Shown here: positions 1 through 43,543 of the stretch, in pieces
How the letters are laid out: every line of letters begins with the position of its first letter
Position numbering within the stretch: position 1 is the stretch's first letter
Assembly: GCA_016218825.1 (NCBI GenBank)
Contig: JACRCV010000045.1
Location: 1 to 43,543, forward strand
Source of the DNA: Deltaproteobacteria bacterium
GTDB taxonomy: Bacteria; Myxococcota; XYA12-FULL-58-9
Length of the DNA stretch: 43,543 nucleotides
Reading direction: 5' to 3'
The notes under the pieces: generated by a model
Databases searched by the model: none
What the model was told of the DNA's origin: nothing
What the model saw: only the letters and a program-made list of their open reading frames with translations
Translations under genes and position numbers: made by a program

Positions 1-286
1 GCACGAATACTCGAGTGATGACAACCTCCTCGAGGCGCCTGGCTGCGGCGACGGACTACCAAGACCCGGTAGCAGAGACTACCGGATGGATAGATCTACA
101 GTTGACAGGCCGGCCACCTCATACTCGGGTGGGGCGGGGGCAACGATCGTTACATCGCAAAGGCTGCGAGCCATCCGCCTCGACCGGCGCCCGACACGAC
201 ACGTCTGACCTTGTCGCCTTCAACGCGCCGCGTTATGGTCGCGACGACAGCCACGGGACCTTTGCGGGGGGACAGCGAGGTCAGCC
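1..286. other. Upstream region of the indolepyruvate oxidoreductase pair
   Basis: I see no convincing gene here. There is a perfect TTGACA hexamer at 102-107 but no acceptable -10 at 16-18 bp. A 7-bp stem (66-72 with 79-85, loop of six) lies upstream and has no T-tract. A reading frame starting near 15 and running past 287 is out of frame with the real gene and has no family resemblance. The region presumably carries the promoter of the downstream pair. Confidence 0.4.
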
Positions 287-1900
287 ATGGTCGCGACCAC
301 CGACGATCCGCAACCTGCCGAGCTGGTGCTCCTGGGCGACGAGGCGGTGGCGCTCGGCGCGGCGCACGGCGGCCTGTGCGCCGCGTACGCCTACCCGGGC
401 ACGCCGTCCACCGAGATCCTCGAGTACCTGATCGGCTACGCCAAGACCCACCCCGAGCTGCACGCCGGCTGGAGCATCAACGAGAAGGCGGCGTACGAGG
501 AGGCGCTCGGGGTGTCGATGGTGGGACGCCGAGCGCTGGTGGCGATGAAGCACGTCGGCCTCAACGTCGCCGCCGATCCCTTCATGAACTCGGCGGTGGT
601 GCCGGTCAACGGCGGGCTGGTGCTCGCGGTCGCCGACGACCCGGGCATGCACAGCTCGCAAAACGAGCAGGACTCGCGCTACTACGCCGACTTCGCCCGC
701 ATCCTGGCTTTCGAGCCCGCGAATCAGCAGGAAGCCTACGACATGACCCGGGAGGCGTTCGGGCTCTCGGAGCGTTTCCAGATCCCGGTGATGGTGCGCC
801 TCGTGACCCGCCTCGCCCATAGCCGCGCCGTCGTCCGCACCAGCCCGTGGGCGGCGACGAACACCCGGGGCAAGACCGACGATCCGCAGGGCTGGATCCT
901 GCTGCCCATGCACGCGCGCCGTCGCTGGCACCAACGCCTCGAAGGGCTGCAGGCGATCGAGGACTACACCGAGCGCTGTGCCCACAACAGCCTGTCCCTC
1001 TCCGATGACTGCGCCCTCGGCGTGATCACCACCGGCATCGCGAAGAACTACTACCTCGAGAACCTCCCCGACCTCGGGATGGCGCCGTCGCACCTCCACA
1101 TCGGCGCCTATCCGCTCCCGGTGGTGAAGATCCGGGCCCTCGCGGCCCAGGTCAAACGGCTGCTGGTGATCGAAGAAGGATACCCGTGCGTCGAGCGCCT
1201 CATCTCCGGCATCCTCGGCGCACCGCTCGCGGTGCACGGCAAGCGCACCGGCCATCTGCCCGCCGAAGGGGAGCTGACCCCCGACATCGTCCGCCGCGGC
1301 CTCGACCTCACGGTCCGCAAAGGCGCCACCGTCGTCGATCTGAAGCTCCCCGAGCGCCCGCCCCAGCTCTGCCCCGGCTGCCCGCACGCCGACACCTACA
1401 CCGCCCTGAACCGCGCCCTAGAAGGGCAGGACGCTCGCCTCGTGACCTCGGACATCGGCTGCTACACCCTCGGCGCCCTGCCGCCGCACGAGAGCATCGA
1501 GTCCTGCGTCTGCATGGGCGCGTCGGTCAGCATGGCCAAGGGCGCCGCCGACGCCGGCGTCCATCCGGTGGTCGCGGTGATCGGCGACAGCACCTTCCTG
1601 CACTCGGGCATCACGCCGCTCATCGACGCGGTCGCCGCCGACAGCGACATGACCCTGTTGATCCTCGACAACGGCACCGTGGCGATGACCGGCGCACAAG
1701 CCACCGTGCTGCCCTCGGGACGGCTCGAGCCGCTGCTGCTCGGCCTCGGGGTCGATCGGGCGCACCTGCGCTACGTCGACGCCCACCCCAAGAAGGTCGC
1801 GGCGATGGAGCAGATCATCCGCGAGGAGATCGCGCACCACGGCCTGTCGGTCGTCATTTGTTTTCGCGCGTGCCTCGAAACCGCCAAGCAGGCCGGCTGA
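287..1900 (+). CDS. iorA: Indolepyruvate ferredoxin oxidoreductase alpha subunit, lacking the C-terminal ferredoxin domain
   Basis: This is the thiamine-diphosphate-dependent 2-oxoacid oxidoreductase subunit that, with IorB, oxidatively decarboxylates aryl pyruvates to aryl-acetyl-CoA. The N-terminal pyrimidine-binding region begins with a typical segment including AYPGTPSTEI. The TPP/Fe-S-proximal motif LCPGCPHADTY lies near residue 361, and the pyrophosphate-binding part follows (SDIGCYTLGALPP, then GDSTFLHSG and NGTVAMTG). The protein is 537 residues, whereas the family usually runs to about 600 with two CxxCxxCxxxCP clusters at the C-terminus. Here it stops right after the last core strand (VVICFRAC), so the ferredoxin domain is absent. 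The start at 287 follows a purine-rich AGCGAGG stretch. The gene sits 15 bp upstream of iorB, so the two are one operon. Identity is strong; the acceptor and electron route are uncertain. Confidence 0.9.
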   Translation: MVATTDDPQPAELVLLGDEAVALGAAHGGLCAAYAYPGTPSTEILEYLIGYAKTHPELHAGWSINEKAAYEEALGVSMVGRRALVAMKHVGLNVAADPFMNSAVVPVNGGLVLAVADDPGMHSSQNEQDSRYYADFARILAFEPANQQEAYDMTREAFGLSERFQIPVMVRLVTRLAHSRAVVRTSPWAATNTRGKTDDPQGWILLPMHARRRWHQRLEGLQAIEDYTERCAHNSLSLSDDCALGVITTGIAKNYYLENLPDLGMAPSHLHIGAYPLPVVKIRALAAQVKRLLVIEEGYPCVERLISGILGAPLAVHGKRTGHLPAEGELTPDIVRRGLDLTVRKGATVVDLKLPERPPQLCPGCPHADTYTALNRALEGQDARLVTSDIGCYTLGALPPHESIESCVCMGASVSMAKGAADAGVHPVVAVIGDSTFLHSGITPLIDAVAADSDMTLLILDNGTVAMTGAQATVLPSGRLEPLLLGLGVDRAHLRYVDAHPKKVAAMEQIIREEIAHHGLSVVICFRACLETAKQAG

Positions 1901-1915
1901 CACCGGAGGCCACCC

Positions 1916-2509
1916 ATGAAATGCGACATCATCCTCGCGGGCGTCGGCGGCCAGGGCGTGCTGTCGATCTCGTCGCTCATCGCCACCGCGGCGCTGCAGC
2001 AGGGCCTGCACGTCAAGCAGTCCGAGGTGCACGGCATGGCGCAGCGGGGCGGCGCGGTGCAGGCGCATCTGCGCCTCGCGGATCACACCATCCACAGCGA
2101 CCTGATCCCGAAGGGCAGCGCCGACCTGATCCTGAGCATGGAGCCCATCGAGGGCCTGCGCTACCTCGACTACCTCTCGACGGCCGGCGCCCTGATCACC
2201 TCGAAGGCGGCGGTGGAGAACATCCCCGACTACCCGCCGCAAGACGAGGTGCTGCGCGCCATCGTCAAGCTGCCCAGAGCCCGGGTCATCGACGCCGCCG
2301 GGCTCGCCCGCAAAGCGGGCTCGGCGCGCGCCACCAATGTCGTGATGGTGGGTGCCGCCGCCGGGCTCTTGCCTGTCGGAGAGGAGCTCATCCGGCGCAC
2401 GATCCGCGCCGTGTTCGCCAGGAAGGGCGAGCGCACCGTGGAGACCAACCTCGCCGCCTTCAACGCCGGGCGTGAGGCCGCAGCGCCGGCTCGCCCAACA
2501 ACGGCATGA
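1916..2509 (+). CDS. iorB: Indolepyruvate oxidoreductase beta subunit
   Basis: This is the gamma-type 2-oxoacid oxidoreductase subunit that pairs with IorA in the cytoplasm. The N-terminus shows the family signature of a glycine-rich strand-loop (ILAGVGGQGVLS), followed by SEVHGMAQRGGAVQAHLRL. The length of 197 residues is normal for IorB. A GGAGG at 1905-1909 lies six bases before the ATG. The 3' end overlaps the convergent HAD gene by about 50 bp. The C-terminal 15 or so residues are Ala/Pro-rich and probably unstructured. Confidence 0.92.
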   Translation: MKCDIILAGVGGQGVLSISSLIATAALQQGLHVKQSEVHGMAQRGGAVQAHLRLADHTIHSDLIPKGSADLILSMEPIEGLRYLDYLSTAGALITSKAAVENIPDYPPQDEVLRAIVKLPRARVIDAAGLARKAGSARATNVVMVGAAAGLLPVGEELIRRTIRAVFARKGERTVETNLAAFNAGREAAAPARPTTA

Positions 2510-3098
2510 GCTCGCCGAGGCTCGCGATCCGCGCCTCGGCTTCGATCGTCCCCATGCCGACGAACGCCACCCCGGCCGCCGCCGCCGCCTCGCGGTCGAA
2601 GCGCGAGTCCCCCACCATCAACGCCGCCGCCGGCGGCACGCCGAAACGCTCGCACGCCCTTCGCAGCAGATCCGGCGCCGGTTTCGGCCGGCCGGCGTCC
2701 GCGCCGCCGAGCGCGAGATCGGCCTTCAGCTTCAAGGTCTGAACGATCTTCCGGGTCAGCGGCCCCGGGGTGTTGCTGAGCACCGCGGTCTTGATGCCCC
2801 GGGCGCGCAACACCTCGAAGATCTCGCGGGCCTGCGGACTGACGACGACCTGGTCCGCGACGTTCGCGAATGCATCCTCGTAGTAGCGCTCGACCTCGGC
2901 CACCGTGCGGCCCGGAAAGAAGGTCCGGACGTCCTCGTCGACCCCCTGGCCCCAACCGGCGGCAAACGCCTCACGCGTCACCGCGTTGCCCCCGAAGACC
3001 GCGGTGCCGCCCTTGACCAGCGCGAACCACGCCTCGTACGAGTCGATGAGCACGCCGTCCATGTCGAACAGGACCGCGCGGATGTCGGGCCGCAGCAT
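2460..3098 (-). CDS. HAD-superfamily hydrolase (phosphoglycolate phosphatase-like)
   Basis: A 212-residue soluble haloacid-dehalogenase-type phosphatase. Motif I is FDMDGVLIDS, with nucleophile and acid/base Asp near residues 11 and 13. Motif II is the VLSNTPG strand, motif III the Lys of GRPKPAPDLL, and motif IV MVGDSRFD with the Mg-binding Asp. A helical cap lies between motifs I and II, as in the PGP/beta-phosphoglucomutase subfamily. The frame stays open upstream, but the start at 3098 places motif I where the family has it. The gene is last in the minus-strand operon running from 13625, 23 bp after the barrel gene, and converges on iorB. The substrate cannot be told from sequence. Confidence 0.85.
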   Translation of the reverse strand: MLRPDIRAVLFDMDGVLIDSYEAWFALVKGGTAVFGGNAVTREAFAAGWGQGVDEDVRTFFPGRTVAEVERYYEDAFANVADQVVVSPQAREIFEVLRARGIKTAVLSNTPGPLTRKIVQTLKLKADLALGGADAGRPKPAPDLLRRACERFGVPPAAALMVGDSRFDREAAAAAGVAFVGMGTIEAEARIASLGELMPLLGEPALRPHARR

Positions 3099-3121
3099 GA
3101 CCCTCGCCTCGAGCTCTCGGC

Positions 3122-4939
3122 TCAGCCTTGCGGCGGCAGGAAACGTCCCTGGAGGCGGAAGAACACCGCGTTGACCGCCGGGTGCTCGTTGCCGCCGGCG
3201 TCGGTGAACGCCGGCCCGGGGAACAGGCGCCCGGCTTGCAGACCGGGGACCAGATCCATCCAGTCCTCGAAGCGGTAGCTGTAGTCGATGCCGACGTTGA
3301 CCTCGACGCCCATGTTGCCGGCGGTGGCGCTGCCCCCCAGGTAGTTGTAGCTCCGACTGGTGAGCTTCAGCAGGTACGGGTTGACGACGGCGGCGGCGTT
3401 GTGCGCCCACAGCACCGCCAACCGCGCCTTCAGATCGTGCCAGGCGTAACGGACGGTCGGCCGCACGTAGACGGCGTTGGTCACCGCGCCGTTCGTCGGC
3501 AGCAAGCGCACCGAGTTTGGCGGGTAGCCGGAGCGCGCCGGATCGCTGGCATCGGCGGCGAGCGCCGCGGTCTGGGCGGCCCGCGCCTCCTCGAACATGA
3601 TCAGCGACGGGTTGTAGTCCGGATCGAAGCTGAAGTTGCGCAGGTGGGTGTCGGCCGGGTTGGAGTCGCCGGAGGCGTAGCCGACCTCGACGTCGCCGCC
3701 CACCGCCAGGGGGAGATAGGTCGCGCCGCCCTTCACCGCGTAGCCCAGCTGCTTGACGTCGAGCTCCGGGATCCCGGCGTCGGCGCCCCAGGTGGTGTGC
3801 CCGGTCACGAACACGCCTTCGCCGCTGCCGCTCAGCTCGAGGTCGCCGATGCGCGTCCTGTAGCGGCCGAAGAGATCGATCGCCGACACTCGCAGCCAGT
3901 CGCTGTTGCGGTCGACCAGATCGCGGTAGGCGAAGTAGGCGCCGATCTCGTTGTCGCCGTCTTTGTAGCGCAGCGCCGCGATCCCCTCGCGCCCCAGATC
4001 CCCGTCGCTGCGGTTGACGCGATCGTCACGCACCACGACGTCGCCGCCGATCGCGAGGATCAGCCGCCGCGCCCAGTCGCTGTCTCTGAACAGCGCCACC
4101 GGCGCGGTCGCGAGCACCACCCGGTCGACCACGTCGCCGTAGTTCCGGTCGGCGCCGAAGTGGGTGCTGCCCCAGTCTTGGAGGTCGTCGTCGCCGCTGT
4201 TCGCGAGCAGCCCCATGCCCCACTGCGACGCCATCCGCCCGACCATGATCATCCCGACCGGCGTCCGCCACTCGAGCCCGAGCTTGCGCACCAGCAGCTG
4301 GTCGTCAAAGCTCTGACCGTTGCCGAAGCCGCCGCGGTCGCCACCGCGCGGCCGGCCCTGCTCGACGAAGCGCGTCGTCGGCCCGGCGGCGTCGAGGTTG
4401 CCGGTCATCAGCTGCACCTCGCTCACCAGGCGCACGCTCTTCTCGAGCTCGACCTCGGGCATGATGCGCAGCCGGTGGCTGACGAGGCGCGTCTGGCCGT
4501 AGGGCTCGGTCGTGGCGCTCAAGGTCCCGTCCGCCGCCGCCACCGCCGGGGCGTTGGACAACACCCGCAGCTCGCCCACCTGCAGCCCCGAGACGAAGTA
4601 GGTAGCGCGCAAGGTCGCCGGCAGCTTTGGCGCCGCCGCCGCCGGCGGCACCGTCGTCGTTACTTCAGCGGCCTTCACCGTCCCTGCGGTGGGGCTCGTC
4701 GTCGCCTCGGGAGTCACGGTCGCCTCGGGAGTCGCGGCCGCCTCGGGAGTCGCGGTCGCCTCGGGAGTCGCGGTCGCCTCGGGAGTCGCGGTCGCCTGGG
4801 CGGCGGTCGCGGTCCCTTCGCCGGCAGTTGCCGTCCCCTCGGCGGCGTTCGCCGAAATGCCCACCATCGACAACAGCCACAGCGCCGCGGCAGCCGCGGC
4901 GCGGGAATCAAAGCAAGTGCAGGGTGCCATAGCTCTCAT
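3122..4939 (-). CDS. Outer-membrane beta-barrel-type protein, TIGR04551-like (paralogue 1)
   Basis: A 605-residue exported protein. A signal peptide spans about residues 1-33, followed by an Ala/Thr/Pro/Glu linker built from an 18-bp tandem repeat (4701-4790). The remainder is rich in alternating aromatic/aliphatic strands ending near PPQG, typical of a large OM barrel. It shares the motif WGMGLLAN-(K/S)-GD and a following DRV(L/V)(F/L)AT stretch with the protein at 8110-9882, so the two are paralogues. I recall this pattern from the myxobacterial family TIGR04551, whose function is unknown. The chosen ATG has an AAAGAGAG element upstream; an in-frame ATG at 4969 is an alternative. The gene lies 44 bp downstream of the lipase-like lipoprotein gene in a single-direction operon. 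Confidence 0.75.
   Translation of the reverse strand: MRAMAPCTCFDSRAAAAAALWLLSMVGISANAAEGTATAGEGTATAAQATATPEATATPEATATPEAAATPEATVTPEATTSPTAGTVKAAEVTTTVPPAAAAPKLPATLRATYFVSGLQVGELRVLSNAPAVAAADGTLSATTEPYGQTRLVSHRLRIMPEVELEKSVRLVSEVQLMTGNLDAAGPTTRFVEQGRPRGGDRGGFGNGQSFDDQLLVRKLGLEWRTPVGMIMVGRMASQWGMGLLANSGDDDLQDWGSTHFGADRNYGDVVDRVVLATAPVALFRDSDWARRLILAIGGDVVVRDDRVNRSDGDLGREGIAALRYKDGDNEIGAYFAYRDLVDRNSDWLRVSAIDLFGRYRTRIGDLELSGSGEGVFVTGHTTWGADAGIPELDVKQLGYAVKGGATYLPLAVGGDVEVGYASGDSNPADTHLRNFSFDPDYNPSLIMFEEARAAQTAALAADASDPARSGYPPNSVRLLPTNGAVTNAVYVRPTVRYAWHDLKARLAVLWAHNAAAVVNPYLLKLTSRSYNYLGGSATAGNMGVEVNVGIDYSYRFEDWMDLVPGLQAGRLFPGPAFTDAGGNEHPAVNAVFFRLQGRFLPPQG
4701..4790. repeat. Five tandem copies of an 18-bp unit
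   Basis: Five head-to-tail 18-mers of consensus gtcgcctcgggagtcgcg lie at 4701, 4719, 4737, 4755 and 4773, with a partial sixth running to about 4800. Units differ by at most one base from the consensus. On the coding (minus) strand each unit encodes a six-residue Ala-Thr-Pro-Glu-Ala-Thr/Val type repeat in the linker just after the signal peptide of the barrel protein. The near-identity implies recent slippage and probable length variation between strains. Confidence 0.9.
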
Positions 4940-4983
4940 GGTCGCTCTCTTTGAAGATGAGTCTGACATCGCGCGGACAATCC

Positions 4984-7900
4984 CTAGTGAACCAGGAACG
5001 AGCAGCTCGTCGTCGCCAGGCAGACGTCGTCGACGATCTCGGCGCCGTTGGTCTTGAAGTACCAGCCGAGCTGATTGATCAGATAGGTGTTGCTGTCGAA
5101 GGCCAGCGTCGGATCCGGCATCTCGAAGCCGTGCTTGCCGGTGTTCTTGACGTACGGGATGCGCAACCCCGACTGCCCCCACGGGTAGGTCTTCGTCGGC
5201 CGCAGCGGCGGCGCCGCCACGCACGGCGCCCGGCACGACGCCGGCTCCGCGGCGCTGCCGTCGCAGAACGGCGCCCGGCTGATGAGGCTCAAGCGCGGCC
5301 CGGCCTCGGGATCCAGGCCTTGCGAGGTCTCGTCGATGTCGAACAGGATGCCGCGCGGATCGTAGTGGCAGGCGCTGGCGGCGAAGCGGTTCAGATCCTC
5401 GAGCCCCTCGATGACGTAGTTGTCGATCAGGACGTCGTCCTCGGTCTTGCCGTACACCGGGTGCTCCTGGTGGATGCCGAGGAGCCCGGCGGCCCGCGCC
5501 ATCGCGATGCCGGTGTTCACCGGCACGTTCATGTCGCCGACGGTGCTCAGGTTCAGCATCCCGGTCGGCACCCGCCCCTCGGGCGGCAGGTCGAGGGGCT
5601 CGGCGTACAGCCGGGCGTGGTTCACCGGATCCGCCGGATCCACCACCATCTGCGCCACCGAGAACAGGCGCCGGAACGCCGGGGTGTTGCGCCGCAGCCC
5701 GAAGCCTTCCTGCAGGGTCCGCAAGGTGTCGCCCTGGTTGTAGAGCTTGCCCTGGAACCCCACCTCGCTCAGATCCGCGGTCTCGAAGGTGTCGATCACC
5801 CGATAGGGCGTCTCGGCGCCGGCGCGGAAGAGCTCGATCTTCACCCGGTCGCCGTAGTCGGCGGCGATGTGCAGCTGGAACAGGCCCGGCGGCTTGCCGG
5901 CGGCCGGGGTGTGAATGGTCGCGGTGTCGATCTCGCCGTTGTCGAGGTTCGTGACCCGCACCCGATCGCCGACCGCGATCTCGTCGAGTTTCTGGGCGTT
6001 CAGGTCCGGCACCTGGGCGAAGCGCACCTCGCGCTCCTTGTTGACGTCGAGGACGTCGAACTTGATGTCGATCCGATTGGTGGTGCCCACCTGGGTGCCG
6101 GCGATGAGCGGCCCGAACAGCGGCAAGAACACCGCCTGCACCACACCGCCCTGGGTCGAGCGCAGGCCGAGATCCACCAGGCCGCCGCCCCCTGCGGTCG
6201 GCGCGGTCGCGGTCACCATCGGCTCGAGCGGCCCGATGACCGCCGACAGGATGCCGCCCAGAGACTGACCCCAGACGTAGTACGGCTGCTCGCCGCCGAT
6301 CTCCGGCACCCCGTCACCGTCGAAGTCGCCGGCGACGTCGTCCTGGCCGTCGCCGTTTTGATCCAGGGGCATCGTGGTCTTGCCGAAGTTGCGCAGCACC
6401 CGGATGGTCTGCAGGTAGTCGATGGTGCTCTGGCGCACGACGTCGCGGGTGTGGAAGGTGTTGGCGGTCCAGAAGTCGCCGCCCGAATCGGAGGCGCCGT
6501 CGCCGTTGAGGTCGCGGGCCCGGGAATTGGTGATCGCATCGGCGAGCAGCTCGAGCTTCTCGTCCTTCAACAACGCCTTCACCATCCCGATGATCAGGTC
6601 GGACGACGGCAGCCCGTGGCCGTAGGCGTCCAGGCAGCAGGTCGCGAGCCCCAGCCGCCCGAGGCTGCCGGCGAAACCCAAGAACTCGAAGCGCGACGAG
6701 GTGTAGCCGTGGGAGTAGAGCACCACCGGGAACGGCGCCTGCCGTCCGGGGAGCACCTTCGGGACCGAGCAGACCAGATAGACGGTGTCGCGCCCGTAGG
6801 AGGCGTTGCCGGTCGCCGGGTCCAACGCCAACGTGCCGTCGGCGTTGTCAATGAACGCCGGGCTCTCGAGCTCGGCGAACAACAGGCTGTCGACGTACTG
6901 CCGGTAGACGCTGAAGATGACGTCGGCCTTGGTCGGATCGAGGCTCACCGCCTGCAGGAACGCCGGCTTCGACAGCGCGTCGAAGAGCCTGTCGACCTTG
7001 AGCAGGTGGAGGCTGTCGGACTTCTCCGGCACGTCAATCGGCGGCACGCGGCTCAAGCGCGGCGGGAACTCGGCGGCGAGCCGCGCCATCGGTCCGATGC
7101 CGTAGAGGCCGGCGCGCACCGTCTCGATCGACTGGGTGATGCTCTCGGTGGTGAAGGTCCACGCGAACGCGATGTCGCCCAACCCGATGCCGAGGTTGTC
7201 GAGGATGCGGTCTTCGACGAGGGGCCGGAGCGCCGCGGTCTGCGACACGTGGTTGACGACCTCGAAAGGCGAGCGGATCGGCGACTGGCTGTCGTCGCCG
7301 ACGATCCGGCGGGTGAGAATGACCGCGTAGGTCGAGCGCTCTTCGCGCGGCAGCGCGGTGCGGACGATCAGGGTGTCGGTCTCGAGCTCGTAGAACGTCA
7401 CCAGATCCCGATATCGATCCATCCGGCTCGGGTCGCCGGTGATCGTGCCCCAGAGGTTCGGGCGGTCGAGGACGCCGTCGTCGTCGCTGTCCTCCTCAGG
7501 ATCCAGCACGCCGTTGCCGTTGGCGTCGGTCTCGGCCTCGGTCTCGAGCATCAGGTTGCTCGCCAGCGAGCGCGGGTCGTTCAGGAAGTAGTTGTCGGAG
7601 TCCTGCAGCGCCAGCGGGAACCGGCCGTGGCCGAAGTCCAACAGCATCGGCTGGCCGTAGCTCTTCGACTTGGGGTTGAGGTTGACGACGTAGACCGCGT
7701 CGTTGGTGAAGTCGAGATCCGCGTGGCGCAGGAAGAGATCGACCAGGTTGATGCGGGCGTCGAAGCGCACCCACAAGGGCGAGTAGGTGCCGAAACCGTC
7801 CAGACCGTCCAGCAGCCGCCGCAGCTTGCGCTCGTGCGCGGTGGCGGCGTTGCGGCTGACGTTGACCCGCAAGCCGGTGGGCGAGGTCGCGTCGGCGCGG

Positions 7901-8079
7901 GTGCCGATGTCGTTCGGGAACGGGACCTCAGGGAACGGCTCGGCGAACATGTCCCAGACCAGGCCCGGACCGGCGTCGTGCGGGTTCGCCGCCGCGAGCC
8001 CGGTCACCCTGTCGCCCCCCGACATACACGCGCCGAGGGTCGACGCCCAGAGCACCACCATCGAGGATCGGTTGCGCAT
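4984..8079 (-). CDS. Large secreted alpha/beta-hydrolase (lipase-like) lipoprotein
   Basis: A 1031-residue lipoprotein with signal peptide and lipobox LGAC (Cys18). The C-terminal half carries an alpha/beta-hydrolase fold: an oxyanion segment VVLYSHGYTSS, then CCLDAYGHG, and the nucleophile elbow WGQSLGG (Ser near residue 604). A late Asp lies in VGDMNVPVNTG and a possible His in SACHYDPRG. It also holds Asp/Asn-rich calcium-binding loops (DANGNGVLDPEEDSDDDG, DLNGDGASD, DQNGDGQDD). The architecture is reminiscent of bacterial surface lipases of the Pla-1/cef (VolA) type, but I cannot confirm that assignment. AGAGG precedes the start. It is third in the operon, between two paralogous barrel genes. 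It probably acts on lipids or esters outside the cell; substrate unknown. Confidence 0.8.
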   Translation of the reverse strand: MRNRSSMVVLWASTLGACMSGGDRVTGLAAANPHDAGPGLVWDMFAEPFPEVPFPNDIGTRADATSPTGLRVNVSRNAATAHERKLRRLLDGLDGFGTYSPLWVRFDARINLVDLFLRHADLDFTNDAVYVVNLNPKSKSYGQPMLLDFGHGRFPLALQDSDNYFLNDPRSLASNLMLETEAETDANGNGVLDPEEDSDDDGVLDRPNLWGTITGDPSRMDRYRDLVTFYELETDTLIVRTALPREERSTYAVILTRRIVGDDSQSPIRSPFEVVNHVSQTAALRPLVEDRILDNLGIGLGDIAFAWTFTTESITQSIETVRAGLYGIGPMARLAAEFPPRLSRVPPIDVPEKSDSLHLLKVDRLFDALSKPAFLQAVSLDPTKADVIFSVYRQYVDSLLFAELESPAFIDNADGTLALDPATGNASYGRDTVYLVCSVPKVLPGRQAPFPVVLYSHGYTSSRFEFLGFAGSLGRLGLATCCLDAYGHGLPSSDLIIGMVKALLKDEKLELLADAITNSRARDLNGDGASDSGGDFWTANTFHTRDVVRQSTIDYLQTIRVLRNFGKTTMPLDQNGDGQDDVAGDFDGDGVPEIGGEQPYYVWGQSLGGILSAVIGPLEPMVTATAPTAGGGGLVDLGLRSTQGGVVQAVFLPLFGPLIAGTQVGTTNRIDIKFDVLDVNKEREVRFAQVPDLNAQKLDEIAVGDRVRVTNLDNGEIDTATIHTPAAGKPPGLFQLHIAADYGDRVKIELFRAGAETPYRVIDTFETADLSEVGFQGKLYNQGDTLRTLQEGFGLRRNTPAFRRLFSVAQMVVDPADPVNHARLYAEPLDLPPEGRVPTGMLNLSTVGDMNVPVNTGIAMARAAGLLGIHQEHPVYGKTEDDVLIDNYVIEGLEDLNRFAASACHYDPRGILFDIDETSQGLDPEAGPRLSLISRAPFCDGSAAEPASCRAPCVAAPPLRPTKTYPWGQSGLRIPYVKNTGKHGFEMPDPTLAFDSNTYLINQLGWYFKTNGAEIVDDVCLATTSCSFLVH

Positions 8080-8109
8080 CGCTAGCCTCTCAATGCTTTC
8101 GCGCCGGAA

Positions 8110-9882
8110 TCAGAACACAAACCCCAGCCGCGCCTGCAAGGTGTACGCAGGATCGGCCCGGTCGGCAACGGTGATCTGTAGATCGGTGTTCTGATCCTTC
8201 CACAGCGCCCGCCCGGGGAAGAACACGCCGCCCTCGAGCTTCAGGTGGGCATGCGCCGCGAGATCGTAGCGCAGCGCCATGTCGACCTCGAAGCCCAGGT
8301 CCAGATCGCCCGCCGCCTTCGGCTCGCGGTTCTCGGCCCACAGCACGCCGTCGTTCTTGTTGGCGCGCGCCCAGAGCACGCCGAGGATCGCGGTCAGACG
8401 CGCGAGCGGCCGCACCCGGACCTTGGGTTGCACGTACTTCGAGTTGTACACCCCGCCCCGGGAGCGCAGCCCGGAGGCGTCGCCGCTCCAGACCCGCGCG
8501 GTGCGCGCCGCCAGGACCTCCTTATAAAGGAGCAGGCCGACGTTGTGATCCGGGTGCAGGGCGAAGCCCGAGAAGCTCGGATCGGTCGGGTCGTCGTCGC
8601 CCGGCGCGTAACCCACCTCCAGCAGCAGATCGAGGAGTTGGTCGTAGTAGCCACCCCGCGCCACACAGCCGAAGACGCCGATCTTCTTGGGGTTCTCGCC
8701 GGAGAGCGCGCTCGACCTGCCGGAGAGCCACAGGACCTCCGCCTCCAGCCCGCCGTGGCCGATGCGCAGATCGGCGTAGCCGTCGAGGATCCAAACGTCG
8801 GTCCGGGTGCCGCGCTGGCGGCGATTGACGACGTAGGCGCCCGCGACCACCCGATCGGTCGCGGCCACGATCCGGGCGTCCTCGTCCTTGTAGAGCAGGG
8901 CGCCGACCCACTGGTCGACGTCGTCGCGGTTGTCGGCGAGCTGGATCTGCGGCGCGCAGCTGCTGCAGGCGCGCTCCGAGTCGAGGGCGTCGGTGATCGC
9001 GTCGGCGACCAGCTTGTCGAACGCCAGCGCCAACGTCAGCGGCGACTTCACCGGCGCCGGGCGGCCGAGGATGCCGCGCACCACGTCCACCGGGCGGGTC
9101 GCGAACAGCACCCGGTCGTAGGTGGTCCCGTAGTGGTAGTCGCCGAAGTCCGCCTCGAGCCCGTCACCTTTGTTGGCGAGCAACCCCATCCCCCAGTGTC
9201 CCGGCTGGCGCCCGACCCGCAACAGCCCCAGCGGCAGCTTCACGTCCAACCAGGCGCGCCGCGCCGCGAACGTGTCCACCTCGGCGCCGAAGCGGTCATT
9301 CGCCGACGGCGCCCCGGCGAACGCCGGCGTCGACGCCAGCCCGGCGTTGTCGCCCCACACCACCCCCTCGAGGACGTCGAGGTCGAGCTGCAACACCGCG
9401 AGGTCTTCGTAGGCCACCTTCGGTGACAGCCGCAGGCCCTGCTCGAACCAGGTCGCGCGCTTCAACGCCCGCAGCCGGTCGGTCGCGTCGTCCTCGGGGC
9501 TCGAGCCGACGTCGGTGTAGTCTGCCTGCCCCAAGAACGGGTTGACGATCGTCGCGCCGCGGGCGCGGAAATAGCCCGACAGACTGTACGCAAACGGCAA
9601 CGCCGTGCTCGGCGGCGGCCCGCCCGGCGCGGTCGCCGCTGGCGGCGTCGGACCCGTGCTGGTCGCGTCGCTCGCGGTTGCCGGAACCGTGCCCTCCCCA
9701 CCCTGCGGTGCGGGGGCGCCGACGCTCTCGGGCGCCTCGCCGCTCGGCACCGCTCGTGCCCCGTCGACCGCCGGCGCTGCTTCACTGCCCGGCGTGCCCT
9801 CTTGGGCCGCGACCGGCGCGCCGCCGAGCGCGAGCGCGAACGCGAGGCAGCTCGTCCCGATGCTCCAGGTCTGCGCTCTCAT
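8110..9882 (-). CDS. Outer-membrane beta-barrel-type protein, TIGR04551-like (paralogue 2)
   Basis: A 590-residue exported protein. The signal peptide MRAQTWSIGTSCLAFALA... ends near AAQ, and an Ala/Pro/Gly linker of about 65 residues follows. The rest is a strand-rich body with RVGRQPGHWGMGLLAN and a C-terminus ending in Phe after alternating hydrophobics (LQARLGFVF), the usual OM-barrel recognition end. It is paralogous to the protein at 3122-4939. The ATG overlaps the stop codon of the upstream subtilase-like gene as ATGA, implying translational coupling. Function unknown; likely an OM pore or display scaffold linked to the neighbouring secreted proteins. Confidence 0.78.
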   Translation of the reverse strand: MRAQTWSIGTSCLAFALALGGAPVAAQEGTPGSEAAPAVDGARAVPSGEAPESVGAPAPQGGEGTVPATASDATSTGPTPPAATAPGGPPPSTALPFAYSLSGYFRARGATIVNPFLGQADYTDVGSSPEDDATDRLRALKRATWFEQGLRLSPKVAYEDLAVLQLDLDVLEGVVWGDNAGLASTPAFAGAPSANDRFGAEVDTFAARRAWLDVKLPLGLLRVGRQPGHWGMGLLANKGDGLEADFGDYHYGTTYDRVLFATRPVDVVRGILGRPAPVKSPLTLALAFDKLVADAITDALDSERACSSCAPQIQLADNRDDVDQWVGALLYKDEDARIVAATDRVVAGAYVVNRRQRGTRTDVWILDGYADLRIGHGGLEAEVLWLSGRSSALSGENPKKIGVFGCVARGGYYDQLLDLLLEVGYAPGDDDPTDPSFSGFALHPDHNVGLLLYKEVLAARTARVWSGDASGLRSRGGVYNSKYVQPKVRVRPLARLTAILGVLWARANKNDGVLWAENREPKAAGDLDLGFEVDMALRYDLAAHAHLKLEGGVFFPGRALWKDQNTDLQITVADRADPAYTLQARLGFVF

Positions 9883-12800
9883 GCTCTCGGTCGCCTCCGG
9901 AGCACGAGGACCACCGCGAGCACCGCCAACAGCGACGGCGACAGCTCGCGGCAGCAACAACCGTCGCAGACCTCGGGCGGCGGCGTCGGTGGTGGCGGGA
10001 TCACGATGGTCGGGTCGGGGGTGTGGTAGTTGCCGGTGTTCCTGGCGTCGTGGCGGAAGCTCGACCACTGGACGTTGCCGGTCGCCCTGCCCTCGAGCTC
10101 GTAGACGAAGAGCGCGCCGGCGCGGGTGACGACCGCCATCTCCAACAGGCCGTCGCCGTCCATGTCGCCGAGCGCCGGGGTCGCGATCTGCCACTGACCG
10201 GTGAACTTCGGCCAGCCGGCGGGCACCGTGCCGTCGGCGCGCCAGGCGTGGACCACGAAGGTGGCGCTGCTGTTGATGAGCTCGGCCTCACCGTCGCCGT
10301 CGACGTCGGCGACCAGCGGGTTCAAGAAGAACTGCAGATCCTCCATCACCTGCGGGAAGCCGGCGAGCATCTCGCCGGTCGCGGTGCTCCAGCCCGAGAC
10401 CTGATGGTCGAAGTCGGCGCGCACCCCGTCGTACTGCAGGTTGTTGACGAACTGCGAGCCGGCGGTGCCGAGGAAGTAGTCGAGGACGCCGTCGCCGTCG
10501 AGGTCGGCGAAGGTCCCAGAGTCGATCATCGCCAACGACGAGGGCTCGCCGGAGTTGGAGTCGGCGCCGTAGTAGCCGTAGTAGCTCTTCAGCTCGCGGT
10601 AGGCGCTGACCGCCGAGCTGAAGCTGTCGAAGCCGTCGTGGTGGAACAGGCGGCCGAAGTCGGCGATGGCGGCGGCGCCGATCTCGAGCTTGCCGTCGCC
10701 GTCGAGATCGGCGAGCACCGGCGAGCCCGGCGTGCCCTCGCCGACGTAGGGCAGCGCGTTCGGGTAGCCGCCGACCATCTGAATCGGGAAGCAGCGCCGG
10801 CGGTTGAAGTCGTCGCCGCAGTCGGCGCGGTAGGCGACCGGCCGGAGGGCGGCCTTGTCGTAGGTGAAGGCGTGCACCAGCGAGATCTGTTCGTTGATCG
10901 CCTCGTTGGTGCCGACCACCACCTCGAGGTTGCCGTCGTTGTCGAGATCGCCCACCGCCGGCGACGAGACGATGCGACGCACCTGACCCACGGGGTTGCC
11001 CTCGTAGGGCAGGCGCAAGAACGGCTTGCTCAAGTCGCTCGGATCGCGCGGGCCGCTGACCGGGAAGCCGGCGAGCACGCTGCCGTCCGGCCGGATCGCG
11101 GTGACCTGCTGATCGAGGGTCGCGACGACGATCTCCAGGCGAGCGTCGCCGTCCAGGTCGGCGAGCACCGGCGCCGCGAACACCCCGAGCTCGATGAACG
11201 CGTCCCGGCCGGTGACGCTCCCCGCCGCTTGCCCGGTGGCGTCGACCGGGAAGCCGGGCTTCAGCGCGCCGGCGGCGGTGAACGCGTAGACCTCGCCGTC
11301 CAAGGTCGCCGCGACCACGTCGACGACGCCGTCGCCCTCCAGGTCGGCGACCGCGACCGCGGCCAACACCGCGCTCGGCACGTCGGCGGCGAGCTCGTCG
11401 CCGCTCCCGGCGACCCCGTCGGGCCCGAGCACGTAGCCCCGCCCGGTCGGGTGGCGGACGACGCGCCCGGCGTTGGTGCGCACCGGCCAGCCGGCGAGCT
11501 CGGTCGCCTCGGCGGTGAACGCGTGCACCAGGCCGTTGTCGTCGCCGAGCACCAGCTCCATGCGACCGTCGCCGTCCAGGTCGAAGAGCTTCGGCGACGA
11601 GGTCCCGGCGCCGCCGAGCTGCAGCGGGAAGCCCGGCTTCCAGGTGGCGTCGTGATGGACGTAGACCGTCTTGCGGCTCTCGCCCTTGCCGACCGCGTCC
11701 TCGACCCGGAGCCTCAAGGTCACGGTGTAGCGGTTGACCTTCTTCGCCTTGGTGACGTTGTCGTCGACCACGCCGCGGTCGAGCCGGGTGTTGTAGCTCT
11801 CGACCCGGGCGTCGGCGTCGAGCTCGCTCTCGGCAGCCGCCGGCGACCAGGTCGCGAGCACCCCCGAGGCCGGGAGGGTCCCGGTCGCGATCGAATGCCA
11901 GACCCCCGCGCTCACGGCGGCGGCGCTGTCGTCCGGATCGAGGCCGACGGCGTACTCCAAGGTCCAGGTGCCCCCGCCGCGCCGACTCGTTGCGGTGCCG
12001 GTGATGTCGACCGGGCCCTTCTCGGGATCCAGGAGCGCGAACCACGTCGGGGTGAGGAGGTCGGCGGCCGGCGGTATCCGGTCGTCGAGGATCAGATCCA
12101 CGGCCTTCCTGGCGTTCAGCCGCCCGTAGCCGAAGTGTGCTTCCCAGCCTTCCTTCGACGGGTAGCGATCTTTGTCGTAGTTCGGATGCCCTGGCCGTGA
12201 GGTCGGCAGGTCGATGTCGTCGACGGCGTTGACGAAGATCTGATGGATCTCGGACCCCGACAGCGGCGCTTGCCCGGCGTCGATCCGGTCCGCCATCGCG
12301 CTCGCCACCAGGCCCGCGACCCCGGAGGTGACACCGGTCGCGCCCGACGAGCAACCGTCGGACGGCGCCGACAGCAGCAGCTTGCCGCCGAAGTTGGTGC
12401 AGTTGGAGAAGTTCAGGAAGGTCTTCGACTGGTTGATGCTCTCGGCGTCGGCGCGGATCGCGTGCACGTACTCGGTGTGCTCGACGGCGCCGGGGTAGTT
12501 CTGGTGCTGCGCGGTCTCGTCGGCCGCCGACACCACGTTGATGATGCCCTTGGCGAAGGCGTATTCGATCGCGGCGTGCGCGAACGCGGTGTTGGTGATC
12601 CCACCCACCGCGCTCTGCAGGACCTTGGCGCCCGAGTCGATGGCGAACACCACGCCCGCGGCCCAGTTGTTGGAGTCACAGACGAACGAGTCGCCGACCC
12701 GAACCTCGATGAGCGAGCAGTTGGGGCAGACCCCGGGAGCGTCGACGCCGTTGTTGGCCTCGGCGGTCGAGTCCTTGCCTTCGCCGGTGCCGTGCCCGAA

Positions 12801-13625
12801 GTCGGTGTCGTCGAAGGGGTTGTTGTCGTCCCAGAGGAAGTCCCAACCGGCGATGTCGTCGGCGTAGCCGTTGCCGTCATCGTCGACGCCGTCGGAGAAC
12901 ACGCAGAGGAGATCGCCGGGCTCGAGGATGTTGTTCTTCAGATCCAGGCGGCCGCCACCGAGCTCGGCGCTGGCGTTGTTGAAGGGCCAGTAGCAGTCAC
13001 CGAGGAGTGGGTCGTCGGGGGTGCTGGCGTTCTTCGGCACCCGCGGATCGTCGGCGTAGTCCTGGACGTTGAACACGCAGTCCTTGTTGTGGTCGTAGGG
13101 GTCGGCGCCCGGGCAGCGCACGTCGTCGCCGGCCTGCCGCCCCGCGGTGCCACTGCCGTTTGCGGCCTGCGGCAGCGGCAGCTCGTCGCGGTTGAGGTGA
13201 AACTTGTTCTGCAGATCGCGGTCCTGCCAGCGGACTCCGGAGTCGAGCACCGCGATGGTGACGTCGAAGCGCCCGGTGGTGCGTTGCCACGCCTTGTCGG
13301 CGTGGATGCCGGTGCCGAGGCCGAGCTCGACCGGCTCGGCGAGGCGGTTGCGGAACCGGGCCGGGATGTAGGAGATCAGCTCCCACATCGCCCCGAGGCA
13401 ACTGCCGCGGGCGGCGTCCCACGAGCAGACGTCCTTGTCGTTGCACTCGGTGGGGTTGGTGATCGAGACGCAGCGCAGGAGGTCGTCAGGGCAGTCGGCG
13501 GGCACGTCGGCGAAACCGTCCGCGGAGTCGTCGTCACAGCCGGAGCTGACGAGCGGCAGCGGCACGGTCGCAAACGCCGGCGCGGCGGCCAACAAGACGG
13601 CGAGCGGCAACAGCCTACACAACAT
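9879..13625 (-). CDS. Subtilase (S8)-like / FG-GAP repeat surface protein with degenerate active site and MYXO-CTERM-like tail
   Basis: A 1248-residue exported protein; signal peptide MLCRLLPLAVLLAAAPAFA. Residues about 120-450 form a peptidase-S8 fold: Asp128 in IAVLDSGV and His278 in FGHGTGEG. The catalytic-Ser motif reads GATGVTSGVAG, putting Thr430 where Ser is expected, and the oxyanion Asn position (VVSAADE) is Glu370, so proteolysis is doubtful. A beta-sandwich-like spacer follows, then about eight FG-GAP/VCBS-type repeats with DLDGDGxxE calcium loops (a propeller). The C-terminus is Pro-rich, then CDGCCC, a hydrophobic helix and RRRPRA, resembling a MYXO-CTERM sorting signal. GGAGG sits five bases before the ATG. 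It is first gene of a five-gene operon and divergent from the kinase. Confidence 0.85.
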   Translation of the reverse strand: MLCRLLPLAVLLAAAPAFATVPLPLVSSGCDDDSADGFADVPADCPDDLLRCVSITNPTECNDKDVCSWDAARGSCLGAMWELISYIPARFRNRLAEPVELGLGTGIHADKAWQRTTGRFDVTIAVLDSGVRWQDRDLQNKFHLNRDELPLPQAANGSGTAGRQAGDDVRCPGADPYDHNKDCVFNVQDYADDPRVPKNASTPDDPLLGDCYWPFNNASAELGGGRLDLKNNILEPGDLLCVFSDGVDDDGNGYADDIAGWDFLWDDNNPFDDTDFGHGTGEGKDSTAEANNGVDAPGVCPNCSLIEVRVGDSFVCDSNNWAAGVVFAIDSGAKVLQSAVGGITNTAFAHAAIEYAFAKGIINVVSAADETAQHQNYPGAVEHTEYVHAIRADAESINQSKTFLNFSNCTNFGGKLLLSAPSDGCSSGATGVTSGVAGLVASAMADRIDAGQAPLSGSEIHQIFVNAVDDIDLPTSRPGHPNYDKDRYPSKEGWEAHFGYGRLNARKAVDLILDDRIPPAADLLTPTWFALLDPEKGPVDITGTATSRRGGGTWTLEYAVGLDPDDSAAAVSAGVWHSIATGTLPASGVLATWSPAAAESELDADARVESYNTRLDRGVVDDNVTKAKKVNRYTVTLRLRVEDAVGKGESRKTVYVHHDATWKPGFPLQLGGAGTSSPKLFDLDGDGRMELVLGDDNGLVHAFTAEATELAGWPVRTNAGRVVRHPTGRGYVLGPDGVAGSGDELAADVPSAVLAAVAVADLEGDGVVDVVAATLDGEVYAFTAAGALKPGFPVDATGQAAGSVTGRDAFIELGVFAAPVLADLDGDARLEIVVATLDQQVTAIRPDGSVLAGFPVSGPRDPSDLSKPFLRLPYEGNPVGQVRRIVSSPAVGDLDNDGNLEVVVGTNEAINEQISLVHAFTYDKAALRPVAYRADCGDDFNRRRCFPIQMVGGYPNALPYVGEGTPGSPVLADLDGDGKLEIGAAAIADFGRLFHHDGFDSFSSAVSAYRELKSYYGYYGADSNSGEPSSLAMIDSGTFADLDGDGVLDYFLGTAGSQFVNNLQYDGVRADFDHQVSGWSTATGEMLAGFPQVMEDLQFFLNPLVADVDGDGEAELINSSATFVVHAWRADGTVPAGWPKFTGQWQIATPALGDMDGDGLLEMAVVTRAGALFVYELEGRATGNVQWSSFRHDARNTGNYHTPDPTIVIPPPPTPPPEVCDGCCCRELSPSLLAVLAVVLVLRRRPRA

Positions 13626-13832
13626 TCGCGCCTCCAACTCAGGGACCGCCGGGCTCTCGCCCGCCCCCGAACGGGCGGGGGAACACCCTGGATTTGCGGG
13701 AAATCTCGGGCGCGCGCACCATGGCGCAAGCGGCCGCCGGTCGTCAAGGTCCGCAAGGCGGGTGCGACGCGTACGCGCCGCGACGCGAGTCGTTAGCAAA
13801 TACCCGAGGTTGCGCGCTAAGATGACTCCCGC
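13626..13832. promoter_or_regulatory. Divergent intergenic region, subtilase-like gene and Ser/Thr kinase
   Basis: This 207-bp region must hold promoters for both divergent genes. Toward the kinase there is a TAAGAT -10-like hexamer at 13818-13823, only nine bases before the ATG, with TTAGCA at 13793-13798 (19-bp spacer) as a weak -35. No Shine-Dalgarno is visible, so a leaderless kinase mRNA is possible. A GC-rich hairpin (13660-13666 with 13673-13679, 7-bp stem) lies about 35 bp upstream of the subtilase-like start. The sequence around it resembles the right half of the repeat at 33285-33439. Confidence 0.3.
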
Positions 13833-15956
13833 ATGGCCGCACCGGTTCGCCTCGGCCGCTACATCCTGGAGCGCCGCCTCGCCGTGGGAGGGATGGCGGA
13901 GGTGTTCCTTGGCCGGGTGTCCGGGGCCGCGGGCTTCGAGAAGCGCGTGGTCATCAAGCGCATCCTGCCGATGTTCACCGCCGACGAGCAGTACGTCCGC
14001 CTCCTGGTCAACGAGGCCAAGATCGCGTCGCAGATGACGCACCCGAACCTGGTCGAGGTGTTCGGCTTCGAGCAGATCGAGGGGCAGTATTGCCTGATCA
14101 TGGAATACCTCGAGGGTCACAACCTCCGGTTGGTGATCGAGCAGAGCTCGCGGATCACCCACAAGCCGCCGCTCGCGATCGCGGCGTGGATGGTGGCCGA
14201 GGCCGCCGCCGGGTTGCACTACGCCCACACCGCCACCAACGCCCAGGGGGTGGCGCTCAACGTCGTGCACCGCGACATCTCGCCGGAGAACATCATCGTC
14301 ACCAGCCACGGCCACGTGAAGGTCGTGGACTTCGGGGTCGCGAAGCACGACCACGCCGGCACCCGCACCGGCTCCGGCGTGGTGATGGGCAAGGCCGGTT
14401 ACATGGCCCCGGAGCAGGCCGAGGCGCGCCGGGTCGACGCCCGCAGCGACATCTTCTCGCTCGGCGCGGTGCTCTACGAGATGATCACCCTGGTGGCGCC
14501 GTTTCGCCGCCGCACCTTCCTGGAGACGATCTCCGCGGTGCGCGAGGCCCGCTACCGCCCGGTGCGCGAGCACCGGCGCGACGTGCCCCCCGAGCTCGAG
14601 GACATCATCGACCTGATGCTGGCCAAGGACGCGGCCGGCAGGTTCCGGGACGCCGAGGCGGTGTCGGTGGCGCTGCGCCAGTGGCTCGGGCCGTTGACCA
14701 GCGTCCCCGCGGAGGAGACCCGCGATTTCATCTCCGGCCTGTTCTCGACCACCACGGTCACGCCCGGCGCGCCCTATCAGCTGCTCGACTCCGACGAGGT
14801 GTCGCTCTCCGGCGATCTGGTGAAGCCGGAGGTGGAGATCGATCACCACACCTACCGGATCTTGCGCGACGGCCACGACACCGACGAGAACCTCAACGAC
14901 ACGCCGCGCAACGACACCCCGCGCGCCGAGCCGCCGCGCAACGACAAGACCATCGCCCTCGGCAAGCCGACGCCGGTCCCGGGATTGCTCCTCGAGCAGC
15001 TGTCGCTCGGCGCCACCGAGCCGCGAGCGATGGCGCAGATCGTCGCCGGCCCCGGGGCGTGGTCACCGCCGAAGACCTCGCGCTGGCCGCAGGTCGTCCT
15101 CGGGGTCACGTTGCTCGTCGCCGCCGCGATCGGCACGGTGATCGTGGTGCGCGGCCTCCGGCAGTCCTCCGCCACCGCGCCACGGCGGGTCAGCGTCGAC
15201 GAGCCGGCCAAGACCGGCGGCGCAGAGCCCATCCCGACGCCTCCTGCCAGGACCGGCCAGCTGCGCCTGACCACGAGCCCGTCGGGCGCGTCGGTGAGCA
15301 TCGACAGCAAGAGCGTCGGCCTCGTCACCCCGGCGACCATCGACAACATCGATCTGAAGGTCGGCCACGTGGTCCGCATCGAGCGCCCGGGTTATCGCCC
15401 GGTGACGCAGCCGCTGATCTTCACGCCCGAGGACGGCGACAACGTCAGCTGGTTCGTGACCCTGAGCAAGATCGAAGAGCGCGAGCGCCCGCCGGCCAAG
15501 GCCAGCCCCGCGCCCGCGCCGCGCGCCTCCAAGGCCAACCCCGCCTTCCTCGGCCTGGAGACCGACCCGGTCACCGACGCCTTCATCGACGGCAAGCGCA
15601 TCGGCACCACGCCGCTCGCCGATGTCCGCGTCGCCCCCGGGCGCCACACCCTCGGGCTGCGAACCCCGGACTTCGGCATGCTGCAGACCAGCGAGCTCGA
15701 GCTGCAACCCGGCGAGAAGACCACCCGCCGCGTCACCCTGCGCAAGGGCAAGCTGGCGCTCGACGTTCGGCCGTGGGCGGTGGTCTACCTCTGCGGCAAG
15801 AAGATCGGCACCACGCCGGTGCCACCGCTCTCGGTTTACGAGGGCTCGTGCACCCTGAAGCTCGTCAACCCCGAGGTCGGCGTCACCCGCGAGCTCCCGG
15901 TCACCATCAGGACCGACGAGCGCACCAACGTCATCGAGAATCTCGAGAAGCACTAG
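13833..15956 (+). CDS. Hanks-type Ser/Thr protein kinase with transmembrane helix and PEGA repeats
   Basis: A 707-residue membrane kinase. The kinase domain covers about residues 8-285, with a Gly-rich loop (LAVGGMAEV), catalytic Lys42, helix-C Glu61, HRDISPEN (Asp148), DFG (Asp166) and APE (192-194); all key residues are present, so it should be active. A low-complexity linker (NDTPRNDTPRAEPPRND) leads to one transmembrane helix at about 421-439. Three extracytoplasmic PEGA domains follow, at roughly 475-530, 560-625 and 637-700, of the kind linked to envelope binding. This layout is common in myxobacteria. The gene is divergent from the envelope operon at 9879-13625, so it may sense or regulate envelope state. 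Targets are unknown. Confidence 0.93.
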   Translation: MAAPVRLGRYILERRLAVGGMAEVFLGRVSGAAGFEKRVVIKRILPMFTADEQYVRLLVNEAKIASQMTHPNLVEVFGFEQIEGQYCLIMEYLEGHNLRLVIEQSSRITHKPPLAIAAWMVAEAAAGLHYAHTATNAQGVALNVVHRDISPENIIVTSHGHVKVVDFGVAKHDHAGTRTGSGVVMGKAGYMAPEQAEARRVDARSDIFSLGAVLYEMITLVAPFRRRTFLETISAVREARYRPVREHRRDVPPELEDIIDLMLAKDAAGRFRDAEAVSVALRQWLGPLTSVPAEETRDFISGLFSTTTVTPGAPYQLLDSDEVSLSGDLVKPEVEIDHHTYRILRDGHDTDENLNDTPRNDTPRAEPPRNDKTIALGKPTPVPGLLLEQLSLGATEPRAMAQIVAGPGAWSPPKTSRWPQVVLGVTLLVAAAIGTVIVVRGLRQSSATAPRRVSVDEPAKTGGAEPIPTPPARTGQLRLTTSPSGASVSIDSKSVGLVTPATIDNIDLKVGHVVRIERPGYRPVTQPLIFTPEDGDNVSWFVTLSKIEERERPPAKASPAPAPRASKANPAFLGLETDPVTDAFIDGKRIGTTPLADVRVAPGRHTLGLRTPDFGMLQTSELELQPGEKTTRRVTLRKGKLALDVRPWAVVYLCGKKIGTTPVPPLSVYEGSCTLKLVNPEVGVTRELPVTIRTDERTNVIENLEKH

Positions 15957-16136
15957 GTAACGACCTGCAGGGACCTCGGACACGGCCACGCGAGCAGCGC
16001 GGCCGACGCTGCAAACAACAACTACTGCTTGTTCGTGCGGTCACTGCCCTGCTCGACTCACCGCGGAGCTGCCGCCGTAGGCGGCGCGCCAAGTGACGGC
16101 CGCATCGAATACGGCTATATTGGGCTCGAGGACGCG
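15957..16136. other. Intergenic region with hairpin after the kinase gene
   Basis: The region contains an imperfect inverted repeat at 15983-16005 (CGGC-CA-CGCG, loop AGCAG, CGCG-GCCG). It could fold as an 8-bp stem with a two-base bulge. There is no T-run, so it is only a weak terminator candidate. The rest holds no gene I can support; the promoter for the small gene at 16137 presumably lies here. Confidence 0.3.
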
Positions 16137-16340
16137 ATGGATCACGAACTGCAGGCCCAGGAACTCCACGACGCGCGGCTGCGCGCCATGTCGCCGGCCG
16201 AGAAGCTCCGTCAGCTGAACAGTCTGCTGGCCTTCGCCTGGAGCGTAAAACGCGGCGCGCTCGCGGCCCAGCATCCGGCGTGGAGCGGCCGACAACTCGA
16301 CGCGGCGGCTCGCGAGGCGTTCCTCTATGGCCGGACATGA
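16137..16340 (+). CDS. Small protein upstream of a nucleotidyltransferase
   Basis: A 67-residue soluble protein of unrecognised family, predicted to be mostly helical (MDHELQAQELHDARLRAMSP..., ending FLYGRT). The ATG at 16137 has GAGGA four bases upstream; the open frame extends further up, but without a ribosome-binding site. It overlaps the next gene by 14 bp, so the two are co-translated. Its size and its place directly before a nucleotidyltransferase-fold protein fit an antitoxin-like or accessory partner. That is inference only. Confidence 0.6.
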   Translation: MDHELQAQELHDARLRAMSPAEKLRQLNSLLAFAWSVKRGALAAQHPAWSGRQLDAAAREAFLYGRT

Positions 16341-16917
16341 TCTCTTCGACTGCTTCGTCGCCCCCCTCGCCCGCGCCGCCATCGAGCATTTCGTCACCGG
16401 CTCCGTCGCCGCCATGGTGTACGGCGAACCGCGGCTGACTCTCGACATCGATATCGTCATTCACCTGGATGGTGCGAAGGTTGACGCGCTGTGCGCCGCA
16501 TTCCCGCTCGAGCGGTACTACTGCCCGCCGCCCGAGGTCATCCGCGTCGAGATTGCGCGGGAGAGTCGCGGCCACTTCAACCTCATCCACCACGAGACCG
16601 GGTTGAAGGCAGCCTGCTATCCGCTCGGTCACGACGAGCTTCACATCTGGGCTTTGGCCCATTGCCTGACCGTTGAATTGGACGGCGAACGGACCATGCA
16701 GGTGGCGCCGGCAGAGTACGTCCTGGTCCGCAAGCTGGAGTACTACCGGGCGGGTGGCTCCGAGAAGCACCTGCGCGACATCGACGCCATGCTGCGCATC
16801 TCCGGTGGCACGATTGACCTGGCCTTGGTGCGCGCCCAGGCCGAACCGTTGGGCCTGACGGCGTCGCTCGACGACGTTCTGAAGCGGCGAGCGGACTCGA
16901 CGCCGAGCCGACGCTAG
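16327..16917 (+). CDS. Nucleotidyltransferase-fold protein (AbiEii/DUF6036-like)
   Basis: A 196-residue protein with the DNA-polymerase-beta-type nucleotidyltransferase signature: VTGSVAAMVYGEPRLT (Gly-Ser) followed by LDIDIVI (Asp-x-Asp) at about residues 24-48. A third acidic position cannot be assigned with confidence. The body matches the general layout of small NTases of the AbiEii/MenT-like groups, including a late LVRKLEYYRAGGSEKHLRDI segment. It overlaps the 67-residue gene by 14 bp. The pair may be a toxin-antitoxin or abortive-infection module. Its stop codon lies inside a duplicated fragment of the sigma54-activator gene, which suggests insertion or rearrangement here. Confidence 0.72.
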   Translation: MAGHDLFDCFVAPLARAAIEHFVTGSVAAMVYGEPRLTLDIDIVIHLDGAKVDALCAAFPLERYYCPPPEVIRVEIARESRGHFNLIHHETGLKAACYPLGHDELHIWALAHCLTVELDGERTMQVAPAEYVLVRKLEYYRAGGSEKHLRDIDAMLRISGGTIDLALVRAQAEPLGLTASLDDVLKRRADSTPSRR

Positions 16918-17009
16918 TCGCGATCGACGGTGTGCCGCCGCGGCATGCGCAGCAGGCTCTTTGGATCCACCTCAGCGGCCGTCGCAGCGCGCTCGGTGCC
17001 GGTGCCGGG
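16914..17009 (-). pseudogene. Duplicated remnant of the 3' end of the FHA-sigma54 activator gene
   Basis: This 96-bp stretch aligns without gaps to 18145-18240, the last codons of the FHA/sigma54 activator gene, with 82 of 96 bases identical by hand. It translates to TERAATAAEVDPKSLLRM followed by PRRHTVDRD and stop, against [18 protein letters not shown] followed by LRRHAIDRD in the intact gene. Only the recognition part of the DNA-binding helix-turn-helix is kept. Immediately upstream on the minus strand the frame meets unrelated sequence, so it is a non-functional scrap. It lies at the other end of the gene at 17083-18108, meaning that gene is flanked by two direct copies of this tail. Confidence 0.85.
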
Positions 17010-17082
17010 AAGTGGGTGCCGGCGACTCCCCCCGAGGGAGCCGCCACACGCACCCCAGGTGGCCCCGACAACTCGAGGGCGC

Positions 17083-18108
17083 CTATTTCGCGTGCTTCTT
17101 GCCTGCCTTCTTCTTCGGCGGGGCGGCCGGCGTCTTGGTCTCGGGCGCGGCGACGGGCGGAGGCGGCGGCTCGAGGAGGGCGAGCTTGGCTTGGGCGTCG
17201 GCGAGATCGCGCTTGTACTTCTCGTTGCCGGTGTCGAGCTCGGCGGCGCGGGTGAAGGCCGCCACGATCTCTTTGAGGTTCGCGATCTTGGCCGGCTTCT
17301 CCTGGTCTTCGGCAGGGCCGGCGGGCGCGGTCGCGGCTGCGGGCGCGGCTGCGGGCCTGGGGGCCGGGCCGCGCAGGGACAGCAGGGTGCCGCGCTGGGC
17401 GTAGAGCGCCCCGGCGTCGGGGGTTTCGCTGATGGCGCGGTCCAACGACTCGAGGGCCTGGGCCCATCGCTTCTCTTGCGCGAGCTCGACCGCGCTCGCA
17501 ACGTGGGCGGCGGCGCGGTCCTCGGCCACGGCCGCGTCTTGGCGCACGACCTTGGCGCTTGCCACCAGGGTGAGCTTGATGCCGTCGTCGAAGAACTCGG
17601 GCCGGATCTCCTTGATCGTGAGGGTGCCGGTGAGCTTGCAGCCGGCCTCGGCGCAATCGGCGGCGAGCGGGGCGAGCACCGCCCGCACGGCGCGCGTCTG
17701 GGCGACGAGCATCGCCACGCCCGGATCTTCACGGCGCGCCTCGCCGCTCCCCATGGCAAACGTCATCGCCGCCATGGCGTCGGCCACCGCCTGCGACCGC
17801 GTGGCCACGGCCTTCGACGCCCAGCCGTTGGCGAGCGGGACGAACTCGGTGGACTCGAACTTGCCCGCCGCCGCAACGCTGGTCGTCTCCAGCGCGCTGT
17901 CCTGGCCGGCCACGCGATACGTGAAGCTGACCGCGTCCACCGCCATCATCCACTGGAGGCTCGCGATAGCGCGGTTCTGCGCCGCCGTCCTCGCGACCGA
18001 GTGGTTCTTGCCGCCGGCGAGACCGTACGCAATGACTTGGTTCTTCGGCACCGTAGGCGCGCAGGCGACGACAAAGCAAAGAGCGAAGGCGTAGTTCTTG
18101 GCGTTCAT
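17083..18108 (-). CDS. TPR-containing lipoprotein
   Basis: A 341-residue probable lipoprotein (signal peptide with VVAC, Cys16). The N-terminal part (AYGLAGGKNHSVARTAAQN...) resembles periplasmic proteins of the LPP20/LPP-like kind, but I do not recognise a definite family. Residues about 205-310 contain two TPR-like units (WAQALESLDRAISETPDAG; IVAAFTRAAELDTGNEKYK) split by an Ala/Pro linker. The C-terminus is Lys/Pro-rich (KKKAGKKHAK). It lies downstream of the FHA-sigma54 activator gene on the same strand with a 36-bp gap. Confidence 0.72.
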   Translation of the reverse strand: MNAKNYAFALCFVVACAPTVPKNQVIAYGLAGGKNHSVARTAAQNRAIASLQWMMAVDAVSFTYRVAGQDSALETTSVAAAGKFESTEFVPLANGWASKAVATRSQAVADAMAAMTFAMGSGEARREDPGVAMLVAQTRAVRAVLAPLAADCAEAGCKLTGTLTIKEIRPEFFDDGIKLTLVASAKVVRQDAAVAEDRAAAHVASAVELAQEKRWAQALESLDRAISETPDAGALYAQRGTLLSLRGPAPRPAAAPAAATAPAGPAEDQEKPAKIANLKEIVAAFTRAAELDTGNEKYKRDLADAQAKLALLEPPPPPVAAPETKTPAAPPKKKAGKKHAK

Positions 18109-18144
18109 TGAACGGTCCCCCCTGCGCCACCTTGAGTAGTCGAT

Positions 18145-19488
18145 CTAGTCGCGATCGATGGCGTGCCGCCGCAGCATCCGCAGCAGGCTCTTCGGGTGCA
18201 CCTCGGCGGCCTTCGAGGCGCGCTCGGTGTCGGTGCCGTGGCGCCGCACCAGGGCGCTCAAGTAGGCGCGCTCGAAGGCATCCTTGGCCTCGCGCAGCGG
18301 CATGGCGATGGCAGAGTTGGCGGCGTCATCGAGGGCGACGCCGCCCGAGCCCGCGGCCTGCGAGTCACCTTCGAGCCCCGCCTCGCCCAACACCGCCAGG
18401 CGCTCGACGGCGTTCTTCAGCTGGCGGACGTTCCCCGGCCAGGGGTGCCGTGTGAGCATCTCCACGGTCTCGTCGTCGGGGCGCTGCACCTGCCGCGCCG
18501 GGTCGCGGGCGCTGAGCTGATCGAGGAAATGCTCGACGAGCAGCGGGATGTCTTCCGGCCGGTCCCGAAGCGGCGGCAGCTCCAGGCGGCAGCCGGCCAG
18601 GCGATAGTAGAGGTCCTCGCGGAACGAGCCCTTGTTGACGAGCGCCCTGAGCGATCGGTGCGTCGCCGCGACCACGCGGATGTCGACCTTGATCACCTTG
18701 CCGTCGCCGACCCGGCGCACCTCGCGGTTCTCGAGCACCCGGAGCAGCTTCGGCTGCAGCTCGAGGTCGAGCTCGCCGATCTCGTCCAAGAACACCGTGC
18801 CGCCCTGGGCACGCTCGAAGATGCCGGCGCGGTCGCGATCGGCGCCGGTGAACGCCCCCTTCACGTGACCGAAGAGCTCGCTCTCGATCAGGTTCTCGGG
18901 GATGGCGCTGCAGTCGAGGACCTCGAAGGGCTTGGCGGCGCGACTCGAGAGGTCGTGGATCACCCGCGCCAACAGATCCTTGCCGGTGCCGGTCTCGCCC
19001 TCGACGATCACCGCCAGGTCCGACGCCGCGATCCGGGTCACCTGACCGTAGAGCTGCCGCATCCGCGGCGCCCCACCGATGAGCCCGCCGAGGTTGCTCT
19101 TCGCCGGCAGATCGACCATCGCCTGGTCGCCGAGCGGCCGGAAGCGCAGCTTGGTGGTGCCGAGCGTCAGGAGGACGTCGCCGTCGAGGTACGCCGAGCG
19201 GATCCGCACCCCGCCGATGCTGGTGCCGTTCGTCGAGCCGAGATCCTCGGCGGTGATGATGTCGCCGACGGTGTCGATCTTCAGATGAAAACGCGACACG
19301 GTGCGATCGGTCAGCACGAAGTCGTTGGCGCGCGCGGTGCCGACCTGGACCAGCTCCTGCCCGAAGGCCTTCTCGCGGCCGGCGTCCGGCCCCGCGGTCA
19401 CCGAGAGCTGGAAGCGGTTGAAGACGAGGCGCAGCCCGCCCTCGACGACGGTGATCAAGTGGGTCGCGGCGATGTTCTCGTCAGTCAT
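18145..19488 (-). CDS. FHA-domain sigma54-dependent transcriptional activator
   Basis: A 447-residue enhancer-binding protein. The N-terminal FHA phosphothreonine-binding domain (about 40-118) has SRFHLK and [13 protein letters not shown] central AAA+ domain (about 135-370) carries Walker A GETGTGKD (164-171), the sigma54 loop GAFTGA (211-216) and Walker [12 protein letters not shown] Fis-type helix-turn-helix lies at the C-terminus ([19 protein letters not shown]). FHA-EBPs are typically switched on by Ser/Thr phosphorylation, so a kinase such as the one at 13833 is a plausible but unproven partner. The gene is 48 bp downstream of the ceramidase-like gene. I could not find a -24/-12 promoter in the adjacent gaps. 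Confidence 0.94.
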
Positions 19489-19536
19489 GCCTTGCCCCTA
19501 TAGCGCAGGCCACGGGCACCGCCAAGGACCACGCGC

Positions 19537-21435
19537 TCAGCGCGGCAAGACCTCCAACAGCGCCGTCAGCCGCTTCACGACCTCCGGCCCGATCGCGACC
19601 CCGATGGAGTTGGTCTCCTCGTAGTGGTCGCCCTTCGCCTCCTCGACGTAGGGCTGCCGCAAATCGAGCTCGAAGTCGTAGGGCGGGATGATGTAGCCGA
19701 GCTCGTCCGGGGTGAGCCCCATCACCAGCTTGTAGGTGCCGCGCATCTGGTCCTTCAAGTACGGCGGCCCGGGCGCCCGGGTCAGATCCGGGGGGTTGTG
19801 CATGTCGCTGACGCAGACAAGGTCGTTGCAGACACAGTCGCTGGTGCCACAGCTGTAGCCGTCGAAGAGCGCCGCGCCGACGCAGTCGCCCTTGACGCTG
19901 CAGCTCGTCGCCGGGTCCGGCCGGCGGTTGTACCAGGCGTCGATCACTGCTTGTGCCGGCCCGGTGTGACTGCCGTCGTAGCCGCCCAGATACCACTCCG
20001 GCAACAGCTCGCCCGGCAAGGTGATCGCCTCCACCGGCCCGAGCCGCCACACGGTCTCCTCGGTCTCGAGCTTCGGCAGGTTGGACTCGGTGATCTGCTG
20101 CGACGGATCCCAGTCGTACATGTGGCGACCGTAGAACACGCCGGTCAGGAACATCGCGTGGTAGCCCCAGTTCTCGATCGGCAGCCGGAACCGCTTGCTC
20201 GCGAAAGCCAGGGAGGTGTCGGTGAGGAAGACGGCGTTGTCGGCGAGCAAGCGCAACGCGTCGAGCGCCGCCAGCTCCCCGAAGGCCCGCGGCCGGGCAA
20301 AGAACGGATCGTCGACGCTGGTCGTGTGACGACAGGTCTCGGCGATCACCGTGCCGTCGAGGTCGACGACGTGGATGCCACCCGGCGACTGCATGCCGCC
20401 GACCGCGCCGTTGACGTAGATCGCCATGCCGCCGGTGCCCGGCACGTCGACGCCGGCGCGATGCACGCCCGCCTCGACGCCCAACCGCAGGTAGTGCACG
20501 AAGTCGCTCGAGATGTAGGAGTTGCGGCTGCACAGCGACTCGGGGTGGTTCTGCCAGTTGACCAGGGTCGCGATCGGCGCGCCGTCCATGGCGACGAAGC
20601 TCAGCACCCGCATCTCGCTGTCGATCACCACCGGATCCCGACCGTCCATGATCAGGTTGTTGATCCCCTTCGCCGCGGTCACCTCCGGGTCGGGGTGCAC
20701 CCCCGCGGCGCCGCTGGCGACGAACGCCTTCGCCGGTCGCAGATTCGCCACCGCCTCGACCACCGCGTCCTTGATCTCGACCTGCAGCCGCGCCATGTGC
20801 GCCGGGTCGACGCCGCTCGTGCCCTCGTCGTAACCCCAGATCCCCACGGTGTCCGGCCCTTGATGCGTATGGGTGGACGACACCAGCAGCAGATCGATCC
20901 CGAGCGCCGGATCGAGGCTGGCGCGGATCGCCGCCACCTCGTCGAAGAAGTAGCCGATGGCGTCGAGCGCCACGAGGGCGATCGTGGTGTCGCCCTGGCG
21001 CAGCACCAGCGCCCGCGCCCAGACCGGATCGTGGACCCCCTGCGCCGGGCGATCGTTGCCGTAGCCCGCGATCCAGACCGCGTCGAAGAAGCCGTTGCCG
21101 CTCACGTCGTCGACCTTCTCCGGTCCGTCGACGATCGCCGGGTGGCCGTCGTAGTCCGCGTTGTCTTCGCCCGCGTCGGGCCCCGGGTAGTCGGCGTCCC
21201 CGGGACACAGCCCGTCGAAGCCGCAGTCGCGGAAGGTCTCGGTCACCGCCGGGGTCACGTCGCGCTTCGCGACGCCGACGAACAGCTGCCCCTGATTGCC
21301 GGCGCAAGCGCCGCCGGGCGCGGGACAGATGACGTCGTAGGGGAGCTCCGCCGCCGCCGGACCGCCGCTGTCGTCGTGACAGCCGGCACCGAGAACGACC
21401 GCGACCCACGCGAGCGCGAGGCGACAGGGGGGCAT
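19537..21435 (-). CDS. Neutral/alkaline ceramidase-like lipoprotein
   Basis: A 632-residue exported protein; signal peptide ends in LGAGC (Cys19), making it a probable lipoprotein. Residues about 50-400 match the non-lysosomal ceramidase catalytic-domain pattern: VGVAKRDVTP near the start, the zinc-binding SSTHTHQGPD, VNWQNHPE, and SSDFVHYL with a following INGAVGG-type Gly segment. Toward the C-terminus GLTPDELGYIIPPYDF and DHYEETNSIG also fit the family. These enzymes cleave the N-acyl bond of ceramides, and sphingolipids occur in some myxobacteria. It may instead act on another amide-linked lipid. It lies five bases after the preceding gene, in a lipoprotein operon from 23656. Confidence 0.8.
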   Translation of the reverse strand: MPPCRLALAWVAVVLGAGCHDDSGGPAAAELPYDVICPAPGGACAGNQGQLFVGVAKRDVTPAVTETFRDCGFDGLCPGDADYPGPDAGEDNADYDGHPAIVDGPEKVDDVSGNGFFDAVWIAGYGNDRPAQGVHDPVWARALVLRQGDTTIALVALDAIGYFFDEVAAIRASLDPALGIDLLLVSSTHTHQGPDTVGIWGYDEGTSGVDPAHMARLQVEIKDAVVEAVANLRPAKAFVASGAAGVHPDPEVTAAKGINNLIMDGRDPVVIDSEMRVLSFVAMDGAPIATLVNWQNHPESLCSRNSYISSDFVHYLRLGVEAGVHRAGVDVPGTGGMAIYVNGAVGGMQSPGGIHVVDLDGTVIAETCRHTTSVDDPFFARPRAFGELAALDALRLLADNAVFLTDTSLAFASKRFRLPIENWGYHAMFLTGVFYGRHMYDWDPSQQITESNLPKLETEETVWRLGPVEAITLPGELLPEWYLGGYDGSHTGPAQAVIDAWYNRRPDPATSCSVKGDCVGAALFDGYSCGTSDCVCNDLVCVSDMHNPPDLTRAPGPPYLKDQMRGTYKLVMGLTPDELGYIIPPYDFELDLRQPYVEEAKGDHYEETNSIGVAIGPEVVKRLTALLEVLPR

Positions 21436-21440
21436 CGGCG

Positions 21441-22406
21441 TCAGGGCTCGATCATCAGGTCACCGATCGCGATGGTATCGGCGAGCGCGGTGACGTGGCT
21501 GCGGCCGACGTTCATCGTGACCGGCTGGCCGTCGGCGCGGCGCGCCGAGCCGAACACCGTCACCGGCCCGGGCGGCACGTTGACGAAGGCCCACAGGCCG
21601 TCCTCGCTGGTCACCGACTGCTGCTTCTGCGGGAAGTTGTCGATGAAGTAGAACGTGCCGACGCCGTAGATCGGATCGTCGCCGCAGAAACACTCGTTCA
21701 CCGGCGCCGCGAGCGTCCCCTTGTCGACGTTGACGCCGACGTTCGACAGCGAGTGGTCGGCGCAGTCGCGCGCCTTGCCGGCGACGATGCCGAGCGCCGG
21801 ATCGGGCTGGAAGCCGACGATGCCGGGGATCAGCCCGTAGGTCGACACCGAGATCGTGAAGACCTCTTCGATCCCGGAGGTCGCGGTGACGATGCGGTTG
21901 AACTCGGCGGCGCGCTTGGTCACCGGGGTCACCGAGCTCTTCTTGTAGGTCCACACCGCGAAGCGGGCGTTGCACGGCATGCACGGGAAGGAGACCAGGC
22001 CCGAGGCGTCGGCGTCGGCCTCGAAGCAGGTCGGCAAGGTCGCGAGACAGGAGCCGGCGGCGCCGGCCGGGGCGCAGACGACGTTCAGGTCGTCGATCTG
22101 GTTGTTGAGGAACACCTTGACGGTGGTCCCTCCAAGCTGGGTCAGGAACGTGTCCTTCTCGAAGTCGATCACCTGCGCCTGGAAGTTGCAGGTCGTGCCG
22201 TCCGGCGTCGGATCCGCGACGCACGAGGTGAAATCGAGATCGCGCGACTCCCAGACCTCGTTCACCTCTTGATAGGCCGCCGGCGCCGCGGTGATCGCGT
22301 CGTCGAACGGATGCTGGGTGAAGCGCGGACCGCCGCCGTCGGCGTCGTGGGACGAGCCGCCACAGCCGGCCACTGCGAGAACGAGGAGGAGCGCGACATA
22401 CCGCAT
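21441..22406 (-). CDS. Cys-rich lipoprotein with C-terminal carboxypeptidase-regulatory-like segment
   Basis: A 321-residue lipoprotein (lipobox VAGC, Cys15). I do not recognise the main domain; it has many cysteines, probably disulfide-bonded. The C-terminal portion (TSEDGLWAFVNVPPGPVTVFG) looks like a carboxypeptidase-regulatory-like/transthyretin beta-sandwich. The ATG at 22406 has GGAGA upstream. It sits between the Ig-like lipoprotein and the ceramidase-like gene with gaps of 20 and 5 bp, so it is likely a co-expressed surface partner. Confidence 0.7.
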   Translation of the reverse strand: MRYVALLLVLAVAGCGGSSHDADGGGPRFTQHPFDDAITAAPAAYQEVNEVWESRDLDFTSCVADPTPDGTTCNFQAQVIDFEKDTFLTQLGGTTVKVFLNNQIDDLNVVCAPAGAAGSCLATLPTCFEADADASGLVSFPCMPCNARFAVWTYKKSSVTPVTKRAAEFNRIVTATSGIEEVFTISVSTYGLIPGIVGFQPDPALGIVAGKARDCADHSLSNVGVNVDKGTLAAPVNECFCGDDPIYGVGTFYFIDNFPQKQQSVTSEDGLWAFVNVPPGPVTVFGSARRADGQPVTMNVGRSHVTALADTIAIGDLMIEP

Positions 22407-22426
22407 GATGTGAGTCTCCGAGATGC

Positions 22427-23656
22427 TCAGGGTGTGGTAGAGAACTGCCACTCGACGACGTCGAGGGCGACGGCGAGCGCGGTGTAGGTCGTGTTGGGCG
22501 CCAGCGCCGCCTGCGGCTTCACCGTCGCCAGGAAGCCGTCGGGCGTCAGCACCGTTTCGGCGAGCGGCACCGCCGCGTGCCCGGGGCCGTAGAGCTCGAA
22601 CATCACCGCGCCGGCCTTGGTGGGGTTCACCGCGCGGCTGGGCGTCAACGACAGGGTCGTCGACGTGGCCACCGTCGACCCCGGCGCCGGCGTCACCTCG
22701 ATGGTCTGCCACAGCCGCAGATCGTTCGCCGCCGCCTCGAAGCTGCCGACGACGTTCAGGTTTCCTTCGCCGTCGCACATCAGGGACCGGTTCGAGCACA
22801 CCAGCTGCAGATCGGTGTCGGCGACCGCGCAGACCTCGTCACACGGGCTCGTGGCGCGGATGACCCCGGCGACGATCTCGGCGTAGGGCGAGGTCCCGGT
22901 GAACATCCCCGAGACCTCGAAGTGGTTCAGGGTCAGATACACCTTCACCCCGGCGTTCTCGTTGACCGGGATCGAGAGGCTGCCGACGTTCTGGAAATAG
23001 GGCCACTTGAAGGTGCCGATCATCGGGAAAAGAAAGGCGTTCTCGGCCACGACCCGCAGCGCCGGATCGGGCACCATCGGGTCGGACACCACCTTGCCCT
23101 CGGCGCCGAGCAAGCGCACGCTGTCGCTACCCACCGCCATCACCTTGAGCACCAGGTTGCCGTCGGTCAGGAAGTCGGCGAGCAAGGGTGCTATCGCCTG
23201 CGGCTCGGAGACCGCGATGTTGTTGATGCGGAACACGTCACCCTCGGCGATGGTGACGCCGCCCGCAGGTACGGCGCGGGTGGTGAAGGTCGCCCGCGCC
23301 GTCTGCGCGCAGGGGGTCTTGACCTCGGCCACGTAGGTCGCGCTGTAGTCGAACAGGCCGTCGGGGGTGAAGTCGATGCGCAACCCGTCGACGAAGTGGA
23401 CCCGCGCCCCCGCCACCTCGACGCCGTCCCGGGTCACCGTCAGGGTGGTGGTCGCCATGTCGAAGCGACAGGCGGCGCCGTTGTCGCGCGCGATCACCGC
23501 GCGCACCCGCTCGCCGACGCTGACGTCGGTCGCGCCGTCTTTGGGCTGCAGGGTCACGACGTCGGGAAGCGCCGCCGCTCCGGGCTCGTCTTTGCCGCAC
23601 GCCGCGGTAAGGACGCCGAGCAACAACACCACGACCTGGAGCTCGGATCTGCGCAT
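22427..23656 (-). CDS. Lipoprotein with Big_5-like Ig domains
   Basis: A 409-residue lipoprotein (lipobox LTAAC, Cys20). Residues about 32-110 have the SbsA/Big_5 Ig-like pattern (LQPKDGATDVSVGERVRAVI ... YVAEVKTP). A second similar segment lies near the C-terminus (TTLSLTPSRAVNP ... YTALAVALDVVEWQF). The middle region, with paired Cys motifs (CDEVC, CSNRSLMC), is unrecognised. GGAGG sits six bases before the ATG; the open frame upstream overlaps the divergent gene at 23771 and is not coding. It is first gene of the minus-strand lipoprotein/ceramidase operon. Confidence 0.72.
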   Translation of the reverse strand: MRRSELQVVVLLLGVLTAACGKDEPGAAALPDVVTLQPKDGATDVSVGERVRAVIARDNGAACRFDMATTTLTVTRDGVEVAGARVHFVDGLRIDFTPDGLFDYSATYVAEVKTPCAQTARATFTTRAVPAGGVTIAEGDVFRINNIAVSEPQAIAPLLADFLTDGNLVLKVMAVGSDSVRLLGAEGKVVSDPMVPDPALRVVAENAFLFPMIGTFKWPYFQNVGSLSIPVNENAGVKVYLTLNHFEVSGMFTGTSPYAEIVAGVIRATSPCDEVCAVADTDLQLVCSNRSLMCDGEGNLNVVGSFEAAANDLRLWQTIEVTPAPGSTVATSTTLSLTPSRAVNPTKAGAVMFELYGPGHAAVPLAETVLTPDGFLATVKPQAALAPNTTYTALAVALDVVEWQFSTTP

Positions 23657-23770
23657 CACAACCCTCCGGGGGAGCTCGGCCAAGCGCGTGCCAATACCAC
23701 CCGCGCACCGGATTGGCAACGCTCGGTGGTGATGACCGCCGCGCCCACCCTGGGGTAGTGTCGATCTCCG

Positions 23771-24271
23771 ATGAGCATCCGCATCGATCCGAAAGCCGCC
23801 CAAACCGAGGGCGTCGAGTCGCCCGCGCCCCGCGCCGAGGGAGCTGCGCCGGCCCACGCAAAGCCCGCGGCCAGTCTGCCGACGATGGACCGGCCGCCGG
23901 CGCTCCCGGAGCCGGACGCCGCCTTCAGCCACCCCGCCCGCCGCCACACCGCGCCCCATCCCCCGGCCCTCGCCGCGGAGGTCGAGCGGATGATCGCCGC
24001 GCTGCAACGCGGCACGCGCAAGAGTCGCCTGGAGGCCGCCCGCCGCGCCCTCGCCCTGGCCGCGAGCTATCCGCTGCGCCGCTCGCGGGGCGCCCGGGCG
24101 CTGGCGCTCGAGCTTTGCGACGCGGTCGCCGCCGTCGACGGCGAGCGCGAGGCGGCGGAGAAGCTCAAGCTGCTGCTCGAGGCCGAGGGCGAGCTCCACG
24201 ACACCGCCGCCGCCTCCACCCTCGCCGCCTGCCGCCACCTGATCCACTACCTGGAGCGCGAGCCCGCATGA
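23771..24271 (+). CDS. Hypothetical protein, Pro/Ala-rich N-terminus
   Basis: A 166-residue protein without signal peptide. The first 70 or so residues are Pro/Ala-rich and disordered; residues about 70-166 are helical (EVERMIAALQRGTRKSRLEAARRALALA...). Family unknown. It is divergent from the lipoprotein operon. Its stop overlaps the next start as ATGA, so it is translationally coupled to the TPR gene. Confidence 0.65.
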   Translation: MSIRIDPKAAQTEGVESPAPRAEGAAPAHAKPAASLPTMDRPPALPEPDAAFSHPARRHTAPHPPALAAEVERMIAALQRGTRKSRLEAARRALALAASYPLRRSRGARALALELCDAVAAVDGEREAAEKLKLLLEAEGELHDTAAASTLAACRHLIHYLEREPA

Positions 24272-24891
24272 GCCCGGAACAGCTCCACAGCTTCGCCGAG
24301 GCCACGCTCGCCCACGCCTTGATCCAGCTGGCGGTGCACTTCCCCGAAGAGCTCGGCGCGGTGCCGCTCACGGTCCCGGAGGCGCTGGAGCGGGCGCTCG
24401 GCCTCGCGGAGGCCGCGATCGCACGGTCACCGGAGCTCGCCGACGGCTACGTCGCGCTCGGCCGCCTGCTCCTGTGCCACGACGAAGACGACGCGCTCGC
24501 CGACGCGGTGGAGATCCTGGAGCACGCGGTGGCGCTCGACCCGGAGCACGACGGCGCCGAGCTCGCGCTCGCGACCGCGCTCCATGCCAGAGGACACGCG
24601 CAGGACGCGCTCGGTCGGGTGGAGCGGGTGCTCAAGCGTGGCAACGGCCAGGCCCAAGGCCTGGTGCTGCGCGCTTCGATCCTCGCCGATCTCGGCCGGC
24701 ACGAAGACGCCACCCGCGACATGGAGCGCGCGGTGCGCATCGCGCCCTACGCCGGGATGGTGCACCTCGACGCGGCGCGGATCTTCGCCGCCGCCGGCGA
24801 CGCCGAGGCGAGCGCGGTGTTCGCCGCCCAGGCACGGGCCCTGTTGGGGGCGGCCTACGCCGCGGTGGACAAGGCCCTGGCGCGGCCGTAG
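24268..24891 (+). CDS. Cytoplasmic TPR-repeat protein
   Basis: A 207-residue protein with about three TPR-like units: AIARSPELADGYVALGRLLL, then AVEILEHAVALDPEHDGAEL, then ATRDMERAVRIAPYAGMVHL. There is no signal peptide. The ATGA overlap with the preceding gene identifies the start and suggests the two products work together. Function beyond protein-protein scaffolding cannot be told. Confidence 0.75.
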   Translation: MSPEQLHSFAEATLAHALIQLAVHFPEELGAVPLTVPEALERALGLAEAAIARSPELADGYVALGRLLLCHDEDDALADAVEILEHAVALDPEHDGAELALATALHARGHAQDALGRVERVLKRGNGQAQGLVLRASILADLGRHEDATRDMERAVRIAPYAGMVHLDAARIFAAAGDAEASAVFAAQARALLGAAYAAVDKALARP

Positions 24892-24981
24892 CCTTGCGCC
24901 CGCTTTGCGCCTTGACTGCACGTCACCGACGGCGCGATGGTAGCGCCGAATTTACGCGGAGCTCTTGCCCGAGGAGTCGCG

Positions 24982-25353
24982 ATGACCATCACCCGAGCCC
25001 TCGCGGTCGCGCTGGCCGCGTTCTTGTCCCAAAGCGGGTGCGGCACCAAGCACAACCCGGTGCCCGTTCCCGGGGCGTGTGACGCCAGCCAGAACGTCTC
25101 GTACGACGGACAGATCCAACCGCTCTTCGACCGCTACTGCACCGGCTGCCACTCGACCGCCTCGGTGAGCCGCAACGGCGCGCCGGCAGGGGTCGACTTC
25201 GACACGTACACCGACGCGAGCCAGAGCGCCGCTGAGGCCAGCACCCGGGTCCAGGCCGACACGATGCCGCCACCGTCTTTCGGCGCCACGGTCGCCGACA
25301 GCGACAAGTGTCTGCTGCAAGCGTGGGTCGATCAGGGCGCGAGCCAGAACTGA
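24982..25353 (+). CDS. Single-haem cytochrome c-like lipoprotein
   Basis: A 123-residue exported protein with signal peptide and a lipobox-like LSQSGC. One haem c-binding motif CTGCHS follows IQPLFDRYC, as in the short planctomycete-type cytochrome c domains. ADTMPPPS supplies a possible Met axial ligand. The ATG at 24982 follows GAGGAG at 24971-24976; a farther in-frame ATG at 24937 lacks one. It opens the redox cluster continuing to 28624 and should carry electrons in the periplasm. Confidence 0.8.
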   Translation: MTITRALAVALAAFLSQSGCGTKHNPVPVPGACDASQNVSYDGQIQPLFDRYCTGCHSTASVSRNGAPAGVDFDTYTDASQSAAEASTRVQADTMPPPSFGATVADSDKCLLQAWVDQGASQN

Positions 25354-25363
25354 CGAGGGGACG

Positions 25364-26293
25364 ATGAGTTCGCCACTGAGCCTTGTTGTCGCGTTGACGC
25401 TCCTCACCCCGTCGTTGCCCGCCGCCGGCGAAGAGCCGGAGTCACCGGCCCCCGCCGACACCGCGCCGAGCGCCGCCGAGGCCGCCGCCGAGGGCACCGA
25501 GATCGTCGAGGAGATCGAGGAGGTGGCGGTGGCGCCGGCGGTCAAAGAGAGCTACGGCGACAACTACGCCCGGACCGATCGGATCTACGGCGTCATGCTG
25601 GCGCGCACCGCACGGCGCGGCTCGACCATCATCACCATCAACCACCGCGCCAACGAAGCGATCAGCAAGGACGCCTGGTTCGATTACGCCGGCCTGGACG
25701 GCGGCAGCCTGAAGATCGGCCTGGGCGCGCGCTACGGCGTCCTCGACGCTCTCGACGTCGGCGTGTTCCGGGTGAACGGCACCGTCGAGGTGTTCGACAC
25801 CTACGAATTCGACGCCCGCTACCAGGTGTTGTCGGCCGCGCAGATCGGGTTCGACCTCGCGGTGCGCGGCGGTTTGACCTGGTTCTCGCAGAAGCACGCC
25901 GAGGACGCCTCCGGCTACTTCGGCCAGCTCCTCGTCGACCGCGTGTTCGCCGACGAGGTCGTGGTTGGCGGCGGCCTGCTGTACCACTCGAGCTCCTCGA
26001 ACGACAAGAAGACCGACGCCGACCCGGCGCACTCGCTGGCGGCGGCGCTGTACACCGAGTACCGCTTCATCCCGGCGCTGGCGGTGGACGCCGAGGTCTG
26101 CGGCACGCTGTCCGGGTACCACTCCGAGTACCCGGCGTTCACCGCCGGCATCAAGGGCTACACCGACCGCCACACCTTCTCGCTCTTCGTCAGCAACACC
26201 CAGTACATGGGCGCCGACGGCATGGTCGCGGGCACCTGGCGCGGCAAGCCCGAGAGCTTCATCATCGGCTTCAACATCACCCGGGAGCTTTGA
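25364..26293 (+). CDS. DUF5777-like outer-membrane beta-barrel protein
   Basis: A 309-residue exported protein. After the signal peptide and an acidic Ala/Glu stretch (25-62), a barrel-like body shows RGSTIITINHRANEAI, LKIGLGARYGVLDALDVGV and a C-terminal FIIGFNITREL strand. This arrangement resembles the DUF5777 barrel family, often seen next to cytochromes in other phyla. GAGGGG precedes the ATG, ten bases after the cytochrome stop. It likely provides an OM component to the redox cluster. Confidence 0.7.
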   Translation: MSSPLSLVVALTLLTPSLPAAGEEPESPAPADTAPSAAEAAAEGTEIVEEIEEVAVAPAVKESYGDNYARTDRIYGVMLARTARRGSTIITINHRANEAISKDAWFDYAGLDGGSLKIGLGARYGVLDALDVGVFRVNGTVEVFDTYEFDARYQVLSAAQIGFDLAVRGGLTWFSQKHAEDASGYFGQLLVDRVFADEVVVGGGLLYHSSSSNDKKTDADPAHSLAAALYTEYRFIPALAVDAEVCGTLSGYHSEYPAFTAGIKGYTDRHTFSLFVSNTQYMGADGMVAGTWRGKPESFIIGFNITREL

Positions 26294-26297
26294 GCCC

Positions 26298-26711
26298 ATG
26301 AACCGCTTCGTGACCCGCCGTGGCCTGTTCGCGACCCTCGCGGCGGGCGGCCTCGCGTTTTGGAGCCGCGGCCTCCGCGCCGCCGGCGGCGTCAAGAAGG
26401 TGGCGTTCGCGCTCAGCAAGGTGGAGGCGCTCGCCAAGGTCGGCGGCTTTGCGGTGTTGAAGATCAAGGGCCGCGACGTGCTCTTGGTGCGTGACGGCGA
26501 CAAGAGCGTGCGTGCCCTCGACCCGACCTGCAGCCACCAGAAGTGCACCGTGGCCTACGAGCCGAAGGACGGCCTGCTGCACTGCCCCTGTCACAAGTCG
26601 GCGTACAACCTCGACGGCAAGGTGCTGGACGGTCCGGCGCCGAAGCCGCTGACGATCTTTGCGGCGACCCTCGACGGCGACCGCGTCATCTTGAGCCTGC
26701 CGGAGGCCTGA
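26298..26711 (+). CDS. Exported Rieske [2Fe-2S] protein
   Basis: A 137-residue protein with a twin-arginine-like leader (TRRGLFATLAAGGLAF) and a Rieske domain: CSHQKC and CPCHKSAY supply the two Cys/two His cluster ligands. It has the size of small arsenite-oxidase/ubiquinol-type or ferredoxin-like Rieske proteins without a large catalytic partner. It starts four bases after the DUF5777-like stop. Tat export of a folded Fe-S protein next to a cytochrome c fits periplasmic electron transfer. Confidence 0.9.
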   Translation: MNRFVTRRGLFATLAAGGLAFWSRGLRAAGGVKKVAFALSKVEALAKVGGFAVLKIKGRDVLLVRDGDKSVRALDPTCSHQKCTVAYEPKDGLLHCPCHKSAYNLDGKVLDGPAPKPLTIFAATLDGDRVILSLPEA

Positions 26712-26712
26712 C

Positions 26713-27336
26713 ATGAGTCCCGGCGCCCTCCTCGTGACCTTCGCGCTCCCGATCTTCGCGCCGGGCCTGATCGCGCACGCCGAGCCCCAGAAGATCGAGG
26801 CCGCGGCGCCAGGCGGCAGCAAAGATGATCCGATCGAAGATCTGGACGCGATCGAAGACGTGACCGCGGCGGTGGCCCCCGTGAGGCCCGCCGACCTCAC
26901 GCTGCCGCAGCTCTTCGGGCGAATGCACCCCGCCTTGGTCCACATGCCCATCGGCTGGATCGTGCTGTTGTTGTTGTTCGAGCTCGCGGTGATCGCGGCG
27001 CGGCGTCGCGACCTCGAGCCCGCCGGCCTCTACCTCGCTCTCGCGGCGTTGGCCTCGACCGTGCCGGCGATCGTCAGCGGCCTGTTGCGGGCGGGCGAGC
27101 TCCCCGCGGATCTTGCGACCCAGGCTCAGATCCTCAGGCATCGCAACGTCATGCTGGTGGTGACCGTGATCCTCGCGACCGCGGTGACCGTCCGCCTGTT
27201 TCACCGCCGGCCGCCGCTCTCCGGCTATTGGCGCCTGCTCTACCTCGGCCTGCTGCTGATGAGCACCGCGCTCGTCGCGCTCGGCGGCCACTACGGCGGC
27301 AAGATGGTCTATGGCGAGGCCTTCCTGCCCTTCTGA
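26713..27336 (+). CDS. DUF2231-like integral membrane protein
   Basis: A 207-residue protein: an N-terminal signal/anchor, an acidic linker (about 30-60), then four predicted membrane helices. The first is preceded by GRMHPALVHMPIGWIVLL, the His-containing start typical of DUF2231. That domain often accompanies cytochromes and may bind haem. Its ATG lies one base after the Rieske stop, preceded by GGAGG, so the two are tightly coupled. It may be the membrane redox partner of the Rieske protein and cytochrome. Confidence 0.8.
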   Translation: MSPGALLVTFALPIFAPGLIAHAEPQKIEAAAPGGSKDDPIEDLDAIEDVTAAVAPVRPADLTLPQLFGRMHPALVHMPIGWIVLLLLFELAVIAARRRDLEPAGLYLALAALASTVPAIVSGLLRAGELPADLATQAQILRHRNVMLVVTVILATAVTVRLFHRRPPLSGYWRLLYLGLLLMSTALVALGGHYGGKMVYGEAFLPF

Positions 27337-27403
27337 GGCCGACCGCGGCTTGACCGCCGGCTGGACCTCGCCGACACTCCGACGCCTGACACGGGAGAAA
27401 TCG

Positions 27404-27985
27404 ATGCACAGCCACCGCCTCGCCCTCGCCACCCTCACCCTGGCCTTCACGTTCGCGGCCGGCGCCGCGAGCGCCGCCGCGCCCGCCGCCGCCCAGAAGC
27501 CGATCAAGACCGTGGTGAACAGCGTCCGCTACGGCAAGTACGATCTGGCCGCCAAGCAGCTGGCGTTTCCGGAGATGGTCACCCGCCTGCTCGGCGACCA
27601 CCTCGGGAAGTTCACCCCCGAAGAGCAGAAGGAGCTCAGCGCCGGGCTCGAGACCATCATCCGCGCCAAGTCGTTCCCGAAGGGCAAGGAGATGTTCGAG
27701 CACCTCGACAACATCATCTACAGCGAGCCGCGCGACGAGAGCGGCGACCCGCGCTGCAAGACGACCATCGTCGTGCTGCGCAACTACAAGAAGGCCGAGA
27801 TCGTGATCGACTGGGTGCTCACCCAGAAGGCCGGGGCCTACACCATCCTCGACATCGTGATGATGGGCGAGAGCACGCTCATCGGCATCCGCGAGGACCA
27901 GGTGGAGCCGCTCCTCAAAGAAGGTGGCGCCGCCGCGGTGATGAAGGCGATGCGCACCAAGGTCGCCGAGATCTCCGGGAAGTAG
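27404..27985 (+). CDS. MlaC/Ttg2D-family exported lipid-binding protein
   Basis: A 193-residue periplasmic protein with a signal peptide ending near residue 25. The body fits the MlaC (toluene-tolerance Ttg2) layout: KFTPEEQKELSAGLETIIR, VVLRNYKKAEIVIDWVL and AYTILDIVMMGESTL. MlaC shuttles phospholipids between membranes. No MlaA, MlaD or Mla ABC genes are nearby, so it stands alone here. GGGAGAA precedes the ATG at 27404. It lies within the redox/envelope cluster. Confidence 0.82.
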   Translation: MHSHRLALATLTLAFTFAAGAASAAAPAAAQKPIKTVVNSVRYGKYDLAAKQLAFPEMVTRLLGDHLGKFTPEEQKELSAGLETIIRAKSFPKGKEMFEHLDNIIYSEPRDESGDPRCKTTIVVLRNYKKAEIVIDWVLTQKAGAYTILDIVMMGESTLIGIREDQVEPLLKEGGAAAVMKAMRTKVAEISGK

Positions 27986-27991
27986 TCGCCG

Positions 27992-28624
27992 GTGTCGATC
28001 GTCGCCCGTGCCCGCGCCGCCGGCCTCGTCATCGCCGCCGTCGCCGCTCTCGCCGCCTGCGGCTCGCCGCTTCGCGAGGTGTACTCGATGCGGCCGCGTC
28101 CGGGCGGCGGCTCGGAGCCGCCGAAGTCGGTCGCGATCCGCGTCTGGGCGCCGGCCGACCTGCCGCGCGCCGCGGACATGCTCGCGAAGGAGCTGCAAGA
28201 CGTGGTGCGCCTGCGCCGCAACTACCTGGTCTACAGCAGCGCTCCGATCGGTGCGAGCTATGCCGACGCCTGCACCGTCCCGGCGGTCGACGCCGCGCCG
28301 CCAAAGGCCCTCGGCGGCGTGCTCTTGTTGCGGGTGCTGCACGCCGAGCCCGAGGCCGACGAGATCGCGATGACGTTGGCGCTCGAGCTGTATCACTGCG
28401 CCGACGGCGCCCTCCTGTGGCGCGCCGAGGCCGGCGACACCGTGACGCCCGCGGACCCGGACCTCAGAGAGCTCTCGCGCGCCTACTCCCAGGAGTTCGG
28501 GGAGCTCGCCGACCGCTACGCGGCGCCGGCGTTCGTCTTGATCAAGGCGCTCGTCGAGGCGTTGCCGAACCCGGTGCTCACTGACGACGAGATCGCGTTG
28601 AAGATCGAGCTCGAGAGCTCTTAG
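27992..28624 (+). CDS. Lipoprotein of unknown function
   Basis: A 210-residue lipoprotein (GTG start; lipobox LAAC, Cys23). The body contains VAIRVWAPADLPRAADML and two strand-rich stretches, vaguely like the DUF-type lipoproteins annotated in Myxococcus as MXAN_6521-like; I hold that resemblance weakly. It starts seven bases after the mlaC-like stop and is last in the cluster. Its stop overlaps the convergent HhH-barrel gene by 4 bp. Confidence 0.7.
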   Translation: MSIVARARAAGLVIAAVAALAACGSPLREVYSMRPRPGGGSEPPKSVAIRVWAPADLPRAADMLAKELQDVVRLRRNYLVYSSAPIGASYADACTVPAVDAAPPKALGGVLLLRVLHAEPEADEIAMTLALELYHCADGALLWRAEAGDTVTPADPDLRELSRAYSQEFGELADRYAAPAFVLIKALVEALPNPVLTDDEIALKIELESS

Positions 28625-30912
28625 AACCGGGCCTCGAGGTTCAGCTTCGCGAGCTGGTACCACTGGAAGCGGCCGAGCTGATCGCCTTTGTAGTGGATGA
28701 CGCCGTAGCGCACCCAGACCTTCCAGGTGCCGAGGATCTTCTGATGGAGCTCGAGATAGGTCTCGAGGAGCGGATCGCCGCGCTCATCGTCAGGGTCGAA
28801 GCGGATCGCGGAGGCCGCCGCGAGGGCGGCGCGGTCGACCTTGTGCGAGTAGTAGCTCACGTGCGCCACCACCCGGCCGTCGGTCCAGCCGTCCACGGCG
28901 GCGTGCAGGCGAAAGCGCTGCTCGAAGTCGAGCCGGTTCTTGTACTTGGAGACGTCCTCCCACGCCGCGGTATAGCTCGCCCACAGGCTGGTCCTGGCCA
29001 CCCGCTTCGTGGTGAAGCGCAGCTGGAGCTTTCGCCGCTCGCCGCGGCCGCACGTCGCCCCATCGAAGCCATGGTCGGCCAGCTCGCCGATGTCGCAGAA
29101 GTCGCCGGCGTCGTAGACCTCGCCGCGCTTGTTGTGCGCCAGGTCTTTGTTCTTGTAGTCGAGGAGCAGCGACGCTGACTCTTTGCTCGTGACCTCGTAG
29201 TCGAAGCGCTGCATCACCCACAGATCGACCGGGATCTCTTGCTTCAGCCGATACTCGGGCGCGCCGCTGCCGAAGAATATCGCCGGCAGGTAGGGGTTCT
29301 GCCACAGGTCCACGCCCGTCACGAGCTTGAGGTCGGAAATCGGTCGAAACGTCGACTTCAACCGCAGCCCGCGCTCGTTGCGCGCCGCCAAGCCGAAGAG
29401 CTTGTCGCGCGCCGCCTCGCCGCGCCCGTGCGGGTTTTCGTAGAGGACGCCGTAGTAGCGGGCCCCCAGCTCCAGCTCGACTTGCGGGGTCGGCGTGAGG
29501 ACGCTGCGGACATAGGCGCCGTTGCCGCCGGCGAGGGTGCGGGCGACCTCGGCCGACAGCTCCACCGGGCCGTAGCCCCAACCGGCGTTGACGCCGTAGG
29601 CGCCGAACTGACGCTCGCGTGGCATCACCGCGGTGTAGGCGAAGACGCTGTTCGCCTCGGTCCCTACTCGCACCGAGGTGGTCGAGACGTAGGCCGTAGC
29701 GCCGACGTGGGTCTTGGCGCCGAAGTTGGCGGTGACGTTGGCGCCGCCCAAGCGCTCCTCGTACGCGTCCTTGACCGTCTCCCAGGTGTACGACTTCTGC
29801 CGCAGATCGCCGGCCTGATAGATCCTCGAGGCGCGACAGGTGCCGTCGCCCCCGCAAGTGTAGCCCCCCGGGCAGTCCGAGTCGGTGTTGCAGTGGTTGG
29901 CGCCGTACCAAGGATCCAGGCCGTAGTTCAAGTGGTACTGATAAAGATCGTTGCGGTTGTCGGAGACGAACACGGTCGCATCCAGCCAGCCGCTGCCGAT
30001 CTCGGCGCCGGTCAACGACACCGCGGCCCCGAACTGACCGTTGGTCGGCCGGAGCCTGCCGAGCTCATTGTCCTCGGTGATGTCGTGGTTCTCGTACCAG
30101 CCGTGCGGAAACCGCGGGCTCGCCGACGAGAACACCAACCGCTCGCCGAACCCGACGGTGTAGCTGCCGAGCACCATGCTCACCGCGCCGTAGCCCCCGA
30201 ACACGTAGACGCTGTCCAGGTCGAGCCTATCGGACGGGCCGTTCGAGACCAGGTAGCCGCGCGAGTAGTCCCACCAGGCGATGGTCCGCCGGCGGAAGGT
30301 GGCGAGGGCGCCGGCCCCGAGGTAGGTGAAGCCGGTGCCCTGCAGCCGCAGATAGGTCTGGGGATAGCGCGGCTTGCGCTCGACGATGGGATCGATGTAG
30401 TCAGTGGCCTTCGGATCAGTCTCGGCGCGGTTCTTGTCCAGCCCCTGCCGCCAGATCGAGCCGACCTCGGCCTTGCCGCGAATCGAGGTCGTCGACTCCA
30501 CGGGGCGCGGCTCGCCGTCGCCGAAGGTGATGAAAGGCGCGATCGCGGCGATGAGCCCGGAGCTCAACCCCGGCACCTCCGCGAGCTTCTCGAGCGCCTC
30601 GAAGGGCCCGTTGTCGGCGCGGTAGGCGATGATGGCGTCGGCCTGGGCGTAGGTGAGCTGCGGCAGATCATAGAGCAGGTAGCGATCGGCGCGATTGACA
30701 TTCATCGGCCGCTGCAAGAGCGCCCCGAGCACCTCGACCGAGTCGTCTTCCAGATCGCCTTGGTGTTGCAGCTCGTAGAGATCCTCGAGGCTGTCGACGT
30801 GAACCGGGGCCTCGTACTCCCGCGCCGGCGCCCGACTGGAGACGCCGAGCGCCACGCCGAGGGCCGCGACCCAAACAAAGCCCGACCACCGCCGCCCCCA
30901 GGCCTGATGCAT
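28621..30912 (-). CDS. Outer-membrane barrel protein with N-terminal ComEA-like helix-hairpin-helix domain
   Basis: A 763-residue exported protein; signal peptide to about residue 30. Residues about 68-130 form a double helix-hairpin-helix DNA-binding-type domain (VNRADRYLLYDLPQLTYAQA; IIAYRADNGPFEALEKL; VPGLSSGLIAAI). The rest is a large strand-rich barrel-like body ending in AKLNLEARF, a terminal-Phe OM signature. A small Cys-rich insert (CNTDSDCPGGYTCGGDGTC) lies in the middle. This HhH-plus-barrel layout is familiar from Bacteroidetes. It is last in an operon after a nuclease and a lamin-tail lipoprotein, suggesting handling of DNA at the outer membrane. Confidence 0.82.
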   Translation of the reverse strand: MHQAWGRRWSGFVWVAALGVALGVSSRAPAREYEAPVHVDSLEDLYELQHQGDLEDDSVEVLGALLQRPMNVNRADRYLLYDLPQLTYAQADAIIAYRADNGPFEALEKLAEVPGLSSGLIAAIAPFITFGDGEPRPVESTTSIRGKAEVGSIWRQGLDKNRAETDPKATDYIDPIVERKPRYPQTYLRLQGTGFTYLGAGALATFRRRTIAWWDYSRGYLVSNGPSDRLDLDSVYVFGGYGAVSMVLGSYTVGFGERLVFSSASPRFPHGWYENHDITEDNELGRLRPTNGQFGAAVSLTGAEIGSGWLDATVFVSDNRNDLYQYHLNYGLDPWYGANHCNTDSDCPGGYTCGGDGTCRASRIYQAGDLRQKSYTWETVKDAYEERLGGANVTANFGAKTHVGATAYVSTTSVRVGTEANSVFAYTAVMPRERQFGAYGVNAGWGYGPVELSAEVARTLAGGNGAYVRSVLTPTPQVELELGARYYGVLYENPHGRGEAARDKLFGLAARNERGLRLKSTFRPISDLKLVTGVDLWQNPYLPAIFFGSGAPEYRLKQEIPVDLWVMQRFDYEVTSKESASLLLDYKNKDLAHNKRGEVYDAGDFCDIGELADHGFDGATCGRGERRKLQLRFTTKRVARTSLWASYTAAWEDVSKYKNRLDFEQRFRLHAAVDGWTDGRVVAHVSYYSHKVDRAALAAASAIRFDPDDERGDPLLETYLELHQKILGTWKVWVRYGVIHYKGDQLGRFQWYQLAKLNLEARF

Positions 30913-30923
30913 CGCGCGCCTCG

Positions 30924-31442
30924 TCACTTGAAGGCCCCCAGCGGACACGCCGCGGTCGAGCACGCGCCCCACAATCCGGCGTCCGCGGCCTTCGCCGCCG
31001 CCTGGATCGCCTCGAAGTCGGCGGCGTGCTTCTCGTTCGGCGGGATCACCTCGAGGCGGGCGTAGCCGCGCTCGAGCAGGATCTCGTTTACCATCCGCTC
31101 GTCGAGGCTCACGTACGCGAGCGTTCGCCCGAAGTGATCCTGGCACTCCTGGTCGTACTCGAGCTTCACCGCCTGGTTCAGCACCAGCGAGGTGTTCAGC
31201 TCTTTCGCCTCCGGCCCGAAGCAGCAGCTATCAGGGGCGGTGCTGTGCGGCACCTCCGGGGTGTCGACGAGCAGGTAGCGGATACGCACCCCGGTCGCCA
31301 GGTCGACGGTGTCGCCGTCCACCACGTTCACGACCAGCCCGTCCGCCGGCCCGCAAGGGCTCGCGGTGGTGTTCAGGTCGTTCGCCGCCGGACAGCCGAC
31401 GACGGCGGCGGCGACGACAGCGAGGAGCATCAGCACGCGCAT
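30924..31442 (-). CDS. Staphylococcal-nuclease-like (thermonuclease) lipoprotein
   Basis: A 172-residue lipoprotein (lipobox VVGC, Cys17) with a complete SNase catalytic set: VDGDTVDL (Asp42, Asp44), RIRYLLVDTPE (Arg55, Asp60, Thr61, Glu63) and HFGRTLAYV (Arg106). These correspond to Staphylococcus nuclease R35, D40, T41, E43 and R87, so calcium-dependent DNA/RNA cleavage is expected. Extra cysteines (DSCCFGPEA, WGACSTAAC) may form disulfides. A GTG just upstream is an alternative start. It lies 11 bp before the HhH-barrel gene. Confidence 0.9.
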   Translation of the reverse strand: MRVLMLLAVVAAAVVGCPAANDLNTTASPCGPADGLVVNVVDGDTVDLATGVRIRYLLVDTPEVPHSTAPDSCCFGPEAKELNTSLVLNQAVKLEYDQECQDHFGRTLAYVSLDERMVNEILLERGYARLEVIPPNEKHAADFEAIQAAAKAADAGLWGACSTAACPLGAFK

Positions 31443-31461
31443 CACAAGAAGCCTCGACTGC

Positions 31462-33195
31462 TCAGGGGCAAGGATCGTTCGCGAGCCCGGGTGAGCCCGA
31501 GCCGGTGAACGGCAAGTGCGGCGTCGTCGACCAGCACCAGTTGGTCGCGGTGTCGTTGCCGATGGTGTCGAGCACCGTGGGTGTCAGTGAATAGCTCTTC
31601 CCCTCCTGGGCCGGCAGCGGGTAGCTCATCGCGTCGAGCGTGGTCGGGCCGAGCGCGACGCTCACCGACGCCGAGGTCACCGTGGTCGACGAGTTCGAGA
31701 GCGTCAGGCCGGTCACCGTCCCCGCCGCGGTCACCTGGTCGACCGAGACACTCTGGCCGCCGATGATGACAAAGGCCCCCTGCGAAACACTGAGACAATT
31801 CGCTGAGTTGAGGGTCTTGGTCGAGGCGCTGGCGGCGGTGTTCACGATCGAGAGCCCGTTCAAGTCGACCGGACCGAAAGCGACGTACAGCTCGATCCAC
31901 TCCCGATTGTTGTCGGCGGCGGACGGCGGCGAGCCCGGATCGGGATAGACCTCGGTGATGACCAGATCGCCCGGATTCGGCGCCCGCACCAGGCGCGGCG
32001 TGCCGCCCTCGAGGCAGGCGCTGCCGCACAGGTCGTTCGCCTGCCCCGGCGTGCCGGTGCCTTCGAACACCCCGGTCGTCGACGAGGTGCAGAAGCTCTC
32101 GGGCTGGTCGTTGTCGGCCGGGTTGAGCTTCATCGGGTCGAGCGACGCCGACTTGCCGGAGGTCGCGTCGGGCACGCTCGCCCGATCGATGAGCTTGTGA
32201 CCCCGGTAGAGGTCGACCGCGCCGGCGCCGGCGTAGAGCTCGAGCCCTGGCGCCACGGCGGTGACGGTGACGCCGCCGTTTTGCGCCGGATCGGCGAGGG
32301 CCCCGATCACCAGGTAGTCGCCCGGCTCACCACCGGCGCAGCCGATGTCGGTCACCTGCAGCTCGCGGCTCGAGCCGCTCGTTGTCGTATTCACGATCTT
32401 GAGGCCGTTCAGGTCGATGTGGCGCGCGCCCGCGACGTAGATCTCGATCCACTCCTTGCCGGCGTCGGTGCCCGCGGGATCGGCGAGCACCTCCGAGATC
32501 GCGATCTCGCCCGGGGTCGGGGTCGCGACGTCGCGCATCACGCCGCCGCCGGTGTCGCAGGTCGCGAAACCGCACAGGTCGTTGGCGTAGCCCGGGGTGC
32601 CGCGGTTGACGCCGTCGAAGCTGTTGCCGACCGCGCACCACCACTCGCTCCGGTCGTTCAGCATCGCGTCGGGGGCGACGCCGCCGTCAAAACTGAGACT
32701 GACCCCTTCTTGCGGCTCGGGCAGACCGTCGGGGGTGCCGTACCACACCGCGTCGACCTCGACGTCGCGGCACTTGAGGCTGATCCCGCCGACGGTGTTG
32801 TTGAGCGCGCCGAAGCTCTCGTCCTCGGAGCTGTAGGGATACTGGATCGGCGCCTCACCGGGGTAGCCGTCGCCGAGGACGAAATAGGCCCGGGATTCCA
32901 AGGGGGGGGTGCCGCGCAGCGTGTGTGTCGAGCTCTTGATGCTGCCGTCGCCGGCGAACGACAGGCGCTCGATGATCAGCCGGTCGAGGACCTGGGTCGA
33001 GGAGGTGGTGTTGTAGATCTCGAACCACTCCCGGCCCGAGTCGTCGTCCTGTGGGTTCGCCATGATCTCGGCGATCGCGAGGTCGCCCTGCAAGAGCTCG
33101 CAGCCGACCCCCACCGCCGCGTGCTCGGCGCAACCCACGAGCCACGCGCCCTGCAGCGCCAGGCCGAGAGCACAGACGAAACGGCAGATGCGCAT
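31462..33195 (-). CDS. Lamin-tail-domain lipoprotein (three domains)
   Basis: A 577-residue lipoprotein (lipobox LVGC, Cys22) with three lamin-tail (LTD) beta-sandwich repeats. They begin GDLAIAEIMANP (about 38), GEIAISEVLADP (about 228) and GDLVITEVYPDP (about 407). Each has a (R/K)EW(F/I)EIY or REWIELY strand and ends with a G(T/S)PG-x-AND-x-C segment. Bacterial LTD domains are surface modules often found near nucleases. GAGAGG precedes the ATG at 33195. It heads the nuclease/HhH-barrel operon. Confidence 0.87.
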   Translation of the reverse strand: MRICRFVCALGLALQGAWLVGCAEHAAVGVGCELLQGDLAIAEIMANPQDDDSGREWFEIYNTTSSTQVLDRLIIERLSFAGDGSIKSSTHTLRGTPPLESRAYFVLGDGYPGEAPIQYPYSSEDESFGALNNTVGGISLKCRDVEVDAVWYGTPDGLPEPQEGVSLSFDGGVAPDAMLNDRSEWWCAVGNSFDGVNRGTPGYANDLCGFATCDTGGGVMRDVATPTPGEIAISEVLADPAGTDAGKEWIEIYVAGARHIDLNGLKIVNTTTSGSSRELQVTDIGCAGGEPGDYLVIGALADPAQNGGVTVTAVAPGLELYAGAGAVDLYRGHKLIDRASVPDATSGKSASLDPMKLNPADNDQPESFCTSSTTGVFEGTGTPGQANDLCGSACLEGGTPRLVRAPNPGDLVITEVYPDPGSPPSAADNNREWIELYVAFGPVDLNGLSIVNTAASASTKTLNSANCLSVSQGAFVIIGGQSVSVDQVTAAGTVTGLTLSNSSTTVTSASVSVALGPTTLDAMSYPLPAQEGKSYSLTPTVLDTIGNDTATNWCWSTTPHLPFTGSGSPGLANDPCP

Positions 33196-33481
33196 GAACC
33201 CTCTCGCGGCGCGCGAAGTCCCGCCACAGCCCCCCGGAGCAGACCATATCCGCGCTGCCACCGCAACCGGCGGGCGCGGCTGGGTCAGGGCAATCGAGTT
33301 CTCGCCTCTTTTTGATTCCCGGCGGGCGCTTCGCGCCCGTCCTCCCCACCCCCACCCCGGAGCGTCGCCTGCGGCGCCGCTCTCGGCCCGCCCCCGGGTG
33401 GGGCAACATCGGTCCAACTTGAGAGCTCGATCGCCCTGACGGCTGGCGCTCGAGCGTCGCGAGCGGTGACGCAGAGACGAC
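33196..33481. other. Intergenic region carrying a repeat element
   Basis: This gap between the lamin-tail gene and the TPR gene holds the 155-bp palindromic repeat at 33285-33439 and no gene I can support. The promoter of the lamin-tail operon must lie here, upstream of 33195. Confidence 0.6.
33285..33439. repeat. Palindromic intergenic repeat with terminal inverted repeats (copy 1)
   Basis: A 19-base left end (33285-33303, tcagggcaatcgagttctc) is matched, inverted, by 33421-33439, with two mismatches. Inside lies a hairpin gggcgc-ttc-gcgccc near 33323-33337, then cctccccacccccaccccgg. The left 65 bp recur at 43337-43402, and the hairpin plus CCCCACCCCCACCCCG part recurs inverted near 41941-41990. 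Short length, terminal inverted repeats and multiple copies fit a MITE-like or REP-like non-autonomous element. Confidence 0.75.
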
Positions 33482-35536
33482 TTACGGGCTCTTCGGCGCG
33501 ACCGGCGTCCCCGGCGGCACGCTGCCGATCCCCGGGGCGATGCGCTCGAGGGCCACCGCCGCGTCCGAGTAGTCCGGCTGCGCCTTGATCGCCGCCTGGT
33601 AGGCCGCGACCGCCTCGCTCTTCTTGCCGAGCCGCTCCTGGATCTTGCCGAGCTGGAAGTAGGCCTCGGCGTAGGTGGGATCGACGCGGGCGGCCTCGGA
33701 GAACGAGCGCACCGCGGCGTCGGTGCGCCCGGTCTTGTAGTAGGCGAACGCCGCGTAGTAGTAGGCCTTGGCGAGGCGGTTGTCGCCGGCGATCGCCTGC
33801 TCGTAGTGGACGATGGCCTCCTTGGCCTCGCCGCCGTTGTAGAGCGCCAGCCCCAGGTACATGTGCGCCTCGGCATGCGCCGGCTCGGCGGCGAGCGCGG
33901 CGCGGTACTCCTTGATCTCGAGGTCCTTCTTCTGCTGGGCGTAGTAGACCTGCCCCAGACCGACGCGGGCGTCGGGGAAGTTGGGGCGGAGCTCGAGGGC
34001 GCGCTTGAAGTTGCTCTCGGCGTCCGGGACCTTGCCGCGCCGCAGGTTGAGCTTGCCCAAGCCCGCCCAGCCCTCGGCGGAATCCGGCGCCAGCTTCACC
34101 GCGGTCTCGAGCTCAGAGACCGCGCGCGCCGAGTTGCCCCAGGCCAAGAGCGCCTCGCCCAGATGCACCCGGATCTTGGCGTTCTTCTGGTCCAGATCGA
34201 GGGCGCTCTCGTAGGCCTCGATCGCCCGCTGCCAGTCGCGGCGGCCGGCGTACGCCTGGCCCAAGAGATGGAAGCCCTCGGGGTCCCGCGACTCGATCGA
34301 GGTCGCCTTGGCGAACGCCTCCACCGCCTCGGCGTACTGGCCGGCCTTCATGTGCGTCAGGCCGACGCGGCGGAAGGTCGAGGCGTCCTCGGGCTGCTCG
34401 GCCAACGCCCGCTTGAACGACGACAGCGCCTTCTCGACGTTGCCGCGCTGGTAGTAGATCTCGCCCATCTGCACCTGGGCCTCGCGATGGTTCGGATCGA
34501 TCTTCGAGAGCTCCTGGAAGGTCTTGAGGGCGTCGTCGATGCGGTTGTTCTTGGTGTACACCAGGCCGAGGTTGAACATCGCGTCGGTGAAGGTCGGGTT
34601 GGCGTCGACGGCGCGCTTGAAGAGCTCCATGGTCTTCACGCCCTCGCCGAGCTTGTCGTACACCACCCCGAGGTTGTTGAGGGCCTCGGCGTGGTGCGGA
34701 TCGGCGTCGATCGCGTCCTTGTACGACGCCACGGCGCGCTGCAGATCGCCGCGGCGCTGGTAGATGACCCCGAGGTTGTAGTGGGCGGCGGCGTCCTTGG
34801 CGTCGATCTTCAACGCGTCCCTGAAGGCCGCGACCGCCTTGTCGTTGAAGCCGCGCTCGGCGTAGACCTTGCCGAGGTTGATCAAGGCGCGGTCGAACTT
34901 CGGATCGAGCTTCAACGTCGCCTGGTACTCGACGATCGCCTTGTCGGTCTCGCCTTCGTTCTCCAACGCCACCCCGAGGTTGAAGTGCGCCGAGACGAAC
35001 GACGGCCGCAGCTGAATCGCGACCCGAAACGCCTCGGCGGCGCGGTCGAAGCGCTTCAGCTCCAGGTAGGTCAAGCCGAGGTCGAAGTGGATCTCGGGCG
35101 CGTTGGGGTTGGTCTCGGCCGCCGACTTGAACGCCGCCGCCGCGCCGGTGTGGTCCCCCGCCCAGCGCGACGTCAACCCCAGGGCGTAGAAGCCGTCGTC
35201 GTCCTCGGGGGCGAGCTTGGTCACCCGATCGAAGGCCGCGATCGCCGCCCGCAGCATGTCGCGGTCGTCGACCTTCGAGCCCGGCACCGCCTTGCGGAAG
35301 TACGCCAGGCCGAGGATGTAGTGGTAGGTGGGGTTCTGGGGCTCGTTCTTGATCAGGACGTTGTAGCTGTTGATCACGCGGTCGGGGTCGTCGATCGGGA
35401 TCTTCTCGGGCAACACCCCGGTCTCGGGCTGGGCCTTGGCAGTCGCGGCCGCCGGGCTTGCCGCCGGCAGGGTCCGACTCAGCATCGTCACCACGAGCGC
35501 CAAGCACGGCAGCGCCCCTCGCACCCGAATGCTCAC
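33482..35536 (-). CDS. Large TPR-repeat periplasmic/OM protein
   Basis: A 684-residue exported protein (signal peptide to about residue 26; GTG start with AAGGAG seven bases upstream). Almost the entire mature protein is TPR units, about 17 by eye, e.g. AAIAAFDRVTKLAPEDDDGF, AIVEYQATLKLDPKFDRALI and AIEAYESALDLDQKNAKIRV. Such proteins scaffold envelope complexes. It lies 42 bp after the coiled-coil lipoprotein gene as the last gene of the Nfs/Glt-like operon. Confidence 0.9.
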   Translation of the reverse strand: MSIRVRGALPCLALVVTMLSRTLPAASPAAATAKAQPETGVLPEKIPIDDPDRVINSYNVLIKNEPQNPTYHYILGLAYFRKAVPGSKVDDRDMLRAAIAAFDRVTKLAPEDDDGFYALGLTSRWAGDHTGAAAAFKSAAETNPNAPEIHFDLGLTYLELKRFDRAAEAFRVAIQLRPSFVSAHFNLGVALENEGETDKAIVEYQATLKLDPKFDRALINLGKVYAERGFNDKAVAAFRDALKIDAKDAAAHYNLGVIYQRRGDLQRAVASYKDAIDADPHHAEALNNLGVVYDKLGEGVKTMELFKRAVDANPTFTDAMFNLGLVYTKNNRIDDALKTFQELSKIDPNHREAQVQMGEIYYQRGNVEKALSSFKRALAEQPEDASTFRRVGLTHMKAGQYAEAVEAFAKATSIESRDPEGFHLLGQAYAGRRDWQRAIEAYESALDLDQKNAKIRVHLGEALLAWGNSARAVSELETAVKLAPDSAEGWAGLGKLNLRRGKVPDAESNFKRALELRPNFPDARVGLGQVYYAQQKKDLEIKEYRAALAAEPAHAEAHMYLGLALYNGGEAKEAIVHYEQAIAGDNRLAKAYYYAAFAYYKTGRTDAAVRSFSEAARVDPTYAEAYFQLGKIQERLGKKSEAVAAYQAAIKAQPDYSDAAVALERIAPGIGSVPPGTPVAPKSP

Positions 35537-35578
35537 GATCGACTCCTTGTGCGCCGCGCGAATGTCACCGGCCGGCCG

Positions 35579-36244
35579 CTATTCATCTCGTCCCCACAAC
35601 GCCCCGTCCTCGGCCCACGGGCTGCCGATGCCGCCGCCCGACGCCGCCATCAGTTGGTCCCGCCGCCCGAGCCACTGCTCTTTGACGCCGTCGACCTCCT
35701 TCTCGAATTCCGCGAGCTCCTGGAACGTGTCCTTGGCGCGCGCCACCTTGTCGTCCACCTGCGCCTCGAAGTCGGCGAGCTCGATGTCGGCGGCGTCGCG
35801 GACGTTGTTGTTCTTGGCGAGCTTGGCCTTGGCGAGCTCGAACTTGGCCTCGGCGACGATGATCAGGTCGTCCTGGGCCTTGAGCTTGTCGCGCAGGAAG
35901 AGCAGGTACTCCTCGAGGTAGCGGATCTTCAGATCGTAGACCTCGATCGCCTGCTCGCAGACCTTCTCCTTCTCGTGGTCGCCCTTCTCGGACGCCCGCG
36001 CCGCGTCGTTCTCGGTCTCGGCGATCTGCAGATCGGCGTCCTCGATGTCTTGCTTCACCTGCTGGATCTCGCGGTGGATGGCCTCCTTCTCGTCGAGCGC
36101 GATGCTGACGTCGTTCTCGGCGTCGAACAACAGCAGCTTGTTCTCGATGGTGATCTCTTGCAGCTGGTCGCGATCGACGGTGTAGCTCAGGTGGCCGCAG
36201 CCGGCGCCGAAGACGATCGCGACCGCGAAGCGCGAGGTTCTCAT
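35579..36244 (-). CDS. Coiled-coil lipoprotein (NfsE/GltE-position)
   Basis: A 221-residue probable lipoprotein (signal ending FGAGC, Cys16) with a long charged coiled coil from about residue 25 to 180 (LQEITIENKLLLFDAEND ... FELAKAKLAKNN). Two starts are possible. An ATG at 36259 overlaps the upstream stop as ATGA; the ATG at 36244 has GAGGG eight bases before it and was chosen. It follows the large TPR gene, as the lipoprotein does in the Myxococcus nfs operon. Confidence 0.75.
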   Translation of the reverse strand: MRTSRFAVAIVFGAGCGHLSYTVDRDQLQEITIENKLLLFDAENDVSIALDEKEAIHREIQQVKQDIEDADLQIAETENDAARASEKGDHEKEKVCEQAIEVYDLKIRYLEEYLLFLRDKLKAQDDLIIVAEAKFELAKAKLAKNNNVRDAADIELADFEAQVDDKVARAKDTFQELAEFEKEVDGVKEQWLGRRDQLMAASGGGIGSPWAEDGALWGRDE

Positions 36245-36255
36245 AAGGCGTGCCC

Positions 36256-39200
36256 TCATGTCCCGGAGCCCGTGGCGCCGGAGAGCTCTTGCACCAGCTT
36301 GCCGACGCTCGGGTGCAGATCGACGGAGCTCAGCTCCAGGCTCGTGAGATTGCCGATCGCGCCCACCAACTGCTTCATCTGCCGCTCGTAGCCGTAGTCG
36401 TTGAACAACGCCGCCAGGTTCGCCATCGCCGCCGGCAGGCGCTTCTTGGCCGCGCCGTCCAACGAGGTGTAGGCGTCGGCGACGTCGCCCAGCTGCCAAG
36501 ACGCCACCCCGAGCAGGTTCTGCAACACCGGGCTGCGCGGATCGACCTCGGTGGCCTTCGACAGCACCAGCTTCGCGAGGTGATAGTCGCCGACCTGCAT
36601 CGCGCGCCGCGCCAAGGCCTCGAGGCTCGCCACGTCCTCGGGCTTCTTGGCGAGCGCTTGCTGCAGCCGCGCCACGTCCTGCTGGTAGGCCTCGTCGCCG
36701 CTGACGTCGGCCCGCCGCCGCCGCGCCTCGCCGGTGGTCGTCGCCTGGCCGCCGGAGACGCACGCCGAGGCGTGCACCGTGAACACCTTGAGCTGCTCCG
36801 CCTTGGTGCTGCAGGCGGTCGCGGTCTCCTTGGCCTTGGCGATGTACGGATCGGCCTCGCCCTTCAACGCCGCGGCGTACTGCGCCTTCTCGGCCGCCGA
36901 CATGCCCTCCGGCGCCGGCGCGTTGCCGATGAAGGTGCCGAACTCGGCGTACAACGACGCCGCCTCGTGCAGCGCCGCGATCGCCCACTCCCCGACCCCG
37001 GTGCGGATGGTCGCGGTGTAGGCCTCTTCGATGGCGCTCAACAGCTGCAGCTTGCGCTGCAACACGTCCTGGGCGGACTCGGCGCCCTTGAACTGCAGAT
37101 CCTGGAAGTCCTTCTGGAACAGCTTGCCGTAGGTGAACAGCGCCCGCGCCTGCGCCTCCTGGTCGAAGTCGCCCTTCGGCGTCATCCGCACCGCGCGCGT
37201 CAGCTCCTTCTGCGCCAGCTGGGTCTTGCCGGCCTCGGCGTAGGCGATGCCGAGATAGGCGGCGGCGCCGAGCCAGCTGCCGTTGTCCTGCAGCGCCGTC
37301 TGCGCGACGCGCGCCAGCTGCTCCCAGTCGCCGATGTCGCGATAGATCGTCAGGAGCTTCTCGTTGGCCTGGGCGCGGATCGCGCCCGCGGCCGCGGTCC
37401 GCAGGGTCCTGAGCGACTTCGCGGCCTCTTCGTATTGGCCGAGCAGGGTCCGGATGTTCGCGGCGTTCATCAGGATCTCTTCGGCGTTCTTGTCCTTCGA
37501 GAACCGCTTGTGGAACTCCTCGAACAGGAACGCGGCGCGATCGAAGTCGGCGGCGCGCACCGCGAAGCTGCCCATGGTGCCGATGACGTCGGTCAGGCGC
37601 TTCGACTCGGGGTAGGCGCCGATGATCCGGCCGCCGAAGTCGAACACCCCGGCGATGTTGCCCTCGCCCTTGTACTTGACGAACGCGGTGTAGAGGTACT
37701 CCTCGCCCTCCTGGGTGCCCTTGTTCTTCTCCCACTCCGCGAGCATCTTCTGCGAGAACTCGCCCTCGGAGGTCGACAGCACCGTGAACTCGACCTTGCG
37801 CTTGCGGGCCCGATCCGCGATGCCGGCGACCTCGTTCTTGAACTTGGTGTCGGTGATCTGCGGGTTGTCGACGAACGACTGCGCCAGCTTCGCCAGGTCC
37901 TCGTAGCGGTCGAGCTTGTGCAGCGCGTCCAACGCCAGGTTGCCGGCGGTCGCCATGTCCTTGTGGGTCGGGTACTCCTTGATAAAGGTGGTGAACAGCT
38001 CCGAGGCGCGCTCGTACTCGCCCTGCTGGTAGTACATCTTGGCGATGTTGAACTTGACGTTCGGGGTCTTGTCGCTCTTCGGCCAGCTGCGGACGTAGAA
38101 GGCGCCGAGCTGCTTCAAGCCCTCGCGCGAGCGCAACACCTCGAGCTTGTTCAACAACCCGGGCTTGGTCGGGTGCTTGTCGCGATAGACCGAGTCCTCC
38201 TCCAGCGCCTTGTGGTACGAGAGGATGGAGTTGTAGATCATGTCGCCGCGCTCGTTGCCGTCCGGCATCTCCTTCGCGATGTCTTCGTACTGCCGGCCGG
38301 CGGCGAGGTAGTCGGCGGTCTGGTACAAGGCCTCGGCGCGGTTCAGCTGCATCGTCCGCCGCTCTTTTTGATTGTTGAACAACGACAGGTACTTGCGATA
38401 GGCGTCGGCGGCCACCTTCGCCGACTCCTTGTCGCCCTTCTTCTGGGCCTCGGCGTGCAGCCGGGTCGCGAGGTCGCGGGCGCGGATCTCGAAGTCCTGC
38501 TCCAGCTGCTCCTTCTCCTCCTGCTTGAAGCGCAGGTGGTTCTCGAAGCGCGCCAGGGTCTTCACCATCGCGTCGACGTCCTCGGCGGCGTGGGCGTAGC
38601 GCTTGGGGTTGGCGCGCGACATGTTGCGCACCGAGTCGTAGATCCGCTGCACGAACTCGATGTTCTGCTCGACGTCGGCCGACAGCTGGATGATCTCGCG
38701 GTACAACAGCGCCGCGCTCATGTACTCGGTCTTGATGAAGTAGCGGTTGGCGAGCTTCTTCAGCACGTCGACGTAGAGGTTCTTCGACTCCGACAGCTTG
38801 CGGTAATACTCGGGCGCCGCCGACGCCTTGCGGACCTCGGAGTACGGCCACACCATCGCCATCAGCGCCTCGCGCTTGACGTCGAGCCTCTTGGCCTCGC
38901 CGACCGCGCCGCGCTTGTTCTTCTTGCCGCTGGTCACCGACCCTTCAAACGAGGCGAGCGCCTCTTTGAACTTCTCCTGGTTGATCCGGATCCAGCCGAG
39001 CTTGTAGCGCGCCATGTCGCTCAGGTGGCTCTCGGGAAGCGACAGGATGTCGAGGTAGTACTTCTCGGCCTGATCGATCTCGCCCTTGTCGAAGTGGTAG
39101 TCGCCGATGATCAGGCGGGCCTCGATGGCCCAGTCGCTCTTCGGGTACTTGTCGATCAGCTCCTTGTACTCCTTGAGCATCGTGTCCCACTCGCCGAGCT

Positions 39201-39639
39201 CGCGGAACTCGTGCGCCTTGAAGAAGCGGATCTGATCGTTGTTCTCGTACTCCGGGAAGTCGGCGAGGATCTTGTCGTAGGTCTCGATGGCGAGCTTCTT
39301 GTTGATCTGCACCTCGAGCGACTTCTCGCCGCCCAACGACTTCGAGCCCTCGGGCTGGGCCTCCATCAGGCGCGCGAACACGTAGCGCGACTTCTCGACG
39401 TAGAGCTCGGCGAGGCGGAAGTAGAGATCCGCGAGGTAGGTGGCGTCCGGGGAGCGCTTGATCAGGTCCTTGGTCACCTCGATGGTGTGGTCGACCTTGT
39501 TGATGTCGGACGACAGCTTGACGATCATCTCGTCTTTGCTGACCTGCTTCCCCTTGGGGTTGTAGGCCACCGCCAGCGCCACCGAGGGCAGCGCCAGGAG
39601 TACCAGCACCAGGACCGGCTTGGTCATGAAGGTCGGCAT
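36256..39639 (-). CDS. Very large TPR protein (NfsD/GltD-like by position and build)
   Basis: A 1127-residue exported protein; signal peptide MPTFMTKPVLVLVLLALPSVALA. It is composed mainly of TPR/Sel1-like helical repeats (e.g. LADLYFRLAELYVEKSRYVF, AIETYDKILADFPEYENNDQ, NIAKMYYQQGEYERASELF), with Lys/Glu-rich stretches. The start codon overlaps the upstream stop as TGATG, and a GGAGGGCGGG element lies just before it. Its size and place between a smaller TPR protein and a lipoprotein match NfsD/GltD (AgnA) of Myxococcus. That is inference from layout, not alignment. Confidence 0.87.
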   Translation of the reverse strand: MPTFMTKPVLVLVLLALPSVALAVAYNPKGKQVSKDEMIVKLSSDINKVDHTIEVTKDLIKRSPDATYLADLYFRLAELYVEKSRYVFARLMEAQPEGSKSLGGEKSLEVQINKKLAIETYDKILADFPEYENNDQIRFFKAHEFRELGEWDTMLKEYKELIDKYPKSDWAIEARLIIGDYHFDKGEIDQAEKYYLDILSLPESHLSDMARYKLGWIRINQEKFKEALASFEGSVTSGKKNKRGAVGEAKRLDVKREALMAMVWPYSEVRKASAAPEYYRKLSESKNLYVDVLKKLANRYFIKTEYMSAALLYREIIQLSADVEQNIEFVQRIYDSVRNMSRANPKRYAHAAEDVDAMVKTLARFENHLRFKQEEKEQLEQDFEIRARDLATRLHAEAQKKGDKESAKVAADAYRKYLSLFNNQKERRTMQLNRAEALYQTADYLAAGRQYEDIAKEMPDGNERGDMIYNSILSYHKALEEDSVYRDKHPTKPGLLNKLEVLRSREGLKQLGAFYVRSWPKSDKTPNVKFNIAKMYYQQGEYERASELFTTFIKEYPTHKDMATAGNLALDALHKLDRYEDLAKLAQSFVDNPQITDTKFKNEVAGIADRARKRKVEFTVLSTSEGEFSQKMLAEWEKNKGTQEGEEYLYTAFVKYKGEGNIAGVFDFGGRIIGAYPESKRLTDVIGTMGSFAVRAADFDRAAFLFEEFHKRFSKDKNAEEILMNAANIRTLLGQYEEAAKSLRTLRTAAAGAIRAQANEKLLTIYRDIGDWEQLARVAQTALQDNGSWLGAAAYLGIAYAEAGKTQLAQKELTRAVRMTPKGDFDQEAQARALFTYGKLFQKDFQDLQFKGAESAQDVLQRKLQLLSAIEEAYTATIRTGVGEWAIAALHEAASLYAEFGTFIGNAPAPEGMSAAEKAQYAAALKGEADPYIAKAKETATACSTKAEQLKVFTVHASACVSGGQATTTGEARRRRADVSGDEAYQQDVARLQQALAKKPEDVASLEALARRAMQVGDYHLAKLVLSKATEVDPRSPVLQNLLGVASWQLGDVADAYTSLDGAAKKRLPAAMANLAALFNDYGYERQMKQLVGAIGNLTSLELSSVDLHPSVGKLVQELSGATGSGT

Positions 39640-41237
39640 CACTTCCCGCCCTCCATCTCGAAGCAACGGCTGTTGATGAAGTACTTGTACGAGTGCAGCT
39701 CGTCGTTCCAGAACTCGGTGTCGAACTCGTAGTAGACGTTCGCCGAATCGTAGGGGATGCGCAGCGGCTCCTCCACCGTGTGCTTGGCGCCCTCGGCCTT
39801 CAAGCGCTTGAAGATGTCGACGCCGAGCTCGTAGTCGAGCAGGTTCACCTGCTCTTCGATCTCCAAGAGCTCCAGCGCCGAGCGGTCGGCGGACTTCTCG
39901 AACTCGATGTTCCACAGGCGCGACTGCTCGCGGATCTCGAGGTCGTAGATCTTCGCGAGATGCTTGTCGAGCTCGACGTCCTCCCAGTAGGTGTCGTAGC
40001 GGCCGATGAGCTTGCGCTCGGCCTCGAGGGTCCGCAAGAGCTGGGTGCGCCGGCCGATCGTCCCCTCCTGGGTCGCGGCGTCGAGGATGCCGCCGATCTT
40101 TCGCATGTCGACGCGGCGGTGCAGCATGTCGAGGGCCCGCTGGTAACGGAAGCGGAAGCCGCGCACCACCCTCTTGGCCGGGATGAAGTGACACAGATCC
40201 TTCAGGATCAGACCCCGCAGGATGTAGGCGTCGGGCAGGAAGTAGTGCACGTAGCTCGGCGCCTCGAGCGAGTGCAACAGGCCCATCGCCTTGCGGCGGT
40301 CGTTCATGAAGTAATAGGTCCAGGCCTTCTCGAGCAAGAGCTCCGCCTGCTCGAACGACAGCTCGATCTGCGACACCTCGTCGTAGGCGCGCAGCGCGTC
40401 GCCGTACTGCTTGGTGTCGAACAACAGGCGCGCCAGCGACAGGTTCGCCTGGTTCTTCACCTCCGGCGCGTCGATCGAGCTCGAGACGATGGCGTCGAAC
40501 ATCGCGATCGCCAGGTCGTCCTTGCCGTTCTTCAGGGCGTAGACCGCCTGCACGTAGAGGGCCTTGAGCGAGTAGAGGCTGGTCTTGGAGATGGCGCTGA
40601 AGTGGCGCTCCGCCCAGTCGACCAGGCCGTTCTTGTAGTCGTAGAGCCCCTGGACGTACTGCACCCAGTCATTGAGGTAGGTCGGCAGGAAGCCGAACTC
40701 GGAGTCGTAGAGCAGGTCCTCGAAGACCAACGACTCGGAGAACGGCCGCCGGCGCGAGATCGCCTCGAGGCGCCCGAGGGCGTCGGGGAGGATCTCCGGC
40801 CGCGACCGGGTCTTCGCCACCGTGTAGTAGTACTGCACCGCGGCGTGAAAGAAGCCGAGCTTGCGCAGACACTCGGCGAGGAAGTACTGCGCCCACTCGG
40901 CGTTCTCGGCGCCGCCGCCCGCGCCTTCGCCGAAGTGCAGATAGCCCCAGAAGCCCGCCGCCGCCTCGGGGTAGCGCTCGTCGTAGAAGTCGGCGACCGC
41001 TTGCTCGAAGATCTCCGGATCGACCTCGGTGGCCGTGGCCTCCTCGGCCGACGCCTCGGTCTCCGGGCCGACCGGAGCCTCGGCACCCTCCGGCGCCGGG
41101 ACCTCGGCGGGCGCCTCTTCCGCCGCCCGCGCCCAAAGCGGCGCCAAGGCGAGGACCAACGCCGGCACCCCAAGAAAGGCTCCGGTTTGCGGCCGGCGCC
41201 GGCGGCCGCAGCTTCGTCGCGCAGACACGTGGCTCAT
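39639..41237 (-). CDS. TPR periplasmic protein (NfsC/GltC-like by position)
   Basis: A 532-residue exported protein. An Arg-rich n-region precedes a hydrophobic core (LGVPALVLALAPLWARA), then a Glu/Ala/Pro linker. Mature residues about 60-350 contain TPR-like pairs (AEWAQYFLAECLRKLGFFHA, ALYVQAVYALKNGKDDLA), and the C-terminal third is charged and helical. Its ATG overlaps the stop of the barrel gene upstream as ATGA. In the Myxococcus nfs/glt clusters a periplasmic protein of this kind follows the two barrels. Confidence 0.82.
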   Translation of the reverse strand: MSHVSARRSCGRRRRPQTGAFLGVPALVLALAPLWARAAEEAPAEVPAPEGAEAPVGPETEASAEEATATEVDPEIFEQAVADFYDERYPEAAAGFWGYLHFGEGAGGGAENAEWAQYFLAECLRKLGFFHAAVQYYYTVAKTRSRPEILPDALGRLEAISRRRPFSESLVFEDLLYDSEFGFLPTYLNDWVQYVQGLYDYKNGLVDWAERHFSAISKTSLYSLKALYVQAVYALKNGKDDLAIAMFDAIVSSSIDAPEVKNQANLSLARLLFDTKQYGDALRAYDEVSQIELSFEQAELLLEKAWTYYFMNDRRKAMGLLHSLEAPSYVHYFLPDAYILRGLILKDLCHFIPAKRVVRGFRFRYQRALDMLHRRVDMRKIGGILDAATQEGTIGRRTQLLRTLEAERKLIGRYDTYWEDVELDKHLAKIYDLEIREQSRLWNIEFEKSADRSALELLEIEEQVNLLDYELGVDIFKRLKAEGAKHTVEEPLRIPYDSANVYYEFDTEFWNDELHSYKYFINSRCFEMEGGK

Positions 41238-42022
41238 GGCGCTGCCACCGTCTTGGTGCCCGACTCGCGATAGTTGAAGGACGCCGACACCAGCACCAAC
41301 AGGTTGTTCTCCGGCGCCAGCGAGCTGAAAACGAGCACGTCGCGGATGTCGAGCCGCCAGGAGAGCACCGGGCTGGTCCAGAAACGGAAGCCGGCGCCGA
41401 CGTCGGCGCTCGGGCGCCAGAACTCGCCTTTGCGCATCGGGCCGACCCCGGCGACGAAGAAGGTCTCGGAGTAGACCACGTCGCTGTTGAACACCGCGAG
41501 CTTGCCGAACAGCGGCTTGACCACGACGCTGGTGCTCGCGAAGGTCACGATCCGCTCGCCGCCACCCCGCACCGGGACGACGCCGTATTCGTCGAACAGC
41601 CGGGTCGCGAGCCCGGTGCCCTTGTTCAACGAGTAGCTGCCGCCGGCGATCTCCCAGGCCCAGAAATCCGAGAAGTGGTAGGTGTAGCTGGCGCTCGCGG
41701 TGATGCCGACGTAGAAGGCGTCGAGCGGCAACACTCCGAGGCCGAGCTGGAACTCGTGCCCGAGCCGGTAGGGTCGCTCCTGGATCGAGAACACCCGCGG
41801 CACCTCGTTGTCGAACACCAGCTGCGCGTGGGCCGGGCTCGGGACCGCGAGCGCGGCTGCCAACCCACAGACGATGACCAGACCGCGGTCGCGATGCAGC
41901 GCTCGCCTGCCCCGCCCCTCATCCAATCTGGGGCGGGGAGCGCGGGGTGGGGGTGGGGAGCGCGGACGCATCGTCCGCGCGGGAACCAGGTTGAAAGGAA
42001 GACGGTTTGGCGAGCGGTTCAA
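41234..42022 (-). CDS. OM beta-barrel protein (OMP_myx/TIGR04565-like), second barrel
   Basis: A 262-residue exported barrel protein. The hydrophobic leader (LVIVCGLAAALAVPSPAHAQ) is preceded in frame by about 48 Arg/Pro-rich residues that coincide with a palindromic repeat. The mature part (RPYRLGHEFQLGLGVLPLDAFYVG ... ASASYTYHF) parallels the first barrel (42019-42714), and I recall both as OMP_myx-like. A TTG start at 42022 overlaps the upstream stop (TTGA) and has GAGG six bases before it. An ATG at 41971 inside the repeat hairpin or a TTG at 41926 are alternatives. The true N-terminus is uncertain; the barrel is not. Confidence 0.78.
   Translation of the reverse strand: MNRSPNRLPFNLVPARTMRPRSPPPPRAPRPRLDEGRGRRALHRDRGLVIVCGLAAALAVPSPAHAQLVFDNEVPRVFSIQERPYRLGHEFQLGLGVLPLDAFYVGITASASYTYHFSDFWAWEIAGGSYSLNKGTGLATRLFDEYGVVPVRGGGERIVTFASTSVVVKPLFGKLAVFNSDVVYSETFFVAGVGPMRKGEFWRPSADVGAGFRFWTSPVLSWRLDIRDVLVFSSLAPENNLLVLVSASFNYRESGTKTVAAP
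41910..41995 (-). repeat. Palindromic repeat (copy 3, inverted) inside the N-terminus of the second barrel gene
   Basis: Two perfect 9-bp stems are present: ccccgcccc (41910-41918) with ggggcgggg (41930-41938), and gcgcggacg (41960-41968) with cgtccgcgc (41972-41980). The reverse strand reads TTCCCG, hairpin, CTCCCCACCCCCACCCCG, as in the repeat at 33285-33439 (18 bases of the C-rich run identical). It is thus a third, inverted family member, lying in a coding frame. Confidence 0.65.
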
Positions 42023-42714
42023 TCCTCACCTCGCAGATTGAAGGCGAAGCCGGCGTCGAGGCGCAGCGACTGCTGCGGCTTCTTGGCGAGGAAGTAGATC
42101 ATCTCGCTCAAGTCGAAGCGCACCGCCACCCACTCGGCCAGCCAGAGACGCATGCCGATGCCGGCGTCGGCGCCGAACGCGAACGGCTCCTTGGGGTCGC
42201 TGCGGCGGACGAACGCCGGGCCGAAGCGGCCGTAGGTCTCGAGGTGCACCACCTTGGTGTTGAACACCGCCTCCTTGCCGTAGAGCGGCTTGATCACCAC
42301 GTGGGCGACGTCCGCCACCCACTCGATCTCCGGAAACTCCGGAGTATTCTTGCCCGTCGACAGCGCGGTGCGGATGAGCTCCTTCTTCAGCTTGGTGTCG
42401 ACGTTGAACGAGTAGGTGAACTGCACGAACTCGACGGCGAAGAAGCCGGTGAAGTGCAGGGTGTAGCCGAAGGACGCGGTCAGCCCCTTGTAGAACGGGT
42501 CGACCGGCAAGCCGCCGCCCATCAAGGTCACTTCGTGCAGCAGCTGATACTTGCGGTTCTGCATCACGTCGAGCTTCGCGGCGCCGAGGTCGACGTCGGA
42601 GAACTCGGGCACGTCCTCGTCCTTGATCTCGGCGGCACCGGCGAAAGACGCCGCCAGCGTCACCACAAGTGTCGCCAATACAAGGTAGTTCAATCGCCCC
42701 ATGGTGGCTCGCAT
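42019..42714 (-). CDS. OM beta-barrel protein (OMP_myx/TIGR04565-like), first barrel
   Basis: A 231-residue exported protein; signal peptide to about residue 27 (LVVTLAASFAGAAE). The strand pattern (YQLLHEVTLMGGGLPVDPFY, TASFGYTLHFTGFFAVEFVQ, ADAGIGMRLWLAEWVAVRFD, ending AFNLRGED) is shared with the next gene product. It fits the small myxobacterial OM barrels that include NfsA/NfsB and GltA/GltB, by my recollection. An in-frame ATG at 42702 is an alternative. It is the first barrel of the cluster, 86 bp downstream of the cyclic-nucleotide-binding gene. Confidence 0.8.
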   Translation of the reverse strand: MRATMGRLNYLVLATLVVTLAASFAGAAEIKDEDVPEFSDVDLGAAKLDVMQNRKYQLLHEVTLMGGGLPVDPFYKGLTASFGYTLHFTGFFAVEFVQFTYSFNVDTKLKKELIRTALSTGKNTPEFPEIEWVADVAHVVIKPLYGKEAVFNTKVVHLETYGRFGPAFVRRSDPKEPFAFGADAGIGMRLWLAEWVAVRFDLSEMIYFLAKKPQQSLRLDAGFAFNLRGED

Positions 42715-42800
42715 AATGTCCGGACCCTAGAACCAGGTCAAGGCGGGTTTCACGGTGCGGGCCGCCGGGCGGCCGGACGTCGGCAGCGGGGTCGAGGGGG

Positions 42801-43259
42801 TCAGCCGGCGCGAGCCTTGAAGTAGCCCATGTCGCGGGTGGTGCTCTTCAGGCGCTTGATCAGCTCCCGGCACACCTGGCGGTAGAAGTGGGCCGCGAGC
42901 TTCTCGTTGCGCTTCAACAGGTCGACGAGCGTCGTGGCGTCGAAGCGGTAGCAGCGGCCGTCACCCTCCGAGACCACCGCGGCGGTGCGGTTCATGCCGC
43001 CGATGACCTCCATCTCGCCGAAGTACGACCCCGGCTTCAGGGTCGCGACGTCGACCTCCTCGCCGTGCTCGTCCTTGACCCGGACCGCGAACTCGCCGGC
43101 GACGATGATGAAGAAGGAATCGCCCGCGGTGCCGGTCTCGTAGACCACCTTCCCGGGCTCGTACTTCGCCTCGCGCGCGATGGCGGCGAAGGCGGCGAGG
43201 AGCTCCGGCGCCAGGTCTTTGAACAGCTCAGTCTCGGCCAGCTCTTTGGCGGTGTTCAT
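42801..43259 (-). CDS. Single-domain cyclic-nucleotide-binding protein
   Basis: A 152-residue soluble protein consisting of one cNMP-binding domain: a YEPGKVVYETGTAGDSFFII barrel strand, GEFAVRV, then the phosphate-binding cassette PGSYFGEMEVIGGMNRTAAV with its Arg. No DNA-binding or catalytic domain is attached, so it acts by interaction. It precedes the Nfs/Glt-like genes on the same strand (86-bp gap) and may control their assembly or another effector. A TTGACC-N17-TTACCC promoter-like pair on the minus strand (43312-43317 and 43289-43294) is weak. Confidence 0.88.
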   Translation of the reverse strand: MNTAKELAETELFKDLAPELLAAFAAIAREAKYEPGKVVYETGTAGDSFFIIVAGEFAVRVKDEHGEEVDVATLKPGSYFGEMEVIGGMNRTAAVVSEGDGRCYRFDATTLVDLLKRNEKLAAHFYRQVCRELIKRLKSTTRDMGYFKARAG

Positions 43260-43336
43260 GGGTTCCCCGAGTCGAGAGTGGAGGCCCAGGGTAACGGCAG
43301 CCGTGGCTTGCGGTCAATGCCGGGAAGCGCGGTGCC

Positions 43337-43402
43337 CAGGGCAATCGAGCTCTCGTCTTTTTTTTGATTCCCGGCGGGCGCTTCGCGCCCGTCCTCCCCA
43401 CC
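43337..43402. repeat. Palindromic intergenic repeat (copy 2, left half)
   Basis: This stretch matches the left 65 bp of the repeat at 33285-33439 nearly base for base: cagggcaatcgag, tctcg, a T-run, gattcccggcgggcgcttcg, cgcccgtcctccccacc. Differences are two substitutions and a longer T-run. The inverted right end is missing: the match stops where the group II intron remnant begins. It lies upstream of the cyclic-nucleotide-binding gene, in the same orientation as copy 1. Confidence 0.8.
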
Positions 43403-43543
43403 ATCGAGTAGGCGCCCCCGTCACCGGGGGCGCCTCTCACAGAACCGTACTTGTGCTGTTCACATACGGCTCTTCGGGACCGACGGTTGTCACCCCGCCG
43501 GCCGGCCAGTTCACTGACCTCGCTCATCCCAACGCCAGCAGTA
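43403..43543 (-). mobile_element. Group II intron remnant (internal RNA domains, no reverse transcriptase seen)
   Basis: Read on the minus strand, this has the landmark GTCCCGAAGAGCCGTATG, a short hairpin, then GTACGGTTCTGTGAGAGGC. A perfect 10-bp stem follows (43411-43420 with 43425-43434), then CTACTCGAT, the sequence usually seen just before the intron-encoded protein in bacterial group II introns. Instead of a reverse transcriptase, the palindromic repeat follows at once, so the intron is broken on this side. Its 5' part would lie beyond the window edge. Confidence 0.68.

Follow-up and report, generated by a model that had tools for sequence, protein, structure and literature searches.

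Why should a lamin-tail lipoprotein, a nuclease lipoprotein and an outer-membrane barrel be encoded side by side, and what might they do together at the cell surface? The question is raised by three genes in the window, the stretch of 43,543 nucleotides that was analysed here, which comes from a genome of 6.54 Mb (121 contigs, 96.5% complete). The initial annotation proposed that their products capture, cut and pass extracellular DNA through the outer membrane. The trio is probably an undescribed device which handles nucleic acids at the cell surface. On the most cautious view, the locus couples a specific large outer-membrane barrel functionally to lamin-tail domain (LTD) repeats and to an intact extracytoplasmic nuclease.

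Organisation of the locus

The features of the locus are listed in Table 1. As first annotated, the three genes share a strand and lie 11-19 bp apart. The gap between the LTD and SNase genes is 16 bp, or 19 bp if the SNase starts at the ATG at 31442 (172 aa) rather than at the GTG (173 aa); the gap between the SNase and barrel genes is 11 bp. The products also agree with that annotation: a lipoprotein with three LTDs, an SNase lipoprotein with a full catalytic set, and an outer-membrane barrel with a ComEA-like HhH domain.

Table 1. Features of the three-gene locus; positions are those of the window.
Feature	Position	Strand	Evidence
LTD lipoprotein, 577 aa; lipobox LVGC	31462..33195	-	PF00932, three stretches, E 8.3e-23
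SNase (thermonuclease) lipoprotein, 173 aa; lipobox VVGC	30924..31445	-	PF00565, E 3.1e-20; catalytic residues all present
HhH-barrel outer-membrane protein, 763 aa	28621..30912	-	HHH_3 match; AlphaFold2 pLDDT 87.6, pTM 0.87
Degenerate ComEA-like HhH domain of the barrel protein, residues 32-131	30520..30819	-	Hairpins PQLTY, PGLSS

TPR-rich and lipoprotein genes lie directly upstream of the trio (window 33482-39639). They are found at this position in a further genus of the family (L039) and are absent from it in other families. Given this limited recurrence, they look like local synteny and not like members of the trio.

The lamin-tail and nuclease lipoproteins

The LTD protein scores 81.3 bits against PF00932 (cut-off 34.3), and each of its LTD blocks ends in a W-C ... 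G-[ST]-P-G-x-A-N-D-x-C motif. The SNase scores 73.1 bits against PF00565 (curated cut-off 21). In alignment with the Staphylococcus aureus nuclease, its residues D43, D45, R56, D61, T62, E64 and R107 correspond to D19, D21, R35, D40, T41, E43 and R87. These catalytic residues are invariant or nearly so among 13 relatives. Many lineages have a second, larger SNase (SN2) of about 350-470 aa; its consensus retains the catalytic motifs and has an additional conserved C-terminal part. A small LTD gene has also been added in many lineages, beside this second SNase.

The co-occurrence of LTDs with nucleases, which the initial annotation had noted, is found independently in other systems. In PADLOC, the window SNase hits the candidate family PDLC01096, 'SNc+LTD', at 1.2e-18, and the larger SNase does so at 1.3e-12; the SNase domain is the sole part that this family shares with the window protein. 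No other PADLOC defence model was matched. In ExeM of Shewanella, the LTD is required for full activity (PMC6085458), and salt-tolerant DNases provide another pairing of LTD and nuclease (PMC4486849).

The SNase reading frame takes an unusual form in the genus g44, where it runs in frame into a PAS/histidine-kinase protein of 1280-1291 aa (L147:12160-16002 and L148:12795-16670). In the L147 frame, the SNase domain spans residues 43-146 and the histidine kinase residues 1057-1275. Related genomes encode a separate protein of ~750 aa after the SNase gene.

The barrel and its HhH domain

The barrel protein has a signal peptide without a cysteine, a helical HhH domain at residues ~32-131 and a predicted 24-strand beta-barrel at residues 145-762. 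The AlphaFold2 model, which uses 83 aligned relatives, reaches the mean pLDDT and the pTM given in Table 1 and supersedes an earlier run with 17 sequences (pLDDT 73). By manual count from the secondary structure, 24 long strands follow a well-predicted helical N-terminal domain. The model supports the barrel proposed in the initial annotation, and its size fits passage of a large substrate. The family alignment contains many near-invariant residues. By a rough assignment of strand residues to the inside or the outside, the lumen carries a weak positive charge across the family (median +8; 30 basic versus 22 acidic residues) and is nearly neutral in the window protein (+1).

Among solved structures, Foldseek places the usher pores FimD and PapC first, followed by the Mtr porin and TonB-dependent receptors. 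No TM-score exceeds 0.47; since all fall below 0.5 and the matches are generic large barrels, the protein is read as a large barrel without a close solved relative, and a family assignment from Foldseek was dropped. Pfam finds no TonB plug or TonB-dependent receptor domain in it, even at E values up to 1, and no usher, chaperone, Slam or other known barrel domain.

A cysteine-rich loop insertion, NTDSDCPGGYTCGGDGTC, is present in the barrel at residues ~339-359 (window 29835-29898, - strand). The insertion resembles small disulfide-knot motifs, and its cysteines C341 and C359 are nearly invariant across the family; they probably form a disulfide in an extracellular loop. Matches of the barrel protein to scytovirin, WAP and trypsin-inhibitor families are weak hits on this loop and were set aside.

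The HHH_3 match of the barrel protein covers residues 70-129 (E 1.3e-12; 48 bits, cut-off 27). The NCBIfam comEA model scores 31.1 bits, far below its cut-off of 152.35. Canonical HhH proteins touch the backbone of DNA through the glycines of their hairpins. The barrel family reads LP[N/G]-L-T-Y in the first hairpin and [A]-G-[V/A]-L-[T/S] in the second, and the window protein has PQLTY and PGLSS in place of PGhGP and GhG. G-x-G is found in neither hairpin of any of the barrel relatives with complete columns (0/78). Residues 32-131 are acidic, with a median net charge of -13 in the family. A separate ComEA-like protein of the window genome keeps both hairpins (PGVGP and KGIGT). The loss of the glycines and the acidity make ordinary DNA binding by the barrel HhH doubtful and weaken, at the level of sequence, the earlier proposal that it binds DNA; the domain may instead be a plug or docking domain and not a DNA ratchet. 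Judged by its residues, a role as plug, gate or docking domain is at least as likely. Conservation of the fold indicates that the domain matters.

At one locus (L064:9971-12794), a gene for a 173-aa double-HhH ComEA-like protein lies directly upstream of the barrel gene, with no LTD or SNase partner nearby. This layout is possibly an earlier or alternative arrangement.

Conservation of the neighbourhood

Neighbourhoods were collected from 20 homologues, from 80 named ones in a genome collection and from 10 more which include complete chromosomes. After gene calling by script, labels were assigned with profiles that had been built up from the three proteins of the window. At 41 loci the sequence extends at least 5 kb to either side of the barrel gene. 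LTD and SNase genes are both found within 6 kb of it at 38 of these, although the loci are related to each other and the counts are not independent events. Nearly all LTD and SNase genes near barrels (192/195) have the orientation of the barrel gene. The flanks beyond 6 kb, 377 kb in all, contain no SNase gene and three LTD genes. Conservation of the trio, which the initial annotation left to a neighbourhood search, is thus borne out well beyond the window genome.

Gene order is LTD-SN-BAR in the window's own group, BAR-LTD-SN in a Myxococcus/Archangium-like family, BAR-SN2-LTD-SN in several lineages, and small LTD-SN2-LTD-SN-BAR in Nannocystis, Enhygromyxa and Kofleriaceae. Linkage and co-orientation therefore persist across lineages while the order changes; within families, the order is stable. 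No other gene recurs beside the barrel across lineages, where lineage synteny is all that is seen, and none of the neighbourhoods examined contributes a recurrent chaperone-like neighbour.

The barrel is found in about half of the 195 Myxococcota genomes searched. Barrel and SNase occur together in 87 genomes and are both absent from 92; nine have the barrel only and seven the SNase only (thresholds E <= 1e-6 for the barrel and E <= 1e-40 for the SNase, plus a truncated SNase in G107; a truncated hit in G086 is also counted). Of the seven hits with the SNase only, at least five are situated no more than ~2 kb from a contig coordinate start, so the barrel may have been cut off in these genomes. 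The association has a Fisher p of 8e-36, a value which ignores relatedness and is indicative only. Conserved linkage and this co-occurrence profile rule out chance co-location. Carriers include complete Myxococcus-like chromosomes and cultured Nannocystis, Archangium and Enhygromyxa. A mobile plasmid origin was rejected, as no plasmid with the barrel was found.

The set is not confined to Myxococcota. On an Oligoflexales contig (L131:2265-5658), a barrel gene, an LTD gene and the start of an SNase lipoprotein gene follow each other in one direction (...CTNDCGPPVAWVSYVIDGDT, contig end). This barrel gives no HhH match in Pfam; the domain may therefore be dispensable or strongly diverged there. 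HhH-barrel-like proteins are also known from Bacteroidota.

Proposed function and alternatives

The most economical mechanism that we infer is digestion of nucleic acids at the surface, with entry of the fragments via the barrel. The LTD and SNase lipoproteins would sit on or at the outer membrane, where the LTD repeats may retain the substrate or keep the complex assembled. DNA or RNA that comes free from prey or dead cells would be cut by the SNase, in many species also by the larger one, and the 24-strand barrel would admit the fragments to the periplasm. The HhH domain of the barrel would most likely be a gate, plug or docking module of ComEA-type fold origin, not a canonical DNA ratchet. 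That the trio is the core of a conserved cell-envelope cluster for nucleic-acid processing and uptake is an evenly balanced proposition. A fuller version is tentative and somewhat doubtful: a 24-strand nucleic-acid importer, free of a TonB plug and gated by a repurposed ComEA-like HhH, which together with surface LTD scaffolds and SNases feeds Myxococcota on prey or environmental DNA and RNA.

The main rival is export or surface display. The barrel would then carry or anchor the LTD and SNase lipoproteins and its HhH-like periplasmic domain would dock the cargo, much as ushers, Slam and the MtrAB-MtrC assembly handle their partners. The 24-strand usher pores FimD and PapC and the Mtr porin are indeed the best Foldseek matches, the barrel partners exclusively with exported lipoprotein-type genes, and an acidic HhH without DNA-contact glycines is consistent with protein docking. 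However, TM-scores this low reflect barrel size rather than homology, the usher, chaperone and Slam domains sought with Pfam are missing, and lipoproteins normally get to the outer membrane without a dedicated barrel; export is unlikely. The cluster might otherwise serve natural transformation, as an outer-membrane uptake device which feeds ComEA/ComEC while the SNase trims incoming DNA. This is improbable, even though the genome has ComEC and separate canonical ComEA-type proteins and transformation in Riemerella requires an outer-membrane barrel as well as an extracellular and an HhH protein (PMC8459023). ComEC is present in 178 of the 195 Myxococcota genomes and, being nearly universal in the phylum, cannot tie the cluster to transformation. 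A ComEA gene adjoins the barrel in only one of the neighbourhoods examined, that of L064, which is without LTD and SNase, and a non-specific nuclease is an odd partner.

An SNase on its own could be of use in nutrition or defence, with no import at all. If digestion is the whole function, LTD and SNase act as a scavenging nuclease that serves nutrition or the turnover of biofilm, and the products pass through the barrel as through a general porin. Intact SNases and the LTD-nuclease precedents agree with this, but the barrel belongs to a specific HhH family with many near-invariant residues and is closely linked to the nuclease, which is not what a general porin looks like; the reading is quite improbable. 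Envelope defence draws on the match of the SNases to 'SNc+LTD'. Here the barrel and the LTD protein would be the scaffold for a surface nuclease, and phage or foreign DNA would be destroyed either outside the cell or as it enters. The 'SNc+LTD' family is itself a candidate and has the SNase domain only in common with the window protein, and no further defence model was matched. The cluster is moreover widespread and stable in order within families, unlike mobile defence islands, and a defence role is very improbable. Digestion at the surface with uptake through the barrel is the preferred reading.

Significance and comparison with known systems

The trio is not described in the open-access papers searched. 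None of LTD, SNase and HhH is new by itself. What appears to be undescribed is their conserved combination, the architecture of the HhH-barrel and the spread through Myxococcota. What is understood of how DNA or its fragments cross the Gram-negative outer membrane concerns mainly the secretins of type IV pili. The trio occurs in about half of the sampled Myxococcota, is genetically tractable, and is a candidate for a second DNA route across this membrane. It travels together through a phylum of predators and soil bacteria. We know of no established role for bacterial lamin-tail domains, and the trio supplies a functional context for them. The HhH-barrel would be a new use of the ComEA fold.

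The fold signature of the barrel protein's N-terminal domain is that of HHH_3/ComEA, and like ComEA the domain is predicted to be periplasmic. Unlike ComEA, it is fused to a 24-strand barrel, is acidic and has lost both G-x-G hairpins in 78 of 78 relatives. The LTD nucleases (ExeM, lamin-tail DNases and the PADLOC 'SNc+LTD' family) also partner an LTD with a secreted nuclease. In the window, by contrast, LTD and SNase are separate lipoproteins, there are multiple LTDs, and the pair is tied to an outer-membrane barrel.

In Riemerella anatipestifer, a barrel adjoins an extracellular protein and an HhH protein is encoded elsewhere (RA0C_RS04915/RS04920/RS02645); all are essential for transformation (PMC8459023). 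By analogy, this case suggests that such sets can import DNA. The Riemerella set differs from the window trio in several features: its barrel carries a carboxypeptidase-regulatory domain, the HhH protein is separate, and the neighbour is a DUF5689/choice-of-anchor J protein.

The chaperone-usher pores FimD and PapC have the same number of strands and give the best Foldseek E-values. The window barrel differs from them in having no sequence homology and no usher plug, NTD or CTD domains, and the TM-score is below 0.5. SusCD/XusAB-type loci share the logic of a barrel with surface lipoproteins and a hydrolase, and TonB-type barrels are among the Foldseek matches. Their barrels have 22 strands, whereas 24 are predicted here; the window set is without a TonB plug or SusD-like protein and has an HhH domain in the N-terminal position. 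If the best explanation is true, the cluster would be a nucleic-acid counterpart of these loci, which combine a surface hydrolase with an outer-membrane transporter.
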